64,000 bases of DNA from Myxococcota bacterium (GTDB taxonomy: Bacteria > Myxococcota > B64-G9): positions 62,001-126,000 of the forward strand of contig JAKLGA010000013.1 of NCBI GenBank assembly GCA_022710975.1, written 5' to 3'. Below are positions 1 to 64,000 of this stretch, one piece after another; position 1 is the stretch's first letter, and each line of letters begins with the position of its first letter. The notes under the pieces were generated by a model, which saw only the letters and a program-made list of their open reading frames with translations, had not been told where the DNA came from and made no database searches. Made by a program: the position numbers and the translations under genes.

Positions 1-843
1 TGCGGCAACCAGGACAAGACCTGCGGCCAGTCCTGCGTGGGCCAGCTCGACTCGGCCTGCGCTCCGGACCACGCCTGCCTGAGCGGCGCGGACGTGTACT
101 GCTCGCACCCCTGCGTGACGAACGCGGACTGCAATGACTGCCAGGCCGAGGACCCGGACACGACGTTCCAGTGCGCGGTGATCGGAGGCGGAGACTCCTA
201 CTGCATCGCGGCGAACGACGATACCTGCACTGCTTCCTCCCACTGCGACGCGGGCGAGGCCTGCTCCCCGTACATCGACGAGACCGGCGACGCGCTGCAG
301 GGCTACTGCGTCTCCGGCGGCACGCTGACGGCCGGCGCCGAGTGCGACGAGGACGACGACCAGTGCCTGGGCATGTGCATCGACGACCACTGCTCCGAGG
401 TGTGCGAGACCGACGGCGACTGCCCCGAGCAGAACACCTGCATGTCGGTCAGCTTCTGCAAGACCCTGGAGGGCACCGGGGACTGCGCCACCTGCACCGA
501 GGCCTTCCCCGACATCAAGATGTGCATCTGGTACCCGCTCGGCACCCAGCCTGCCGGCGCGCCCTGCGCCTCCGGCGCGATCCACGCGGACGCGGGCGAC
601 TGCATAGCAGGCCTGACCTGCCTGGACTTCGATCTCGCCGATCCGCCCTGCGCGACCATCGAGGACTGCACCCCGCTGATCCCCGGGAGCTGGAACGCCG
701 GGTGCGTGCCGGGTGCCTGCGGCGTCCCGAGCCACTGCGCCGCTTCTTTCTGCTCCAGCCGCTGTGACCTCGCTGGCGCTTGCCAGCCGGGCTTCGTGCC
801 GATCGATCCCAGCGGGGAGTGCTACTGCGCCCCGAGTCCGTAG
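1..843 (+). CDS. Cys-rich secreted protein, 5' end outside the window
   Basis: The frame is open from base 1 and closes at TAG 841-843, so the N-terminus and any signal peptide lie upstream of the window; the GTG at 37 is only the first start-like codon inside it. The 280 visible residues are dominated by cysteine pairs and acidic residues, as in extracellular disulfide-stabilised proteins. The last ~95 residues (about 185-280) match a module that recurs five times in the next gene and once in the large lipoprotein at 22566: a first Cys, AGDC, LTCL, PPC, a DC, a WN-x-GCV segment, ASFCS and a terminal CYC. No catalytic motif is visible. Export is inferred from composition and from its lipoprotein neighbour. 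Function unknown. Confidence 0.8.
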   Translation, partial: CGNQDKTCGQSCVGQLDSACAPDHACLSGADVYCSHPCVTNADCNDCQAEDPDTTFQCAVIGGGDSYCIAANDDTCTASSHCDAGEACSPYIDETGDALQGYCVSGGTLTAGAECDEDDDQCLGMCIDDHCSEVCETDGDCPEQNTCMSVSFCKTLEGTGDCATCTEAFPDIKMCIWYPLGTQPAGAPCASGAIHADAGDCIAGLTCLDFDLADPPCATIEDCTPLIPGSWNAGCVPGACGVPSHCAASFCSSRCDLAGACQPGFVPIDPSGECYCAPSP

Positions 844-877
844 CCCCCTCGCGGGTGCCACCCGCTGCACCGAGGGC

Positions 878-970
878 CCATCTCGCCCGCTGACCCGTCG
901 CTCCGTGGGTCTCCTCAGGGCTCGGGCGGTTGAGGAAAAACCGCCCCTCGCCCGAGGAGACCCACTCCGC
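878..970. repeat. Palindromic repeat, copy 1 of 3
   Basis: An imperfect ~93-bp unit starting CCCATC/CCCGCTG. It has outer arms GTGGGTCTCCTC and GAGGAGACCCAC and an inner hairpin GGGCGGTT-gaggaaa-AACCGCCC. Copies 2 and 3 (2989-3086, 3102-3193) have the same order, orientation and flanking GTCGCTCC / ACTCC bases. It lies between two Cys-rich protein genes and could act as a REP-like element or transcript-end stem-loop. There is no run of T after the stem, so it is not a classical intrinsic terminator. Confidence 0.8.
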
Positions 971-1219
971 TAGGTCGCCCCTCCGTGCTTCAGGGCCCTT
1001 CCATTTCTACCCCCGAAGAAATGCCCGGGATGAACCAGGTTTCCAAGCGCCCCGACGATGCCGGGCTTCCAAGCGCGCCGGGCGCGCAGGAAACCTAGCC
1101 CAGAGGGAGCACACGGACGATCGGCAAACGCCCCGCCACATGCGGGCCTTGCCTCCAGGCCTTGCCCCACGGGTTCCAATGGGTGGAAGCTGGAATCAGA
1201 TCCTCCGGGAGGGATGGGC
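971..1219. other. Non-coding interval with short repeats upstream of the 1220 lipoprotein
   Basis: Together with copy 1 of the palindromic repeat this fills the 376-base gap between genes. It holds an 8-bp inverted repeat AGGTTTCC (1037-1044) / GGAAACCT (1089-1096), a direct repeat TTCCAAGCGC at 1041 and 1067, and a second direct repeat GGCCTTGCC near 1143 and 1158. No convincing sigma-70 promoter was recognised. The GGGAGGG at 1207-1213 is the ribosome-binding site of the next gene. Confidence 0.5.
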
Positions 1220-2986
1220 ATGCAGGTCAAGACCGCCGTCCTCGGGATTCTCCTCGCCGGCCTGGCCGCCGGCTGCGACTCGAAGTCCGATCCGGATCCC
1301 TGCATCCCGGCCTGCGAGGGCAGGCAGTGCGGGATCGACTCCCTGTGCGGTGAGAGCTGCGGCTCGTGCCCCTCTGACGAGCTCTGCGACGAGGAGACCG
1401 GGCGCTGCCAGTGCGTGCCCGACTGCGCGGACAGGTACTGCGGCCCGGACCACTGCGGCGGGAGCTGCGGGGAGTGCCAGGCGCCGCTTTCCTGCAGCCC
1501 CGAGTTCCGCTGCGAGGGCGAGGTGGGGCAGGGCGCGGCTTGCGGCAGGGGGGTGCCCGGGGGTGCGGTCGCGACCTGCGCCGAGGGGCTGACCTGCCTG
1601 GAGGTCGCATTCGAGCCGGGCGCCATGCCCTGCAGCGCGGACAGTGACTGCCTGGCCTTCTACCAACCCGACTGGAACCCGGTCTGTGTGGCGGGCGACT
1701 GCGTGGCCTCCCTGTGCGTCGATGGCTGCGCGGGCGGGTACGGCCCGGACTGGTGCCCGGACGGCTTCGATCCGCTCTGGGACGACGAGCGCGAGGAGTG
1801 CCTGTGCGTGCCGGTGGGCAGCTCGACCGGGCTGCTGCCCGGGTCGCCCTGCACCCTGGGGCCCGTCAACCCCGGCGCCGGGAACTGCCAGGTGGGTACC
1901 TGGTGCTGGGCGTTCATGGACCAGGACCTGCCCACCTGCGCCGCGGAGCAGGACTGCGTGGACGCGGGGTTCGAGTTCCCGGGCCTGGACTGCGTGGCCG
2001 GGCACTGCATGGTCGCCTCCTGCGTGGAGCCGTGCACGGAGGACTGTCCTGGGTTCCAAGGCGATCCCGAGCCCTACCACTTCCCCTGCTACTGCGACGC
2101 CAACTACCTGGGGACCCAGGCCCTGGGCGAGCCCTGCGCCTTCGGCGAGGTGAACGCAGAGGCGGGGAGTTGCCTCGCGAACCTCACGTGCGTCGGGCTC
2201 GGGCCCGAGCCCGAGGATCTTCCCTGCCCGGGTGGGGTTGCCGACTGCGAACCTTTCATGGATCCAGCCTGGAACCCGGACTGCGTGGACGGCGGCTGCG
2301 GGGCCTCGTTCTGCTCCGCGCGCTGCGATCCGGCCGGGGCATGCGAGGATTGGTTCTCACCCGCGGACGTGGGCGGCGTGTGCTACTGCATCCCGTGGGG
2401 GTGCGCCGGTTGCGATCACCGGGATGTCTGCACCTTCGATACAGTCAACCCGAACGCGGGCAACTGCGAGTCTTCCCTGCTATGCCTCGGCGTGCAGGCA
2501 GACCCGTTGGACATGCCATGTTCGGCCGACGAAGATTGTCTGGACTACCTGCCCGCGAGCTGGCATCCGGACTGCGTGGACGGCGGCTGCGGTGCGTCCT
2601 TCTGCTCGGGCCAGTGCGCGCCTGACGGTATTTGCCCAGTTGGATCTCCGGTCGATGTTGCAGGTGACTGCTTCTGCCTCCCTCCCGCCAATAACACCCC
2701 TCGCGGCCCTGGGGAGCCTTGCACCTTCGTGATGGTGAACGTATTTGCGGGCCTGTGCGCGGAGGGGCTTGCGTGCGCGGGGGTGCTCAGCGAGGAGGGC
2801 GCCGCGCCCTGCCCGAACGGGGACGCGGACTGCCTGGCGTTCTACGACCCGGGCTGGAACCCGGACTGCGTTCAGGGGCGGTGCGGGGCCTCCTTCTGCG
2901 CCGTGCCCTGCACGGGCGGCGCGTGCGAGGCGGGCCTCACGCCCGTGGACGTGGGCGGCGACTGCTACTGCAGGATGGTGAAGTAA
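1220..2986 (+). CDS. Cys-rich lipoprotein with five ~85-residue modules
   Basis: 588 residues. The second ATG (1220) is preferred over ATG 1214 because GGGAGGG abuts 1214 but sits well before 1220. The N-terminus MQVKTAVLGILLAGLAAGC is a type II signal peptide with lipobox LAAG-C, so the protein is probably lipid-anchored. Two ~33-residue units follow (CGxDxxCGxSCGxC), the type repeated 15 times in the 22566 protein. Then come five copies of an ~85-residue module: PC-x4-VNPxAGNC-x3-LxC, a PC, DxDC, WNPDCVxGxCGASFC, then xGxCYC. No enzymatic motif is seen; a surface or adhesive role is inference. It is flanked by palindromic repeats on both sides, and gene 1-843 ends in the same module, suggesting a local gene family. 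Confidence 0.88.
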   Translation: MQVKTAVLGILLAGLAAGCDSKSDPDPCIPACEGRQCGIDSLCGESCGSCPSDELCDEETGRCQCVPDCADRYCGPDHCGGSCGECQAPLSCSPEFRCEGEVGQGAACGRGVPGGAVATCAEGLTCLEVAFEPGAMPCSADSDCLAFYQPDWNPVCVAGDCVASLCVDGCAGGYGPDWCPDGFDPLWDDEREECLCVPVGSSTGLLPGSPCTLGPVNPGAGNCQVGTWCWAFMDQDLPTCAAEQDCVDAGFEFPGLDCVAGHCMVASCVEPCTEDCPGFQGDPEPYHFPCYCDANYLGTQALGEPCAFGEVNAEAGSCLANLTCVGLGPEPEDLPCPGGVADCEPFMDPAWNPDCVDGGCGASFCSARCDPAGACEDWFSPADVGGVCYCIPWGCAGCDHRDVCTFDTVNPNAGNCESSLLCLGVQADPLDMPCSADEDCLDYLPASWHPDCVDGGCGASFCSGQCAPDGICPVGSPVDVAGDCFCLPPANNTPRGPGEPCTFVMVNVFAGLCAEGLACAGVLSEEGAAPCPNGDADCLAFYDPGWNPDCVQGRCGASFCAVPCTGGACEAGLTPVDVGGDCYCRMVK

Positions 2987-2988
2987 CT

Positions 2989-3086
2989 CCCATCCATCCC
3001 GCCCGCTGTTCCGTCGCTCCGTGGGTCTCCTCCGGCTCGGGCGGTTGAGGAGAAACCGCCCCTCGCCCGAGGAGACCCACTCCGCT
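2989..3086. repeat. Palindromic repeat, copy 2 of 3
   Basis: Starts two bases after the stop codon of the preceding gene. Outer arms GTGGGTCTCCTC and GAGGAGACCCAC enclose the inner hairpin GGGCGGTT / AACCGCCC. It is nearly identical to copy 1 over its whole length and has the same orientation. Sited here, it could form a 3'-end stem-loop of the lipoprotein mRNA. Confidence 0.8.
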
Positions 3087-3101
3087 TGCAGCCAGAGGAG
3101 G

Positions 3102-3193
3102 CCCATCCTGCCCGCTGTTCCGTCGCTCCGTGGGTCTACTAAGGGCTCGGGCGGTTGAGGAGAAACCGCCCTCGCCCGAGGAAACCCACTCCA
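3102..3193. repeat. Palindromic repeat, copy 3 of 3
   Basis: Separated from copy 2 by only ~15 bases and in the same orientation. It has drifted: GTGGGTCTACTAAGGG on the left, GAGGAAACCCAC on the right, and one C lost in the inner stem (CCGCCCTCG rather than CCGCCCCTCG). It lies between a plus-strand gene and the end of a minus-strand gene, so a bidirectional stem-loop role is possible. Confidence 0.78.
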
Positions 3194-3217
3194 CGGAGGT
3201 CGGGGACGTGCGATCCT

Positions 3218-5203
3218 TCAGGGGCCCACGGAGGCTGTCTGCGCGGCCTCGAGCTGGGCCACGATCTCGAACAGGCCGAGCAGCTCGTCGTCGTCCGCGG
3301 TCGCCTTGCCCTTCGAGCGCCGGGCCACGCCCCGGGCCAGCTCGCGCAGGGTGTCGAGGCTCCAGTCCTCGCGCCCCGGGGCGTGCCGCAGGTGCTCGGC
3401 CAGGCCCGCCGCCATGACCGCGCGCTGGAGGTCGAGCGAGGCCGCCTCGAAGGACGCTGCCCGCACCCCGGGCAGGATGGGGAAGGCCCGCTCGTCGGCC
3501 CGGGAGGAGGCGGTCGGGTTCACGGCCGGCTCCTTCCAGCGCACCCGCACCACGCCCCAGTCGCGGGCGGTGTCGGCGAGCTCCAGCTCGTACAGCGCGG
3601 TCACCGTGTGCCCGGCGCCGATCTCGCCGGCGTCCACCCCGTCGTCGCGGAAGTCCTGGTCGGCGATGTCGCGGTTCTCGTAGCCGAGCAGCCGGTAGCG
3701 GGTCACCGCGGCCGGCTCGAACTCGACCTGCAGCTTGACGTCCTGGGCCACCACCTCGAGGGTGCCCATGAGGTTCTGCCCGAATACCCGCTTGGCCTGG
3801 GAGAAGCTGTCGACGTAGGTGTAGTTGCCGTTGCCCTTGTCCGCGAGCTGCTCCATGGTGTCGTCCTTGTAGTTGCCGTCGCCGAAGCCCAGGGTGGACA
3901 GGGTCACCCCGCGGTCGGCGTAGTGCTGGATCGACCGGAGCATGTCCCCGTGCCGGGTGGCGCCCACGTTGGCGTCCCCGTCGCTGAGCAGGAGCACCCG
4001 GTTCACCTCACCGCGCGCGAAGCCCCGCCAGGCCAGATCGTAGGCCAGCTCGAGGCCCGAGCCCATGGCGGTCGAGCCGCCGGCGCTCAGCCCCTCGATG
4101 GCCGCGTGGATCTCGGCCCGCCTCTCCATGCCGGTCGGCGGCAGCAGCTCCTGGGTGGACCCGGCGTAGGTGGCGATGGCCACCGTGTCCCCCGGCGCGA
4201 GCTGGTCCACCAGGAAGCGCAGCGAGCGCTGCACCAGCCCCAGCTTGTCGTCGCTCGACATGCTGCCCGAGGTGTCCACCAGGAAGGTCAGGTGGACGGG
4301 TTTGCGCTCCCTGGCCTTCGGCCGCCTGGCCTGCACGCCCACCCGCAGCAGCACCCGGTCCTGGCCGAAGGGCGAGGGGGCCGCCTCCAGGGCCACCCCG
4401 AAGGGCGCGCCGTCGGTCGGGCCGGGGTCGTGGTAGCGGAAGTAGTTGACGAACTCCTCGGTGCGCACCGCCTCGGGCGGGGGCAGCGCGCCCTCGTTCA
4501 GCTTGCGGCGGGAGAGGGTGTAGGAGCCCGTGTCCACGTCGGCGGCGAAGGTGGACAACCGGTCGCGGGCGGTGTCGGTCCAGGGGTTCACCCCGTGGTC
4601 CTGGTAGCGCTCGGTCGAGGGGGGCCCGGCCGGGGGCGCGCCGGCGTACGCCGGGCCGCCGCCGACGCCGCGGATGATCTGGATGACCTGGTGGCGCTGG
4701 CGCTTCAGCGCCTTGGTCCGCTCGCCGGTGAACAGGGTCTCGACGGTGGTGCGGCGCGGCTCCTCCACCGAGACGTCCTCGGGGTTGCGCAGCAGCGCGG
4801 TGAGCTCGCCCAGGTGCTCGGCCAGCGCCAGGACCTCGGCCTCCTCGGGCAGGACCAGGACCCACAGGCGCTCCTCCGCGCCCCGGGCCAGCACGACGAC
4901 GTTCTGCGCCAGCGTCAGCGCGGCCGGCTGCTGGGTCCTGGGATCCACGGCGACGGTCAGCAGGTCGACGTGGTCGTTCGGCCGCACGTGCTCGATCCCG
5001 CGGGCCTCGATCTCCATGGCCCGGCCCCGCTTGCGGACCACCTGGCTGAGGCGGTCCTGGCTCTGCTCCGCGGACGGCCGGGGCTGCAGGGCCGCGGGCG
5101 CCTCCGGCGGCGGGGCCTGGCCGGGCCCGCAGCCCGGCAGCAGCGCGGACAGGACGAGGATCCACACGGGCGTCCGGACCCGGGACACACTGGTTGCTCG
5201 CAT
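3218..5203 (-). CDS. Lipoprotein with CpaB/RcpC-like domain fused to a YfbK-type VWA domain
   Basis: 661 residues; ATG 5203 follows GGGAGG with good spacing. A signal peptide ends in LLPGC (Cys25), so it is a predicted lipoprotein. Residues ~50-180 resemble the RcpC/CpaB domain of Flp pilus assembly: RxME, RPNDHVDLLTV, LAQNVVVLA, then LVLPEEAEVLALAEHLGEL, LLRNPED and a final IIRG. Residues ~200-300 match the conserved stretch before VWA in YfbK relatives (NPWTDTARDRLSTFAADVDT, RTEEFVNYFRY). The VWA domain starts near 303 with an intact MIDAS motif DTSGSMS (Asp310), followed by GGSTAMGSGL and LLLSDGDANVG. The C-terminus (~500-655) fits the DUF3520-like tail of that family. The CpaB fusion is unusual; its role is unknown, with metal-dependent protein binding in the envelope inferred from VWA. 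Confidence 0.9.
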   Translation of the reverse strand: MRATSVSRVRTPVWILVLSALLPGCGPGQAPPPEAPAALQPRPSAEQSQDRLSQVVRKRGRAMEIEARGIEHVRPNDHVDLLTVAVDPRTQQPAALTLAQNVVVLARGAEERLWVLVLPEEAEVLALAEHLGELTALLRNPEDVSVEEPRRTTVETLFTGERTKALKRQRHQVIQIIRGVGGGPAYAGAPPAGPPSTERYQDHGVNPWTDTARDRLSTFAADVDTGSYTLSRRKLNEGALPPPEAVRTEEFVNYFRYHDPGPTDGAPFGVALEAAPSPFGQDRVLLRVGVQARRPKARERKPVHLTFLVDTSGSMSSDDKLGLVQRSLRFLVDQLAPGDTVAIATYAGSTQELLPPTGMERRAEIHAAIEGLSAGGSTAMGSGLELAYDLAWRGFARGEVNRVLLLSDGDANVGATRHGDMLRSIQHYADRGVTLSTLGFGDGNYKDDTMEQLADKGNGNYTYVDSFSQAKRVFGQNLMGTLEVVAQDVKLQVEFEPAAVTRYRLLGYENRDIADQDFRDDGVDAGEIGAGHTVTALYELELADTARDWGVVRVRWKEPAVNPTASSRADERAFPILPGVRAASFEAASLDLQRAVMAAGLAEHLRHAPGREDWSLDTLRELARGVARRSKGKATADDDELLGLFEIVAQLEAAQTASVGP

Positions 5204-5352
5204 GCGCGTCCTCCCTCGTGGACTACATGCCCGCGGCCGGGCGATCGGTTCCCGGGCTTGCCGTGCGTGCTCGGAAATGGGGAGCCGGGGGAGCTGTCCG
5301 TCTGATACATGTGGGGTGGACCGCCGGTGCTTCGGCGCGAAGGAGGACGGAG

Positions 5353-6057
5353 ATGCTCTACGGGCTGCTGTGGCTGAACCTCGGGTTGCTCCTGCAGGCC
5401 CACGCCCCCGCGTCCAATCCGCTCCCGGGCCCGCTGCCCGCGAGCTTCGCGCTGCACCACGTGGTGGGCTGGGGCTACAGCTGCGGAGGGCACTGCGCCT
5501 TCCGCTTCTCGGGCCAGTCCGACGTGTCGCTGTCCCTGGACCCTGACCACACCGCGGTCGCCCGGGACGCCGGCGACTCCCGGCGGCAGTCGAGCTTCCC
5601 CGACGGCGTCACCTTCGACGACCGCGCCTGGGACGTCGCCTGGCAGGGCACATGGTCGGAGCGCGCCGGGGCCCTCGAGCTCCGCCTGGAGCCCGGGAAG
5701 GTCGCCTGCGAGGCGTCCACGACCAAGGGTGACAAGCAGGAAGCTGTCCCTTGCAAGGCGCCGGCCGCGCTCGTCCTGCGCTGCCTGGTCCGGAAGGTCA
5801 TCGTCGACGGGCCCGAGGGGCCCGCCCCGAGGAAGCCGCACACCCGTTTCTGCGGGACCGTGCCCTGCGCCGAGGACGAGGCGGCCGAGCGGGAGGCGAT
5901 CGGCCGCAGGACCCTGGTGTGCTCCGGCGACGAGCAGCGCGCCCCTGCCTCGGCCTTCCCCTGGGTGTTCGGCCTCGGCGAGCGGATCGACACGGTCGAG
6001 ATCGGGGAGCCCGACCCCAACACCCGCTACGTCCTCACGCCTGCGCCGGTCCGCTGA
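5353..6057 (+). CDS. Secreted hypothetical protein
   Basis: 234 residues. ATG 5353 is chosen because AGGAGG lies six bases upstream and the product then begins with a short hydrophobic export signal (MLYGLLWLNLGLLLQAHA). The upstream open-frame extension to 5194 has no such features. Two Cys early in the mature part (SCGGHC), a CxxxxxC pair (FCGTVPC) and several later cysteines suggest an oxidised, periplasmic or secreted product. No family was recognised. It is transcribed divergently from the VWA lipoprotein; the 149-base gap between them is expected to hold both promoters, though no clear boxes were identified. Confidence 0.72.
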   Translation: MLYGLLWLNLGLLLQAHAPASNPLPGPLPASFALHHVVGWGYSCGGHCAFRFSGQSDVSLSLDPDHTAVARDAGDSRRQSSFPDGVTFDDRAWDVAWQGTWSERAGALELRLEPGKVACEASTTKGDKQEAVPCKAPAALVLRCLVRKVIVDGPEGPAPRKPHTRFCGTVPCAEDEAAEREAIGRRTLVCSGDEQRAPASAFPWVFGLGERIDTVEIGEPDPNTRYVLTPAPVR

Positions 6058-6097
6058 GCATTCGCTTCCGGTGGGGCGAACGCCTTGCCTGCGCTCC

Positions 6098-6146
6098 GCG
6101 GGGGTTTCTGCTCGGCAGCAGAGCCGCGCTCGCAGAAAACCCCCGC
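6098..6146. repeat. Long stem-loop in the 6058-6305 gap
   Basis: Arms GCGGGGGTTTCTGC (6098-6111) and GCAGAAAACCCCCGC (6132-6146) pair with one bulged A around a 20-base loop; the flanks GCGCTCC / CTGCGC extend the symmetry. A second, smaller inverted repeat GCTCGCC (6192-6198) / GGCGAGC (6218-6224) follows. They occupy most of the 248-base gap after the secreted protein. No T-run follows, so function (mRNA end, operator or REP-like) is open. Confidence 0.6.
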
Positions 6147-6305
6147 TGCGCCCACGGCCTGTGGCCCGCATGGGTTCCGTTGGCATCGTGAGCTCGCCAC
6201 CTGCCGCGGGCAACGAGGGCGAGCCCATCGCACGCCGGCCCGGTTGACGCCCGCGCGCGATGGTGGCATCTGGAGAGCGGAAGAACCCAGGAAGGAGCGC
6301 GGGTC

Positions 6306-6710
6306 ATGTGGGATTACGTCAGGCTGCACGAGTCCTTCGTCCGGGCCGCGCTGGAGGGCCAGCACGGGACCTTCGCCCAGGGCGACTGGGCCGCGCTGCT
6401 CGGCTTCCACCAGGAGCAGATCGCCCGCATGCAGCACGAGCGCTTCATCCACCTCACGGTGACCATGTTCGTGGCCACCTTCCTGCTGCTGAGCCTGGGC
6501 TTCGCCCTGGTGCACCCGACCTGGCCGGGCCTGGCGCTGACGGCCGTGCTGCTGGGGCTCACCGGCGCCTACCTGGTCCACTACTTCCGGCTGGAGAACG
6601 GGGTGCAGCGCTGGTACCACCTGGCCAACCGCCTGAGCGAGCGGGCGGGCCGGCTGGGCGCGAGCTACGAGGGCGCGGCCATCCGCCCCTGGGGGCTGCC
6701 GCAGCGGTAG
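6306..6710 (+). CDS. Small two-TM membrane protein
   Basis: 134 residues; ATG 6306 is preceded by AGGAAGGAGC. The N-terminal ~45 residues are hydrophilic (HESFVRAALEGQHGTFAQGD). Two hydrophobic segments (about 50-68 and 72-91) form a hairpin, and the ~40-residue C-terminal tail is basic with RWYHLANRLSER. This arrangement suggests an inner-membrane protein with both ends in the cytoplasm. No family was recognised. Its stop lies five bases from the end of the convergent activase gene, so the two transcripts must meet or overlap. Confidence 0.75.
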   Translation: MWDYVRLHESFVRAALEGQHGTFAQGDWAALLGFHQEQIARMQHERFIHLTVTMFVATFLLLSLGFALVHPTWPGLALTAVLLGLTGAYLVHYFRLENGVQRWYHLANRLSERAGRLGASYEGAAIRPWGLPQR

Positions 6711-6714
6711 GGCC

Positions 6715-9700
6715 TCAGGTCGAGGCGGTCCGGGTCGTGGCCGGACGCCGGGTGACGGGCGCCTCGGGCGCGACCGCGGGCAGCTCCGCGGGCACGAGCG
6801 GCAGCAGCGGCGCCTCGGGCTCCGCGGCCGCCAGCGGCGCCGTGGCCGGCTCGGGCAGGGGCTCGTCGACGAGCGCCCGGAACCCGTCGCCCTGGCCGTC
6901 GTCGCTCCCCCGGCGCAGCACGTTCAGCGCGAAGATCTCGAGCCGCGAGAGGGTGTTCGGCGGGTAGGCCAGGCCGTCGTTCTCCAGCGCGATGAAGGGG
7001 ATGCCCCGGGCGCGGGAGTAGGGCTCGAACATGGCGCGGATGAGCCGCCCCGGGAGGCAGGCGAAGGGCGCGATGGCGGCGATGCCGTCGTAGCCCTCCT
7101 CGCTGGCCTGGCGGGCCACCAGGCTGGAGATGGTGGCCTCGGTCTCGAACTCCACGTGGGTGAAGTCCTCGACCCGCGCGAGGATGCTGTGCATGTCGTG
7201 CGGGCAGGCGGGCACCAGCCCCGAGGGCTCGAGCAGCGCGTGCAGGCGGTCGTCCACGCCCTGCTGCACGGCCTGCTCCAGGGCGAACCCGGCCCAGGTG
7301 CTCAGGCGCTCGCGCAGCGGGCGGTCGGCGCCCGGCGCCCCGAGCCGGCCGTCGATGGCCCGCCGGAGCTCGCGGTCGCGCAGGAAGTTGCAGTAGTGGA
7401 TCCACTCGGTGATGCCGGTCACCTTGGCGAAGATGCCGTTCTGGGCCAGGCGCGCCACCAGCTCACCGACCGAGTAGTCGTCCCGGCGCACGTAGATCTC
7501 GCCCACCACCAGCACCTTGGGCAGATCCGCGAGGGTGCCGCGCTTGGGCACGGCCGCCAGCCACGCGGCGGTCTGTCGCAGGTGGCGGTGCAGCCCGGGC
7601 AGGTCGTGGATCAGCAGCTCGACCGCCTGCTTCCAGGCCCCGTCGAGGCGCGCGAGCGCCGGCCCGGGCTCCCTGGCCAGCAGGCCGAGCGCGATCTGCA
7701 TGTCCTTCCACAGGTCCGCGAGCGCCAGCCCGTGCCAGGCCAGCACGGTGAAGGCCGAGCCCAGCTCGGCGTAGCCGTTGTCGGAGCTGAGCGGCAGGAT
7801 GCAGACGTTCTCGATGCCCAGCTCGTCCAGGATGCCCTCGTAGAACGGGCCGTACTGGCCGGTGCGGCAGGGGCCGGTTGTCTTGGGCACCAGCACCGCC
7901 AGCACCTCGTCCGCGGCCGGCGGCGGGGTGCCGAGCAGCCTCAGCATCTGCCCGAGCACCAGCAGGGTGGGGATGCACTCCTTGCCCGAGGCCACGTCGC
8001 GCGCGAGCTGGGTGGTGGCCCGATCGGGCACGGGCAGCGGCTCGGTGTGGAAGCCGAGGCGCTGGCCCACGGCGCTCATCGCCTCGGTGGCCAGCGCGCC
8101 CATGGAGGGGATGGCCAGGCGCACGCGCGGGCTCCTGAGCGGGATGCGGTCGCCGGTCAGGCGGTCTCGCACCGCGGTGCGGGCCCCGTCGAGCTCGATG
8201 TGGAAGCGCCGCCTGCGGTGCAGCTCGCGCCGGCCGGCCACCTTGCGCCGGTAGCCCTCGATGATGTCCAGGAAGGCCTCGATGCGGGTGTCCAGGCCCG
8301 CGTCCGCGGTGTGGCTGTCCAGCTCCAGCACCAGGTAGGGCTTCAGCCCCATGAACCAGCGGATGAAGTGCAGCATGAAGCTGTCGGGCGCGCAGGAGAA
8401 GTTGGAGATGGTGCACAGGTACAGGTTGGGGTGGTCCTTGACCTGGCGCGCGGCCTTCAGGTTGAGCTGGCCGTAGTACCAGTACATGTTCTGGGTGATG
8501 ACCTCGTCCCCGACCGGGAAGAAGTCGAAGGGCAGCACCTTGAACCCGCGCGTGAGGAACTTGCGCGGGATGCCCATGTTGGCCTCGGAGGCGAAGGCGT
8601 TGTAGGGCCGGCCGAGCAGCGCGATGATCGTCTCGCCGCTCTGGCGGCTGTGCTCGAGCACCTGGGCGCCGATCTCGCGCAGGCGGGCCTGGAAGTCCCG
8701 CTGGCGGGCCAGGCCGGTGGAGAAGGCGCGCCGGCCCTCCGCGCGCGGCAGGCCGAGCCGCTCGGCCAGCTCGGCGAAGGCCTCGGCCACGGCGTCCTCG
8801 CCCCGGGCGAAGTCCAGCACCGGCCGCAGCAGCTTCGCGTCGTCGAGCTGGAAGGCCGCGCGCAGGTAGTAGGGCAGCCCCTGGGTGATGGGGCACAGCG
8901 TGGCCTGCAGGTCCTTCTCCAGGCTGTCGAGGTTCTTGACCTGCGGCAGGAACAGGTAGTCCACGCCCTGCTGCAGCAGCTCCTCGGTCATGCCGTGGGC
9001 GATCTCGCCCGGCAGGCAGGTGGCCGCCTCGGCCCGCTGCACGCCCGCGGGCAGGCTGCGGGTGGAGAGCTTCGTGCGCACGCCCAGCTCGTGGAAGGTC
9101 CAGGCGTACAGCGGCCACAGGCTGTGGACGGTGAAGGCCCGCGGCACGCCCACCACCGCGTCGGTGCGCGGCCTGAGGGTGGTCGGATCCGGGGCGTACT
9201 CCTCGAACAGCAGCCGCTCGCGCAGCCCGACCAGGTCCTCCACCTGGGACACGTCCACGCACTTGCGCAGGTTCGCGTACTTGTTGCAGCGGCCGCCGAA
9301 GAAGCTCTTGTGCTCTCCCACGTGCAGCGTGCGGATGGGGCACAGGTTCTCGCAGGCCTTGCAGGCGAAGGTGGCGCCGTAGCGGATGGGCTTGGCGATC
9401 AGCGCCTCCAGGGTGAAGGCGCCGTCCGCCAGCAGCCCCTCGCGCCGTTTCTGCTGGGCCAGCAGCGCCACGCCGTAGGCGCCCAGCAGCTCGGGATCCG
9501 GCGGCACCACGATGTCCTTCTTCAGCACGGCGGCGAAGGCGGCCGGCACGGCCGGGTTCTTGGCCACCCCGCCCTGCAGCGCCACCGTGTTGCCGATGGC
9601 CCGGTTGCCGACCACGCGGTTGAGGTAGTTGACCACCACCGAGAAGATGATGCCGGCGGTGATGTCCTCCTTGGACGCGCCCTGCTGCACGGCCGCGCGG

Positions 9701-11130
9701 ATGTCGGAGTTGATGAAGGCCGAGCAGTGCTCGCCGAACTTGAGCGGGGCCTGGCTCTCCAGCGCCAGCGGGCCGATCTCCGGGGCGGACTGGATGTTGA
9801 GGTCGCCGCGGGCCGACTCCTCGATGAACGAGCCGGTGCCGGCGCTGCAGGCCTCGTTCATGGCGTAGTCGATGGGCACCCCGTTCTGCAGCCGCACGTA
9901 CTTGGCGTCCTGGCCGCCGATCTCGAACAGGGTGTCGACGCCCGGGTGGAAGTGGGAGGTGCCCACGCTGTGGGCGATGATCTCGTTGTACACGCCCGGG
10001 GTCTCGACGAAGGCGCCCAGCACCTCGCGCGAGGAGCCGGTGGCGGCGGCCAGCGAGATGCGGATGGCCGCGTCCCCGAGCTGGGCGCGCACCTGGTCGC
10101 GGATCTCCCGGAGCACCACGCGCAGCGCCTCGACCGGATCGCCGTGGGTGCGCCCGTAGCAGGCGGCGACGATCTCCTGGCTGCGCGCGTCCACCAGCAC
10201 CGCCTTGGTGGTGGTGGAGCCGCCGTCGATGCCCAGCAGGTACTCGGCCCCGGCCTGCAGCTTGCCGCGCTGGGCCGGCAGGCGGGCCACGCGGGGCAGC
10301 GCCGCGCCGAGGGCCGCGTAGCGCTCGAAGTGCACGGCGCCGTCGGCCAGCAGCGCGGCGCGGCGGGGCAGGGGCGCGCCGTGCTCGGCGGCCAGGCAAG
10401 CCGCGCCGTAGGCCTCGAAGTAGGCCGCCTGGGCCGGCAGCTCGAACCTGGCCTCGGGCAGCCTGCGCGCCAGCGCGCTGCGGAGGAAGCGGTTGCCGGT
10501 CACCCCGCCCACCAGCAGCACCCGCCCGCGGGTCAGCCGGGCGCGGGTCAGGAACTCGGCCGACTTGCTGGCCATGACCTCGGCCAGGCTGACCACGATC
10601 TCCTGCTTGGTGGCCTCCTGCTTGTTGAGCTTGTGGGTGCAGTCGCTCTTCATGAACACCGAGCAGCGCGCGGACAGCGAGTGGCTGCGGGTGTCGTCGG
10701 GGATGGCCGCCAGGCAGTCCAGGCCGAGATCCATCCGCCCGAGCTGCTGGCGGAAGAACTCGCCCGTGCCCGCGGCGCACTTGTCGCCCGACAGCGTGTT
10801 CTGGATGCGGCCGGCCGGGGACAGGGTGTAGACCGCCAGCGACTCGCCGCCCAGGCACACCACGGCGTCCGCCTGGAGCCCGCTCGCGCGCAGCGCGGCC
10901 TCGATGGCCAGCGGCGGGATGGCCTGGGCGCAGCGCACCTGCGTGCGGCCGGCGTTGCCGGTCACCAGCGCGCGCGGCCCGCCGTCGATGCCGTGCCGCT
11001 CCAGGATGCCGAGCAGGGTGGCGGGGATGGCGCCCTCGTGGGCCACCACCTCGTGCCAGCGCTCCTCGCCGCCTTCGAGCAGGACGACCTTCACGCTGGT
11101 CGAGCCGATATCGATGCCGAGCTGTTGCAT
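6715..11130 (-). CDS. Fused BadF/BcrA-type 2-hydroxyacyl-CoA dehydratase activase (giant form)
   Basis: 1,471 residues. Two ASKHA ATPase domains of the acyl-CoA dehydratase activase family come first: domain 1 (~1-250) with GIDIGSTSVK, CAAGTG (Cys118) and RCSVFMKSD (Cys156); domain 2 (~295-560) with GIDGGSTTTK, EIGGQDAKY, CSAGTG (Cys428) and HCSAFINSD (Cys469). Those cysteines match the positions that hold the [4Fe-4S] cluster at the activase dimer interface. A Cys cluster CKACENLCP (590-597) and a ~870-residue DUF2229/HgdB-like region follow. The family uses ATP hydrolysis to drive low-potential electron transfer in oxygen-sensitive dehydratases and benzoyl-CoA reductases. The substrate here is unknown and no separate dehydratase subunits are nearby. 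It starts three bases after the TetR stop, so they form an operon. Confidence 0.93.
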   Translation of the reverse strand: MQQLGIDIGSTSVKVVLLEGGEERWHEVVAHEGAIPATLLGILERHGIDGGPRALVTGNAGRTQVRCAQAIPPLAIEAALRASGLQADAVVCLGGESLAVYTLSPAGRIQNTLSGDKCAAGTGEFFRQQLGRMDLGLDCLAAIPDDTRSHSLSARCSVFMKSDCTHKLNKQEATKQEIVVSLAEVMASKSAEFLTRARLTRGRVLLVGGVTGNRFLRSALARRLPEARFELPAQAAYFEAYGAACLAAEHGAPLPRRAALLADGAVHFERYAALGAALPRVARLPAQRGKLQAGAEYLLGIDGGSTTTKAVLVDARSQEIVAACYGRTHGDPVEALRVVLREIRDQVRAQLGDAAIRISLAAATGSSREVLGAFVETPGVYNEIIAHSVGTSHFHPGVDTLFEIGGQDAKYVRLQNGVPIDYAMNEACSAGTGSFIEESARGDLNIQSAPEIGPLALESQAPLKFGEHCSAFINSDIRAAVQQGASKEDITAGIIFSVVVNYLNRVVGNRAIGNTVALQGGVAKNPAVPAAFAAVLKKDIVVPPDPELLGAYGVALLAQQKRREGLLADGAFTLEALIAKPIRYGATFACKACENLCPIRTLHVGEHKSFFGGRCNKYANLRKCVDVSQVEDLVGLRERLLFEEYAPDPTTLRPRTDAVVGVPRAFTVHSLWPLYAWTFHELGVRTKLSTRSLPAGVQRAEAATCLPGEIAHGMTEELLQQGVDYLFLPQVKNLDSLEKDLQATLCPITQGLPYYLRAAFQLDDAKLLRPVLDFARGEDAVAEAFAELAERLGLPRAEGRRAFSTGLARQRDFQARLREIGAQVLEHSRQSGETIIALLGRPYNAFASEANMGIPRKFLTRGFKVLPFDFFPVGDEVITQNMYWYYGQLNLKAARQVKDHPNLYLCTISNFSCAPDSFMLHFIRWFMGLKPYLVLELDSHTADAGLDTRIEAFLDIIEGYRRKVAGRRELHRRRRFHIELDGARTAVRDRLTGDRIPLRSPRVRLAIPSMGALATEAMSAVGQRLGFHTEPLPVPDRATTQLARDVASGKECIPTLLVLGQMLRLLGTPPPAADEVLAVLVPKTTGPCRTGQYGPFYEGILDELGIENVCILPLSSDNGYAELGSAFTVLAWHGLALADLWKDMQIALGLLAREPGPALARLDGAWKQAVELLIHDLPGLHRHLRQTAAWLAAVPKRGTLADLPKVLVVGEIYVRRDDYSVGELVARLAQNGIFAKVTGITEWIHYCNFLRDRELRRAIDGRLGAPGADRPLRERLSTWAGFALEQAVQQGVDDRLHALLEPSGLVPACPHDMHSILARVEDFTHVEFETEATISSLVARQASEEGYDGIAAIAPFACLPGRLIRAMFEPYSRARGIPFIALENDGLAYPPNTLSRLEIFALNVLRRGSDDGQGDGFRALVDEPLPEPATAPLAAAEPEAPLLPLVPAELPAVAPEAPVTRRPATTRTAST

Positions 11131-11133
11131 GGC

Positions 11134-11844
11134 TCACTCCTCCCCGGCCGCGCCGTGCGCGCCGGGTGCGTTCGTCGGGGCCTCCGCCAGCGCGCCGTGC
11201 AGGAAGACGTCCACGGCGTCCTCCATGCGCAGCGCCGCCAGGGAGGGCGGCAGCTTGTCCTGGAACAGGGTCTCGGCCAGGAACCAGGCCGACAGCAGGC
11301 CGAGGAAGGTGCGCAGCAGCAGGAAGGGCGGCATGTCCCGCAGGCGCGCCCCGCCCGCCTGGCCCAGCCGCTCCCGGAACTCGTCCACCAGCGCGGCGTT
11401 CCGGGTGAGCACGGTCAGCAGGTGGCGGCCATTGAACTCGAGCAACTCGATGAACACCAGGCGCAGGAGATCGCTGCGCTGGTGGAGCATGCCCTCGAGC
11501 CGCCGGGCGATGTCCCGCAGCAGCTCCTCGGGCGTCTCGCCCCGGGCGCTCTGGAAGGTCTCGGGCACGAAGCGGAAGGGGTTGTAGTCGGCGAACACCT
11601 GCTCGAAGATCGCTTCCTTGCTGTCGAAGTAGTTGTACACCGCGCCGATGGTCACGCCGGCGCCGGTGGCCACCTCGCGGATGCTGGTGCCGTGGTAGCC
11701 CTGGGCGATGAACAGCCCCTTGGCGGCTTCCAGGATCGCGCGCTGGGTGCGCGCGCCCTTGGTGGCCGACTCCCCGGCCGCCGGCTCGAGCAGCCCGGGC
11801 GGCTGGTCCTCAGGTCGGTTGATGTGGGTGCGTGTCGTCTCCAT
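11134..11844 (-). CDS. TetR/AcrR-family transcriptional regulator
   Basis: 236 residues from ATG 11844, with GGGGAGG upstream. After an ~28-residue leader lies the TetR helix-turn-helix (about 30-78): TQRAILEAAKGLFIAQGYHG, TSIREVATGAGVTIGAVYNY, FDSKEAIF. The C-terminal ligand/dimer region is helical and ends in a low-complexity tail. The following activase gene begins three bases after its stop, so the regulator very likely controls that gene. A 32-bp perfect palindrome (11920-11951) overlapping its own -35 box is the expected operator, giving autorepression. An acyl-CoA or aromatic effector is plausible given the activase but is inference. Confidence 0.93.
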   Translation of the reverse strand: METTRTHINRPEDQPPGLLEPAAGESATKGARTQRAILEAAKGLFIAQGYHGTSIREVATGAGVTIGAVYNYFDSKEAIFEQVFADYNPFRFVPETFQSARGETPEELLRDIARRLEGMLHQRSDLLRLVFIELLEFNGRHLLTVLTRNAALVDEFRERLGQAGGARLRDMPPFLLLRTFLGLLSAWFLAETLFQDKLPPSLAALRMEDAVDVFLHGALAEAPTNAPGAHGAAGEE

Positions 11845-11893
11845 GGGTCCGGGCCTCCCCTTCGATGGCGGCAGAAATCGTTCGGACGCGCGC

Positions 11894-11921
11894 TTGATAT
11901 CACGTCCGTATCAGGGGTCAA
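11894..11921 (-). promoter_or_regulatory. Sigma-70-type promoter of the TetR/activase operon
   Basis: On the minus strand, -35 TTGACC (11921-11916) is separated by 16 bases from -10 TATCAA (11899-11894). It lies ~50 bases upstream of the TetR ATG and abuts the palindromic operator. Confidence 0.65.
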
Positions 11922-11951
11922 GGAAAAACGAACGAGCGTTCGTTTTTCCTT
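11920..11951. promoter_or_regulatory. 32-bp perfect palindrome, probable TetR operator
   Basis: Arms AAGGAAAAACGAACG (11920-11934) and CGTTCGTTTTTCCTT (11937-11951) are exact reverse complements around a central AG. The core GAACG-N2-CGTTC resembles operators of TetR-family regulators. It overlaps the -35 box of the TetR promoter by two bases. It also lies just past the stop of the MopE-motif lipoprotein gene on the same strand, so it may additionally act as a transcript-end stem-loop. Confidence 0.75.
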
Positions 11952-11979
11952 TCGATCAGGATGGAAACATACCGAAGAA

Positions 11980-14424
11980 TCAGCGGAAATCGAACTCGTC
12001 GTAGGTGGAGGGCCCGGTGGTTCCCCAGGTGCAGTCGATGCGCACATGACGGGGCTGCCCCGTCACATCCTGGACCGGCAGCAGGGCTGGGGTGACAGTC
12101 GAGTCTAGCGAACCGAGCTGGATCACGCCGTCGGCCTGGCACTGCTGGGCCGAGCGGAGCACCACGTCGTTGATGAGCAGGCCGCCGGCGCCGTCCGGGG
12201 CCTCTCCCTCCAGGCTCAGGCTGAGGAACTCGGAGCCCCACATCGCGCTGCCGATGGGAGAGAGGTCCACGCACTGCTCGCGGCACTCGCCCTCCCACCA
12301 GCCCGGGGTGAACTGGCTCTCGTAGACCTGGAAGTACCACACCCCGCCGCCGCCGCCCGCCATGGAGAAGCCATAGCGGCCGGAGAAGCCCGGGCTGGCG
12401 TAGGTCTTCCAGCACAGCTCGGCCGGGAGGCGGATCGAGGCGTGCGGGCCGGTCAGCGAGTAGGAGGCGTTGATCGACCCGACGACGTCCGCGCCCATCG
12501 AGCCCAGCACCAGCCCGCCGGTGAAACCGCACTGGTCTCCCGTGGCGCAGGTCGGCCCGCCCCCGGAGAAGCTCCAGCCCGCGAAGGCCGGCTCCGCCGG
12601 GGCGCAACCCTCGAAGCGGGTGCGCATGTGCTCGGTCTCCTGGCTGCACTCGGGCGGGAACCCCCACACCCGGGCCTCGCCCAGGACCGCGGAGCTGGTC
12701 AGGTCTCCGACCTCGGCCCGCAGGGTCAGGCGGGTGACGGGCTGGTCGGTGACCGACAGCGGCAGCTCGGAGCAGGCGTAGGTGGGCATCAGGGGATCGA
12801 AGGACGAGGGCGGGTAGCAGGCCACCAGGGTGCCCAGCAGGTCGTCGCCGCGGTCGGTCTGCACCTGGAGGATGTCGCCCTCGCCGTCGGGCTGCTGGCT
12901 GAGCGTGGCGCAGAAGCGCACCCGCTCGAAGGGCTGGAAGTCGAACAGCTTCGACAGGCGCCAGCCGTTCTGCGAGTCCCCGCACAGCCCACCGGCCAGG
13001 TTGATGCCCTGCGGATCGGCCGCGCAGGCCAGGAACTCGCAGCAGGGCTGCTCGTCCGAGGCGTCCAGATCGCACCCCAGGTTCCGGGCGCAGCCCACCG
13101 TCTCCAGGGTCCAGTCGCCGAGCTCGCACTGGCGCCAGCGGGTGGTGTCCAGCAGGCTGGGCAGCAGGCTGGCCGTGCAGGCGGCGCAGCCCTCGGTGCC
13201 CTCGGCGTTCACCGCGCTGAGCTCGCACCCGGCCGGGTCCCCGGCCGAGGCGATGTCGGGGCAGGTCAGCACCAGGTAGTCCGGCCGGCGCACGCAGCCC
13301 GACGGGTCCAGGGAGCACGCGGGCAGGCACTCCTCCGCGGCGCCGCAGTAGCCGGGGATGGGCGTGCCCTGGCAGCCCCCGGCGCCGTCGCACGCGTCGT
13401 CGCCGGTGCAGGACACCCCGTCCTCGCAGGCGGTGGTCGGCGGGTCGGGCTGGCAGGCGTCGGCCTCCTCGTCGCAGGCCCCCTTGCAGGTCAGCACGCA
13501 GGGCGGGCCCGCGTTCTGGCAGCCCCCCAGCCCGTCGCAGGTCTCGGCGCCGTTGCAGTACTGCCCGTCGTCGCAGCTGTAGGCCGTGCCCTGGCAGGCG
13601 CCGGCCTGGCACGTGTCCCCGGAGGTGCAGGGGTCGAGGTCGTCGCAGCCCGTGCCGTCGCCGAGCGGGGTCACCGCGCACTGGCCGGCCTGGCAGGTGC
13701 CGCCCAGGCAGTCGGCCGGCGCCTGGCAGTCGTCGTCGGCCGCGCAGGCCAGGCAGCCCGCGCCGTCCACGCCGCCGTCGCAGTCGTTGTCCAGCCCGTC
13801 GCACCACTCGAGGCCGCCGCGCGACTGGCGGCACTCGCAGCCGTCGGCCGGGCCGCCGGAGGTGTCGATCCAGCCGGGGTCGCAGGCGTACTCGCACACC
13901 CCCGTCAGGCAGGCCGTGGGCGCGGCGTGGGTCGCGGGCGGGCAGAGCGCCGCGGGCGAACCCTCGTCGGTCGCCTGATCGCAGTCGTCGTCCAGGCCGT
14001 TGCAGCTCTCGGCCGTGGGCGTGCAGCTCGAGATTCGCGCCAGCTCGATGCGCACCCGGGTGGGGCCGCCCGAGCCGGCCTGGTCGGGCGTGCAGCCGCG
14101 CAGGAAGGCCTGCCCGCCGCCGTCCTCGCCCTCGGCGAAGAACAGGCGCAGCCCCGGGCCGACCTCGGCCAGGGCGGGCGGGTCGCCGGCCGGCGGGTAG
14201 GCGAAGGCCAGGTCGGCCTCCACCGCGAAGCCGTCGTCGCCGGGCGCGGCCGCGCCGCCGGCCAGGGCCGCGCAGGCGGCGCCCTCGCCCGGGGCGATCA
14301 CCCACAGGTGCAGGCGGGCGCAGGCCGCGCGGGCGGCCTCGTCCGGGAAGGAGATCTGCAGATCGAAGGGTCCGCCCGGACCGCAGCCGGCCGCCAGGAC
14401 GAGCAGGAGCGCGATGCGTTGCAT
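11980..14424 (-). CDS. MopE-motif Cys-rich lipoprotein
   Basis: 814 residues. ATG 14424 is chosen over GTG 14433 because GAGGTG is then the ribosome-binding site. The N-terminus MQRIALLLVLAAGC carries lipobox VLAAGC. Residues ~120-230 contain two copies of the MopE-type putative metal-binding motif (CNGLDDDCD and CDGLDNDCDGGVDGAGC). A run of EGF-like/Cys-rich units with CxxGxxCxxGxC spacing follows. The C-terminal half has fewer cysteines and beta-rich segments reminiscent of carbohydrate-binding jelly rolls, such as a FEGC-start block with GWSFSGGG. Calcium or metal binding is the known association of the motif; the role here is unknown. It is the second gene of a two-gene unit, 15 bases after the TPR protein. 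Confidence 0.87.
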   Translation of the reverse strand: MQRIALLLVLAAGCGPGGPFDLQISFPDEAARAACARLHLWVIAPGEGAACAALAGGAAAPGDDGFAVEADLAFAYPPAGDPPALAEVGPGLRLFFAEGEDGGGQAFLRGCTPDQAGSGGPTRVRIELARISSCTPTAESCNGLDDDCDQATDEGSPAALCPPATHAAPTACLTGVCEYACDPGWIDTSGGPADGCECRQSRGGLEWCDGLDNDCDGGVDGAGCLACAADDDCQAPADCLGGTCQAGQCAVTPLGDGTGCDDLDPCTSGDTCQAGACQGTAYSCDDGQYCNGAETCDGLGGCQNAGPPCVLTCKGACDEEADACQPDPPTTACEDGVSCTGDDACDGAGGCQGTPIPGYCGAAEECLPACSLDPSGCVRRPDYLVLTCPDIASAGDPAGCELSAVNAEGTEGCAACTASLLPSLLDTTRWRQCELGDWTLETVGCARNLGCDLDASDEQPCCEFLACAADPQGINLAGGLCGDSQNGWRLSKLFDFQPFERVRFCATLSQQPDGEGDILQVQTDRGDDLLGTLVACYPPSSFDPLMPTYACSELPLSVTDQPVTRLTLRAEVGDLTSSAVLGEARVWGFPPECSQETEHMRTRFEGCAPAEPAFAGWSFSGGGPTCATGDQCGFTGGLVLGSMGADVVGSINASYSLTGPHASIRLPAELCWKTYASPGFSGRYGFSMAGGGGGVWYFQVYESQFTPGWWEGECREQCVDLSPIGSAMWGSEFLSLSLEGEAPDGAGGLLINDVVLRSAQQCQADGVIQLGSLDSTVTPALLPVQDVTGQPRHVRIDCTWGTTGPSTYDEFDFR

Positions 14425-14439
14425 GGCGTTCACCTCGGG

Positions 14440-15270
14440 TCAGGGGAAGCTGATGTGGTAGCCCACGGGCTCGTCCGACCCGCCCGCCCCGAGCCCCACG
14501 CCGAGCCCGACCGCGGTGCCCACCACCACCGCGCCCACCACGGTCCAGAACCACCAGGTCTCGTACCAGGGCGCGGCCGCCTCGGCCGCCTCGTCGCGGG
14601 TGTCCACGACCGGATCGGGCTCGACGGCCACGGGCCGCGCCGCGGCCAGGCGGAAGGGCTGGTCCGCGCCGCCCAGCCGCGCGAGCACGCCTCCGGAGGA
14701 GGTCAGGGCCTCGAGGTAGTACTCCTGCCCTGGCCCGGGCAGGTCGAGCTCGGCCTGGCCCGCGCTGGCGAGATCGACGCCGGGTCCGCGCGCCCAGGCG
14801 CCCGTCCCCGCGCGGCTCACCAGGCGCACGTTGCGCACCAGGCCCAGGGGATCGGACTGGAGCAGCACCCGCAGCTTGCCGCCCGGGCTCGCGCGGGGCC
14901 CGTCCCCGGCCAGGCGCAGGCCGATCGGCTGGATGTCCCGCGCCATGGCCACCGCCTGGTAGAACGGGGCGGCTAGCTTGGGCGAGGTGTCCGGCGGGAG
15001 CTGGGCCGTGGGCTCGATCGACAGCATGCAGCGGAAGGCCACCAGGGCCTCGTCCGGCTGGTCCAGGGCGGACAGGCAGAGCCCCTGGAGGCGGTAGGCC
15101 TCCGCCAGCTCGGCGGGGCCCGCCTCGGGCTGCTGCAGCGCCAGCCCGGCCGCGTCGTGCGCCTGCTGGAACTCCATCTCGTCGAACAGCTCGCGCGCCC
15201 GCTGCAGCTCGTCCGCCAGGGAGGCGGCGGGCCACAGCGCCGCGAGCGCGAGCACCGTCCAGGCTCTCAT
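14440..15270 (-). CDS. TPR-type secreted protein with a C-terminal membrane anchor
   Basis: 276 residues. ATG 15270 is chosen because GGAG precedes it and the product then starts with a clean Sec signal (MRAWTVLALAALWPAASLA). Residues ~20-110 are helical TPR-like repeats (ELFDEMEFQQAHDAAGLAL, AEAYRLQGLCLSALDQPDEA). The middle region is beta-rich with a conserved LRLAGDGP segment. A Trp-rich TM helix (PWYETWWFWTVVGAVVVGTA) and a short Gly-rich tail end the protein. This layout is common among deltaproteobacterial envelope proteins of unknown function. It probably works with the MopE-motif lipoprotein encoded immediately downstream. Confidence 0.78.
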   Translation of the reverse strand: MRAWTVLALAALWPAASLADELQRARELFDEMEFQQAHDAAGLALQQPEAGPAELAEAYRLQGLCLSALDQPDEALVAFRCMLSIEPTAQLPPDTSPKLAAPFYQAVAMARDIQPIGLRLAGDGPRASPGGKLRVLLQSDPLGLVRNVRLVSRAGTGAWARGPGVDLASAGQAELDLPGPGQEYYLEALTSSGGVLARLGGADQPFRLAAARPVAVEPDPVVDTRDEAAEAAAPWYETWWFWTVVGAVVVGTAVGLGVGLGAGGSDEPVGYHISFP

Positions 15271-15391
15271 GCGGCTCTCCATCCCCAGGCCTCGCGGGGC
15301 CCGGCGTTCGCAGGCGCATGCTAGCACCTGGTCGCGCGGGGCTCAACGCGCCTTGCGTCCACCCCCCCTGTTCTGGTCTCATGGAGCGCGC

Positions 15392-16543
15392 ATGGCCGGC
15401 TCCCATCCCAAGCTGAGGCCCGGGCTGGACTTCACCGCCCTCGACCTGTCCGCGGACGCGGCCGAGGTGGCGCCGCTCCTGGACGGCCGCCTGAGCGTGG
15501 ACGAGGTGGCCCAGGTGGCCGGGCTGCCGCGCGCCAGGGTCGAGGCCCTGGTCTCCGAGCTCGGCGCCCAGGGCGCCCTGGCGCCCGCCTCCAGCCTGCC
15601 CAGCCTGGCCGTGGCCGAGGACGACGATCCCACCGCCGAGACCCCCGTCCCGCCGGTGGCGCCCGCGGGGGCCGGGCCCCGGGCGGCCGCGCGCACGGAC
15701 GAGCAGATCATCGACGAGCGGCCTATCGAGGAGCAGCCCACCGAGGAGCCGCCCAGCGAGGAGCCGCTGCCTCCGGCCGAGGCAGCCACGCCGGAGGCGC
15801 CGGACGAGGAGACGCCCCAGGCTGCGGCCGCCCTCGCCAGGAAGCTGGCCAACTTCCGCCAGCTCTACGAGACGCAGTTCCACCCCCTGCCGGTCGACGC
15901 GCGGGTGGCGCTGGCCAAGCAGGCCAGCGCGGAGGTGCTGTCGGCGCTGTGCCTGGACCCGGAGCCCCCGGTGGTGCGGGCGGTCATGGAGAACGCCCTG
16001 GCCGGCCTGGACCAGGCCCGGCTGATCGCCGAGCACCACCGCAACCCGGTCGGGCTGGAGGCCGTGGTGGCCCGGGCCGAGCTGGGCCGGGACGCCCAGG
16101 TGCGCAGGCTGCTGCTGCGCAACAACCAGGCGAGCGACATCATCCTGCGCCGCGTCCTGAGCCCGCTGCCGCTGGCGAAGCTCTTCCAGGTGAACCTGAG
16201 CCGGGAGAACACCGAGCGGGCCAAGCGCCTGGCGCGGGAGGTGTTCCGCCGGCGCTGGCAGCAGGCGCAGGGCGAGGAGACGGCCGGGCTGGTGTTCCAG
16301 ACCGAGGGCCGCTGCCTGCTCATGCTGATCGGCCTGCACCTCGACCAGGCGGCCACCGCCTTCCTGAGCCGGCGCACCTACACCTCGAGCCTGCTGGTGC
16401 AGAACCTGGCCCGCTTCCCGGCCACCCCGCCCGGGCTCATCAAGCACCTGTTCCACCAGGCCATCGTGCGCCGCGCGCCGCACCTGAAGAAGTTGCTGAC
16501 GCAGCACCCCAACTGCCCGGCCGAGGTCAAGTACGGGCGCTAG
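15392..16543 (+). CDS. Helical-repeat protein with N-terminal winged-helix-like segment
   Basis: 383 residues. ATG 15392 is preceded by GGAG; the upstream extension to 15269 overlaps the divergent gene and lacks coding character. Residues ~1-60 resemble a winged-helix fold (LLDGRLSVDEVAQVAGLPRA, RVEALVSELGAQGAL). Residues ~70-150 are an acidic Pro/Glu linker (EEQPTEEPPSEEPLPP). Residues ~150-383 form repeated helical pairs resembling HEAT/leucine-rich-variant repeats (PEPPVVRAVMENALAG, LLLRNNQASDIILRRVLS, HLKKLLTQHPNCPAEV). No signal peptide is present, so it is cytoplasmic, perhaps a scaffold. Its stop overlaps the end of the convergent broken lipoprotein gene by four bases. Confidence 0.8.
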   Translation: MAGSHPKLRPGLDFTALDLSADAAEVAPLLDGRLSVDEVAQVAGLPRARVEALVSELGAQGALAPASSLPSLAVAEDDDPTAETPVPPVAPAGAGPRAAARTDEQIIDERPIEEQPTEEPPSEEPLPPAEAATPEAPDEETPQAAAALARKLANFRQLYETQFHPLPVDARVALAKQASAEVLSALCLDPEPPVVRAVMENALAGLDQARLIAEHHRNPVGLEAVVARAELGRDAQVRRLLLRNNQASDIILRRVLSPLPLAKLFQVNLSRENTERAKRLAREVFRRRWQQAQGEETAGLVFQTEGRCLLMLIGLHLDQAATAFLSRRTYTSSLLVQNLARFPATPPGLIKHLFHQAIVRRAPHLKKLLTQHPNCPAEVKYGR

Positions 16544-17578
16544 GGGATCGTCTCTTCCCAGCTCGCGCAGGGCTGGCGGGAGAGCTCCACCAGGGCCTCG
16601 TCGAGCAGCACGAGCTGGCCGGGGGTGCCGCTCCAGGTGTCCGGCTCCTCGAGCAGCGCGAACGCCGCTCCGCCCAGCGGCGGCGCCAGGCCCACGGCGT
16701 AGCGCTGGGCGAAGTTGTGGTGCTCGGCCGAGTAGGCCAGCCGCAGCGGGTCGGTCACCAGGCGCGCCTCGCCGCCGAGCGTGAGCTCGGCCCGGCCGAG
16801 GTACACGCAGCCGGTGTTGCCCGCGCAGCTGCAGGCCGGGCAGGCGGACACCTCGAGCCGGGCGCGGTCGCCGGCCGCGGTCTCGGCGGTGATCACCCCG
16901 CCCGCCGGCGGGTCGCAGGACACCAGCGCCTGGGCGCCCGCGACGCGCTCGAGCCCGCCCAGGAAGCCGAACTGGCGGAAGGCCGCGTCGGCCTCGATCG
17001 CCTCCGGCCAGGCGGGCTGCTCGGCCTCCAGGCGGGTGAGCCGCACCTCGGCCGTGGCCGTGAGGGTCTCGCCGTCGAGGGAGAAGGCGCGCGTGAAGCG
17101 GTAGCTCCACTCCTCCCAGCCGGCGCCGGCCTGGCGGACCGCCGTCCGCTCCTCGGGGTAGGGCAGCGGGGCGGCCGGACGGCCCTCGGGGCCGAGCGCG
17201 AGCCCCGCCACCAGGCCCTGGTCGAGCTCGAGCGTGCCCTCCACCCGCTCGAGCAGGTGGCTCCCGGCGCGGAGCGAGAGCCGCGCCCGACCGGCCAGCT
17301 CGTCGGGCCAGCAGCCCCCGCACTCGTGGAAGGCCGGGCACAGCGCTGCGCCCTCGGGCACGCGCAGCGCCAGCGAGGTGGCGGGATCGTGGTCCGGCCG
17401 GTCGGGCTCGGAGCCGCCGTCCGTCGCGGCGTCCTCACCGTCCGGGGCCTCGTCCGCGGCGTCTCCGGTGCCGGCGTCCTCCTCCAGGCCCGCGTCCGCC
17501 GCCGGCCGGGAGCCCGGTCATCCCGGCAGCGCGCAGGCGAGCAGCGCGAACAGCGTCCAGGAGGAGAAGCGCTTCATC
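16540..17578 (-). pseudogene. Lipoprotein gene interrupted by an in-frame TGA
   Basis: ATG 17578 opens a typical lipoprotein start MKRFSSWTLFALLAC (lipobox LLAC), but the frame meets TGA at 17520-17518, 19 codons in. The same frame then continues without a stop to 16540. It goes through an acidic linker of the kind expected after a lipobox (ADAGLEEDAGTGDAADEAP), then a ~270-residue Cys-containing beta-rich domain with CPAFHECGGCW and CPACSCAGNTGC. An internal GTG at 17361 could initiate only a signal-less fragment of 273 residues. The disruption is one stop codon, not a frameshift, so a point mutation, a sequencing error or readthrough are the options. The site just before the ATG (GGGAG) is poorly spaced. 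The domain family was not recognised. Confidence 0.7.
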
Positions 17579-17672
17579 TCCCAGGAATCTGGCGCCATCC
17601 GGGCGGCGAGCGCAAGGGGGGCTTGCGCGCGGGCCCGGTCCGCCGTACTCCTGGCCTCCGAGGAGGTGCGGC

Positions 17673-18329
17673 ATGCGCGGTGTGTCGGTGCTCGCCCTGA
17701 CGGGCGCGCTGCTGTGCGGCCCGGCCTGGGGCCAGTCCTTCGACTGCAGGAAGGCCAGCACCAAGGCCGAGAAACGCATCTGCGGGGATCCGGCCCTGGC
17801 GCTGCCGGACGTGGCGCTGGCCAAGGCGTACAAGGCCGCCCTGAAGAAGGCGGCCGGCGAGGCCAGGGAGCTCAAGGCCGAGCAGCGCCGCTGGCTCGAG
17901 TCCCGTCGGGACCGGTGCGTGCCCGACACCTGCATGCGGGCGGTGATGCTGGAGCGCGCCGGCGCGCTCGAGCGCTTCGCCGCGGATCGGGGCGGGGTCA
18001 CGGGCAGCTACTCGGCCGGGCACTCCGATCTCGAGCTGCTCGACCTCGGGGACGGCCGGGTGCGCTTCTCGGTCAACGCCACCTGGCAGGGCCCCGAGCC
18101 CCAGCAGATCCACACCGGCGAGCTGTGCGGTCTGGTCACCTGGGAGGACGGCAGCGCCCGCTTCAGCGCGGCGGGCGGCGACTGCGATCTGCGCTTCCGC
18201 TTCGAGGGCGAGGGGCTGGTGGTGACGCAGACAGGCGCCTGCGACTTCGGCGCCCACGTGACCGCCCAAGGCACCTACGCCCGCCGCAGCTCCCGCCCGC
18301 CCGTGTTGTCCTTGTGCGAGCTGCCCTGA
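17673..18329 (+). CDS. LprI-like (DUF1311) secreted protein
   Basis: 218 residues; ATG 17673 follows AGGAGG. A Sec signal (MRGVSVLALTGALLCGPAWG) ends near residue 20. Residues ~22-100 match the LprI/DUF1311 pattern: FDCRKASTKAEKRICGDPAL at the start, an AYKAAL helix, then EQRRWLESRRDRC and a further Cys. The founding member inhibits lysozyme in mycobacteria; most relatives are uncharacterised periplasmic proteins. The C-terminal half (~105-218) is a beta-rich domain with Cys pairs (GELCGL, GGDCDL, GACDFG). A weak -35/-10 pair (TTGCGC 17623, 17-base spacer, TACTCC 17646) precedes it. Lysozyme inhibition is not established for this protein. Confidence 0.8.
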   Translation: MRGVSVLALTGALLCGPAWGQSFDCRKASTKAEKRICGDPALALPDVALAKAYKAALKKAAGEARELKAEQRRWLESRRDRCVPDTCMRAVMLERAGALERFAADRGGVTGSYSAGHSDLELLDLGDGRVRFSVNATWQGPEPQQIHTGELCGLVTWEDGSARFSAAGGDCDLRFRFEGEGLVVTQTGACDFGAHVTAQGTYARRSSRPPVLSLCELP

Positions 18330-18354
18330 GCGCGCCGGCGGCGCGGGCGGGGCC

Positions 18355-19392
18355 TCACTCGGCCGCCTCGGCCCGGCGCAGGCGGCGGAGCATGAAGTCG
18401 GCCTCGAAGTCCATGCCCCAGGCCGTGTAGAAACGCCGCAGCGCGCGGTGCTGGGCCAGCGGCTCGAAGCCGATGGCGTGCGCGAGCTTGCGCAGGCAGA
18501 CCGGGCACAGGTGGATGGGGCGCCGGTCGGCCTCGTCCAGGCTGTTCGAGCCGCACACCAGGCACTGGAAGTACACGCAGTGGCCCAGGCCGAACAGGTG
18601 CGCGGCCTCGTGGGCCAGCACGCTCAGGCTGCGCTTCAGCAGCACCCCCGCGTGGCCCGGGCCGCGCGGCTTGCCGAAGAAGGCCGGGTCGTAGCGGGCG
18701 AAGGAGAACACCCCCACGCCGTCCGCGGGCGAGGCCTCGCCGAACACGAAGTTCCAGCTCGGCTCGGGGTACAGGTCGGTCATGGTGAGCCCCAGCAGGC
18801 AGAAGGCGTCCGCCGGCAGGCGCGCGACCAGGACCTCGATGAGCTGCGGGGCCAGCAGCTGGGGCTTGTGGGTGTGCGGGTGCGTCCGCGAGGTGACGCC
18901 GAGCGGGCCCGGGTCGAGCGGCGGCAGCAGCAGGGTCTCGAGCTGGAACACGGCCTGGGCGTACTCGCGCAGCGCCTCCAGCGGCGGCGCGCCGTCCTCG
19001 GGGAACTCGCCGATGGGCTGGAGGTAGATCTTCCGGCGCGCGCCCTCGGGCCGGCGGTTCCGCGCGGCCGCGAACTCGGCGAAGGTCTCGCGCGGCTCGT
19101 CGAACCGGGCCAGCCAGTCGGACGGGCCGGGCGCGTCGATGGGCAGGTAGTCCGGGTCGGGCGTGAGCAGGGCCCGGGTGGCCGGGGCGAGCCCGTCGAA
19201 CGGGCCGATGGCGTAGAGCCGCTCGGCCTCGTCGGGCACGCGGAAGCCCACCGGCGCCGGGGCCTCCTCCTCGGCCGGCGACTCGGCCGGCGCCGCCGCC
19301 TCGAGCGGCGGGGGGCCGGAGCGCAGCCAGAGCGCGGCGCCCAGGCCGGCGGCGGCCAGGGCCAGGACGGCGGCGAGGACCCTCTTGGCCAT
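18355..19392 (-). CDS. Archaemetzincin-family zinc protease (M54) with N-terminal membrane anchor
   Basis: 345 residues from ATG 19392. An N-terminal TM/signal segment (3-23) and an acidic Ala/Pro linker precede the catalytic domain (~120-330). The zinc motif HEAAHLFGLGH (261-271) is followed by Cys272, Cys277, Cys296 and Cys299, reproducing the archaemetzincin HExxHxxGxxHC-x4-C ... CxxC layout. The stretch GSNSLDEADRRPIHLCPVCL closely resembles animal AMZ2 (GSNHLEEADRRPLNLCPICL). The Met expected two residues after the second Cys (Met-turn) is Val here (CLV). Length and sequence are nearer vertebrate AMZ1/AMZ2 than the ~180-residue prokaryotic forms. Substrate unknown; the N-terminus suggests the domain faces the periplasm. 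Confidence 0.9.
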   Translation of the reverse strand: MAKRVLAAVLALAAAGLGAALWLRSGPPPLEAAAPAESPAEEEAPAPVGFRVPDEAERLYAIGPFDGLAPATRALLTPDPDYLPIDAPGPSDWLARFDEPRETFAEFAAARNRRPEGARRKIYLQPIGEFPEDGAPPLEALREYAQAVFQLETLLLPPLDPGPLGVTSRTHPHTHKPQLLAPQLIEVLVARLPADAFCLLGLTMTDLYPEPSWNFVFGEASPADGVGVFSFARYDPAFFGKPRGPGHAGVLLKRSLSVLAHEAAHLFGLGHCVYFQCLVCGSNSLDEADRRPIHLCPVCLRKLAHAIGFEPLAQHRALRRFYTAWGMDFEADFMLRRLRRAEAAE

Positions 19393-19412
19393 GGGCGCAG
19401 GATACCACGCCG

Positions 19413-19441
19413 TTGCCCGCGCGCCACGATCATGCTAGGCC
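19413..19441 (+). promoter_or_regulatory. Candidate promoter for a leaderless metallophosphoesterase mRNA
   Basis: TTGCCC (19413-19418), 17-base spacer, TAGGCC (19436-19441). The ATG lies seven bases past the -10 box and has no ribosome-binding site, which fits a leaderless transcript. Confidence 0.3.
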
Positions 19442-19448
19442 AGGCCCC

Positions 19449-20606
19449 ATGCCACGCTGGATCATGTTCCTCGCGTTCTTCCTCGGGTTCGGCCTGGTCG
19501 TGGGGCTGGCCCACTGGTACCTGTACCGGCGGGCGCGCCGGGTGTTCGGGCTCGCGAGCCGGCGGGGGCGCCTGCTGCTCGGCCTGGCGCTGGCCCTGCT
19601 GGCCACCTCCTACCCCCTGGCGCGGGGGCTGGTGCACTGGAGCTACAACCCGTTCACCTGCGGGCTGTACTTCGCGGCCGGAGTGTGGATGGGGCTCGGG
19701 CTGCACCTGCTGCTGTGGACCGCGGCCGGACACCTGCTGTTCCTGCTGCTGCGCGCGCTCCGGCAGGTCCAGGCCCTCGAGCGGCGCCTGCGCCTCGGGC
19801 TCGAGCGGGCGCTGTTCCTGGCCGGCGCGCTGGCGGCCATGGGGCTGGCGGCCTACGCGCTCTTCGAGGCGCGCTGCGGGGCCGAGCTCACCCGGCTCGA
19901 GGTGCCCGTGCGCGGGCTGCCCGCGGCGCTGGACGGGTTTCGCATCGCGCAGATCTCGGACGTGCACGTGGGCGTGGTGGTCGGGGAGGAGCGCCTGCGG
20001 GAGCTGGTCGAGCAGGTCAACGCCCTGCAGGCCGATCTCGTGGTGATCACCGGGGACCTGGTGGACGAGGACGCGGAGCGCTTCGAGGCGGTGCGGGCGC
20101 CCATGTCGGCGCTCCGGGCCCGGCTGGGGGTGCTGGCGGTGACCGGCAACCACGAGTACTTCTCGGACGCCGAGGCCACCGTGCGCAGCGCCAGCCAGGC
20201 CGGCATCCGCTTCCTGCGCCACGACTGCCTGGAGCTCGAGGGCCTGTGGGTGTGCGGGCTCGACGATCCGGCCGCCTACCGCCTGGGGACGAAGCCGCCC
20301 GAGCTGGAGGAGGTGCTCGGCCAGGTGCCGGCCGAGGCGCCGCTCGTCTTCCTCTACCACCAGCCCGTGGGCCTCGAGCGCGCGGCGGCGGCCGGGGCGG
20401 ACCTCATGCTGTCGGGGCACACCCACCGGGGGCAGCTCTGGCCGCTGCGGCTGATCTCGCGGTTCATCTACCCCCGCCAGGCCGGGCTGTACGAGCACGA
20501 GGGCGCCCGCCTGTACGTGTCCCGCGGGGTGGGCACCTGGGGTCCGCCCATGCGGCTGGGCTCCCCGCCCGAGCTGGTCGAGCTGACGCTGCGCCGCGGC
20601 GGTTGA
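19449..20606 (+). CDS. Membrane metallophosphoesterase (YkuE-like)
   Basis: 385 residues. ATG 19449 is chosen since the N-terminus then starts directly with a TM segment (MPRWIMFLAFFLGFGLVVGL). Four or five TM helices fill residues ~1-150. The calcineurin-like phosphoesterase domain follows with its metal-binding motifs in order: ISDVHVG, VITGDLVDE, VTGNHEYF, YHQP and SGHTHRGQ. This matches the YkuE/YaeI group of membrane-anchored di-metal phosphoesterases; YaeI acts on UDP-2,3-diacylglucosamine in E. coli relatives, but the substrate here is not determinable. No ribosome-binding site is visible. Confidence 0.9.
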   Translation: MPRWIMFLAFFLGFGLVVGLAHWYLYRRARRVFGLASRRGRLLLGLALALLATSYPLARGLVHWSYNPFTCGLYFAAGVWMGLGLHLLLWTAAGHLLFLLLRALRQVQALERRLRLGLERALFLAGALAAMGLAAYALFEARCGAELTRLEVPVRGLPAALDGFRIAQISDVHVGVVVGEERLRELVEQVNALQADLVVITGDLVDEDAERFEAVRAPMSALRARLGVLAVTGNHEYFSDAEATVRSASQAGIRFLRHDCLELEGLWVCGLDDPAAYRLGTKPPELEEVLGQVPAEAPLVFLYHQPVGLERAAAAGADLMLSGHTHRGQLWPLRLISRFIYPRQAGLYEHEGARLYVSRGVGTWGPPMRLGSPPELVELTLRRGG

Positions 20607-20631
20607 CAAGCGCGGGCAGGCTCTGAGAAAT
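20603..20631 (+). promoter_or_regulatory. Promoter of the asd operon
   Basis: TTGACA (20603-20608) overlaps the stop codon of the preceding gene. A 17-base spacer leads to AGAAAT (20626-20631), ~33 bases upstream of the asd ATG. Confidence 0.55.
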
Positions 20632-20663
20632 TGCGCGCCTGGACCGGGGCGCGAGGAGATCCG

Positions 20664-21680
20664 ATGGCCAGGGCGATCGACGTGGCGGTGGTGGGCGCGA
20701 CCGGGCTGGTGGGCGAGGTGCTGCTCGACCTGCTGGCCGCCCGGCGCTTCCCGCTGGGCCGGCTGCGGCTGCTGGCGTCGGCCCGCTCGGCCGGCCGCCG
20801 GCTGCGCTGCGGCGCGCTGGAGGAGACCGTCCAGGAGCTCACCCCCCGGGCGCTCGAGGGCGCTGGGCTGGTGTTCATCTCGGCCAGCGACGCCATCTCC
20901 CGGGAGTACGGCCGGCTGGCCGCCCGCTGGGGCGGGGTGACCATCGACGACTCGGGCGTCTGGCGCATGGACCCCGAGGTGCCGCTGGTGGTGCCCGAGG
21001 TGAACGCCGCGGACGTGGAGCTGCACCGGGGCCTGCTCAGCATCCCCAACTGCTCGACCACCCCGGTGGTCATGTGCCTGGCGCCGCTGCACCGGCGCTT
21101 CGGGGTGAGGCGCGTGGTGGCCGCCACCTACCAGTCGGTCTCCGGCACCGGCCGGGCCGCGGCGGAGGAGCTCCGCGCGGGCTGCCGGGCGGAGCTCGCC
21201 GGGGAGCCGTTCGAGCCCCGGGTCTACCCGCACCCCATCGCCTTCAACCTGTTCCCGGAGATCGGCTCCTTCCAGCCGGACGGCTACACCAGCGAAGAGT
21301 GGAAGATGGTGCGCGAGACCCGCAAGATCCTGCACGCCGAGGAGCTGGCCATCGCCACCACCTGCGTGCGGGTGCCGGTCGCGGTGGGGCACTCGGCCGC
21401 CGTGCACGTCGAGCTCGATCGGCCGGTGGAGCCGGCCGAGGCCCGCCGGGCGCTGGCGGACATGCCCGGGCTGGTGGTGGTGGACGAGCCCGGCCGGCAC
21501 GCCTACCCCCACCCGCGCCTGGCCGCCGGCCAGGATCCGGTCTTCGTGGGCCGCGTCCGCAAGGATCTCTCGCACCCCAACGGCCTGGTCTTCTGGGTCG
21601 TGCTGGACAACCTGCGCAAGGGCGCCGCGCTCGACGCCCTGCAGATCGCCGAGGAGCTCCTGCGCCGCGGCAAGCTGTGA
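20664..21680 (+). CDS. asd: Aspartate-semialdehyde dehydrogenase
   Basis: 338 residues, the usual length. ATG 20664 has GAGGAG six bases upstream. It reduces beta-aspartyl phosphate to aspartate semialdehyde with NADPH, the branch point to lysine, diaminopimelate, threonine and methionine. Visible motifs are the Rossmann dinucleotide motif VVGATGLVGE (9-18), the catalytic Cys130 in SIPNCSTTP, the SVSGTGRAA loop, and VGHSAAVHVE near the C-terminus with the conserved His region. The sequence is of the GATGxVG / NCST bacterial type. The next gene, encoding an ERG2-like protein, begins 25 bases after its stop and is probably co-transcribed. Confidence 0.96.
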   Translation: MARAIDVAVVGATGLVGEVLLDLLAARRFPLGRLRLLASARSAGRRLRCGALEETVQELTPRALEGAGLVFISASDAISREYGRLAARWGGVTIDDSGVWRMDPEVPLVVPEVNAADVELHRGLLSIPNCSTTPVVMCLAPLHRRFGVRRVVAATYQSVSGTGRAAAEELRAGCRAELAGEPFEPRVYPHPIAFNLFPEIGSFQPDGYTSEEWKMVRETRKILHAEELAIATTCVRVPVAVGHSAAVHVELDRPVEPAEARRALADMPGLVVVDEPGRHAYPHPRLAAGQDPVFVGRVRKDLSHPNGLVFWVVLDNLRKGAALDALQIAEELLRRGKL

Positions 21681-21705
21681 ACCCAAGCCCCTCGAGGAGG
21701 CGCCG

Positions 21706-22383
21706 ATGAAGTACGTGTTCGATCCCGACGTGGTCCACCAGTGCGCGCTCAAGTGCCTGGGCAAGCCCAAGCCCGAGATGTTCGACGTGTTCGCGGACGC
21801 GATGGAGGAGCGCTACCCGGGCTGGATCGACCGCAGCCAGCCCTGGCTGTACAGCATCGCCGGCGGGGCCATGATCCAGATGAAGCTCTACCACGTGTCC
21901 CTGTTCGAGTACATCATGATCTGGGGCACGCCGATCGGCTCCGAGGGCCACTCGGGCCGCCACCTGGTGGGCTTCTGGGACACGGTCATCGACGGGGAGA
22001 CCTGGTACTACAGCGAGGGCCAGTTCGAGAAGCGGGTGTACAAGCCCGGGGATCGCATCTGGGTGGGGCCCAAGCAGACCGCGGGCATGAACTTCACCGA
22101 CGGGGTGTGGGCGGTCGAGTACGCCCGCGGGCTGATCCCGGCCAGCATGCCCTTCGGCCTGGCGGACGTGCTGCTGTCCACGGTCGACCTCCCCACGGCG
22201 GTGCAGACGGTGAGCCAGTACGCCTACCACATCGGCCGCTGCATGACCAAGAAGGCCGAGCTCCTGCCGCTCCCGCTCCGGCTGCCGGTGCAGGGCGCGG
22301 GCTCGCTGGTCCGCGCCGCGGGCGACTGGGTCACCCGGGCCTGCCAGCCGCCCCCGTTCTCCCCCGAGATCCCCAAGGGCTGA
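21706..22383 (+). CDS. ERG2 / sigma-1-receptor-like protein
   Basis: 225 residues; ATG 21706 follows GAGGAG. The product matches the ERG2/Sigma1R family along most of its length: YVFDPD at the start, AGGAMIQMKLYHVSLFEY, GTPIGSEGHSGRH, YKPGD, WAVEYARGLIP and PFGLADVLLSTVD. Asp92 (FWDTVIDG) and Glu138 (AVEYARG) align with human sigma-1 receptor Asp126 and Glu172, which bind the ligand amine. ERG2 isomerises the sterol C8 double bond in fungi. The N-terminal TM helix of eukaryotic members is absent, so this is the soluble cupin-like barrel plus C-terminal helices (LADVLLSTVDL onward). No sterol-pathway genes are nearby. Substrate unknown; membership in the family is confident. Confidence 0.92.
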   Translation: MKYVFDPDVVHQCALKCLGKPKPEMFDVFADAMEERYPGWIDRSQPWLYSIAGGAMIQMKLYHVSLFEYIMIWGTPIGSEGHSGRHLVGFWDTVIDGETWYYSEGQFEKRVYKPGDRIWVGPKQTAGMNFTDGVWAVEYARGLIPASMPFGLADVLLSTVDLPTAVQTVSQYAYHIGRCMTKKAELLPLPLRLPVQGAGSLVRAAGDWVTRACQPPPFSPEIPKG

Positions 22384-22428
22384 AGTCCGAGCCCTTAACC
22401 CCATGCAGGTGAAGCGGATTCTTGCCCC

Positions 22429-22458
22429 TTGATCTGGATCACAGCCTCGGGCTAGAGT
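22429..22458 (+). promoter_or_regulatory. Candidate promoter of the large Cys-rich lipoprotein
   Basis: TTGATC (22429-22434), 18-base spacer, TAGAGT (22453-22458). It leaves an unusually long ~100-base leader before the ATG at 22566; nothing else was recognised in the 182-base gap. Confidence 0.4.
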
Positions 22459-22565
22459 CCGGCGTCAACTCGGCGACCATTGGAATCCTGTCCGGCGAGG
22501 TGAGTAATCGCCCAACCCGTTCCGTCTGTGGTGGCATCGACCCACCCAAATCGAGGAGGAAGAGG

Positions 22566-25500
22566 ATGAGGAAGTCAAGTTGGATGAGCGTGCTGTTGGC
22601 GTTGTGTTGCGCAGGCGCGCTGCTGGGCGGCTGCGACGACGGCGTTGGACCCCAGTACTGCGTGAGCCCGGCCGACTGCGACGCGGGCGAGTACTGCAAC
22701 CTGCAGCTCGGCCTGTGCGTGCCCGGGGTGTGCCCCCGCGTCTGCACGGGGCTCGAGTGCGGCCTGGATCCGATCTGCGGTGAGAGCTGCGGCACCTGCA
22801 CCGCGCCCGAGACCTGCACCGCCGCCACCGGCCAGTGCGAGTGCGCGCCGGTGTGCACCGGCCGCGCCTGCGGGCCGGATCCGGTCTGCGGCCAGAGCTG
22901 CGGCACCTGCGGCGTGGACGAGACCTGCGACGTCGACGGCGTCTGCCACGGCGGCTGCGTGCCGAACTGCGCCGGCATGGAGTGCGGCTCGGACGGCTGC
23001 AGCGGCAGCTGCGGCGAGTGCGGCGCCGGCGAGACCTGCGACGGCGACGGCATCTGCCAGGGCTGCACGGCGGACTGCACCGGCAAGGCCTGCGGCGACG
23101 ACGGCTGCAACGGCTCCTGCGGCACCTGCGGCGTGGACGAGATCTGCAACGCCAGCTTCCAGTGCGAGCCGGTGTGCACCCCGGACTGCGCGGGCAAGGA
23201 GTGCGGCTCGGACGGCTGCCGCGGCACCTGCGGCACCTGCGACGCCGGCGCCGGCGAGGTGTGCGTGCTGGCCACCAGCCAGTGCGAGGTGTGCGTCCCG
23301 GACTGCACCGGGCGCGTGTGCGGCCCGGATCCCACCTGCGGCGCCTCCTGCGGCGACTGCCAGGCTGACGAGGTCTGCAACGCCGGCGTGTGCGAGTGCG
23401 TGCCGGACTGCCTGGGCCTCGAGTGCGGCGACGACGGCTGCGGCGGGTCCTGCGGCAGCTGCCTGGTGACCGAGACCTGCAGCGAATCGGGCATCTGCGA
23501 GTGCACCGAGGACTGCACCAACCGCGAGTGCGGGCTCGACCCGGTGTGCGGCTACTCCTGCGGCACCTGCGGCGTGGACGAGGTGTGCTCCGTGGACGGC
23601 ACCTGCATCGCCGACTGCGTGCCGGACTGCGCCGGCCGCGAGTGCGGCCCGGATCCGACCTGCAACACCTCCTGCGGCACCTGCCCGGGCGGTGAGACCT
23701 GCGACGCCGCCGGCCAGTGCGGCTGCGCCCCGAACTGCGCGGGCAAGGAGTGCGGCGACGACGGCTGCGGCGGCCAGTGCGGCACCTGCACGGCCCCGCA
23801 GACCTGCGACGCGAACGGCGCCTGCGTGTGCGTGCCCGACTGCGGCAACCTCGAGTGCGGCAACGACCCGGTGTGCGGCCAGCTGTGCGGCACCTGCATT
23901 GCGCCCGACGTCTGCCAGGCCGGCGCGTGCGTGTGCGTGCCGGACTGCGGCACCCGCGAGTGCGGCGTGGACCCGGTGTGCGGCACGAGCTGCGGCACCT
24001 GCCAGGCCGGCGAGACCTGCGACGCGAGCGGCCAGTGCCAGACCCAGGGCGGCCTGCCCGGGGATCTCTGCACGGACGACGCCCAGTGCGCGGGCGGGCT
24101 GTGCCTGATGTTCACCGCCACCGACGGCTACTGCGGCAGCGTGTGCGACTGCAACCAGGGCACCGGCTGCGACGTGGCCGACCCGCAGCCGATCTGCCTG
24201 TGGGGCGACGGGAACGATCCCCCGCAGACCTGCTACTGCGGCTACGAGTGCCCGAACGGCCTGACCGACTGCCCGGACAACGGCGTGGGCTGGCAGTGCC
24301 TGGACGTCGGCGGCGGCTACATGGCCTGCGTGCCGGGCACCTGCGTACCTGACTGCACCGGACGTGAGTGTGGCCCGGACGGCTGCGGCGGCTCCTGCGG
24401 CACCTGCCAGGCCGGCGAGGCCTGCGACGGCGCCGGCCAGTGCCAGGCGGGCCAGGCCGGCACGCTCGGCGATCCCTGCCCCTTCGGCAACGTGAACACG
24501 GACGCCCTGGCGTGCGACGAGGGGCTGGGTTTCTTCTGCGTGGGCATCCCCGAGGACCCGGCGGCCGCCTGCGCGAGCGACCAGGACTGCATCGATCTCG
24601 GTTACCCGACCAGCTACAACCCGGACTGCGTGACCGGCGCCACCACCGGCTGCGGCGCGAGCTTCTGCAGCCAGTACTGCGACGCCAACGGCGCGTGCCC
24701 GGCGGGCTGGGAGCCTTACTACGATGACGACGGCGTGACCTGCCTGTTCTGCGTCCCGACCATTGCCTGCACCCCGGACTGCACCGGCCGCGAGTGCGGC
24801 GACGACGGCTGCGGCGGCTCCTGCGGCAGCTGCGTGGCGCCCGAGGTGTGCGACGCGAGCGGCCAGTGCGTTCCGGGCGGCGCGGGCCTGCCGGGCGACC
24901 TGTGCACGGACGACACCCAGTGCGCCGGCGGCCTGTGCCTCATGGTCACCGCCACCGACGGCTACTGCGGCAGCACCTGCGACTGCAACCAGGGCACCGG
25001 CTGCGACGTGGCCGACCCCCAGCCGATCTGCCTGTGGGGCGACGGCCAGGATCCCCCGGTCACCTGCTACTGCGGCTACGAGTGCCCCAACGGCCTGACC
25101 GACTGCCCGAACAACGGCGTGGGCTGGCAGTGCGTGGACGTGGGCGGCGGCTTCATGGCCTGCCTCCCCGGCGCGTGCCAGCCGGACTGCACGGGCCGCG
25201 CTTGCGGCGACGACGGCTGCGGCGGCTCCTGCGGCACCTGCGGGGCGAACGAGACCTGCAACGTCTCCGGCCAGTGCATCCCGGACAACTGCACCGAGGC
25301 CCTGCTCGACGGATCGTTCGAGGCGGCCGGCGCGGGCGCGGCCGACTGGACCATGTTCTCCTCCGCGTTCGGCACGCCGCTGTACGAGTACGCCGCCCTG
25401 GCGCACACCGGCAGCTGGATCCTGTGGATCGGCGGCGGCGCGGCGGATGACGCCTACGCCGAGCAGAGCGTGGTGATCCCGGTCGGCACCGCCACGGTCA

Positions 25501-26252
25501 GCGCCTACATCCTGATCGACCAGGGCGTGGCCGCGGACTACTTCCGCATCACCGTGGACGGCACCGAGGTGGCCCGTGTGGCTGGCGACAACGCAACCTA
25601 CGCCAACGCCTACGGCATGGTGAGCGCCGACGTATCCGCCTACGCCAACGGCGCGGCTCACCTGATCCGCCTGCACGGCGTGATCACCACCGCCACCGGC
25701 AGCATCCTGGTGGACGACGCCAGCCTGCTGGCCTGTGGCGGCGGCCCGGTCGGCCGGCTCATGCTGTCCGAGGTGCTGTACGACTCCCAGGGCGGCGACG
25801 ACGGCAACGAGTGGATCGAGATCTTCAACGGCACCGCCAGCGCCATCGACCTGAGCACCTACTCCCTGGGCAACGGCGGCAACAACTACCTGGGCTCGGT
25901 GGTGCAGCTCGCCGGCACCATCCCGGCGGGCGGCTGCTTCGTGGTGGGCGGGCCGAACGGCGGCTTCGCCTACAACCAGACCTTCAACTTCGCCCCGGAT
26001 CTCGAGAACAGCGGTGCCGCGGCCGACGGCGTGGCGCTGTTCAACGTCCCGGCGGCCTCGCTCACCGCGGCCACCGTGCCCATCGACGCGGTCATCTACG
26101 GCACGAACAACTCGAACAACCTGCTCGACGAGACCGGCGCCGCGGGCAACGTGGACGTGGGCGACGCCGGCTCCAACCAGTCCATCGAGCGCACGGGCGC
26201 CGGCTGGGCCATCCAGGCCACGCCGACCCCGACCGTGTGCAACCTGCCCTGA
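22566..26252 (+). CDS. Giant Cys-rich repeat lipoprotein with C-terminal lamin-tail domain
   Basis: 1,228 residues. ATG 22566 has GAGGAGG upstream, and MRKSSWMSVLLALCCAGALL leads into lipobox LLGGC. Fifteen ~33-residue Cys-rich units follow, twelve in tandem, with consensus CVPDCxGxECGxDxxCGxSCG then TCxxxETCDxxGxC. Among units 12-15 lie two near-identical ~96-residue inserts (CLWGDG, YCGYECPNGLTDCP) and one copy of the ~85-residue module shared with genes at 1 and 1220. Residues ~910-1060 form a carbohydrate-binding-like beta domain (LLDGSFEAAGAGAADW). The C-terminal ~165 residues match the lamin-tail domain (LMLSEVLYD, NEWIEIFN, IDLSTYSLGN). Likely a long disulfide-braced surface stalk carrying binding domains; ligand unknown. 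A terminator follows at 26278. Confidence 0.9.
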   Translation: MRKSSWMSVLLALCCAGALLGGCDDGVGPQYCVSPADCDAGEYCNLQLGLCVPGVCPRVCTGLECGLDPICGESCGTCTAPETCTAATGQCECAPVCTGRACGPDPVCGQSCGTCGVDETCDVDGVCHGGCVPNCAGMECGSDGCSGSCGECGAGETCDGDGICQGCTADCTGKACGDDGCNGSCGTCGVDEICNASFQCEPVCTPDCAGKECGSDGCRGTCGTCDAGAGEVCVLATSQCEVCVPDCTGRVCGPDPTCGASCGDCQADEVCNAGVCECVPDCLGLECGDDGCGGSCGSCLVTETCSESGICECTEDCTNRECGLDPVCGYSCGTCGVDEVCSVDGTCIADCVPDCAGRECGPDPTCNTSCGTCPGGETCDAAGQCGCAPNCAGKECGDDGCGGQCGTCTAPQTCDANGACVCVPDCGNLECGNDPVCGQLCGTCIAPDVCQAGACVCVPDCGTRECGVDPVCGTSCGTCQAGETCDASGQCQTQGGLPGDLCTDDAQCAGGLCLMFTATDGYCGSVCDCNQGTGCDVADPQPICLWGDGNDPPQTCYCGYECPNGLTDCPDNGVGWQCLDVGGGYMACVPGTCVPDCTGRECGPDGCGGSCGTCQAGEACDGAGQCQAGQAGTLGDPCPFGNVNTDALACDEGLGFFCVGIPEDPAAACASDQDCIDLGYPTSYNPDCVTGATTGCGASFCSQYCDANGACPAGWEPYYDDDGVTCLFCVPTIACTPDCTGRECGDDGCGGSCGSCVAPEVCDASGQCVPGGAGLPGDLCTDDTQCAGGLCLMVTATDGYCGSTCDCNQGTGCDVADPQPICLWGDGQDPPVTCYCGYECPNGLTDCPNNGVGWQCVDVGGGFMACLPGACQPDCTGRACGDDGCGGSCGTCGANETCNVSGQCIPDNCTEALLDGSFEAAGAGAADWTMFSSAFGTPLYEYAALAHTGSWILWIGGGAADDAYAEQSVVIPVGTATVSAYILIDQGVAADYFRITVDGTEVARVAGDNATYANAYGMVSADVSAYANGAAHLIRLHGVITTATGSILVDDASLLACGGGPVGRLMLSEVLYDSQGGDDGNEWIEIFNGTASAIDLSTYSLGNGGNNYLGSVVQLAGTIPAGGCFVVGGPNGGFAYNQTFNFAPDLENSGAAADGVALFNVPAASLTAATVPIDAVIYGTNNSNNLLDETGAAGNVDVGDAGSNQSIERTGAGWAIQATPTPTVCNLP
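22731..24048 (+). repeat. In-gene tandem array of twelve ~105-bp Cys-rich units
   Basis: Twelve consecutive copies coding for ~33-38 residues each; three more copies lie downstream in the same gene. Units differ at many synonymous and some non-synonymous sites, so the array is old and maintained at protein level. Confidence 0.85.
24051..24338 (+). repeat. 288-bp intragenic direct repeat, first copy
   Basis: Encodes a ~96-residue block with LCTDDxQCAGGLCLM, CLWGDG and YCGYECPNGLTDCP. The second copy at 24885-25172 has the same length and differs by scattered single bases only, so this is a relatively recent internal duplication. Confidence 0.85.
24885..25172 (+). repeat. 288-bp intragenic direct repeat, second copy
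   Basis: Partner of 24051-24338, in the same orientation and frame. The ~550 bp between the copies carry one 33-residue unit, the shared ~85-residue module and a second unit, so the duplication may have moved as a cassette. Confidence 0.85.
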
Positions 26253-26277
26253 CCTGTAGCTAGTCCGAGCTGAACGA

Positions 26278-26314
26278 GGCGGGGGTCCGGCTGTCGGGCC
26301 CCCGCCTTTCATTT
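26278..26314 (+). terminator. Rho-independent terminator after the giant lipoprotein
   Basis: Stem GGCGGGGG / CCCCCGCC with a ~13-base loop, followed by TTTCATTT. It lies 26 bases past the stop codon and just before the ribosome-binding site of the ankyrin gene, which therefore needs its own promoter or readthrough. Confidence 0.85.
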
Positions 26315-26327
26315 GGTGGAGGCTGTC

Positions 26328-27401
26328 ATGCGCAGAGCGCTGATTGCGACCTTGGTGAGCGTGATGGTGATGGGCGGGCTGGTGGTGTTCTTCCTGCTCG
26401 AGGGCCGCTACCTGGTCGAGGGAGGGCGCGCGCCCTGGGCGGTCATCAACGACGACCCGGCCATGCTGGACCAGGCCCTGTCTGGCCAGCTCGGCCAGGA
26501 GGAGAAGGACGAGGCCCTGTCCCACGCCGTGAGCCGCGGCCGCGCGGCCATGCTGAGGAAGCTGGTCGCGGCCGGCGCCCGGGTCAACCCGGCGGCGAAG
26601 GGCCACTGTCCGTTGGGGATGTCCATCCACCACGCCAGCCCGGAGGTGGTGCGCATTCTGCTCGAGGCCGGCGCGGATCCGGCGCTGTGCCAGGATGGGT
26701 CCAAGCTCATGGCGGACTTCCTCTCGAACATGCACGACGCCGCGCCCCAGGCGGAGCTCATCCAGGTGCTGTGGCTCATGCACCAGAAGGGCCTGAGCGC
26801 CGACCAGGCGGGCTTCGCCGGCTCCGCCAGACAGCTCGCGACGCAGTACAAGCTGGCCGAGGTGGCCGCCTTCCTGGAGCGGCCGGTCCAGCCGGCCATG
26901 GAGCGCCGCGCCGCCGCGGCCGAGGCCCCGGCCGCAGATCTGTCCCGGGACGAGCTCAAGGCGGTGTGCGCGGGCCAACCCGTGCCCGGGGCCGCCCCGT
27001 ACGAGCTGCGCGCGGACCGGGCCGCGCCCATCTTCGCCTTCGAGCGCCGCTTCAAGGAGTACCGCTGGACGGGCGAGCTGCTGCCGAGGTGGTGGACCCC
27101 CCGGGACGAGCCTGGCCGCACGCAGCTCGTGGTGTGCGCCGACGCGGTGGAGAAGAAGGTGGCCAGGGAGTGCCGCTACGAGGGCCCCGGCGGCGGCCTG
27201 TCGCTCTACGACGCGACCTACGAGCTCAGCCTGTACGAGGCCCGCAGCGGCAAGCGGCTCGCCACCCAGCGGCTGCCCTTGCAGATCGACAGCTCGGTCT
27301 GCCCGGCCGTCAAGATGGGCGAGGACCAGGAAGGCCGCTTCCCCGGGTACGCCGCCGAGCTCCAGACCTTCGTGAAACCGTTCGTCGGCGGGCCTGAGTA
27401 A
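26328..27401 (+). CDS. Membrane-anchored ankyrin-repeat protein
   Basis: 357 residues; ATG 26328 with GGTGGAGG upstream. One N-terminal TM helix (about 5-24) is followed by a helical region with ankyrin repeats (~65-125): DEALSHAVSRGRAAMLRKLV, AAGARVN, then HHASPEVVRILLEAGADP. The C-terminal ~150 residues form a separate domain with PIFAFERRFKEYRW, WWTP and conserved cysteines (VVCADAVEKK, ECRYEGPGG, SSVCPAVK). That C-terminal type occurs in other secreted bacterial proteins but its name was not recalled. Protein-protein interaction in the periplasm is inferred. The gene starts immediately after the terminator of the preceding gene. Confidence 0.82.
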   Translation: MRRALIATLVSVMVMGGLVVFFLLEGRYLVEGGRAPWAVINDDPAMLDQALSGQLGQEEKDEALSHAVSRGRAAMLRKLVAAGARVNPAAKGHCPLGMSIHHASPEVVRILLEAGADPALCQDGSKLMADFLSNMHDAAPQAELIQVLWLMHQKGLSADQAGFAGSARQLATQYKLAEVAAFLERPVQPAMERRAAAAEAPAADLSRDELKAVCAGQPVPGAAPYELRADRAAPIFAFERRFKEYRWTGELLPRWWTPRDEPGRTQLVVCADAVEKKVARECRYEGPGGGLSLYDATYELSLYEARSGKRLATQRLPLQIDSSVCPAVKMGEDQEGRFPGYAAELQTFVKPFVGGPE

Positions 27402-27405
27402 GCCC

Positions 27406-28650
27406 CTAATTGAGCCAGAACAGGTAGCGCAGCTTCTTCTCCAGGCTCTCCTCGCCGCGCTCGACCTCGGTCTTCATGCGGGCCAGGCGGGAGGGGAGCG
27501 GGCTCGCCTTCATCTCGGGCACGTACTTGTCCCCCAGCACGTCCCGGAGCACGGCCTCGGCCGTCTCCCGGGTCTGGTCCCGGTCCAGGCGCTCGAGGTT
27601 CCCGGCGTCGAGCACGACGTCGCCCGGCGCCTCGAACATGCGCCGCACGTTCACGTAGCCGCGCGGCGGGTCCCGCCACACGTGGTCGCCGAGCTGGGCC
27701 ACGTCCGTCACCCCCAGCCCCTCCTCACCCTCGAGCAGCCGGGTGAGGTCGCCCAGCACGCCGGCCCAGGTTTGGTAGAGCGCCTCGTCCACGGGCAGCG
27801 GCAGGGCGTAGCTCCTCTGCCGAGGGTTCGGCACCCACTCGCGATCGTCGTCCCGCTCGGCCAGGTAGGCCAGGCGGCAGCGCTCGGCCTCCGCCAGGCC
27901 CAACAGCACGAGCTCCCGCGCGCGCAGCACCGCGGCCGGATCGCGCAGCTTCACCACCACCCGCGCCTGGCCGCGGCCCTCCAGCGAGCCCATGAGCGCC
28001 GCCCGCTCGGGCGCCTGGTAGGCCGACACGACCTGGAGCAGCGCGCGCTGGAAGGCGAGCATGGCGCGCGCCCAGTGCGCGTCGCCCACGTCGAAGCGGA
28101 AGGTGGGCCGGCGGCGCGGATCGCCATCGGGCAGCTCCTGCCCCTGCGCGTCGAGCTCCACCTCGCCCAGGCGCCGGTCCCGCTCGTCCACCTCCCCGCT
28201 GCGGTTCCAGTCCACCTCCCAGCAGGCCAGGCACAGCTCGAGCGCCACGTCCGGATCGCGCGCTGCGAGCGCGAGGTGCTGGTCGACGGCCAGGAGCTCC
28301 GCCTCCGCCTGCGCGAGGGTGAAGTCGAGGTACTGCTGGTTCAGGCCCTGGGCGAAGTAGGCCGCGCCGACGCCGATGAGGTCGCTGACGAGCTGGTGCA
28401 TCGCCCGCTTGTAGCGGGTGAGCCCGGCCACCAGGTGGGCCTGGGCGTTGCGATCCTCCGCGGCCAGCGCCTGCAAGGCCAGGCGCTCGGCCTCCTCGAA
28501 CCTGCTCGCCTGCAGCGCGGCCAGCGCCTCGGGCGCCTGGGCCCGGCTGGGCACGATGTCCACCTCGCCGCGCAGCGTCCCGGTCGTGCAGCCCGCGCTG
28601 CAGAGCACGAGCAGACTCCAACCCATCCCGCGTTTCCATGCCGTCCGCAT
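27406..28650 (-). CDS. Lipoprotein with TPR-like helices and an EF-hand-like loop
   Basis: 414 residues; ATG 28650 follows AAAGGAGG. The signal peptide MRTAWKRGMGWSLLVLCSAG ends before Cys21. The N-terminal third is helical and TPR-like (FEEAERLALQALAAEDRNAQ, AHLVAGLTRYKRAMHQLV). A DWNRSGEVDERD sequence fits a calcium-binding EF-hand loop (D-x-N-x-S-G-x-V-D). The rest is helical with many acidic residues and ends in YLFWLN. No family name was recognised. It converges on the ankyrin gene with stops five bases apart. The divergent gap to 28895 holds palindromic bits (GTTGCAAC; CGCATTGCAACATGCG) that could be regulator sites. Confidence 0.82.
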   Translation of the reverse strand: MRTAWKRGMGWSLLVLCSAGCTTGTLRGEVDIVPSRAQAPEALAALQASRFEEAERLALQALAAEDRNAQAHLVAGLTRYKRAMHQLVSDLIGVGAAYFAQGLNQQYLDFTLAQAEAELLAVDQHLALAARDPDVALELCLACWEVDWNRSGEVDERDRRLGEVELDAQGQELPDGDPRRRPTFRFDVGDAHWARAMLAFQRALLQVVSAYQAPERAALMGSLEGRGQARVVVKLRDPAAVLRARELVLLGLAEAERCRLAYLAERDDDREWVPNPRQRSYALPLPVDEALYQTWAGVLGDLTRLLEGEEGLGVTDVAQLGDHVWRDPPRGYVNVRRMFEAPGDVVLDAGNLERLDRDQTRETAEAVLRDVLGDKYVPEMKASPLPSRLARMKTEVERGEESLEKKLRYLFWLN

Positions 28651-28894
28651 GACCCGCCTCCTTTCCGCTGGCTACCTTGACGCATTGCAACATGCGGGCC
28701 AGCCCGCCGGGCGAGTGTGACCAAGCGGAACCCTGGTTGCAACTTCTTTCAGGGAAAAGGATTTCTTCGAGGGAGGAGGCGTAGGTGGGGGCGGCTGGAG
28801 TGCGAACCGCGCACCGCAGGTGCGCACCGGGCATGGCGGTCCAGCCTCTTCTCGTGGTACCTTGCTGTCATCTCGGAGCGATGGGAGGAAGGCT

Positions 28895-29116
28895 ATGCGC
28901 ACGGCGAAGTGGCGGTGGCTCGTCCTGGGGTTGCTGATGATCGCCTCGCTCGGCGGGGCCGTGGTGTTCTCCTCCTGCGGGGATGGAGAGAAGTGCGACT
29001 GCTGCGACGACAACACCGACTGCGAGTTCCCGCTCCAGTGCGTCGAGCTGCAGGGGGGCAGCGGCAAGGTGTGCGGCGAGGCGGGCGTGAACTACTGCTA
29101 CAACACCTCGTGCTGA
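28895..29116 (+). CDS. Small Cys-rich lipoprotein
   Basis: 73 residues; ATG 28895 with GGGAGGAAGG upstream. The N-terminus has a basic start, a TM-like stretch (WRWLVLGLLMIASLGGAVVF) and SSC as a probable lipobox. The ~45-residue mature part has ten or so cysteines (CDCCDDNTDCEFPLQC, VCGEAGVNYCYNTSC), enough to be fully disulfide-bonded. It resembles a single unit of the Cys-rich surface proteins elsewhere in the window. No function was recognised. Confidence 0.72.
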   Translation: MRTAKWRWLVLGLLMIASLGGAVVFSSCGDGEKCDCCDDNTDCEFPLQCVELQGGSGKVCGEAGVNYCYNTSC

Positions 29117-29129
29117 GCCCTGGTCTGGC

Positions 29130-29158
29130 TTGACTTCGCCGGGTCGGCCGCCTACCGT
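29130..29158 (+). promoter_or_regulatory. Promoter of the carbonic anhydrase gene
   Basis: TTGACT (29130-29135), 17-base spacer, TACCGT (29153-29158). This places transcription start ~22 bases before the ATG with GGAGGTG in between. Confidence 0.6.
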
Positions 29159-29187
29159 GCCGGCATCTGCCGCCACGGAGGTGACGC

Positions 29188-29787
29188 ATGACCCCGGAGC
29201 AAGCCCGCACCGCGCTCGTCCAGGGGAACCTACGTTTCGTCGAGGGCCGGCCGGAGCATCCTCGCGCAGGGGCCGACCGGCGCCGGGAGACGGTCGAGCA
29301 GGGCCAGCACCCCCTGGCCGTGGTGGTGGGCTGCTCGGACTCCCGGGCGCCGCTCGAGCTGCTCTTCGACCAGGGCGTGGGCGACCTGTTCGTGGTGCGC
29401 TCGGCCGGCCACGTGCTGGACGCGATCGGGCTGGCCTCGGTGGAGTACGCGGTGGATCACCTGGAGGCGCCGCTGGTCGTGGTGCTGGGCCACTCCCGCT
29501 GCGGGGCGATCACCGCGGCCGTCCAGGGCGGGGCGGCCCACGGCCACCTGCCGGAGCTCCTCGGCCGCCTGTCGCCAGCCGTGCTGCAGGCGCGCACCCA
29601 GGACCCAGGCGCCGAGGGTGAGGCGCTGGTGGTGCGCGCCATCCAGGCCCAGGTCGAGCTGACGGCGCGCCAGGTCCAGGACGACTGCGAGCTGGTGCGC
29701 AAGGCGGTCCGCTCGGGCGCCTGCCGGGTGGTGGGCGCGATCTACGATCTGGCCAGCGGCCGGGTGGCCTGGCTCCAGGCGCGCTGA
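29188..29787 (+). CDS. Beta-class carbonic anhydrase
   Basis: 199 residues; ATG 29188 follows GGAGGTG. It interconverts CO2 and bicarbonate at a zinc centre. Zinc ligands are visible as Cys49 (VVGCSDSRAP), His102 and Cys105 (GHSRCGA), with the Asp51/Arg53 dyad of the active site. The N-terminal MTPEQARTALVQGNLRFVEG is typical of cytosolic bacterial forms, and there is no signal peptide. It has its own promoter. It sits upstream of the alpha-2-macroglobulin gene, separated by 131 bases including a strong palindrome, so co-regulation is uncertain. Confidence 0.95.
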   Translation: MTPEQARTALVQGNLRFVEGRPEHPRAGADRRRETVEQGQHPLAVVVGCSDSRAPLELLFDQGVGDLFVVRSAGHVLDAIGLASVEYAVDHLEAPLVVVLGHSRCGAITAAVQGGAAHGHLPELLGRLSPAVLQARTQDPGAEGEALVVRAIQAQVELTARQVQDDCELVRKAVRSGACRVVGAIYDLASGRVAWLQAR

Positions 29788-29789
29788 TG

Positions 29790-29831
29790 CGGCCCGGACC
29801 CGCGGGGCGTGTCCCGGGACACACGGGCCGC
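29790..29831. promoter_or_regulatory. Nested palindrome between carbonic anhydrase and alpha-2-macroglobulin genes
   Basis: An exact 14-bp palindrome GTGTCCCGGGACAC (29809-29822) sits inside outer arms GCGGCCCG (29790-29797) and CGGGCCGC (29824-29831). It begins three bases after the carbonic anhydrase stop. There is no T-run; it may be a transcript-end hairpin or an operator for the downstream gene. Confidence 0.5.
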
Positions 29832-29918
29832 GCGGACGGCCGCGAGAAATCCAGTGGAAACCGGACGGCGCGGGGCGGGCACCGCCCTTGCATCGGACCC
29901 GAGGCGGAGGGCAAGAGC

Positions 29919-32900
29919 ATGCGTACGAACGTGCGGTGGCAGGTCGGCGTGGCGGCGGTGCTGGCGGGGTTCCTGGCGCTCGGCTGCGAGTGCGGGGGCG
30001 TGCGCGAGGGCGGGGGCGGGGCGCTCCCGCCCGGCACGGACACGCCAAGCCAGACCCTGGCCCCGCTGCCCGAACCGCCGGTCATCCCGGTCCAGCAGGC
30101 GGCCGGACCGGGCGGAGAGCTCACGGTGGTGGCGGCCCGGCCGCAGGGCGAGGCCCGCGGCGCGCTCCGGCCGACCGTGACCTTCTCCAGGCCCATCGTG
30201 GCGCTGGGCGCCCTGGAGGAGGGCCACGGGCGCGAGGTGGTGGCGCGCCTCGAGCCGGCCATCCCGGGCGAGTGGCGCTGGCTCGGCTCGGCCTCGGTGG
30301 AGTTCGTGCCCCGGGGGCTCTACCCCTACGCCACGCACTTCCGGGTCATCGTGCCCGCCGGCCTGAAGGCGCTCGACGGGGCCGCGCTGGCCAAGGACTA
30401 CACCTTCGAGTTCGAGACCCCGCGGCCCGAGGTCCAGAGCGTGTCCCCGGGCGCGGACTTCGCCTGGCTGACCCCGCGCCCGACGTTCACCCTGGTGCTC
30501 AACCAGCCGGTGCAGGGGCTGGCCGGGCACGCCCGGCTCGAGCTCGGGCCGGAGCGCAGGCGGGTGGGGCTCGAGGTGGTCAAGGAGGTGGACGTGGCCG
30601 AGGAGAACCGCGCCTCCGAGCAGGGCCGGCGCTACGCCCGGGCCTCGTTCGAGGAGCGCGGCTTCAAGAACCGGCAGACGCGCTACGAGCTCGCGCCGGT
30701 CGAGGCGCTGCCGCTCGACGCCGAGGTCGAGCTGGTCGTGGCCGGGGGCCTGCCCGGTAAGGACGGGCCGCTCGGCATGGCGCTCGAGCACCGCACGAGC
30801 TACCGCACCTACGGCCCCATGCGGGTGCGCGAGGCGCGGGCCTGCTTCTACTCGGACTGCCCCTACGGGCCGATGCTGCTCTTGCTCTCGAACCCGGCCC
30901 GGATCGAGAAGCTGGCCGAGGAGCTCAAGGCCCGCCTGGTCCTCGAGCCGCCGGTGGAGGTGGACTGGGACGCCGTGGAGGCCGGCCTGTCGGACGAGCA
31001 CGGACCCTACGTGATGGTGCCCGGCCGCTACCGGCCCGGCAGCGCGTACCGCGTCCGCGTCGCGGCCGGCTTCGCGGACGAGTTCGGCCAGGCCGCCCCG
31101 GCCTTCTCCGGCGAGCTCCGCACCTCGGATCTCGATCCCTTCTTCGACCTGGGCTCGGGCCAGGCGCTGCTGGAGGCCGACGGCGACGGCCAGCTCCCGG
31201 TGGAGTCGGCCAACCTGACCCGCCTGGAGCTCCAGGCCTGGGTGCTCGATCCGGCCGGCATGGCCCGCTGGCTGGGCAGCGATCAGCAGCCCGACCGCCT
31301 GCCCGCGGGCGCGGTCCAGAACCGGTCGTTGCTGCTGGGCGAGGGGCGCAACGTCCAGCGCAGGAGCCCGATCCCGCTGCGCGACTTCCTGCCCGCCGGC
31401 CAGCGCACCGGCCTGCTGGTGGTCATGGCCTCGGCCCCGGAGCTGCCGGCCGCGCGCCAGCGCTGGAGGCCCAGGGTGGCGGTCCAGCTCACCGATCTGG
31501 CGGTGCACGGCAAGCTGGGCCCCAGGGACGGTCTGGTGTGGGTGACCCGGCTGTCCTCGGGCGAGGGCGTGGCCGGGGCGGAGCTCGAGCTGTACGACCG
31601 GACCGGCGCGCGTCTGTGGACCGGGACGAGCACGCCGGACGGCACGGCCCGGGTGCCCGGGCTGGAGCGGCTCATCCCGGGCGACGAGCACCGCTGGGGC
31701 CCGCCGTTCGCGCTGCTGTCCGCCCGCAAGGACGGCGACGTGGGGGTGACGCTGTCCTCCTGGGAGGGCGGCCTGGGGCCGTGGGCCTTCGGCCTGCCCG
31801 GGGACTGGGACGGCGACAAGCCGCGCAGCCTGGGGCTGGTGTTCTCCGAGCGCGGCATCTACCGCCCGGGCGAGAGCGTGCAGCTCAAGGGCCTGGCGCG
31901 CGTGCGGCGGCTGGGCGACCTGGCCACGCCCCAGGCGGGCACCAGGGTGAAGCTCGCCCTGCACGACTCGCGCGGGCAGAAGCTCGCGGAGCGCGAGCTC
32001 GCCCTGTCCCGCTTCGGCACCTTCCAGGCGGCCCTCGAGCTGCCCAAGGACGGGCCGCTGGGCACCTACACCGCGAACGCCGAGCTGCGCGTGGCGGGCC
32101 GGGTGCTCACCTACAGCGGCTCCTTCCGGGTGGAGGAGTACCGCGCGCCGCAGTTCCAGGTGGACGTGACCGCCGCGGCCGCCGACGCGGTGGCCGGGGA
32201 GCCGCTCCAGGCGACCGTGCTCAGCCGCTACCTGTTCGGCGGGGCCATGGCCGAGGCCGACACGCGCTGGAGCGCGCTGCGCTGCTCGACCACCTTCAGC
32301 CCACCGGGCAACGAGGGCTTCGAGTTCGGGGTGCAGACCTGGTGGTGGGACGACGAGACGCCCGAGCCAGGCTGCGAGGTGGTGGCCGGCGGCCAGGGCC
32401 GCGCGGACGCCCAGGGCGTGCTCGCCCTGGAGATCGGCCGGGCCGAGGCGCCCGCCGGCAAGACCGCCAGCTACACCGTGGAGGCCGAGGTCACGGACGT
32501 GAACCGCCAGCGCCAGGCCAACCGGGTGACCCTCACGGTGCACCCGGCCGCAGCCTACGCCGGGGTGCGCGTGGCCACCACCGGCTTCGCCGAGGTGGGC
32601 AAGCCCGCCCGGGTAGAGCTCGTCGCCGCGGCGGCGGACGGCGCCCGGCTCGAGGGCCAGGCCCTCGAGCTCAAGGTGCTCAGACGCACCTGGAAGTCCA
32701 TCCGCAAGCAGGGCGCCGGGCACCGCTGGTTCACCGTCAGCGAGCCGGTGGAGGAGCCGGCCGGCGGCTGCGCCGAGCGCTCCGCCAAGACCCCGGTGGC
32801 CTGCGAGGTGACGCCCTCCGAGCCGGGCTTCTACATCCTGGAGGCCAGCCTCACGGACGAGCAGGGCCGCAAGCAGACCAGCAAGACCTCGTTCTACGCC

Positions 32901-35900
32901 GTGGGCCAGGGCTGGGTGTCCTGGCAGCGCAACGACACCGACCGCATCGATCTGGTCGCGGACAAGACCCTTTACGACGTGGGCGAGAGCGCCCGCATCC
33001 TGGTCAAGAGCCCCTACCCCAGGGCCGAGGCGCTGCTGACCGTGGAGCGCGAGGGGGTGCAGCTGGCGCGCCGCATCCGGCTCGAGGGCAGCGCCACGGC
33101 GCTGGACATCCCCATCACCGAGGAGATGATCCCCAACGCCTTCGTGGGCGTGGTGCTGGTGCGCGGGCGGGTGGGGGACCAGGAGGGCCTGGAGACGGGC
33201 GACGATCCGGGCCGGCCGGGCATCCGCGTCGGCTACGCCCAGCTCAAGGTGGAGCGCAGGAGCAAGCGGCTCCAGGTCACGGTCACCCCCGACGCGGCCG
33301 ACAAGCGCCCGCGGGACAAGGTGCGCCTGGCGCTCGAGGTCAAGGACCACCGCGGCCAGGGCGCGCCCGCCGAGCTCACGGTGTGGGCCGTGGACGAGGG
33401 GGTGCTGCGCCTGACCGACTACCAGCTGCCCGATCCGATCGCGGCGGTCCACCCGGACCGCGGCCTGTCGGTGCGCCTGGGCGAGCCGCTCATCCACCTG
33501 CTGCTCAGGAAGCCCTTCGCCGAGAAGGGCCAGAGCGCGGGCGGCGGCGGGGGCGGGGAGGCGGTCGGCAGCGGCTTCCGCTCGCGCTTCAAGACCACCG
33601 CGCTGTGGGTGGGCGACGCGCTGGCGGACGCCGGCGGCCGGGCCCAGCTCGAGTTCGAGCTGCCGGACAACCTGACCACCTACCGGCTGATGGCGGTGGC
33701 GGTGACCGAGGGCGACCGCTTCGGCGCGGGCCAGTCCAGGCTGAGCGTGTCCAAGCCGCTGCTGGCGCTGCCCGCCCTGCCGCGGCTGGCGCGCGTGGGC
33801 GACGCCTTCGAGGCCGGCGTGGTGGTGCACACCAAGGGCGTGCGCATCGACGAGGCCAGGGTGGTGCTGGAGGCCCGCGGGGCGCGGCTGCTCGGCGGCC
33901 AGGAGGTCGAGCCCGGGCTGTGGCGGGCCGAGAAGCGCGCGGCGCTGGCCGACGGCCGCCCGCGCGAGGTGCGCTTCCGCATCCAGGCCGAGGCCCCGGG
34001 CACCGCCGTGCTGCGCTTCCAGGTCGAGGGCGGCGGGGAGCGCGACGGGGTCGAGGCCAAGGTGCCCGTCCAGCTCCCGGTGGAGCTCGAGACCGTGGCC
34101 ACCTACGGCGATACCCAGGACGCGCGCGAGGAGGCCGTGGCCCCGCCGGGCGGGGTGCGCCCGGGCCTGGGCGGCCTGGAGCTCACCCTGGCGTCCACGA
34201 TCATGGGCGGCTTCGACGAGGGCATGCGCCAGCTCGTGGACTACCCCTACGGCTGCCTGGAGCAGCTCTCGAGCCGGCTGGTGCCCTTCGTGGCCCTGCG
34301 CGAGCTGCACGGCAAGTTCGGCGTACCCTACCAGGCGCCGGGCGAGGCCGAGCGCCAGCGCCGGGGCGACTTCGAGGCCTTCGTGACCGAGTGGCTGGGC
34401 GAGGAGACGCTCCGGCTCCACGAAACCACCGACCCCGACGAGATCGTGAAGAAGACGGTCAAGGCCGTCGAGCGCCTGCAGAACCCGGACGGCTCCTACC
34501 GCTACTGGCCCTCCAGCGGGTGCGCCAGCGACTGGGGCTCGGCCTACGCGGTGCTGTCGCTCTTCCGCGCCTCCGAGCTCGGCTACCCGGTGGATGGCGA
34601 TGGCCTCAGGCGCGGCCAGCGTTTCCTGGCCGACCAGGTGGCCGCCGGGCGCTGCGCGCCCTGCCACGGCTTCTGCGCGCCGCCCCCGGACTCCACCCGG
34701 GTGTTCGCGCTCTACACCCTGGCCCGCACCAGGGCGCCCAAGCCATCCTACTACAACGAGCTCCACGCTCGCCGGGACAAGCTGCCGCTGTTCGCCCAGG
34801 CCATGCTGGCGGACGCCATGTTCGTGGGCGGCGGCGAGCGCCGGGCGGCCGAGCAGCTCCTGCAGGAGGTGCTCAACCGCGGCCAGGAGTCCGCGGGCGG
34901 GCTGCACTTCGAGGAGGTGAACCCGCTCACCTACGCGGCGGTGTGGTCCTCCGACACCCGCACCACCGCCATCGTGCTGCAGACGCTCACGGACATCTCC
35001 CCGGCCCACCCCTTCGTGGCCAAGATCGCCCGCCACCTGACCCTGGTGCGCAAGGGCAGCGGCCGCTTCCGCAACACCCAGGAGGCCGCCTTCGCCCTCA
35101 TGGCGCTCACCGAGGTGGTGCGCACCAAGGAGGCCGAGGCGCCGGACTTCACCGCCAGGGTGCTGCTGGGCGGGAAGGAGGTGGCCGCGCGGCCCTTCCG
35201 CGGCCGCTCGATGAAGGTCGAGCAGCACCGGCTGCCCATGGCCGAGCTGGGGGAGCTCAAGGGCCAGACCTCGCTGCGCTTCGAGAAGCAGGGCGCTGGC
35301 GTGCTGTACTACGGCGCGCGGCTGCGCTACGCCCCGGCCGAGCTGCCCATGACTCCGCTCGACCAGGGCCTGGTGGTGCAGCGCTGGTTCGAGCCCTACC
35401 AGGGCGGCGGCCAGGCCACCGCCTTCAAGGCCGGCGACCTGGTGCGGGTGCGCGTGCGGGTGGGCTCGCCTCAGGAGCGCCAGTACCTGGTGGTCGAGGT
35501 GCCGCTGCCGGCCGGGCTGGAGGCGGTCGACACCTCGCTGGCCTCCACGGCCCGCATCGGCGCGATGGGTGAGGAGGGGCCTGGACAGGGCTATGAGCAC
35601 GAGAGCGCCGAGGACACCTACGCCGACCAGGCCGACGGCGAGTCGCCCGGGGAGCTCGGTCCGTACGCCGCCAGCTTCTGGAGCCCGTTCAACCACGTGG
35701 AGGTGCGCGACGACCGGGTGCTGCTGTTCGCCGATCACCTGCCGCCCGGCGTGCACGTGTCGTCCTTCGTGGCGCGCGCCACCACCCCGGGCCGCTTCCT
35801 GATGAAGCCCGCCCGGGCCGAGGAGATGTACACGCCCGAGGTGTTCGGGCGCTCGGCCGGCGGCGTGCTGGACGTGCTGCTGGACGAGGAGCTGGCCGCC

Positions 35901-35906
35901 CGCTAG
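29919..35906 (+). CDS. Bacterial alpha-2-macroglobulin lipoprotein (YfhM type)
   Basis: 1,995 residues. ATG 29919 starts a lipoprotein signal (MRTNVRWQVGVAAVLAGFLA, lipobox LALGC). The macroglobulin MG-like beta domains fill the first two thirds, for example the MG segment GDWDGDKPRSLGLVFSERG followed by IYRPGESVQLKGLARV. Then come the VWAVDEGVL motif, the A2M core with FKTTALWVGDALADAGG and LPDNLTTYRLMAVA, and an intact thioester motif YGCLEQ (Cys ~1446) followed by the helical thioester domain. The known role is to trap invading proteases in the periplasm by covalent thioester attack. PBP1C is encoded 20 bases downstream, the classic partner, thought to repair the wall after breach. Confidence 0.95.
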   Translation: MRTNVRWQVGVAAVLAGFLALGCECGGVREGGGGALPPGTDTPSQTLAPLPEPPVIPVQQAAGPGGELTVVAARPQGEARGALRPTVTFSRPIVALGALEEGHGREVVARLEPAIPGEWRWLGSASVEFVPRGLYPYATHFRVIVPAGLKALDGAALAKDYTFEFETPRPEVQSVSPGADFAWLTPRPTFTLVLNQPVQGLAGHARLELGPERRRVGLEVVKEVDVAEENRASEQGRRYARASFEERGFKNRQTRYELAPVEALPLDAEVELVVAGGLPGKDGPLGMALEHRTSYRTYGPMRVREARACFYSDCPYGPMLLLLSNPARIEKLAEELKARLVLEPPVEVDWDAVEAGLSDEHGPYVMVPGRYRPGSAYRVRVAAGFADEFGQAAPAFSGELRTSDLDPFFDLGSGQALLEADGDGQLPVESANLTRLELQAWVLDPAGMARWLGSDQQPDRLPAGAVQNRSLLLGEGRNVQRRSPIPLRDFLPAGQRTGLLVVMASAPELPAARQRWRPRVAVQLTDLAVHGKLGPRDGLVWVTRLSSGEGVAGAELELYDRTGARLWTGTSTPDGTARVPGLERLIPGDEHRWGPPFALLSARKDGDVGVTLSSWEGGLGPWAFGLPGDWDGDKPRSLGLVFSERGIYRPGESVQLKGLARVRRLGDLATPQAGTRVKLALHDSRGQKLAERELALSRFGTFQAALELPKDGPLGTYTANAELRVAGRVLTYSGSFRVEEYRAPQFQVDVTAAAADAVAGEPLQATVLSRYLFGGAMAEADTRWSALRCSTTFSPPGNEGFEFGVQTWWWDDETPEPGCEVVAGGQGRADAQGVLALEIGRAEAPAGKTASYTVEAEVTDVNRQRQANRVTLTVHPAAAYAGVRVATTGFAEVGKPARVELVAAAADGARLEGQALELKVLRRTWKSIRKQGAGHRWFTVSEPVEEPAGGCAERSAKTPVACEVTPSEPGFYILEASLTDEQGRKQTSKTSFYAVGQGWVSWQRNDTDRIDLVADKTLYDVGESARILVKSPYPRAEALLTVEREGVQLARRIRLEGSATALDIPITEEMIPNAFVGVVLVRGRVGDQEGLETGDDPGRPGIRVGYAQLKVERRSKRLQVTVTPDAADKRPRDKVRLALEVKDHRGQGAPAELTVWAVDEGVLRLTDYQLPDPIAAVHPDRGLSVRLGEPLIHLLLRKPFAEKGQSAGGGGGGEAVGSGFRSRFKTTALWVGDALADAGGRAQLEFELPDNLTTYRLMAVAVTEGDRFGAGQSRLSVSKPLLALPALPRLARVGDAFEAGVVVHTKGVRIDEARVVLEARGARLLGGQEVEPGLWRAEKRAALADGRPREVRFRIQAEAPGTAVLRFQVEGGGERDGVEAKVPVQLPVELETVATYGDTQDAREEAVAPPGGVRPGLGGLELTLASTIMGGFDEGMRQLVDYPYGCLEQLSSRLVPFVALRELHGKFGVPYQAPGEAERQRRGDFEAFVTEWLGEETLRLHETTDPDEIVKKTVKAVERLQNPDGSYRYWPSSGCASDWGSAYAVLSLFRASELGYPVDGDGLRRGQRFLADQVAAGRCAPCHGFCAPPPDSTRVFALYTLARTRAPKPSYYNELHARRDKLPLFAQAMLADAMFVGGGERRAAEQLLQEVLNRGQESAGGLHFEEVNPLTYAAVWSSDTRTTAIVLQTLTDISPAHPFVAKIARHLTLVRKGSGRFRNTQEAAFALMALTEVVRTKEAEAPDFTARVLLGGKEVAARPFRGRSMKVEQHRLPMAELGELKGQTSLRFEKQGAGVLYYGARLRYAPAELPMTPLDQGLVVQRWFEPYQGGGQATAFKAGDLVRVRVRVGSPQERQYLVVEVPLPAGLEAVDTSLASTARIGAMGEEGPGQGYEHESAEDTYADQADGESPGELGPYAASFWSPFNHVEVRDDRVLLFADHLPPGVHVSSFVARATTPGRFLMKPARAEEMYTPEVFGRSAGGVLDVLLDEELAAR

Positions 35907-35926
35907 CCGAGGAGGAGGGCGACGCC

Positions 35927-38281
35927 GTGAGCCGGAAGCTCAAGCGCTGGGCGAGGAGGGTCGGGCTCACCGTCGCGGCAGCCGCCGGGCTCCTGCTCGC
36001 CGCGGCGCTCGCCTTCGTGCTCTGGCCGCTGCCCGAGGGGCTGCTCTCGCGGGAGGCGCTCTCCTCGCTGGTGTTGACCGATCGGCAGGGCGGGCTGCTG
36101 CGCGAGGTGCGCTCGCGCGAGGACGGGCGCGCGGTGCCGCTCCCGCCCGGGCCGCTCCCGCCGCAGGTGCGCGCGGCCTTCCTGGCCGCCGAGGACCGGC
36201 GCTTCGAGGCTCACCTGGGCGTGGATGCGCTGGCCGTGGCCCGCGCGCTCGCCCAGAACCTGCGCGCCGGCCGGGTGGTGAGCGGCGCCTCGACCCTCAC
36301 CCAGCAGCTCGCCCGGCGCCTGCTCACGCCGCCCGGCGCGCGCCGCCCGCGCGGCGTGTGGACCAAGCTCGAGGAGGCCCTGTGGGCGGTGCGCCTGAGC
36401 CTGCACCTGCCCAAGGAGCGGGTGCTGCGCGAGTACCTGGACCGCGTGGCGCTGGGACACAACACCTACGGGGTGGAGGCGGCCGCCCAGCTCTACTTCG
36501 GGCGGCCCGCCCGCTCGCTGTCCGCGGGCCAGGCGGCGCTGCTGGCCGGGCTGGCCTGCTCGCCCAGCCGCTACGATCCCTACCGGCAGCCGGCCCGGGC
36601 GCGCGCGCGCATGTCTCGTGTGCTGGGGCGCATGGCCGCGCTCGGCTGGCTCACGCCCGAGCGGGCGCGCAGCGAGGCCGTGGCCGGCCTGGATCTCGTG
36701 CCGGCCGAGCAGGTGTTCCGCGCGCCCCACCTGGGCGAGGCCCTGCTGGCGCGGCTGGGGGAGCGCGGGCTCGAGGGCGCGGCGCGCATCGAGACCAGCC
36801 TCGACCCGGGCCTGCAGGCGGACGTCGAGGCCCTGGTGCGGGACGAGCTCCAGGCGCTCGGCGACCGCCGCGTGGGCCAGGCCGCGGTCCTGGTGGTGGA
36901 CAATCGTTCGGGCGAGGTGCTGGCCTACGTCGGCTCGCGCGACTTCCTCGACCCCGAGCGCCTGGGGCAGAACGACGGGGTGCGCGCGCGGCGCCAGCCC
37001 GGGAGCGCGCTCAAGCCCTTCGCCTACGGCCTGGCGCTCTCCCGCGGCTTCACCCCGGCCACGGTGCTCTCGGACGTGGAGGTGCACCTCTCGACCCCGG
37101 GCGGCGACTACGTGCCGCGCAACTACGATCGCCGGGCGCACGGCCCGGTGCGGCTGCGCGCGGCGCTCGCCAACTCCTACAACATCCCGGCCGTGCGGGT
37201 GACCGAGCGGCTGGGCCCGGAGCGGGTGCTCGAGGTGCTGCGGCGGGCCGGGCTCGAGTCGCTCGACCGCGCCGCGTCCCACTACGGGGTGGGGGTGGTG
37301 CTGGGCAACGGCGACGTGAGCCTGTGGGAGCTCGCGCGCGCCTTCCGCGGGCTCGCCCTGGGCGGCCAGGTGCGACCGCTGACCGAGGTGCGCGCGGCCT
37401 GGGACGGCGCGGGGCGGCCGCTCGCGCTGCGGCCCGAGCTCGTGGCGCGGCGGTTCCTGCCGGAGGACGCGGTGGCGCTGCTGACCGACATCCTCGCGGA
37501 CGAAGGCGCCCGGGCCCCGGCCTTCGGCCTGGACAACGCCCTGCGCCTGCCCTTCCCGGTGGCGGCCAAGACCGGCACCAGCCGCGGGCACGTGGACAAC
37601 TGGTGCGCGGGCTTCACCCGCGAGCGCACCGTGGCGGTGTGGGTGGGCAACTTCGACGGCGCGGCCATGCGCCGGGTCTCGGGCATCACCGGGGCCGGGC
37701 CGCTCTTCCGGCGGATCATGCTGCGGGCCATGCGGGGCCTCGACCCGGCCCCGCTGGTCGCGCGCGGGCGCTTCGCCGCCGTGGACATCTGCCCGCTGTC
37801 CGGGGCGCGCGCCACGGCCGCCTGCCCGGGCGTGCTGCACGAGCTGTTCCTGCCGGGCTCCGAGCCCAGCCACGCCTGCCCCATGCATCGCCAGGCGGCG
37901 CCGGGCCTGGTGGCCCTCGACGTGGGCCCCGAGTTCTACGCCTGGGCGCGGGCCGAGGGGCTCTCGGCCGGGCCCGCGGCCGCGCCCCCGGGGGAGACGG
38001 CCGCGCCCGGCGGGGGGCGCGGGCGGCTGCTGATGCCCGGCGACGGGGACCGGTACCTGCTCGAGCCCGATCTGCCGGCCGCGGACCAGAGCGTGCCGGT
38101 GCGGGCCGTGGCGCCGGCGGGCGTGTCGCGCCTCGAGCTGCGCCTGGACGGCCAGCCGGTGGCCGAGCTCGGGCCGCCCTTCGTGGGCCGGGTGCCCGCC
38201 GCGCGCGGGGCGCACCGGCTGGAGGTCTGGCTGCCGGCCGGTGAGCGGCCGCTGTGGTCCGTGGGCTACGTCGTGCGCTGA
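35927..38281 (+). CDS. pbpC: Penicillin-binding protein 1C
   Basis: 784 residues. It polymerises glycan strands and carries a transpeptidase domain. An N-terminal TM anchor (~12-33) precedes the GT51 transglycosylase domain (catalytic Glu89 in AAEDRRFEAH; GASTLTQQLARRLL; LDRVALGHNTYGVEAAA). The transpeptidase domain has SxxK as SALK (Ser360), SYN (NSYNIPAVRV) and KTGTS (548-552). The C-terminal ~90 residues match the PBP1C C-terminal Ig-like domain. ATG 35927 is GTG in the DNA (GTGAGCCGG) with GAGGAGG ahead. It is co-transcribed with alpha-2-macroglobulin, a conserved pair. Its stop is four bases from the end of the convergent 1,042-residue protein gene. Confidence 0.96.
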   Translation: MSRKLKRWARRVGLTVAAAAGLLLAAALAFVLWPLPEGLLSREALSSLVLTDRQGGLLREVRSREDGRAVPLPPGPLPPQVRAAFLAAEDRRFEAHLGVDALAVARALAQNLRAGRVVSGASTLTQQLARRLLTPPGARRPRGVWTKLEEALWAVRLSLHLPKERVLREYLDRVALGHNTYGVEAAAQLYFGRPARSLSAGQAALLAGLACSPSRYDPYRQPARARARMSRVLGRMAALGWLTPERARSEAVAGLDLVPAEQVFRAPHLGEALLARLGERGLEGAARIETSLDPGLQADVEALVRDELQALGDRRVGQAAVLVVDNRSGEVLAYVGSRDFLDPERLGQNDGVRARRQPGSALKPFAYGLALSRGFTPATVLSDVEVHLSTPGGDYVPRNYDRRAHGPVRLRAALANSYNIPAVRVTERLGPERVLEVLRRAGLESLDRAASHYGVGVVLGNGDVSLWELARAFRGLALGGQVRPLTEVRAAWDGAGRPLALRPELVARRFLPEDAVALLTDILADEGARAPAFGLDNALRLPFPVAAKTGTSRGHVDNWCAGFTRERTVAVWVGNFDGAAMRRVSGITGAGPLFRRIMLRAMRGLDPAPLVARGRFAAVDICPLSGARATAACPGVLHELFLPGSEPSHACPMHRQAAPGLVALDVGPEFYAWARAEGLSAGPAAAPPGETAAPGGGRGRLLMPGDGDRYLLEPDLPAADQSVPVRAVAPAGVSRLELRLDGQPVAELGPPFVGRVPAARGAHRLEVWLPAGERPLWSVGYVVR

Positions 38282-38285
38282 GGGC

Positions 38286-41200
38286 TCAGGGGACGGCCGG
38301 GGCGGGCTGGGAGGGCAGGGCCGGGCGGCGCCCCAGGCGCCGGGCGGCCAGCGCGGCGAGCGCGGGCAGGGCGATCAGGGCGGGCAGCCACAGCCAGCTC
38401 GCGCCCAGGGCGATCTCGGCCGCCAGCACCAGCGCCAGGCCGCCCCCGGCCGCGCCCATGAGCGTCCGCCGGCCGAGGCGCAGCCCGCGGGCCCGGGCCC
38501 AGGAGAGCCCGGCCAGCAGGAGCACCACCAGCCCCGCGCTCGCCTCGCCGGCCGTGGACGCGCCCGCGGTGGCGTAGCGCACCGAGAAGTGCCCGGGCTC
38601 GTCGCCCTTGTTGGCGAACAGCTTCTCGAAGCGGTAGCGCACCCCCTGCTCGGGCAGCTCCAGCGCCAGCGGCAGCGCGCCGGCCGCCTGGGCGCCGTCG
38701 GCCGTGACCAGGCGCTCGCCGGCCAGCGCGTCGGCCTTGGAGGCCAGCAGCGCGCGGGCGTCCAGGCCCTGGTCGAGGGCGCCCGCCGGCGCCTCCACCC
38801 GGGTCATGTTGCTGTCCACCGCGCCGTAGGCCAGGTCGGCGGGCAGGTACACGTCCCAGGTGCTGCGCGTCTCGACGATGTCGGGCACCGGCAGCCCGCC
38901 CTCGGCCCAGCCGGCCAGGCCGAGGCGGCCCACCGCGCTGGCGTACACCAGCTCCACCTCGAAGGCGCGCTCCGAGTTGGTCAGCGGCACCAGCACCGCG
39001 GTGGGCACGTCGCCGCGGGCGGGCTTCACCGGCTCGCCGTTCATGCGCGCCGACCACAGCTCCGAGCCGGCCGGGAGATCCACCCGCAGGAACTGCTTGC
39101 GCCGGTTGCGGATCTGGTACTGGGCCCGGGTCAGCATCAGCCCGTGCCGGGTGAGCAGGCTCTGGTAGCGCGCCTGGTCGATGGCCGCCACCTGCACCTT
39201 CATCTCCTCGTGGTGCTTGATCTCCAGCCCCATGGCCAGCGGGGGCTCCGAGTGCACGTACTTGAAGGCCAGCAGCACCGGGTTGGTGGTGCGCAGCAGC
39301 AGCTGGCGCGGCAGCTCCTGGGCGTCCAGCGGCTGGGCCTGGCCGGCCTCCACGGCCTGCACCTCGACCGCGCTCAGCGCCTCCACGGCCAACCGGCCCT
39401 GCTCCATGTCGGCCCCGGTGGCGTGCACCAGCGGCACGGCCACGCGCGGCTCGCTCCCGGACAGCACCCGCTCGTAGGCGAGCTCCACGGCCAGGTTGCC
39501 CTCCATCTCCTGGGTGAAGGTGAGCTGGAGCTGGCGGGTCGGGCCCTCGGCCAGCTTGTAGTCACGCAGCGAGGGCGCGGTGACCGACACCAGGTTGACC
39601 TCGGGCGGGAGCTCCAGGTCGAGCTCCATCAGCCGGCCGGACTTGATGGCGATCTGCACGCTGGCGGAGGCCTTGAGCACCCCGTCGCCCACCGACAGCA
39701 GCGTGTCCACCACCGCGTCGAACTTGCCCTGCTTGCGCTCGGGCGGGGCCAGGCGCACCTGGAGGCTGGCCTGCGGATCGACGTACTTCAGGGTGTGGGC
39801 CACGGTGCGCTGGATGCCCTCGCGCACCCAGGCCGGGAGCTGGTTCTCGCCCACCTTGCTCATGCCCTCGACCGCCTCAGGCTGCATGGACAGATCCGCC
39901 CCCTGCAGCAGCGCCACCATGCCGCGCTGGCGCTGCAGCCCCTCGGGCCGCAGCAGCGGCAGCTCCAGCGCCTCGCGCTCGGCGATCTGCCGGGGCCCGA
40001 GCGCCCGCTCGTAGTGCACCTGCCAGCGGTACTCGCCGCGCTGCTCTCGATCCAGGTACACGGTCAGGCGCTGCTGGCCGCCCTCGGCCCGGGTGACCCG
40101 CCAGTCCGCGACGCCGTCGCCCAGCACCTGGTTGACCGCCACTCCGCCGGGCAGGAGCACCGACAGGCTGCGGGCCGCGCCGCGGTTGACCTGGGTGAGC
40201 AGGATGGCCTCCACGTGCAGCACGCCCTCCTCGGCGTGCACCACGTGGAACACCTCGCCGTGGGCCTGGAGCTGCTCCTCGCGGGCCTCCGGTGGCAGCT
40301 CGGACCAGGTCAGGCGGACCTGGTCCGCGGGCGGCAGGTGGAAGTCGGCCTGGGTGCGCTCGGCGCGCCGCTGGTGCTCGACCCCGGCCCGCGGCTCGAC
40401 CGCGAGCTCCTTGCGCCCGGGCAGGTTCAGGCGGAAGCGCGACACCGGCGGCCGCGGCAGCCACAGCGTGGTGCCCGGCGGGCCGCCCTGCACGTCCACG
40501 GGCGTCTCGAAGGCGAGCTCCACCCGGTGGCGCCCGGCGCCCGAGAGCTGGACGCGGAGCTGGCCGTCCCGCTCCTCGACCACCGCCTCCCGGCCGTCCA
40601 CCCGGGCCGAGGCCAGGGCGGCCGAGGCCGACAGCACTGGGTGCGAGAGCGCCCCGGGCTCGAAGAGCTGGAGCTGGAGCCGGGCCTGCCACGCCACCAC
40701 CTGGCCACGCAGCTCGCCCTCGTACTCGGCCCCCACCACCAGGGCCTGGGCGCCGCCGGGCGCGCCCCACACGAGCTGGACGCCCGGCGCGCGGGGCACC
40801 GCGGCGGTCACGCGCGTGCGCCCGTCGGCGGCGCTGGTGGTCAGCCCGGCGGCCGGCACCACCGCCACCTCCAGCCCCTCGCCCGGCAGGCTGGCCTGGA
40901 AGGTCTGCGCCGCGGCGGCCGGCAGCGGCAGCGCCACGGACAGGCCGCGGCCGCTGGCCTGCACCGGCAGGCTGAAGACGAGCTCGAGCCGGCGCAGGCC
41001 CGAGCCGCGCACGGCCCAGCTCAGCGCTCCGCCGCGCACCTCGAGGGCCACCGGCTTGTCGTCCTCGAGCGCGCTCTGCACGGCCAGGCCGGCGGGCAGC
41101 AGCGGGACGCTGACCCAGTCCTCGCTGAGCACGTGCAGGGTCAGCGCCATGCGCACCTCGGCCTGGGCGCTCGACTGCACCTCGACGCGCACCTCGGCCT

Positions 41201-41414
41201 GCGACAGGGTCACCCCCACGGGCGGCGGGATCACCGGCTGCTGCACCGCGGCCCGGGCGACCAGCTCCTGGAACTCGGGCAGGGGGATGCGGACCTCCCC
41301 GGGTGATTCGGCTCGGGAGGCGGGGAGATAGGACACCAGGGACAGCAGGGACAGCAAGGACAGGCGCAGGACAGAGGGCCTGGGCACACGCGTGGCGGGC
41401 AGGGGACACACCAT
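38286..41414 (-). CDS. Large periplasmic beta-rich protein with C-terminal TM anchor
   Basis: 1,042 residues; ATG 41414 is preceded by CAGGAGGTG at ideal spacing. A Sec signal (RLSLLSLLSLVSYLPASRA) starts the protein. A long region of repeated beta-strand patterns follows, such as ARMALTLHVL-type strands, VELAFETPVDVQG and GNLAVELAYERV, suggesting stacked beta-sandwiches. One or two TM helices lie near residues ~965-1030 with a short basic tail. No Cys-rich, catalytic or VWA motif was seen and no family was recognised. It is the last gene of the unit ECF sigma - anti-sigma/VWA - this protein, 62 bases after the anti-sigma stop. A sensor or structural partner of the anti-sigma ectodomain is a reasonable inference. 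Confidence 0.85.
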   Translation of the reverse strand: MVCPLPATRVPRPSVLRLSLLSLLSLVSYLPASRAESPGEVRIPLPEFQELVARAAVQQPVIPPPVGVTLSQAEVRVEVQSSAQAEVRMALTLHVLSEDWVSVPLLPAGLAVQSALEDDKPVALEVRGGALSWAVRGSGLRRLELVFSLPVQASGRGLSVALPLPAAAAQTFQASLPGEGLEVAVVPAAGLTTSAADGRTRVTAAVPRAPGVQLVWGAPGGAQALVVGAEYEGELRGQVVAWQARLQLQLFEPGALSHPVLSASAALASARVDGREAVVEERDGQLRVQLSGAGRHRVELAFETPVDVQGGPPGTTLWLPRPPVSRFRLNLPGRKELAVEPRAGVEHQRRAERTQADFHLPPADQVRLTWSELPPEAREEQLQAHGEVFHVVHAEEGVLHVEAILLTQVNRGAARSLSVLLPGGVAVNQVLGDGVADWRVTRAEGGQQRLTVYLDREQRGEYRWQVHYERALGPRQIAEREALELPLLRPEGLQRQRGMVALLQGADLSMQPEAVEGMSKVGENQLPAWVREGIQRTVAHTLKYVDPQASLQVRLAPPERKQGKFDAVVDTLLSVGDGVLKASASVQIAIKSGRLMELDLELPPEVNLVSVTAPSLRDYKLAEGPTRQLQLTFTQEMEGNLAVELAYERVLSGSEPRVAVPLVHATGADMEQGRLAVEALSAVEVQAVEAGQAQPLDAQELPRQLLLRTTNPVLLAFKYVHSEPPLAMGLEIKHHEEMKVQVAAIDQARYQSLLTRHGLMLTRAQYQIRNRRKQFLRVDLPAGSELWSARMNGEPVKPARGDVPTAVLVPLTNSERAFEVELVYASAVGRLGLAGWAEGGLPVPDIVETRSTWDVYLPADLAYGAVDSNMTRVEAPAGALDQGLDARALLASKADALAGERLVTADGAQAAGALPLALELPEQGVRYRFEKLFANKGDEPGHFSVRYATAGASTAGEASAGLVVLLLAGLSWARARGLRLGRRTLMGAAGGGLALVLAAEIALGASWLWLPALIALPALAALAARRLGRRPALPSQPAPAVP

Positions 41415-41476
41415 GACGTCACCTCCTGGGAGGTCAGGCTGTTTCGGGGACCGGACGAAGCGTCGCGCCGCCCCGC

Positions 41477-44062
41477 TCAGCGGGCGCGGGCGAACGCCAG
41501 CTTGGACTTGCCCGCGGCCAGCAGCGAGCGGGCGAGCTCCTCCCCCGCGGGGGCCTGGGCCTGCGCGTGTCCGTCGAGCGCCCGGCCGTAGGCGGCCAGC
41601 AGGTCCACGTCGCGGGCCAGCTCGGGATCCCCGGCCAGCGACGGGTGCTCGGCCAGGAAGCGGGCCGCGCGCGCGCTCGCCGCCGCGAGCCGCGCCCGGG
41701 CGCCCTGGCCGTCACCGCTGGCCAGGCGCTCGCCGGCGGCCGAGAGATCCCCGGCCAGGCGGAAGGCCAGCGCGTTCTTGCGCACCGCCAGGCAGCGCCG
41801 ATCCAGCGGGCGCTCGCCCGGGGCGAGGTCGAGGCGCTGGGTGAGCACCGCGTTCTCCAGGCTGACGAGGTCCTTGGCCCGCACGCGCACCTCGGCCAGC
41901 GGGCCGGGACCCGCGGCCACCACGTCCAGCAGCAACACGTGCTCGTCGCCGGCGTAGAAGGCCGGGATGACCACCTGGATGCCGTCCTCGTCGTCGCCCC
42001 GGTCGGCCGCGACCCCCAGGTCGTGGGCCACCTTCTGGTCGATGGCCCGCTCGGCCTCCCGCACCCGCTCGGCGGCCGGGGCCTCGAGCGGGGCGCTGCC
42101 CAGCATGGACACCAGGCGCACGCCCGGGCTCAGGCGGATGCGCAGGCGGACCGCCCGGGCCACCACCGAGCCGCCGGCCGTGAGCTCGGTCTCCAGCACC
42201 CCGCGCGCCTCGGAGGCCGCCAGCAGCAGACGGCGCCGGCCCTGGCCGGCCAGGGCCAGCTCGGCCAGCTCGTCGGCCGGGGCGCCGGTGCCGACGCCCA
42301 GCGCGGACAGCGACACGCCCTGCCGGGCGGCCTGGTGGGCCCGGAGCTCGAGCGCCTCCCGCTCCTCGCCCAGCGGGCCCGCGGTGGCGAGCAGCACGAG
42401 CTGGCTGCCCAGCGGCGCGTCCTCGGCCCCGGGCCGGGCCAGGGCGGCGTAGGCCCGCTCGAGCGCCGGGCCGAGCTCGGCCGTGGGGCCGCGGGCCTCG
42501 ATGGCCAGCAGCGCGTCGGCCAGCAGCTTGCGGGCCGCGGCGGGCTCGAACTTCTCCGGGGCCAGGAGCTGCGGGGCCGGGCCGCCAGCCACCACCAGGG
42601 CGAAGCGGTCGCCGGCCTGGCGCGCCTCGGCCAGCGCGTCGGCCAGGCTCCACAGGGCGCGGCGGGCCTCCTCGTCCGGCAGGCGGCGGAGATCGACCAG
42701 CAGCACGGCCTCCAGGGCCGAGCGCCGGGAGGCGGGCCGCTCGGCGCCCTTCAGCCCCACCTGCAGCAGCAGGCGGGTCGGGCCGTCCGCGGCCAGCCGG
42801 TCGGCGCCCAGGCTGAGCGCCAGGCCGCCGCGCGCGGGCGGATCGAAGGGCTGGCGGTAGGGCTGGGCCAGGAGGTCCAGGCGCGTGCGCCGGCCGTCCA
42901 GCCACAGGCCCTCGGCCAGGCCCTCGCGCAGCCAGGCCAGCTCCGGATCGCCCGGCAGGTAGGTGTTCCTGAAGTAGCCCTGGGCCGGCAGATAGGCGAG
43001 CGCGTCCAGCGGGGTCTGCTCGCCGTCGAACAGGCCCGGGCCGCGGCCCGGCTGGCCCTGCTGCGGCACGAGCTCCAGCGTGGAGACCACGCCGTTCTCG
43101 AGCTCGATGTTCTGGTCGACAGGCGCCTCGCCGCTGCGCTCCAGCCGCAGGTGGTGGACCCCGGGGGGCAGGCGCACGGTCTTGTCCTTGCCGTCGATCT
43201 CCGTCCCGTCCACCATCACCCGGCCGCCCTCGGGCAGGCTCGCGAGGTCCAGCCAGCCGTGGCGCTGCTGCCCGGCCACCAGGCGCTCCTCGGCCTCGAG
43301 CAGCATCAGGCGGGTGCGGGTCTGCTCGTAGCGCCCCAGGCGGCGGTCCAGCTCGCTCGGCTCGTCGCGCTTGCCGGTGTCCAGGCGCGCCTCGCGCTCT
43401 CCTGCCATGACGCCGCCCACGACGTCGCCCACCACGTCGTCCACCACGCCGTCCTCGTCCACGTCCCGCCCCTCGGGCCGGTCGTCCGTCGGGGGCGCGT
43501 CGCGGCCCGGGTCGGCGACCGCGGCGTCCCCGACCGGCAGCTTCGCGGTCGTGGTCTCGTGCTCGCCGCGCTGGTTCTGCTCGCTGAAGTCCTTCATCGA
43601 GCGGTGACCGTGGAGCCGCTTCGCCCTCAGCTTGCCCTCTTCCCCCTTGAACTCGAGCTGGGCGAAGTGGTCCGGCAGATCCTTGGCCTCCTCGTTTCCT
43701 GCCAGGGCGTTGGCCGAGGAGGCGGTCAGCTCGCGCAGCGTGGGGCCCATGACCACCAATCCAGAGACGAGCAGCAGGAAGCTCGCCGAGACCGCCGTGG
43801 CCACCACCGCCCAGCGCAGGCGCCGGCGGGAGCGCGACCGGCCCGGGGGCTCGGCCGCCACGCGCGCGAGGGTGCGCTCCACCACCCAGGCCGGAGGCGG
43901 CGGCTGAGCGGCCAGCCCGGCCAGGGCCGCGTCCACGCCCCGCAGCTTCTCGGCCAGCGCGCGGCAGGCCGGGCAGGCGGCCAGGTGCGCGCACAACGCG
44001 GGGTCGGTCCGGGCGGCCTGGGGATTGTCGGCCAGCCGATCCTGGATCTCGCGGCAGCTCAT
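41477..44062 (-). CDS. Anti-sigma factor fused to PEGA and degenerate VWA ectodomain
   Basis: 861 residues from ATG 44062, overlapping the sigma stop as ATGA. The N-terminal cytoplasmic part has the zinc-binding anti-sigma motif: His26, Cys30, Cys33 (CAHLAACPAC). One TM helix (~85-107) leads outside. A ~150-residue charged linker (VDEDGVVDDVVGDVVGGVMA) precedes a PEGA domain (~268-332: LPEGGRVMVDGTEI, PPGVHHLRLERSG). A YfbK-like VWA region (~350-650) follows, in which the MIDAS DxSxS is replaced by DLRRL (LEAVLLVDLRRLPDEEARRA). The ~200-residue C-terminus is helical. The known role of the N-terminus is to hold the ECF sigma inactive. Joining it to PEGA and VWA-like domains suggests sensing of envelope state; the ligand is unknown. 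Confidence 0.9.
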   Translation of the reverse strand: MSCREIQDRLADNPQAARTDPALCAHLAACPACRALAEKLRGVDAALAGLAAQPPPPAWVVERTLARVAAEPPGRSRSRRRLRWAVVATAVSASFLLLVSGLVVMGPTLRELTASSANALAGNEEAKDLPDHFAQLEFKGEEGKLRAKRLHGHRSMKDFSEQNQRGEHETTTAKLPVGDAAVADPGRDAPPTDDRPEGRDVDEDGVVDDVVGDVVGGVMAGEREARLDTGKRDEPSELDRRLGRYEQTRTRLMLLEAEERLVAGQQRHGWLDLASLPEGGRVMVDGTEIDGKDKTVRLPPGVHHLRLERSGEAPVDQNIELENGVVSTLELVPQQGQPGRGPGLFDGEQTPLDALAYLPAQGYFRNTYLPGDPELAWLREGLAEGLWLDGRRTRLDLLAQPYRQPFDPPARGGLALSLGADRLAADGPTRLLLQVGLKGAERPASRRSALEAVLLVDLRRLPDEEARRALWSLADALAEARQAGDRFALVVAGGPAPQLLAPEKFEPAAARKLLADALLAIEARGPTAELGPALERAYAALARPGAEDAPLGSQLVLLATAGPLGEEREALELRAHQAARQGVSLSALGVGTGAPADELAELALAGQGRRRLLLAASEARGVLETELTAGGSVVARAVRLRIRLSPGVRLVSMLGSAPLEAPAAERVREAERAIDQKVAHDLGVAADRGDDEDGIQVVIPAFYAGDEHVLLLDVVAAGPGPLAEVRVRAKDLVSLENAVLTQRLDLAPGERPLDRRCLAVRKNALAFRLAGDLSAAGERLASGDGQGARARLAAASARAARFLAEHPSLAGDPELARDVDLLAAYGRALDGHAQAQAPAGEELARSLLAAGKSKLAFARAR

Positions 44063-44712
44063 GGTTCGGCTCCTCGCGCGTCGCTCGCCGCCGCGGGGGG
44101 CGGGCTGGCGGGCGCGGCCTCGGGCAGCGCCGCGGCCAGGGCCAGCCGTCCGCGGCGGATCCAGGTCTTCACCGTGGGCACGGGCGCCTCGAGCACCCGC
44201 GCGGCCTCCTCCAGGGAGAGCCCCTCGACGCGGGTGAGCAGCAGCGCCTGGCGCGGACCCTCGGGCAGGCCCGCCAGGGCGCGCTCGAGGGACCGGGTCG
44301 CCTCGCTGGCCGCCAGGCGGCGCTCGGGATCCGGCCCGGGGTCGGGGGGATCGAGCGCGGCGGGGCCGTCGGCCTCGCCCTGGCCGGCCGGCGCCCGCCA
44401 GAAGCTCAGCCAGCGGCGCAGCCGCTCTCGGCGGTGGTGGCTGACGGCCAGCCGCCGGGCGATGGTGAACAGCCACACGCGGAACGGGTAGGCCGGATCG
44501 TAGCGCCCGGCCGCGCGGTGCACCCGCAGGAAGGTCTCCTGGAACAGATCGTCGTCGGCCGGGGGGCGCACCCCCGTGCGCTGCAGGAAGCGGTGCACCG
44601 GGCGGCCGTAGGCGGAGACCAGCTCCGCGAAGGCATGGCGATCCCCGGACAGGTGTCGGGCCAGCATGACGGCTCCCTCGTCGCGCGGCTTGTTTCCCGG
44701 CGCTTCGGCCAC
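44059..44712 (-). CDS. ECF-family RNA polymerase sigma factor
   Basis: Start GTG 44712 (GGAAGG upstream) gives ~217 residues; ATG 44667 with GAGGGAG is an equally spaced alternative giving 202. The longer frame to 44883 is upstream sequence. Sigma region 2 is visible (FAELVSAYGRPVHRFLQ, DDLFQETFLRVHRA, YPFRVWLFTIARRLAVSHHR). A ~35-residue Pro/Asp linker follows, then region 4 (LAGLPEGPRQALLLTRVEGL, SLEEAARVLEAPVPTVKTWI). No C-terminal extra domain is present. The TGA stop overlaps the anti-sigma ATG, giving translational coupling. A possible autoregulatory promoter lies at 44736-44765. Likely target: its own operon and perhaps the divergent htrA. Confidence 0.92.
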   Translation of the reverse strand: MAEAPGNKPRDEGAVMLARHLSGDRHAFAELVSAYGRPVHRFLQRTGVRPPADDDLFQETFLRVHRAAGRYDPAYPFRVWLFTIARRLAVSHHRRERLRRWLSFWRAPAGQGEADGPAALDPPDPGPDPERRLAASEATRSLERALAGLPEGPRQALLLTRVEGLSLEEAARVLEAPVPTVKTWIRRGRLALAAALPEAAPASPPPAAASDARGAEP

Positions 44713-44735
44713 GGTGTGTCCGCCTTCCTGAGCCT

Positions 44736-44765
44736 TGATACGCCCCGACCCCGCGAAGGTTTCAC
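44736..44765 (-). promoter_or_regulatory. Candidate ECF-type autoregulatory promoter
   Basis: On the minus strand GTGAAACC (44765-44758) is followed after ~15 bases by CGTATCA (44742-44736), resembling the GAAC / CGT-type boxes of ECF promoters. It lies 24 bases upstream of the GTG start. Judged from pattern only. Confidence 0.35.
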
Positions 44766-44858
44766 GGAATTCGGCCGGCGGGCAACTGCCGCGCGGCGCA
44801 GCCGGAAATAGCCTTCCAGCGTGGGTGGTTGCACGGCCGATGGCGCCGCCGGGGCGGC

Positions 44859-44887
44859 TTGACAAGCGCCTGGGCCGGACCAATTTT
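44859..44887 (+). promoter_or_regulatory. Promoter of the HtrA gene
   Basis: TTGACA (44859-44864), 17-base spacer, AATTTT (44882-44887), ~43 bases before the ATG. It shares the ~220-base intergenic region with the divergent sigma gene. Confidence 0.55.
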
Positions 44888-44930
44888 TTTCTACGGCGCG
44901 GACGGCGCCGTTCTCCGAGGAGGTGTGGTC

Positions 44931-46448
44931 ATGCGCAAGTGCGGTGTTTCGGGAACCTTGGGCTGGGTGGCGGTGGGGGTGCTGGTGGCGGGCGGTCTGG
45001 TCGCGGCCTTCACCAGCGAGGGACGGGCCGGGACCCCGGGGCCGGCGGGCGGCCTCTGGCAGGAGCGGCCCGGCGCTTCGGCCCCGGTCCTGGAGCGGGG
45101 GGCCTCGCCGCTCGCCTCCTTGGCCCCGCTGGTCAAGCAGCTCCAGCCGGCCGTGGTGAACATCTACACCACCCAGGTGGTCAAGCCCCGGGTCATGCGG
45201 CGGGGGCAGATGCCGCGAGGGCTGGACCCCTTCTTCGAGGAGTTCTTCGGCGGCGGCGATCCCTTCGGCCTGCAGCAGTCCCCCGGGCGGGAGCTGAAGC
45301 GCGACTCCCTGGGCTCGGGCTTCATCATCAGCGCGGACGGCTACCTACTGACCAACCACCACGTGGTGGCCGACGCCAGCGAGATCCGCGTGCGCCTGGA
45401 GGACGATCACACTTACGTGGCCAAGGTGATCGGCAGCGATCCGAAGACCGATCTGGCCCTGCTCAAGATCGAGCCCAAGCGGCCGCTGCCCTTCGTGTTC
45501 CTGGGCGACTCGGACAAGCTCGAGGTGGGCGACTGGGTGATCGCCATCGGCAACCCCTTCGGCCTCGGACGCACGGTCACCGCCGGCATCATCAGCGGCA
45601 AGGGGCGGGTGCTGGGGCATGGGCCGTACGACGACTTCCTGCAGACCGACGCCTCGATCAACCCGGGCAACTCGGGCGGCCCGCTGTTCGACGCGGCCGG
45701 CAACGTGATCGGCATCAACACGGCCATCATCGCGGGCGGCTCGGGCGTGGGCTTCGCCGTGCCGGTCAACCTGGCCAAGGACCTGCTGCCGCAGCTGCGC
45801 AGCGCCGGCAAGGTCACCCGCGGCTGGCTGGGCGTGGGCATCCAGGACCTCAGCGAGGAGCTGGCCGAGAAGTTCGGCGTCGAGCCCGAGAGCGGCGTGC
45901 TGCTCGGCCAGGTCTTCGAGGGCGGTCCGGCCGACAAGGCCGGCCTGCGGGCCGGAGACATCGTGCTGCGGCTCGACGGGAGGCAGGTCAGGGAGGCGCG
46001 CCAGCTCACCTCCCGGGTGGCCACCTACGCCCCGGGCGCCAAGGTCGAGCTGGAGGTGCTGCGGGACGGGAAGAAGCTCTCCGTCCAGGTGGTGCTCGGG
46101 GAGCGCGAAAAGGGCGAGGCGATGGCGCTGGGCGGGGAGGGCGGGGAGGGGACGGCCGCGGAGGCCGGGCAGGCCCTGGGCCTGCAGCTCAGCCCGCTCA
46201 CCCCGGAGTGGGCCCGCAAGCTGGGGCTGAGCGAGGGCAGCCGGGGCGCGGTGGTGGAGGAGGTGGACCCCGCCGGGCCGACCGCCGGCCTGGTGCGCAC
46301 CGGTGACGTGGTGCTCGAGGTGAACCGCCAGCGGGTGACCGGCCCGGGCGACGTGGCCCGGGTGCTCTCCCGCGGCGGCGCCAAGGACAGCGTGCTGCTG
46401 CGCATCCAGCGGGGCAACGGGCAGCTCTTCCTGGTGGTCAAGCGCTAG
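44931..46448 (+). CDS. HtrA/DegP-family periplasmic serine protease
   Basis: 505 residues; ATG 44931 with GAGGAGGTG upstream (the longer frame from 44829 lacks these features). An N-terminal TM/signal segment (about 8-30) exports the enzyme. The trypsin-like domain has the complete triad His144 (TNHHVV), Asp174 (KTDLAL) and Ser248 (GNSGGP). The segment MPRGLDPFFEEFFGGG precedes it, as in DegP-type proteins. Two PDZ domains follow (~295-385, with GWLGVGIQDL; ~415-505, with GAVVEEVDPAGP). The family degrades or refolds misfolded envelope proteins. It is placed head-to-head with the ECF sigma/anti-sigma operon, fitting an envelope-stress regulon; control by that sigma is inference. Confidence 0.95.
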   Translation: MRKCGVSGTLGWVAVGVLVAGGLVAAFTSEGRAGTPGPAGGLWQERPGASAPVLERGASPLASLAPLVKQLQPAVVNIYTTQVVKPRVMRRGQMPRGLDPFFEEFFGGGDPFGLQQSPGRELKRDSLGSGFIISADGYLLTNHHVVADASEIRVRLEDDHTYVAKVIGSDPKTDLALLKIEPKRPLPFVFLGDSDKLEVGDWVIAIGNPFGLGRTVTAGIISGKGRVLGHGPYDDFLQTDASINPGNSGGPLFDAAGNVIGINTAIIAGGSGVGFAVPVNLAKDLLPQLRSAGKVTRGWLGVGIQDLSEELAEKFGVEPESGVLLGQVFEGGPADKAGLRAGDIVLRLDGRQVREARQLTSRVATYAPGAKVELEVLRDGKKLSVQVVLGEREKGEAMALGGEGGEGTAAEAGQALGLQLSPLTPEWARKLGLSEGSRGAVVEEVDPAGPTAGLVRTGDVVLEVNRQRVTGPGDVARVLSRGGAKDSVLLRIQRGNGQLFLVVKR

Positions 46449-46467
46449 CCCACGCCGCGCGGTTGCG

Positions 46468-46506
46468 CTCCGCGGGGCCCGGGAGGTAGCCTGGGCCCCC
46501 GCGGAG
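46468..46506. promoter_or_regulatory. Strong hairpin that includes the downstream ribosome-binding site
   Basis: Arms CTCCGCGGGGCCCGG (46468-46482) and CCTGGGCCCCCGCGGAG (46490-46506) pair with small bulges around a 7-base loop. The GCGGAG at the 3' end of the stem is the only ribosome-binding-like sequence ahead of the TTG start at 46514, so folding would hide it. No T-run follows. Confidence 0.55.
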
Positions 46507-46513
46507 AACGCCC

Positions 46514-47716
46514 TTGGAAGAAGCTCCCCCGCCCGCCGATCTGCCGATCACCTCCGCGCCGTCCGGGCGGCTGGCCGGGCTGGATCTGGCCCGCGGCCTG
46601 GCCGTGGCGCTCATGTTCCTGGTGCACACGGTGAAGGGCCTGCTGGCGTTCGAGCACCTGCCGGCCTGGGGGCTGGTGCCCGTCCAGCTCGTCGGGCAGG
46701 CCGCGCCGGCGCTCTTCGCCCTGGTGTTCGGCTTGACGTCCGCCTGGGTGGTCGCGCCGCAGCTCGCGGGCCCGGGCCGGGCGGCCGCCCAGCGACGGCT
46801 GCTCACGCGCGGGCTGTGGCTGCTCGCGCTGGTCGAGCTGCTCACCCTGGCCCAGCTCTTCCAGTTCTACCCCTGGCCCCGCATCGCGGCGGCGCTCGCC
46901 TGGCAGGAGACCCCGGACTTCGTGGGGGTGCTGCGCTTCTACGCCCTGGCCGTGCTGGTGCTCCCGCTGCTGCTGCCGCGCTGGCACAGGCTGCCCCGCT
47001 GGCTGCGCCTGGCCTCCCCGGTGCTGGTGTTCGCCCTCGGCCGCTGGCTGGCGGCCACCTGGCGGACCCCCGGGCTCGAGCCGCTGCGGGCGCTGCTGGT
47101 GGAGGTGCCCGGCGAACCGGCCTTCGGGCTGCTGACCCACGGGGCCGTGGCCCTGCTCGGCCTGGCGCTGGGCGAGCGGCGGCTCGCGGCCGGCCGGCCC
47201 GATCTCCCCAGGACCGGCCGGGTGTGCCTGCTGCTCGGCCTCGGCCTGGGCGCGGGCCTGGTGGGCGCCTGGGCCGCGGGGCTCTTCCGCCCGCCGCGTT
47301 CCCTCCTGCGGCTGCTCACCGAGGTGGCCATGACCTGGGGCAAGCACCCGCCCGGCTTCTACTACACCGCGGCCACCCTGGGCGCGGCGCTGCTGCTGCT
47401 CGGCCTGGCGCTGCAGGCCCGCGGGCTCTGGCTCCGGCTGCTCGCACCGCTCGGCTGGCTGGGGCGGGAGGCGCTGTTCGCCTTCGCGCTCCACGTCCTG
47501 GTGATCTTCGTGGGCTACCGTTACCTGGCGGGGCTCCGCTTCCAGAGCGCGCGGCCGGGCTTCGCCGTGGGCTACGCCTTCGGGGTGCGCCCGCCCGGCT
47601 TCCGGGTCGGCTACGGGGAGGCCCTGCTCCTGTGGCTGGCGCTGCTCGCCGTGGCGGCCTGGGCGGCCTGGCTGTGGGCCCGGCTCAGGGCGAGACGAAC
47701 AGCGGTGGCTCGGTGA
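46514..47716 (+). CDS. Multi-TM acyltransferase-like membrane protein (DUF1624/HGSNAT-like)
   Basis: 400 residues. TTG 46514 is the only reasonable start: GCGGAG lies nine bases upstream and the conserved N-terminal motif follows within 20 codons. The segment GRLAGLDLARGLAVALMFLV followed by HTVKG is characteristic of the DUF1624 / heparan-alpha-glucosaminide acetyltransferase-like and YeiB-related membrane families. About ten TM helices follow. Near the C-terminus LGREALFAFALHVLVIFVGY repeats the pattern typical of these families. Some members transfer acyl groups across the membrane to sugars. The substrate here is unknown. Its 3' end overlaps the convergent heparinase-like gene by 32 bases. 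Confidence 0.78.
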   Translation: MEEAPPPADLPITSAPSGRLAGLDLARGLAVALMFLVHTVKGLLAFEHLPAWGLVPVQLVGQAAPALFALVFGLTSAWVVAPQLAGPGRAAAQRRLLTRGLWLLALVELLTLAQLFQFYPWPRIAAALAWQETPDFVGVLRFYALAVLVLPLLLPRWHRLPRWLRLASPVLVFALGRWLAATWRTPGLEPLRALLVEVPGEPAFGLLTHGAVALLGLALGERRLAAGRPDLPRTGRVCLLLGLGLGAGLVGAWAAGLFRPPRSLLRLLTEVAMTWGKHPPGFYYTAATLGAALLLLGLALQARGLWLRLLAPLGWLGREALFAFALHVLVIFVGYRYLAGLRFQSARPGFAVGYAFGVRPPGFRVGYGEALLLWLALLAVAAWAAWLWARLRARRTAVAR

Positions 47717-49829
47717 TCCCGGTGTCCAGGGTGGCGTCGAGGAGCGTGGCGCCACCGGCGCCGGTCAGCCTCAGGCTGCCTCCCCAGGCGTCGTCCTCGA
47801 ACAAGACCTGCGCCGTGGAGCCGTTCGCCAGGGAGAGCTCGGCGCCGCTGCGGGAGCCCTCGTGGATCGCGCTGGCCCCCGTCAGCGCGCCGTCGAGCGA
47901 CAGGACGTGCAAGAATCGCGAGCGTCCGTCCGCGCTGGTGTGGGCGACCTCCAGGCGGTAGCCGCCGCTCATGTCCTCGTCGGTCGTCCAGTCCACGACC
48001 TGGCTGGTCGCCCCCACGGGCCCGAGCAGCCACACCGCCAGCTCTGCCTGCGCGCCGTCGAGGCGCGCCACCCCGTCGGTGAGGGAGGGCGGGTAGGCCG
48101 AGTTGAGCTGCCACAGCCGCTGCGTGTCCGCCGCGCCGTCCGCGCGGTCGAAGACCACCAGCACGTCGGGCTTCAGGAACAGGAGCTCGCGCTGGTGGCG
48201 CGTGACCGCGGCCGCGCCGTCGTAGATCGGGGTGACGTCCACGGCCAGGTGCGTGTAGGCCGGATCGTCGGCGAGCGCGACCAGCTCGGCGGGTTCTGCG
48301 CCCTCGCGCTGGGTGACCGTCGCCCCCGCCTGCACGAAACGCACCAGGTTGTGCAGCTGCTCCTCCTGGCGGATGCCCGAATGCGAGCGCAGGTTTTGAT
48401 CGTCGGCCAGCCACTCTCGTCTGTAGAGCAGGAACGAGCCCTGATCGCGGTGCGCGTGGGACTCGGTGTAGGGGCCGGCCACCAGCCCGAGCCAGGTCGC
48501 CTCCGCGGTCCAGGCGGAGCGGACGTAGAGCTGGCCCGTGCCCGGGGCGTGGTACGCCGGGGAGAGGTCGCCCAGCGGGCGCGGGGCGAGGTCGGGTTGG
48601 TCGTAGAGGAAGTCGTCCAGGAACATGAAGGCCTGGCCCATCTCGGGCACCGAGCAGTCCAGCAGGAAGCGCTGGGCGACGGCCGCCAGCGGATCGGCGC
48701 GGAAGAGCCAGGCCAGGATCTGCACGTAGCGGCGGTGGTAGTCGAACAACGCCGCGGTGCTGTCGCGGGCGTGATCGCCGATCGGGGCCAGGCGATCGAG
48801 GCCCGGGACGACCGAGTGCAGCAGCGCCGGCAGCGAGGCGAGCGTGTGGGTCGTGCGCTCCGCCAGGCGCTCGCCGGTCGAGGCCTCCCACCAGTCGAAG
48901 AGCTCGAACAGGCGTGCCATGGCCACCCCGTAGCCGGTGCCTTCGCGCGAGCCGCCGCCCTGGAGGTCGCGCTCGAAGGTGGGGAAGAGCTGGGCCTCGA
49001 GCTTGGTCTGACGGAACGTGGTGAGCCAGGTCTCGGCCGAGGCCAGCTCGCCGCGCGCGGCCAGGCCGAGCAGCATGGTCGCGCGCAGGAACGAGTAGTA
49101 GTAGTTGTTGGAGGGGTTGTCGATCGACCAGCCGCTCCAGGGGTAGGGCTGGCCACCCCAGGTGGCCTCGTCGGGGTGCCACACGTTCCACACGGCCTGG
49201 TCCGCGTAGGCCAGCCAGCGGGCGCGCTGGTCGTGGGTCAGGCGGTCGAAACACCAGTCGTAGACCAGGGCCACCTCACCCACGCGCTCGCCCACGTACA
49301 GGTAGCTGTCGGCGGCCACCTCGGCCCGCTGCCCGGCCGCGATCAGCGCCTCCTCGGCCGCCACCGCCTCCTCGGCCCTGGCCACGGCGTAGTCGGCGTA
49401 GCGGCCCTCGCCGGTCAGCTGGAACATGAGCGCGGCGTCCGAGGCGCGGAACTCGTAGTAGTCCGCGCCAGCGAGCTGCGCGTCGACCATCTCCGCGAAC
49501 CGGGTGGCGGCGGGCCGGTCGGCCAGGAGCGCGGCCCGCAGGCGGTCGCGGTTGGCCGGCGAGAGGTAGATGCGCGGGTGCGCGTCGGGCAGGATCACGC
49601 CGTCGTCTGTCCCGTCTCCGCCCCCGTCCGCGCCGTCCGCGAGGTCCTGGTCGTCCGCTCCGTCCAGACCGTCCGCTCCGTCCAGGCCGTCCGCTCCGTC
49701 CAGGCCGTCCGCTCCGTCCGGCCCTGCGTCGCCGCCTGCCACGGTGCCGTCGGAGCAGCCCGCCACGAGCCACAGAAGCAGCGCGGACACGAGCAGGGCG
49801 TTTGGCCTGCTCCTCCCCGAGGCTTGCAT
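47685..49829 (-). CDS. Heparinase II/III-like polysaccharide lyase lipoprotein
   Basis: 714 residues; ATG 49829 with AAGGAGG at ideal spacing. Lipoprotein signal with lipobox LVAGC. A low-complexity GADGLD linker (DNA: four 18-bp repeats at 49651-49722) tethers the enzyme. The N-terminal alpha/alpha toroid begins with HPRIYLSPANRDRLRAAL and includes DWCFDRLTHDQR. The beta-sandwich part includes SHAHRDQGSFLLYRREWLAD and WQLNS, matching heparinase II/III-type lyases (heparin, alginate or other uronic-acid polymers). It is likely an outer-membrane-anchored lyase; the polymer is unknown. The 49841 gene is 11 bases upstream on the same strand. Its 3' end overlaps the convergent acyltransferase-like gene, both possibly in glycan metabolism. 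Confidence 0.85.
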   Translation of the reverse strand: MQASGRSRPNALLVSALLLWLVAGCSDGTVAGGDAGPDGADGLDGADGLDGADGLDGADDQDLADGADGGGDGTDDGVILPDAHPRIYLSPANRDRLRAALLADRPAATRFAEMVDAQLAGADYYEFRASDAALMFQLTGEGRYADYAVARAEEAVAAEEALIAAGQRAEVAADSYLYVGERVGEVALVYDWCFDRLTHDQRARWLAYADQAVWNVWHPDEATWGGQPYPWSGWSIDNPSNNYYYSFLRATMLLGLAARGELASAETWLTTFRQTKLEAQLFPTFERDLQGGGSREGTGYGVAMARLFELFDWWEASTGERLAERTTHTLASLPALLHSVVPGLDRLAPIGDHARDSTAALFDYHRRYVQILAWLFRADPLAAVAQRFLLDCSVPEMGQAFMFLDDFLYDQPDLAPRPLGDLSPAYHAPGTGQLYVRSAWTAEATWLGLVAGPYTESHAHRDQGSFLLYRREWLADDQNLRSHSGIRQEEQLHNLVRFVQAGATVTQREGAEPAELVALADDPAYTHLAVDVTPIYDGAAAVTRHQRELLFLKPDVLVVFDRADGAADTQRLWQLNSAYPPSLTDGVARLDGAQAELAVWLLGPVGATSQVVDWTTDEDMSGGYRLEVAHTSADGRSRFLHVLSLDGALTGASAIHEGSRSGAELSLANGSTAQVLFEDDAWGGSLRLTGAGGATLLDATLDTGITEPPLFVSP
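49651..49722. repeat. Four 18-bp tandem repeats inside the lyase gene
   Basis: Units of CCGTCCGCTCCGTCCAGG (plus strand), four in a row with one or two differences in the outer units, code for a GADGLD-type linker just after the lipobox. Such arrays can change in number by slippage, altering linker length. Confidence 0.85.
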
Positions 49830-49840
49830 GTCGTCCTCCT

Positions 49841-50779
49841 TCAGCCGTCCCTCAGCCAGGCCGTGAAGGCCGGGTGGCGGGCGAGCTCCTGGAGCAGCGG
49901 GGCGCCCAGGCGCACGGCCTCCTCGGCCCAGGCCGAGAGCAGCGCAGCATCGCCCACCACCTCCCGCAGCGGCTTGCGCCCCTCCAGGGCGAGCGCCGCC
50001 TCGACCTCCGCCCGCACCGCCCGGCGCACCTCGTCCCGGGCGGTGTTGTGCCGCAGCACCCCGGGCGCGGCCGCCAGGATCTCGTCCACGGGCTCGGCCA
50101 GGAGGGCCCGCCACAGCTCGTGCTCCTTCAGCTCGAGCGCCGCCCTCAGGGCGGCCACCCGGAGCTGGCCCATCTCCTGGGCCATCTCGGGGCTCGCCAG
50201 CACGGGCAGGAGCCCGCGGGTGACGAGATCGAGCGAGCCCTGCACGAAGCCGGCCGCGGCCGTCTGCAGCCGGCCCTCGATGCGGTCCCCCAGCTTGCCG
50301 AACAGCCCCTTGCCCAGCCCCACCCGCCCGAGCAGCCCGTCGCCGCCCGAGGCGAGGTCCTTGACGAAGCGGTGGATGCTCTCGACCACCACCGCGCGCA
50401 CCAGCCGGCGCACGGCCGGCTGCTGCAGCACCCCCTCGACGAAGCGCGGGGAGAGCTCGACCGGGCGGGCCAGCAAGCGCTCGGCGAGCTGGCGCGCGTC
50501 CGGCGGCAGCGCCTGGCCCAGCGTGGCCTGATCGCGCTCGGCCCGGGCCAGGGCCCGGTCCAGGGCGGGCCGGAGGTGGGCGCGCAGCACCTGCTCCACC
50601 CGCGGGCTGGCGGCGGCCCGGGTGACGTGCTCGAGCACCAGCACGGGCGACAGGAAACGCTGGAGCGGCTGGTCGAGCAGGAAGTCGAAGCCCACCCGCA
50701 CCAGTGCCCTGGCGCCCTCGGCGGAGGCGAGCCGCGCGAGCAGCCTGTCCGTGCCGGGATCCGCCTCGCCGTCCGCCAT
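49841..50779 (-). CDS. All-helical hypothetical protein
   Basis: 312 residues. ATG 50779 (AGGTG upstream) is preferred; the longer frame to 50959 runs through the inverted-repeat element at 50833-50992 and lacks coding character. There is no signal peptide or TM helix. The sequence is Leu/Ala/Arg-rich and helical throughout, with a Gly-rich middle segment (GGDGLLGRVGLGKGLFGKLG). No family was recognised. It lies 11 bases ahead of the lyase gene on the same strand, so they are probably co-transcribed, though a functional link is not evident. Confidence 0.75.
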   Translation of the reverse strand: MADGEADPGTDRLLARLASAEGARALVRVGFDFLLDQPLQRFLSPVLVLEHVTRAAASPRVEQVLRAHLRPALDRALARAERDQATLGQALPPDARQLAERLLARPVELSPRFVEGVLQQPAVRRLVRAVVVESIHRFVKDLASGGDGLLGRVGLGKGLFGKLGDRIEGRLQTAAAGFVQGSLDLVTRGLLPVLASPEMAQEMGQLRVAALRAALELKEHELWRALLAEPVDEILAAAPGVLRHNTARDEVRRAVRAEVEAALALEGRKPLREVVGDAALLSAWAEEAVRLGAPLLQELARHPAFTAWLRDG

Positions 50780-50832
50780 GCGCACCTCGCGCTCCAACGT
50801 AGCGGATCCGCCTCCTGTGGGCAAATGCGAAC

Positions 50833-50992
50833 GAGCCCGTCGGGGATATCCCCCTTCCGCTCCTCGAAACTCGCGGATCGGTCCCGCGCAGGCCTCGGTG
50901 TTGCTGGCTCGAGCTTCTCGCTCCCTCGCCTGCGCGGTGGGCTGTGGAGGCTCAGACATCTCAGAGCGTCAGGGGGACATCCCCTCGGGCTC
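50833..50992. repeat. 160-bp element with ~30-bp terminal inverted repeats
   Basis: Left end GAGCCCGTCGGGGATATCCC (50833 on) and the complement of the right end GAGCCCGAGGGGATGTCCCC (50992 backwards) match over ~30 bases with few differences. Inside, GCGCAGGC and GCCTGCGC form a second nested stem. It fills the divergent gap between the 49841 gene and murB. MITE-like or a structured RNA are both possible; only one copy is in the window. Confidence 0.65.
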
Positions 50993-51043
50993 TTCCGGGG
51001 GCGCGCCGTTGACAGCCCGTCCCCGGCGTGTTGCAGTTCGCGC

Positions 51044-52060
51044 ATGCAGGTGCTCGAGAACCACTCCCTGAAGGCCCTGCACACCCTCGGCTGCGAGGCG
51101 CGGGCGCGGCTGTTCGCCGAGGCCCGGACGCTCGACGAGCTGCGGGCCGGGCTCGCGCTGGGGCGGGAGCGCGGGCTGCCGGTGGTGCTGCTCGGCGGCG
51201 GCAGCAACGTGCTCTTCCGCGCCGACCTCGAGGCGCTGGTGCTCAAGGTCGCGCTCGACGGGCTGGAGCCGGCGGGCGAGGAGGGCGGCCAGGCGCTGGT
51301 GCGGGCCGCGGCCGGCGTGGGCTGGGACGCGCTGGTCGAGGACTGCCTGCGGCGCGGGCTCCACGGCCTGGAGAACCTCTCGGGCATCCCCGGCACGGCG
51401 GGGGCCGCGCCGGTGCAGAACATCGGCGCCTATGGGGTGGAGCTGGCCGAGCGCCTCCACTCGCTCGAGGCCCTCGACCGGCACAGCGGCGAGCTGCGGC
51501 GGCTCACGGCCCGGGAGTGCCACTTCGGCTACCGCGACTCGATCTTCAAGCGCGCGCTCCGCGACCGGCTGGTCATCTGCGCCGTGACCCTGCGCCTGTC
51601 GCGCGCCCCGGCGCCGCGCCTGGAGTACGCCGCGCTCCGGGACGAGCTCCAGGCCCGCGGGCTCGCGCGGCCGACCCCCGCCCAGGTCCGGGACGCGGTG
51701 CTGGCGGTGCGCGCCCGGAAGCTCCCGGATCCGGCCGTGCTAGGGAACGCCGGGTCGTTCTTCCAGAACCCGATCGTGGCCCCGGCGGCCTTCGCCGCGC
51801 TGCGGGCGGTCGCGCCGGACGCGCCCGGCTACCCCGAGCCGGACGGGCGGGTCAAGCTGGCCGCGGGCTGGCTGATCGAGCGCTGCGGGTTCAAGGGCGC
51901 GCGGCGCGGCGACGCCGGCGTGCACTCCGGGCAGGCCCTGGTGCTGGTCAACCACGGCCAGGCCCGGGGCCAGGAGCTGCTCGCCCTGGCGGACGAGATC
52001 CGCGCCGGGGTGGCCGCCCGCTACGGGGTGCGCCTGGAGCTGGAGCCGCGCGTCTACTGA
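51044..52060 (+). CDS. murB: UDP-N-acetylenolpyruvoylglucosamine reductase
   Basis: 338 residues. ATG 51044 opens MQVLENHSLKALHTLGCEAR, the standard N-terminus; the far longer upstream frame is not coding. The enzyme reduces UDP-GlcNAc-enolpyruvate to UDP-MurNAc with NADPH and FAD in peptidoglycan synthesis. It is a type I (E. coli-like) enzyme: LLGGGSNVLF (FAD binding), NLSGIPGTAGAAPVQNIGAY, GYRDSIFK with the active-site Arg164, and GNAGSFFQNP with the proton-donor Ser238. No ribosome-binding site is seen. A TTGACA (51009-51014) with 17-base spacing ends six bases before the ATG, so the mRNA may be leaderless. It overlaps the end of the convergent SDR gene by seven bases. Confidence 0.96.
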   Translation: MQVLENHSLKALHTLGCEARARLFAEARTLDELRAGLALGRERGLPVVLLGGGSNVLFRADLEALVLKVALDGLEPAGEEGGQALVRAAAGVGWDALVEDCLRRGLHGLENLSGIPGTAGAAPVQNIGAYGVELAERLHSLEALDRHSGELRRLTARECHFGYRDSIFKRALRDRLVICAVTLRLSRAPAPRLEYAALRDELQARGLARPTPAQVRDAVLAVRARKLPDPAVLGNAGSFFQNPIVAPAAFAALRAVAPDAPGYPEPDGRVKLAAGWLIERCGFKGARRGDAGVHSGQALVLVNHGQARGQELLALADEIRAGVAARYGVRLELEPRVY

Positions 52061-52872
52061 GCGGCCGCGGGCAGGCCCATGATCCGGTGGGCCAGCCAGG
52101 CCCGCAACCGGCGGGGCATCAACCGCACGCTCCACAGGCCGAGCTTGATGAGCAGCCCGGGCGCCACCGACCGGCGCCAGCCGAACAGCGCCGCGAGCCC
52201 GGCCCGGGCCACCTGCTCCGGCGAGGCCATGGTCAGGCGCATCACGCCGGGGATGCGCTCGCCCTGGCCGGACACGGCGAAGAACTCGGTGTCGATGCCG
52301 CCGGGCAGCAGGCTGCACACCTTCACGCCGTGAGGCGCGAGCTCCACGGCCAGGGCGTCGCCCAGGTGGCGCACGAAGGCCTTGGTGGCCGCGTAGACCG
52401 CCATCTGCGGCACGGGCAGGTCGGCCACGAAGGAGGCCACGTCGAGGATCCAGCCCCGGCGCCTGGCGCGCATGGCCTGGCCGAAGCGGTGGCTGAGCTC
52501 GAGCAGCGCGAGCACGTTGACGCGCACCTGCTGGGCCGCGTCCTCGAAGGGACGATCCAGGAAGTCACCGTGGGCGCCCAGCCCGGCGTTGTTCACCAGG
52601 ATGTCGATGGTCAGCCCCTGGCCCTCGGTGCGGGTGAAGAGCTCCCCGGCCGCGCCCGGGGCGCCGAGATCGAGCGCCTCGACCCGGACCTCCACGCCGT
52701 GCGCCGAGCGCAGCTCCTCGGCCAGGGCCTGCAGGCGCTCCTCCCGTCGGGCGGTCAGCACCAGCCCGGCCCCGCGCCGGGCCAGCTCGCGGGCGAACGC
52801 CCGCCCCAGCCCGCTCGACGCCCCGCTCACCAGGGCGCGCCTGCCCACCAGCTCGCCGCGCGCGTCACCCAT
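52054..52872 (-). CDS. Short-chain dehydrogenase/reductase
   Basis: 272 residues; ATG 52872 with GGGAGG upstream. Classical SDR features: cofactor motif SGASSGLG (16-23), NNAG (94-97), and the catalytic Ser147, Tyr160 and Lys164 (YAATK). The Arg after the second beta strand (LTARREERL) suggests NADP(H) preference. The C-terminal ~50 residues are basic and hydrophobic, as in DltE/YqjQ-type SDRs near membranes. The substrate cannot be named. On the minus strand TTGACA (52939-52934) with a 17-base spacer and CAGACT is a weak promoter candidate. Confidence 0.9.
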   Translation of the reverse strand: MGDARGELVGRRALVSGASSGLGRAFARELARRGAGLVLTARREERLQALAEELRSAHGVEVRVEALDLGAPGAAGELFTRTEGQGLTIDILVNNAGLGAHGDFLDRPFEDAAQQVRVNVLALLELSHRFGQAMRARRRGWILDVASFVADLPVPQMAVYAATKAFVRHLGDALAVELAPHGVKVCSLLPGGIDTEFFAVSGQGERIPGVMRLTMASPEQVARAGLAALFGWRRSVAPGLLIKLGLWSVRLMPRRLRAWLAHRIMGLPAAAQ

Positions 52873-52971
52873 GTCGACCTCCCGGGCCCACGAGTTGTCA
52901 GCCGGAGCGCAGTCTGGGACCGAGACCCGGGGCTGTCAACCCGGGCCCACTTTGGGTATGCTCGGGGCGAC

Positions 52972-54117
<1,146 letters not shown>

Positions 54118-54170
54118 CGGAGCATGGCTGTGGCCGATACCCTCGGCCACCACGGACAGGGGGCCAAGGC

Positions 54171-54791
54171 ATGGCTGGCAAGAAGGCGATCAAGAAGGCG
54201 ACCAAGAAGGCGACCAGGAAGGCGACCAAGAAGGCGACCAGGAAGGCGAGCGCGAAGGCGGGCGCGCTGAGCGCCATCGTGCGGAACATCCTGCGCGCCA
54301 AGGGTGTGGGCGACGCGGCCCTCGCGCGCCTGGAGGCGGCTGGCCTCGGCAGGCGCGAGGACTTCCGCGTGGTGGGCGACGCCGGCACCCTGGCCGAGCT
54401 GACCGGCCTGGATGCGGGCGTGGCCCGCCGGGTGATGGCCTGGGCGCTCGGCAGTCTGGCAGGCGCGGGCGGCACGGTGGTGGTGGAGAGCCCGGACATG
54501 GTCACCTGCGTGCGCTGCGGCGCGCGCCAGCCCAAGGACTACAAGAGCGGCGACCTGTGCGTGCACTGCGGCAAGCAGGCCGAACCGGTGTTCGCCTGCT
54601 ACTGGTGCAGCGCCAGCGGCCCGGGGCGCTACTGCCGCGCCTGCGGGGCGAGCTTCGTCTCCCCGGGCGAGCTGGAGCTGGCGATCCTGCTGAAGCGCGA
54701 CGGGCTGCCCAAGGACGAGATCCCGAAGCGCCTCGAGGCCCTCTCCCCCGCGGAGAAGGAAGCCCTGTGGGGGCGGGTGCACAAGCGCTGA
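54171..54791 (+). CDS. Histone-H1-like tail, HhH-like and double zinc-ribbon protein
   Basis: 206 residues; ATG 54171 (AAGG upstream). Residues 4-31 are seven 4-residue units (KKAI, KKAT x2, RKAT, KKAT, RKAS, AKAG), a lysine-rich tail like eukaryotic H1 or bacterial Hc1/AlgP tails. Residues ~35-100 resemble helix-hairpin-helix folds (ILRAKGVGDAALARLEAAGL, LAELTGLDAGVARRVMAWAL). Residues ~110-165 are two zinc ribbons: CVRCGARQP, LCVHCG, CYWC, YCRACG. A helical C-terminus follows. The zinc ribbon and tail region are similar to the N-terminus of the convergent 54796 protein. DNA or RNA binding is inferred from tail and HhH; no direct evidence. Confidence 0.88.
   Translation: MAGKKAIKKATKKATRKATKKATRKASAKAGALSAIVRNILRAKGVGDAALARLEAAGLGRREDFRVVGDAGTLAELTGLDAGVARRVMAWALGSLAGAGGTVVVESPDMVTCVRCGARQPKDYKSGDLCVHCGKQAEPVFACYWCSASGPGRYCRACGASFVSPGELELAILLKRDGLPKDEIPKRLEALSPAEKEALWGRVHKR
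54180..54263 (+). repeat. Seven 12-bp tandem repeats coding for the KKAT tail
   Basis: Units of AAGAAGGCGACC with AAG/AGG variants at the first codon, 54180-54263. Copy number can change by slippage without shifting frame. Confidence 0.9.
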
Positions 54792-54795
54792 GGCC

Positions 54796-57027
54796 TCAGC
54801 CGGCGCCCGCCTCCACCCGCGCCAGGACCCCGGCCACCTCGTCGCGCTTCTCCTGGATGTAGTAGGACTCGGTCCCGTCCGGCGGCGGAGGGATGCAGGC
54901 GGTGAGCGCCTCCCAGCCCGCGCGCAGGACCTCGGCCGCGGGCCCGAGCGCCGCTCCCGGCGCCGCCGCCCGGGCCTCGTCCAGCCAGCGCGCGAAGGCC
55001 ACCGCCGGGGGCATGAGCCGGTAGGCGCCCGTCTCGCCCGAGGCCCGGAGCGCCTGCAGGTGGCGGAAGAGCGCCCGGGCGAGCCCCTCGGCCTGCTCGG
55101 AGCGCATGCCCTGGCTGGCCACCAGCACGTGTGCGTAGGCGTCCTCCGGCGCGAGCCGGCACAGCTCCTCGAAGAAGGCCACCGGCTGCTCGCCGCCCGG
55201 GGGTTGACCGGGCAGCAGCTCGGGGTGCTTCTCCTCCCAGCCGTGGCCCTGGCCCAGCCGCCGCAGCAGGCCCTCGAAGGCCAGGCGCAGCGCGGGCCGC
55301 TCGTCGGGCTGCTCCAGGTAACGCGCGCGCACGAAGGCCCAGGTGGCCTGCTCGTCCTGGGAGTAGCTCCAGCTCCAGCCCACCCGCACGGCCCGGGCGA
55401 GCGCCCGGAGCGCCTCGGGCGCGGCCCGCTCCCACAGGCCCGCGAGCAGCTGCCAGGCCCTGGGCAGGTCGCCGAGCTCGAGCCGATCGGCCATGGAGTC
55501 CAGGCTGGAGAGGGTCTCGCACAGCGCGCGGCCGAGCGCCTCGTCCTCGCCGGTGGCCCAGGCGTCGAGCAGGGCCTGCGCGGCAGGCGAGCCGGCGGTC
55601 CACAGCCAGCGGGTGAAGCCGTGCTGGTGCAGCGCGGCCTGGCGCTCCCCGGCGGGCAGCCGGCCCAGCACGCGCGTGGCGTGCTCCGCGAACGCCCGGG
55701 CCTCCCCGGCCAGCCGCAGGCGGCGTGGCCCGGGCGCCTCGCGCCAGGGCTCGCAGGCCCAGGCCAGGAGATCCAGCGCGTCCTCGGCCAGGAGCGGCGG
55801 ATCGCCCTCCAGCCAGCGGGCCGCCTCGGCCCGGGCCTCGGGACCCCAGCCCTCGTAGGGCGTGGCGCGCAGCAGCCGGACCGCGTGCCGCGCGAGCGGG
55901 GCGGAGCGGGCGGCCGCGGCCAGCGCCGGGGTGAGCGCCCCCGGGGCGCACGGGTGGGGCAGGCACCCGAGCAGGCGTCCGCGCTCGTCCTCGTCCTCGG
56001 CGCCCGCCAGCGCCTCGGCCACGCGCGCGCCGCGGCCGAGCAGGGCCTGGCGGGCCGCGGCCCGCACCTCGGGCCGCGCGTGCCCCAGCGCCGCGCCCAG
56101 GCGCTCCTCGTCGCCCAGCAGCAGCGCGCAGCCGAAGGCCAGCTCGGAGTCCCGCGCGTCCAGCCCCCGCCGCAGCGCGGGCGTCAGGGCCTCGAGGTCG
56201 CGCACGGCCGCCTCGTGCTGGCTGCCTGTCCAGGGCCGGGCCGCCGCGCTGCGCAGCGCCAGCCCGGCTGCCAGCGCGGCCCAGGAGCCCAGGCGCGGGT
56301 CCTCCAGGTAGGGCAGGGCCAGCTCGCGCAGCCGGCGGAGATCCGGGTTCGGCCCGAAGGCCGCGCCTGGCGCGAAGTGGAAACGCCAGTGGGCGAGCGC
56401 CAGGGCCGCCTCCAGCGCCAGCGGCGCCTGGCTCTGGCACAGCCCGAGGGCGCGCCGCAGCGGGGCGCGCTCGTCGCTCCCTAGCCGGACCAGGGCCAGC
56501 GCCGCCAGATCGCGGCAGTCCTCGAGCGGGCTGGACGCCAGGATGGCCGTAAGCTGCGCGGGGTCGGTGAACGGGCCGGGCGGACCGGCGCTCAGGGCCT
56601 CGAACTCCGCCGGGGCCATGGGCAGGCGGCCCAGCAGCTCCTCCTCCAGCGCCGCGGCCAGGCCCGAGGTGAGCAGGAACCCCTCGGCGAATCGGGCGGG
56701 CTCCAGGGCGGCCTCCACCCGCGCGCGCTGCTCGGCGTAGCGCCGCTCGAGATCCTCGGCCTGCTCCGCGTCCATGGCGCGCAGGCGCTCGCCCAGGGAG
56801 AAGCGGTCCACGCCCGCGTCCTTGAGCAGGCGGGCCGCGCCGAAGCGGTCGGGCGGCGGCAGCTCGCAGCCGCAGGCCCGGCAGAACCGGCCCACCGGGC
56901 TCCAGGCCAGGCACCAGGCGCAGCGCCGCTCGGTGCGCACGGGCTGGCCGCAGGCCTGGCACAGCTCGCCCGGCCGCCAGCCAGGCGGCTGGCGGGCCCC
57001 GCAGCGTTCACACAGCGCGCGCTCCAT
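54796..57027 (-). CDS. Double zinc-ribbon protein with HEAT-like helical repeats
   Basis: 743 residues. ATG 57027 (AAGGGG upstream) is chosen because the product then starts directly with the zinc ribbon MERALCERCGARQPPGWRPG; the remaining Cys ligands are LCQACG, CAWC and FCRACG. This ribbon, together with the ~45-residue helical segment after it, is clearly related to residues ~110-200 of the convergent 54171 protein. The other ~640 residues are Ala/Leu-rich helical repeats with recurring pairs (AARQALLGRGARVAEALAGA, ARHAVRLLRATPYEG) resembling HEAT/armadillo repeats. No signal peptide is present, so it is cytoplasmic. A scaffold that pairs with the KKAT protein is a possibility. Stops of the two genes are five bases apart. 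Confidence 0.85.
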   Translation of the reverse strand: MERALCERCGARQPPGWRPGELCQACGQPVRTERRCAWCLAWSPVGRFCRACGCELPPPDRFGAARLLKDAGVDRFSLGERLRAMDAEQAEDLERRYAEQRARVEAALEPARFAEGFLLTSGLAAALEEELLGRLPMAPAEFEALSAGPPGPFTDPAQLTAILASSPLEDCRDLAALALVRLGSDERAPLRRALGLCQSQAPLALEAALALAHWRFHFAPGAAFGPNPDLRRLRELALPYLEDPRLGSWAALAAGLALRSAAARPWTGSQHEAAVRDLEALTPALRRGLDARDSELAFGCALLLGDEERLGAALGHARPEVRAAARQALLGRGARVAEALAGAEDEDERGRLLGCLPHPCAPGALTPALAAAARSAPLARHAVRLLRATPYEGWGPEARAEAARWLEGDPPLLAEDALDLLAWACEPWREAPGPRRLRLAGEARAFAEHATRVLGRLPAGERQAALHQHGFTRWLWTAGSPAAQALLDAWATGEDEALGRALCETLSSLDSMADRLELGDLPRAWQLLAGLWERAAPEALRALARAVRVGWSWSYSQDEQATWAFVRARYLEQPDERPALRLAFEGLLRRLGQGHGWEEKHPELLPGQPPGGEQPVAFFEELCRLAPEDAYAHVLVASQGMRSEQAEGLARALFRHLQALRASGETGAYRLMPPAVAFARWLDEARAAAPGAALGPAAEVLRAGWEALTACIPPPPDGTESYYIQEKRDEVAGVLARVEAGAG

Positions 57028-57118
57028 GCGACCCCTTGTACCTGGAAAGCCGCGCCGGTTCAAACGGGGCTTGCTCCGGCCCGGCGGGTTGGTTAGCCTG
57101 CGGCCAGGAGGGACGAGC

Positions 57119-57868
57119 ATGCGAACCATCGGAGCGGTGATCGGGATCTCGGCCTGGATGCTGGCGGCCGGTCCGGCCTGGGCGGGCGAGCGTCAGGTGA
57201 GGCGCGCCCTGGACGCGGTGCGGGACGCCATCGAGCGGGTCGAGGACGAGGGCGGAGCGTGCCGCAAGGCCGTGCTGCGCGACCTCGAGGGCGTGCGCAA
57301 GGATTTGAAAGAGATGCGCGAGGACGCCTCGCGCAAGGCGCTGCGCCGGGTGGCCAGGGACCTCAAGGACGTGGCCCGGGAGGCGGAGGACGAGTGCGGC
57401 AAGAAGGTGGTGCGGCTGCTCGAGGAGGCCCGCGACGAGCTGCGGGACGCCGGCGAGGACCACGGCGGCGGGCGGCACCACGAGCGCGACGAGGAGCGGC
57501 CCGCGGCTCCGCCCTGCTGGGAGGGCGGCGATCCAGGCTGCGGCCACACCCGCGGCGGGGTGTTCCCGATGGACGCGGCCGCGTTCCAGAGCCTGCTGGG
57601 CGCGGTGCGCGGCGCCAAGCCCAACGTCTTCGGCATGCTGGACATCTTCAAGGCCACCCTGGGCAACCAGGCCATGACCTGCCGCCAGCTGGCCCGGGTG
57701 GTGGCTGAGTTCAAGCCGCACGTGTTCCAGATGCTGGACGTGGTCAAGGCGGCCGCGCCGCGCGTGGTGGACCCGCAGAACGCGGGCGTGGTCACCCCGG
57801 TGTTCCAGCCGCACACGTTCCAGATGCAGGACGCGGCCCAGATCCTGGGCGCGCAGCAGGCGGACTGA
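57119..57868 (+). CDS. Secreted DUF4476-like protein
   Basis: 249 residues; ATG 57119 with GGAGG upstream (the longer frame from 56774 is not coding). A Sec signal (MRTIGAVIGISAWMLAAGPA) ends near residue 22. Residues ~25-110 are a charged helical/coiled segment with spaced Cys (EDEGGACRKAVLRDLEGVRK, EDECGKKVVRLLEEARDELR). Residues ~150-230 match DUF4476: MDAAAFQSLLGAVRGAKPNV, then TCRQLARVVAEFKPHVFQML. DUF4476 proteins are periplasmic and of unknown function. A His/Glu-rich linker (GGGRHHERDEERP) joins the two parts. Confidence 0.83.
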   Translation: MRTIGAVIGISAWMLAAGPAWAGERQVRRALDAVRDAIERVEDEGGACRKAVLRDLEGVRKDLKEMREDASRKALRRVARDLKDVAREAEDECGKKVVRLLEEARDELRDAGEDHGGGRHHERDEERPAAPPCWEGGDPGCGHTRGGVFPMDAAAFQSLLGAVRGAKPNVFGMLDIFKATLGNQAMTCRQLARVVAEFKPHVFQMLDVVKAAAPRVVDPQNAGVVTPVFQPHTFQMQDAAQILGAQQAD

Positions 57869-57881
57869 GACCCGCGCCGCC

Positions 57882-58268
57882 TCACTCGCCGATGAGATCG
57901 CTGTAGGGGAACAGGGGCAGCTTCTTCTTGCAGGAGCCCTCGAAGGACTTCTTCGACTTGATGAAGTTCTTGAACACCACCGGGGACTCCACCTCCATGA
58001 TCTCCTCGAAGACGGCGCCCTCGGACTTGCTCAGCAGGTCGGAGCGCTCGATCGCCTCCTTCATGGCCTGGCGGTGCTCCTTGAGGTAGGCGTTGAACTC
58101 GGCCAGGGTGGCGGCGCAGTTGCCCGCGTTGTCCTCGATGATCAGGGTCAGGTTGCGGATGTCGGTCAGGGCCTCGCGGGCCGGGTTCTCCTGCTCGTCG
58201 CAGCCGCCTAGGCCGGACGCGATCAGGACCACCAGCAACGGGCCGAACACACGCGCGTGGGGCTTCAT
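57882..58268 (-). CDS. Small lipoprotein
   Basis: 128 residues. The second of two in-frame ATGs (58268) is preferred because GGAGGAG lies one base from the first but eight from the second. The N-terminus is basic with lipobox GLGGC. The mature part is helical and charged (FNAYLKEHRQAMKEAIERSD, SPVVFKNFIKSKKSFEGSC) with three cysteines. No family was recognised. The gap before 58323 is short and holds nothing clear. Confidence 0.78.
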   Translation of the reverse strand: MKPHARVFGPLLVVLIASGLGGCDEQENPAREALTDIRNLTLIIEDNAGNCAATLAEFNAYLKEHRQAMKEAIERSDLLSKSEGAVFEEIMEVESPVVFKNFIKSKKSFEGSCKKKLPLFPYSDLIGE

Positions 58269-58322
58269 CGGCATGCTCCTCCTGGTTTGCAGCGCCGAGG
58301 ATAACCCGCCCTGCGGGTCGGT

Positions 58323-58808
58323 TCAACCCGGGCGCGCGGGTTCCCGGCCGAGAGGGCAGCGCCGCGCCCCGAGCACGAGCCACACCTGGCCGTCCTCCTC
58401 GCGCAGCCACTCGCCCAGATCGCAGGCCGCCTGGGAGGTGAGCCGGGCGAGCTGCCCGTCGGGCAGCCGGGCGTACAGCACCCCGCCCGCGCCCTGGGAG
58501 AACCCCTCGGGAGCGAGCTCGACCTCGGCGCCGGCGCTCAGCGCGGCGAGCAGCCGGGCCTCGGCCGGGGCCGGCGCGGCCAGGCGCAGGCGGCGGACGA
58601 AGAAGAGCGTGTCCTCCGCGCGGAAGTAGACCCGCTCCTCCTCGCCGTCCACCAGGTTGGCCAGGTAGGCGTCGCCGCGCCCGTCGCGCCGGATGGCGCG
58701 GTGGAAGAACTCGGCTACGCGCGGGTTGGCGACCGGCTCGCCCCGGTGGAACCAGCGCCCGGCGGCGTCCAGGACCAACCCGCTCTGTTCCGCGCTCTGC
58801 ACGCGCAT
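58323..58808 (-). CDS. DUF1285-like protein
   Basis: 161 residues. ATG 58808 (GAGG upstream) is chosen; the longer frame to 58961 overlaps the divergent gene. The pattern GRWFHRGEPVANPRVAEFFH followed by RAIRRDGRGDAYL resembles the DUF1285 family (typically GTWFYEGTPI...LFSSILRRDGDGYYL). The remainder is beta-rich (GGVLYARLPDGQLARLTSQA). The function of the family is unknown. It lies divergent to the flavoprotein gene with ~130 bases between, probably containing promoters. Confidence 0.7.
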   Translation of the reverse strand: MRVQSAEQSGLVLDAAGRWFHRGEPVANPRVAEFFHRAIRRDGRGDAYLANLVDGEEERVYFRAEDTLFFVRRLRLAAPAPAEARLLAALSAGAEVELAPEGFSQGAGGVLYARLPDGQLARLTSQAACDLGEWLREEDGQVWLVLGARRCPLGREPARPG

Positions 58809-58939
58809 GTGGACCTCGGCCCGCGCGCCCCGTCCGGCGCGGCTTGTGGGGGCGGTACCCGCGTGGTAGACCCCAGGCAGCGTATACGAGGCGCGGCCGG
58901 CTGCAAAGCTCCACGCGGCGGCCGGCGGGGAGCCCGCCC

Positions 58940-60178
58940 TTGAGCGAACTCTGGGACGCAATCATCGTGGGCGCCGGCCCGGCCGGGCTGATGGCCGCCG
59001 CGCGCCTCCCGGGCCTGCGCGTGCTGGTGCTGGAGAAGAACCGGGCCGCCGCGCGGAAGCTCCTGCTGTCGGGCGGTGGCCACTGCAACCTGACCCACCT
59101 GGGCAGCGCGCGGGAGCTGCGCGCGCGCTACGGCGGCCACGGCGACTTCCTGCGGCCGGCGCTCGGCTCGCTCTCGAACCACGGCCTGCAGGCCTTCCTG
59201 GCCGGGCGCGGCGTGGCCTGCCGGGCCGAGCCAGATGGCCGGGTGTTGCCGGCCTCGGGCCGGGCCGCGGACGTGCGCGCCGCGCTGCTCGGGGCGCTCG
59301 GCCAGGCGGGCGCCGAGCTGCGGCCGGCGGCGGCGGTGCGCACGCTGCGGGCGCTGCCGGCGGGCGGCTTCGAGCTGGAGGTGCCGGGCGGCCCGGTGCG
59401 GACCCGGGCGGTGCTCGTGGCCACCGGGGGCCTGGCCTACCCGCGCACCGGCTCGACCGGCGACGGGCTCGCCTGGGCGCGGGCGCTTGGGCACCGCGTG
59501 GTCGCGCCGCGGCCGGCGCTGGCGCCCATCGCGCTCGAGGACGCCGACCTGCGCGCGCTGTCCGGGTTGACCCTGCCGCGGGCTGGCCTGTCGCTGTGGC
59601 GCGCGGACCGGCGGGCCGAACGGACCGAGGGCGAGACCCTGCTCACCCACCAGGGGCTGTCCGGCCCGGCCGCCCTGGACCTCTCGCGCTGGGCCCGGCC
59701 CGGGGATCGCCTGACCCTCGACCTCCTGTCACCCGGGGCCGGCAACCGCGAGCTGGCCCGGGCGCGGGTGCTGGACGGGTTCGGGCGCGCGGGCGCGCGC
59801 AGCGTGCGCACGGTGGTCCGGGCGCTCACCCCCAGCGAGCGCCTGGCCGAGCTGTTCCTCGCCCGGGCCGGGCTCTCGGGCGAGCGCAAGGCGGCCGGGG
59901 TGGGCCGGGCCGAGCGACACCGGCTGGCCGATCTGCTGTGCGATCTGCCGCTGGCGGTGCGCGGGGTGGGCGGCTTCGAGGTGGCCATGGTCACCGCGGG
60001 CGGGGTGGCGCTCGAGGAGGTGGACCCGGCCACCCTCGAGTCGCGCCTGATCCCCGGGCTGTTCCTGGCCGGTGAGGTCCTGGACGTGGACGGCGACTGC
60101 GGCGGCTACAACCTGCAGGCCGCCTTCTCCACCGGCCACCTGGCGGCCGCCGGGCTGCGCGCGCGCCTGGCGCCCTGA
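58940..60178 (+). CDS. HI0933/YhiN-like FAD-dependent flavoprotein
   Basis: 412 residues. TTG 58940 is preferred (GGGGAG eight bases before; the product begins LSELWDAIIVGAGPAGLMAA). FAD/NAD Rossmann motif VGAGPAG near residue 10; then GGGHCNLTH, VATGGLAYPRTGSTGDG, and the C-terminal FAD motif GEVLDVDGDCGGYNLQAAFS. These are signatures of the HI0933/YhiN family of flavoproteins (aminoacetone-oxidase-like), whose substrate is unsettled. The protein is complete for the family (~400 residues). Its stop lies eight bases from the convergent DUF3795 gene. Confidence 0.93.
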   Translation: MSELWDAIIVGAGPAGLMAAARLPGLRVLVLEKNRAAARKLLLSGGGHCNLTHLGSARELRARYGGHGDFLRPALGSLSNHGLQAFLAGRGVACRAEPDGRVLPASGRAADVRAALLGALGQAGAELRPAAAVRTLRALPAGGFELEVPGGPVRTRAVLVATGGLAYPRTGSTGDGLAWARALGHRVVAPRPALAPIALEDADLRALSGLTLPRAGLSLWRADRRAERTEGETLLTHQGLSGPAALDLSRWARPGDRLTLDLLSPGAGNRELARARVLDGFGRAGARSVRTVVRALTPSERLAELFLARAGLSGERKAAGVGRAERHRLADLLCDLPLAVRGVGGFEVAMVTAGGVALEEVDPATLESRLIPGLFLAGEVLDVDGDCGGYNLQAAFSTGHLAAAGLRARLAP

Positions 60179-60186
60179 CGCTGCGC

Positions 60187-60582
60187 TCAGGCGCGCAGGC
60201 GCTCCAGGGTCTGCTTCGCCGCGGGCACCATCTGGAAGAACCCCTGGAGCTGCTGGCAGGGGTAGTCGGTGCACTGGCCGCAGTGCTCGAGCTTGCGGCC
60301 CTGGGCGCAGGTGCGCAGCTCGCACTCGGCGCAGTGGGCGCACTTGCGGCCCGGCTGGGTGCAGCCGTCGCACCAGACGTGCTCGGGCTTGACCTCGATG
60401 TGGAACTGGCGCGACCACTCCTCGGCCGTGGTCCGGGCCAGCGCCTCGTCCTGGGTCTGGGTGGCCTTGAACGCGGGGCACTCGCTGCACACGATCCCGC
60501 AGCAGCCGACGTTGAGCCTGGCCGTGGCCTGCCCAGCCGCGGACGCTTTCCTCGGTTTGCACGACTTGCACTGCTTGGCCAT
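60187..60582 (-). CDS. DUF3795-like Cys-rich protein
   Basis: 131 residues; ATG 60582 with GGGAGG upstream (the longer frame to 60957 is not coding). Fifteen or so cysteines: CKSCKP, CCGIVCSECPAF, WCDGC, CAHCAEC, CAQG, HCGQC, YPC. The CCGIVCSECPAFKATQTQDE segment is diagnostic of DUF3795-type proteins, whose Cys may bind zinc or iron-sulfur clusters. No signal peptide is present. Function unknown. A TTGACT box lies upstream, but spacing to a plausible -10 is too long to call. Confidence 0.88.
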   Translation of the reverse strand: MAKQCKSCKPRKASAAGQATARLNVGCCGIVCSECPAFKATQTQDEALARTTAEEWSRQFHIEVKPEHVWCDGCTQPGRKCAHCAECELRTCAQGRKLEHCGQCTDYPCQQLQGFFQMVPAAKQTLERLRA

Positions 60583-60698
60583 GGGACCTCCCTTGGGGTT
60601 GGAGAAGCTGAACCGATGTTCAGTAGACTCACGCGGACGGGCCGCCGAGTCAAGCACTATCGAGAAGACCTGGATGGGTGCCCAGGGCGGGGGACGGT

Positions 60699-60908
60699 TC
60701 AGCGTCCGGCCTTCTTGGAGGCCGTGACCAGGGTGGTCATGTTCGCGTTGACGTACCGGCGGAAGCCCTCCGGCTCCAGGCGAAGCTCGGCCTGCACGTG
60801 CTGGAACTGCTCTTCGAAGCTCAACTTTTTCGGATCCGTGCGCATGCGCATGGCGATGCGGAGGAGGCCAGCCTGGTACATCCTCTCGTCGGTGATGAAG
60901 CGCTGCAC
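60699..60908 (-). CDS. Small basic helical protein
   Basis: 69 residues from GTG 60908, which has GGAGGTGG five bases upstream; the ATG at 60935 lacks such a site. The sequence is mostly amphipathic helix (VQRFITDERMYQAGLLRIAM, SFEEQFQHVQAELRLEPEGF) and ends in a Lys/Arg-rich tail. A good promoter (TTGACA-17-TAGCGT) lies upstream on the same strand, which supports a real gene despite the small size. No family was recognised. Confidence 0.62.
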   Translation of the reverse strand: MQRFITDERMYQAGLLRIAMRMRTDPKKLSFEEQFQHVQAELRLEPEGFRRYVNANMTTLVTASKKAGR

Positions 60909-60963
60909 GAGCCACCTCCGCCGGCCGAGTCGCACGCCGGCTGGCTATCCGTTGCAAGCGCGT

Positions 60964-60992
60964 ACGCTACAATGCCATACACCGAATGTCAA
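60964..60992 (-). promoter_or_regulatory. Promoter of the small basic protein gene
   Basis: Minus strand: TTGACA (60992-60987), 17-base spacer, TAGCGT (60969-60964). It lies ~56 bases upstream of the GTG start at 60908. Confidence 0.6.
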
Positions 60993-61045
60993 CCTGTAGA
61001 TGGGGCCGCCGGGAAAAACACAATGGCTTGGGATCCTCTCGACCC

Positions 61046-61074
61046 TTGAGGCCCGGCCAGCTCTGATCTACGAT
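61046..61074 (+). promoter_or_regulatory. Promoter of the phosphofructokinase operon
   Basis: TTGAGG (61046-61051), 17-base spacer, TACGAT (61069-61074), ~42 bases before the ATG. Confidence 0.6.
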
Positions 61075-61116
61075 TCGGCCCGGCGTCCGAACTCACGTGA
61101 ACCCCTGGAGGGAGCC

Positions 61117-62430
61117 ATGACCACGTCCCCGAAGCGTCTCGCCATCCTGGCCGGCGGCGGACCCGCGCCCGGCATCAACAGCGTGATCGTGGCGGCCGCC
61201 ATCCGCGCCCAGGCCGCCGGCATCGAGGTGCTGGGCATCCAGGACGGCTTCAAGTGGCTGATGAAGGGCGACATCAACCACGCCAAGGAGCTGCACATCG
61301 AGGACATCAGCCGGCGCCACTACCGCGGCGGCTCGTTCCTGGGCATCGCGCGCGACAACCCCACCAAGGACCCCAAGGCCATGGAGAACGCGGTCAACGC
61401 GTTGCTGCGGCTCAACGTGGGGCAGCTCATCACCATCGGCGGCGACGACACGGCCTTCTCCTCGATGAGCCTGGCCGAGGCCTCGAAGGGCCGCATCCAC
61501 GTGGTGCACGTGCCCAAGACCATCGACAACGACCTCGATCTGCCGCACGGCATCCCCACCTTCGGCTACAACACCGCCCGCCACGTGGGGGTCGAGATCG
61601 TCAAGAACCTGATGGTGGACGCGCAGACCACCTCGCGCTGGTACTTCGTGGTGGCCATGGGGCGCAAGGCCGGCCACCTGGCGCTGGGCATCGGCAAGGC
61701 GGTGGCCGCCACCACGGTCATCATCCCCGAGGAGTTCCCCGAGGAGACCATCCGCCTCAAGCACCTGGTCGACATCCTGGCCGGGGCCATCCTCAAGCGC
61801 CAGTCCTACGGCCGCCAGGACGGCGTGGCCGTGCTGGCCGAGGGCCTGGTGGAGCACCTCGAGCCGGCCGAGCTGGACAAGCTGGAGAACGTGGAGCGCG
61901 ACGATCACGGCCACATCCGCATCGCCGAGGTGGACTTCGGCCGCATGCTCAAGCAGGCGGTGGTGAAACGCCTGGCCGAGTTCAAGCTGAAGACCACCAT
62001 CGTGGAGAAGAACGTCGGCTACGAGCTGCGCTGCGCCGATCCCATCTCCTACGACATGGAGTACGCCCGCGACCTCGGCTACTACGCCGCCAAGTTCCTG
62101 GTGGACGGCGGCACGGGCGCGATGGTCTCCATCCAGAATGGCAGGTTCGTGCCCCTGTACTTCGCCGACATCCTCGACCCGAAGACCAAGAAGACCCGCG
62201 TGCGCATGGTCGACGTGAAGAGCGAGGGCTACGCCATCGCCCGGCAGTACATGCTCCGGCTGAACAAGGCCGACTTCGAGGACGGCCAGAAGCTGGCCAG
62301 CCTGGCCACCACCTGCAAGATCTCGCTGGACGAGTTCCGCGCGCAGTTCTACTACCTGATCGAGCAGGACGCCATCCTCGACCTGGACGACGACTCTCAC
62401 GTGGGGCGCGAGGCCGTGCGGCCCCACTGA
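61117..62430 (+). CDS. 6-phosphofructokinase, predicted PPi-dependent
   Basis: 437 residues; ATG 61117 with GGAGGGAG upstream. It phosphorylates fructose 6-phosphate, with the donor predicted to be pyrophosphate. Family signatures: AGGGPAPGIN (12-21), IGGDDTAF (107-114), PKTIDND (133-139), MGRKAGHLA, and a C-terminal region with YELRCADPISYDMEYARDLG. The two residues that discriminate donor in this family are Asp111 (second Asp of GGDD; Gly in ATP enzymes) and Lys134 (PKTIDND; Gly in ATP enzymes, PGTIDND). Both are the PPi type. PPi-PFK allows reversible glycolysis, often in anaerobes. It is followed after 14 bases by the MBOAT gene. Confidence 0.93.
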   Translation: MTTSPKRLAILAGGGPAPGINSVIVAAAIRAQAAGIEVLGIQDGFKWLMKGDINHAKELHIEDISRRHYRGGSFLGIARDNPTKDPKAMENAVNALLRLNVGQLITIGGDDTAFSSMSLAEASKGRIHVVHVPKTIDNDLDLPHGIPTFGYNTARHVGVEIVKNLMVDAQTTSRWYFVVAMGRKAGHLALGIGKAVAATTVIIPEEFPEETIRLKHLVDILAGAILKRQSYGRQDGVAVLAEGLVEHLEPAELDKLENVERDDHGHIRIAEVDFGRMLKQAVVKRLAEFKLKTTIVEKNVGYELRCADPISYDMEYARDLGYYAAKFLVDGGTGAMVSIQNGRFVPLYFADILDPKTKKTRVRMVDVKSEGYAIARQYMLRLNKADFEDGQKLASLATTCKISLDEFRAQFYYLIEQDAILDLDDDSHVGREAVRPH

Positions 62431-62444
62431 GCCCGGCGCCCGGC

Positions 62445-63884
62445 TTGGTCTTCTCCTCCCAGGCCTTCCTGTTCTGGTTCCTGCCCATCGCCCTGGGCCT
62501 GTACTGCGTCGTCCCCCGCCGCGCGCGCCACCTCGCGCTGACGCTCGTGTCCTACGCCTTCTACGGCTGGGCCGGGCCGCTGTTCTGCGCGGTGATGCTG
62601 GCCTCGACGCTGCTCGACTACGCCTGCGGGCTCATGCTCGTGCGCGGGGCGCCGGGCGGGCAGCTCGCGCCGGGCGGGCCGCGCGCGCGCGCCCAGCGCG
62701 TGTGGCTGGCGGTCTCCCTGGCCGGCAACCTGGGCCTGCTCGGCTTCTTCAAGTACGCCAACTTCGGCGTGGACACCTGGAACGGGCTGGTGGGTGCGCT
62801 CGGCTTCCCGGAGCTCGCGCTCGAGGGCTGCCTGCGGGTGGGGCTGCCGCTGGGCATCTCCTTCTACACCTTCCAGAGCCTGAGCTACACCCTCGACGTG
62901 TACCGGGGCCGGACGCCGGCCATGCGCTCGCTGGTCGACTTCGCCTGCTTCGTGTCCATGTTCCCGCAGCTCATCGCCGGGCCCATCCTGCGCTTCGGCG
63001 AGGTGCGGGAGCAGCTCGAGGAGCGCACCCACACCCTGGCCAAGGCCGCGCGCGGGGCGGCGCTGGTGTGCCTGGGCCTGGGGAAGAAGGTCCTGCTCGC
63101 CAACGCCTGCGGCGGGCTGGCGGACACGGTCCACGGGGCGGGCGAGCTCGCGGCCCCGGAGGCCTGGCTGGGCGCCGCCGCCTACACCTTCCAGATCTAC
63201 TTCGACTTCTCGGGCTACTCGGACATGGCCGTCGGGCTGGGGCTGCTCGTCGGCTTCACCTTCCCCAAGAACTTCGACGGCCCGCTCCGGGCCCGCTCGC
63301 TCAGCGAGCACTGGCGGCGCTGGCACCTGTCGCTGACCACCTGGCTGCGGGACTACGTGTACATCCCCCTGGGCGGCAGCCGGGCGGGCCCGGCCCGCGC
63401 CGCGCGCAACGTGCTGCTGGTCATGCTGCTGGCCGGCCTGTGGCACGGGGCGAGCTGGACCTTCGTCCTGTGGGGCGCGCTGCACGGCCTGCTGCTGGTC
63501 GCCGAGCGCTGGAACCGCCGCAGGCCGCTGTGGTGGTTCCTGCCCGGCCCGCTGCAGACGCTCGCCACCTTCGGCGCGGTCAGCTTCGCCTTCGTGCTGT
63601 TCCGCGCCCCGGATCTGGAGCGCGCGCTCGGCCTGTGGCGCGCCATGCTGGGCCTGGGCGGAGACGGCCCCGGGGCGGCGCTGGTGCGCGGGCTGGTGTG
63701 GCGCCCGCACGGGCTGCTCGGCCTGGGCCTGGCCGCGGCCGTGGCCTGGTTCGCCCCGCAGGCCTGGGACTTCACCCAGCGGCTGCCGGCCTGGCGCGTG
63801 CTGGCGGTGCTCGCGGTGTTCGTGGCGGCCGTGGCCGTGCTGTCCACCCAGGCGTTCGATCCGTTCATCTACTTCATCTTCTAG
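62445..63884 (+). CDS. AlgI-type MBOAT membrane O-acyltransferase
   Basis: 479 residues. TTG 62445 is the best start: it lies 14 bases after the pfk stop and begins LVFSSQAFLFWFLPIALGLY, the usual MBOAT N-terminus; no strong ribosome-binding site is seen, so translational coupling to pfk is likely. About ten TM helices. MBOAT/AlgI motifs: FPQLIAGPILRF, YFDFSGYSDMA, HWRRWHLSLTTWLRDYVYIP (His294) and the active-site His334 in GLWHGASW. These enzymes O-acetylate exopolysaccharides such as alginate. The co-transcribed gene at 63897 might be the usual partner, but too little of it is visible. Confidence 0.92.
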   Translation: MVFSSQAFLFWFLPIALGLYCVVPRRARHLALTLVSYAFYGWAGPLFCAVMLASTLLDYACGLMLVRGAPGGQLAPGGPRARAQRVWLAVSLAGNLGLLGFFKYANFGVDTWNGLVGALGFPELALEGCLRVGLPLGISFYTFQSLSYTLDVYRGRTPAMRSLVDFACFVSMFPQLIAGPILRFGEVREQLEERTHTLAKAARGAALVCLGLGKKVLLANACGGLADTVHGAGELAAPEAWLGAAAYTFQIYFDFSGYSDMAVGLGLLVGFTFPKNFDGPLRARSLSEHWRRWHLSLTTWLRDYVYIPLGGSRAGPARAARNVLLVMLLAGLWHGASWTFVLWGALHGLLLVAERWNRRRPLWWFLPGPLQTLATFGAVSFAFVLFRAPDLERALGLWRAMLGLGGDGPGAALVRGLVWRPHGLLGLGLAAAVAWFAPQAWDFTQRLPAWRVLAVLAVFVAAVAVLSTQAFDPFIYFIF

Positions 63885-63896
63885 GGTGAGGGCGGG

Positions 63897-64000
63897 ATGC
63901 GCGCACACGGCACGAGCGACGAACGCAGGCAGCAGGCGCGGGCCGAGCTCGGCCAGACCGCGGTCTCGCCGGCCGCGGCCAGGGCGCTGGTGGGCGCCTG
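63897..64000 (+). CDS. Start of a further gene, 3' end outside the window
   Basis: ATG 63897 follows GAGGGCGGG and lies 12 bases after the MBOAT stop on the same strand. The 34 visible residues begin MRAHGTSDERRQQARAELGQ, charged and without a hydrophobic signal so far. Position suggests a member of the MBOAT operon. Too short to classify. Confidence 0.55.
   Translation, partial: MRAHGTSDERRQQARAELGQTAVSPAAARALVGA

Follow-up and report, generated by a model that had tools for sequence, protein, structure and literature searches.

The window, a stretch of 64,000 nucleotides from a Myxococcota genome, encodes a bacterial member of the ERG2/sigma-1 receptor family, whose eukaryotic representatives either isomerise sterol ring double bonds (ERG2) or bind steroids and drugs (sigma-1 receptor). 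We estimate an even chance that this protein is a membrane-associated sterol/steroid double-bond isomerase built on the ERG2/sigma-1-receptor fold and working with 3beta-HSD-like, SRD5A and SDR partners, and the steroids on which it acts are most likely taken from elsewhere.

Family, fold and pocket of the window protein

The ORF starts with an ATG placed 5 nt behind a Shine-Dalgarno sequence, has a third-position GC content of 99% that matches its neighbour genes, and is present as a single copy in the 7.13-Mb window genome. Its 225-aa product matched PF04622 (ERG2_Sigma1R) with E=9.4e-49 (166 bits for a cut-off of 21) over positions 21-206 of the 210 in the profile, and none of the named NCBI families searched matched it. 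When used as a query against solved structures, sigma-1 receptors were its only strong relatives, the best being the human one (E=2.5e-29), and a profile of 33 bacterial members matched the sigma-1 receptor with E=1.7e-51. An earlier note, made from the letters of this DNA alone, had proposed a bacterial ERG2/sigma-1 receptor homologue that aligns with the family over nearly its full length and carries the motifs GTPIGSEGHSGRH and VEYARG. Profile, sequence and fold comparisons all agreed with this proposal, neither of the two outcomes that the note had named as refuting it was obtained, and the two motifs were located at residues 74-86 and 137-142, respectively.

Table 1 Features of the window discussed in the text.
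Feature	Position	Strand	Basis
ERG2/sigma-1-receptor-like protein, 225 aa	21706..22383	+	PF04622, human sigma-1 receptor match, AF2 model, fold match
Shine-Dalgarno AGGAGG	21695..21700	+	direct sequence reading
asd (aspartate-semialdehyde-dehydrogenase family)	20631..21680	+	PF02774 E=7.4e-53, PF01118 E=4.3e-23
SDR ~30 kb from the ERG2-like gene	52054..52872	-	tblastn and own-genome search

The AlphaFold2 model of the window protein, obtained with an input alignment of 33 bacterial homologues, had a mean pLDDT of 95.4 and a pTM of 0.90. As the earlier note had expected, it displayed a cupin-like barrel (residues ~47-141), which is followed by predicted C-terminal helices at 144-158, 162-184 and 189-212, the first two as in the sigma-1 receptor and the third being extra. 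In a Foldseek search of the PDB, ranks 1-42 were all sigma-1 receptors (best E=5.6e-20; 6djz, 5hk1 and 7w2f among the matches) and cupins appeared only after them. In the best matches, the model superposed on the human and Xenopus receptors with TM values of 0.78-0.80 and an rmsd of 1.1-1.4 Å over about 184-190 columns, and the fold shared with the sigma-1 receptor (SIGMAR1; 5hk1, 6djz, 7w2b, 8w4b) extends along ~185 residues with about 34% identity. The N-terminal TM helix of the sigma-1 receptor proper, already reported as missing, is indeed absent: the window protein begins near residue 35 of the human receptor, with the ribosome-binding site directly upstream. Apart from the absence of this helix and the presence of the additional C-terminal one, it differs from the receptor in being bacterial and in having a steroid-enzyme gene context.

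Glu172, Asp126, Tyr103, Phe184 and Tyr206 of the sigma-1 receptor all have equivalents in the window protein, and alignment confirmed that Asp92 and Glu138, singled out earlier as an acidic pair, correspond to human Asp126 and Glu172. As a family-wide trait, this pair stood only in part, since Glu138 was invariant across all the sequences compared, including the 33-sequence alignment, whereas Asp92 was kept throughout the window's clade (24 out of 24; see below) and in the animal sigma-1 receptor but its position was occupied by Ala or Glu in the ERG2 copies of bacterial sterol clusters. Trp89, Tyr120 and His154 of the receptor are replaced by Ala55, His86 and Val120, the first two changes affecting pocket positions. 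Fungal ERG2, the sterol C8-C7 isomerase, shares with the window protein the Pfam family and the invariant Glu, but the host of the window protein lacks squalene epoxidase and CYP51. Yeast ERG2, which served only as an outgroup and on which no conclusion rests by itself, is about 29% identical to the window protein, has a non-acidic residue at the Asp92 position and, as an indication only, carries Ala and His at the Trp89 and Tyr120 positions where the window protein departs from the receptor. Eleven residues contact progesterone in the Xenopus sigma-1 receptor (PMC11224282). The window protein is identical at 6 of these 11 positions (M59, L61, Y69, I144, F150 and Y172) and conservative at another 3 (M71, W73 and G151).

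Phylogeny and gene neighbourhood of the relatives

The phylogeny that the earlier note had suggested, a maximum-likelihood tree of 38 sequences, placed the window protein in a bacteria-only clade of 25 sequences (support 100/100) that stands apart both from the human and Xenopus sigma-1 receptors, with which the window protein did not group, and from the bacterial copies of sterol clusters. Clade members belong to Myxococcota, Chloroflexota, Actinomycetota and Spirochaetota, and one ERG2-like protein (L037, genome G177) was too divergent for placement. The family is rare. Sampling found it in 9 of 195 genomes from the phylum of the window, in 6 of 400 from Chloroflexota (phylum of L006) and in 5 of 396 from Actinomycetota (phylum of L004), the centre genomes being counted in each case, and it was absent from the 14 control genomes. 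Searches of viral contigs, plasmids and phages gave no matches, and a phage or plasmid origin of the gene was rejected on these grounds. A MAG from the same family as the window genome (G003, locus L030) encodes an ERG2-like protein that scored 212 bits and is nearer the eukaryotic profile than the window protein; neither cyclase nor squalene epoxidase was detected in this MAG, and given its contamination of 6% the gene may be foreign.

Comparison of all ORFs across the ERG2-like loci revealed two gene contexts, namely sterol-synthesis clusters and, in the window's clade, steroid-modifying-type enzymes. The former was seen in Hormoscilla and in two gammaproteobacterial MAGs of sponge symbionts, with squalene epoxidase, oxidosqualene cyclase (OSC) and a CYP51-like P450, to which Hormoscilla adds ERG24 and a Rieske oxygenase. 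These sterol-cluster copies belong to the same family as the window protein (38-43% identity) but lie on other tree branches and lack Asp92. The occurrence of ERG2 within bacterial steroid-gene clusters has already been published (PMC9531527), and the Calothrix cluster has a homologue for C-8 isomerisation (PMC10202945).

As an instance of the second context, SRD5A, SDR, ERG2-like and extended SDR genes abut or overlap, in this order, in a four-gene operon of a Myxococcaceae MAG (L041). ERG2-like, extended SDR and SRD5A genes are also grouped in Rugosimonospora and Anaeromyxobacter, an SDR adjoins the ERG2-like gene in Dehalococcoidia, other Chloroflexota, Propionibacteriaceae, Bifidobacteriaceae, Myxococcota and Spirochaetales, and further Chloroflexota have an adjacent extended SDR (~50% identity). 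The extended-SDR neighbour of Spirochaetales matched 3Beta_HSD with E=2.7e-67 and human NSDHL, a sterol-4alpha-carboxylate dehydrogenase, with E=1.1e-45; with the exception of L020, the matches of extended SDRs to 3Beta_HSD were weak. In L099, the gene directly downstream of the ERG2-like one encodes a Rieske protein that matched KshA_C, and a natural fusion of 389 aa (L083:982-2148, genome G480) joins an F420H2-dependent reductase domain (PF04075) to the ERG2/sigma-1 domain. The cassette SRD5A was closest to PbSRD5A (7c83, E=3.4e-80), a proven 5alpha-reductase of progesterone (PMC7815742), and matched human SRD5A2 with E=7.5e-44. PbSRD5A corresponds to a neighbour or partner of the window protein and is not its homologue. 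Within the loci compared, the recurrence of steroid-type neighbours in several phyla would exceed what chance is expected to produce. Because relatives from its own clade adjoin SRD5A, 3beta-HSD-like and SDR genes, the ligand of the window's clade would be a steroid or a sterol, and is therefore less open than the earlier note had left it.

Two Chloroflexota loci (L007:6900-9610 and L016:2318-6290) carry, after the SDR-ERG2 pair, genes for a 4Fe-4S protein, a membrane-subunit-like protein and a molybdopterin oxidoreductase, which were not counted as belonging to the cassette because both loci come from close relatives. In three Actinomycetota loci (L110, L111 and L112), P450 genes are immediately followed by divergent ERG2-like genes, accompanied in L110 and L111 by further oxidoreductase-like genes; these loci may possibly represent terpenoid or steroid clusters.

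The window locus and its genome

The asd gene ends 25 bp upstream of the ERG2-like gene on the same strand and both are possibly co-transcribed, in keeping with the operon proposed earlier. This arrangement offered no functional clue, however, since neither asd, nor the metallophosphoesterase, nor any other window neighbour was found beside ERG2-like genes in any of the related loci compared, and asd was accordingly rejected as a functional partner. Directly downstream of the ERG2-like gene, 22422-26252 (+) encodes a long, Cys-rich, repetitive protein of secreted type. Elsewhere in the window, the product of 18355-19392 (-) is an M54 metallopeptidase of the archaemetzincin-like kind (PF07998, E=1e-10) that contains the sequence HEAAHLFGLGH and paired Cys motifs.

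The earlier remark that there are no sterol genes nearby was correct for the surroundings of the gene; elsewhere, the genome (98.6% complete) carries an OSC-type gene and an SRD5A homologue. The former (L028:1483-3630, minus strand) is found on contig 7 of the window genome (G000), at about 111.2-113.3 kb, and its product matched TIGR03463 with E=2.9e-224 and 746 bits, slightly below the cut-off of 851. Its identity as a squalene-hopene cyclase was rejected on the basis of the 230 bits obtained with the hopene-cyclase model, as compared to those 746, and of its SDCTAE motif. The chorismate-mutase and polyprenyl-synthetase-like genes beside it are again found next to its OSC-type counterpart in another MAG (L102), indicating that this locus is conserved. 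Squalene epoxidase and P450s of any kind were sought in the window genome and not found; the lack of P450s implies that of CYP51, and the known aerobic sterol pathway is hence absent, the OSC-type cyclase being the only component of the pathway upstream of ERG2 (squalene epoxidase, OSC, CYP51) that is present. Of about 23 clade genomes only 1 had a squalene epoxidase, compared to 3 out of 3 genomes with a sterol-cluster ERG2. Three further clade genomes have an OSC-type cyclase, one of them (G104) together with squalene epoxidase, two carry squalene-hopene cyclases, and most are devoid of both cyclase and epoxidase.

Whereas cassette partners adjoin the ERG2-like gene in relatives, their homologues are dispersed in the window genome: an SRD5A homologue on contig 23 (PbSRD5A, E=5.4e-76), an SDR on contig 7 with 44% identity to one of the cassette SDRs, and an extended SDR on contig 2 with about 34% identity to the cassette one. 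Owing to this dispersal, we infer rather than observe their partnership with the ERG2-like protein. The SDR encoded in the window itself is ~40% identical to cassette SDRs and is a weak candidate for a partner, the contig 7 SDR being the closer homologue.

Proposed function and alternative explanations

Conversion of a sterol into a 5alpha-stanol involves four steps, 3-oxidation, double-bond shift, 5alpha-reduction of the 4-ene and 3-keto reduction, onto which the four-gene operon would map, with the ERG2-like protein as the natural candidate for the shift. As the gene set matches these four steps, our guess is that exogenous sterols undergo a delta5-to-delta4 (or delta8/delta7) isomerisation, perhaps within a route of sterol/steroid A/B-ring modification leading from sterol to 5alpha-stanol. 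The C-terminal helices, instead of an N-terminal TM helix, would attach the window protein to the membrane at its inner face, the side of the hydrophobic barrel turned to the membrane would admit the steroid, and the invariant Glu138 would move a proton and so shift the ring double bond, helped by Asp92 in this clade and perhaps assisted by His86 and Tyr69. A 3beta-HSD-like enzyme, SRD5A and an SDR ketoreductase would act alongside; some relatives encode all of them in a single operon, and here their genes are dispersed. Several observations count against this reading, namely the scattering of the genes in the window genome, the modest identity of its extended SDR to that of the cassette, the great commonness of the SDR and extended SDR families, the weak matches of extended SDRs other than that of L020 to 3Beta_HSD, and the ability of the fold, in the human sigma-1 receptor, to bind steroids without isomerising them; the OSC-type protein encoded by the window genome counts against an exogenous substrate.

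The conversion of sterols into 5alpha-stanols is known from soils and sediments (PMC5217961), no genes assigned to it in bacteria were found in the literature searched, and the known gut genes (ismA) relate to coprostanol, which is the 5beta product (PMC8468837). Neither was a description of the clade without sterol synthesis and of its cassette found in the searchable literature, although Hoshino and Gaucher 2021 (PNAS) may hold one. We tentatively suggest, with considerable doubt, that these genes form an undescribed steroid-conversion module, which also occurs in lineages that are anaerobic (Dehalococcoidia of fens, termite-gut Spirochaetota and Actinomycetota) and would employ the ERG2/sigma-1-fold protein to isomerise the ring double bond on the way from sterol to 5alpha-stanol. 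If true, the gene context would name candidate genes for the long-known microbial formation of 5alpha-stanols in soils and sediments, and the protein would provide a soluble model for the sigma-1 receptor. There is debate over the ancestral chemistry and the natural ligand of this receptor, which is a drug target, and a bacterial relative devoid of the TM helix, with the Asp/Glu pair and most of the steroid-contact residues retained, could be easily expressed and would allow a direct test of the steroid-isomerase versus steroid-receptor question.

On account of the window-genome cyclase, a home-made triterpenoid substrate is the most serious rival of the isomerase of exogenous steroids. The window protein would then be an ordinary ERG2 (delta8 to delta7) in a sterol/triterpenoid pathway fed by the genome's own oxidosqualene cyclase, as could be expected from the OSC-type cyclases of this and three other clade genomes, the squalene epoxidase of G104, and the true sterol clusters of cyanobacteria and sponge symbionts that contain ERG2 (PMC9531527). 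We consider this unlikely in view of a nearly complete window genome having neither squalene epoxidase nor P450, of most clade genomes having neither cyclase nor epoxidase, and of the position of the window protein outside the sterol-cluster lineages.

In eukaryotes, the substrates of SRD5A-type reductases and of SDRs also include polyprenols (SRD5A3, DHRSX), which, together with the squalene-hopene cyclases of two clade genomes, would be compatible with a non-steroid isoprenoid substrate (hopanoid, polyprenol or quinone side chain), the SRD5A-like protein and the SDR carrying out a polyprenol-type reduction as in dolichol synthesis. Such a substrate seems quite unlikely to us, because the cassette SRD5A is closest to the steroid enzymes PbSRD5A and human SRD5A2, the KshA-like and NSDHL-like neighbours indicate steroids, and the progesterone-contact residues are largely retained.

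The sigma-1 receptor binds progesterone and DHEAS, for which isomerase activity is not needed (PMC11224282). It also has the Asp126/Glu172 pair, of which the Asp has been lost from bacterial sterol-cluster ERG2, and the window protein could by analogy be a non-catalytic steroid carrier or sensor. This role is improbable, as the operon structure and the reductase fusion suit an enzyme better and the pocket, as an indication only, is closer to ERG2 than to the sigma-1 receptor at Trp89 (Ala55) and Tyr120 (His86). Finally, the rarity and patchiness of the family (9/195 genomes in the phylum) and the non-conserved window neighbours would fit a passenger gene acquired by transfer and functionally unlinked to the window genome, but this is highly improbable for an intact ORF that has a strong ribosome-binding site, a codon usage native to the genome (99% GC3) and all its pocket residues conserved.
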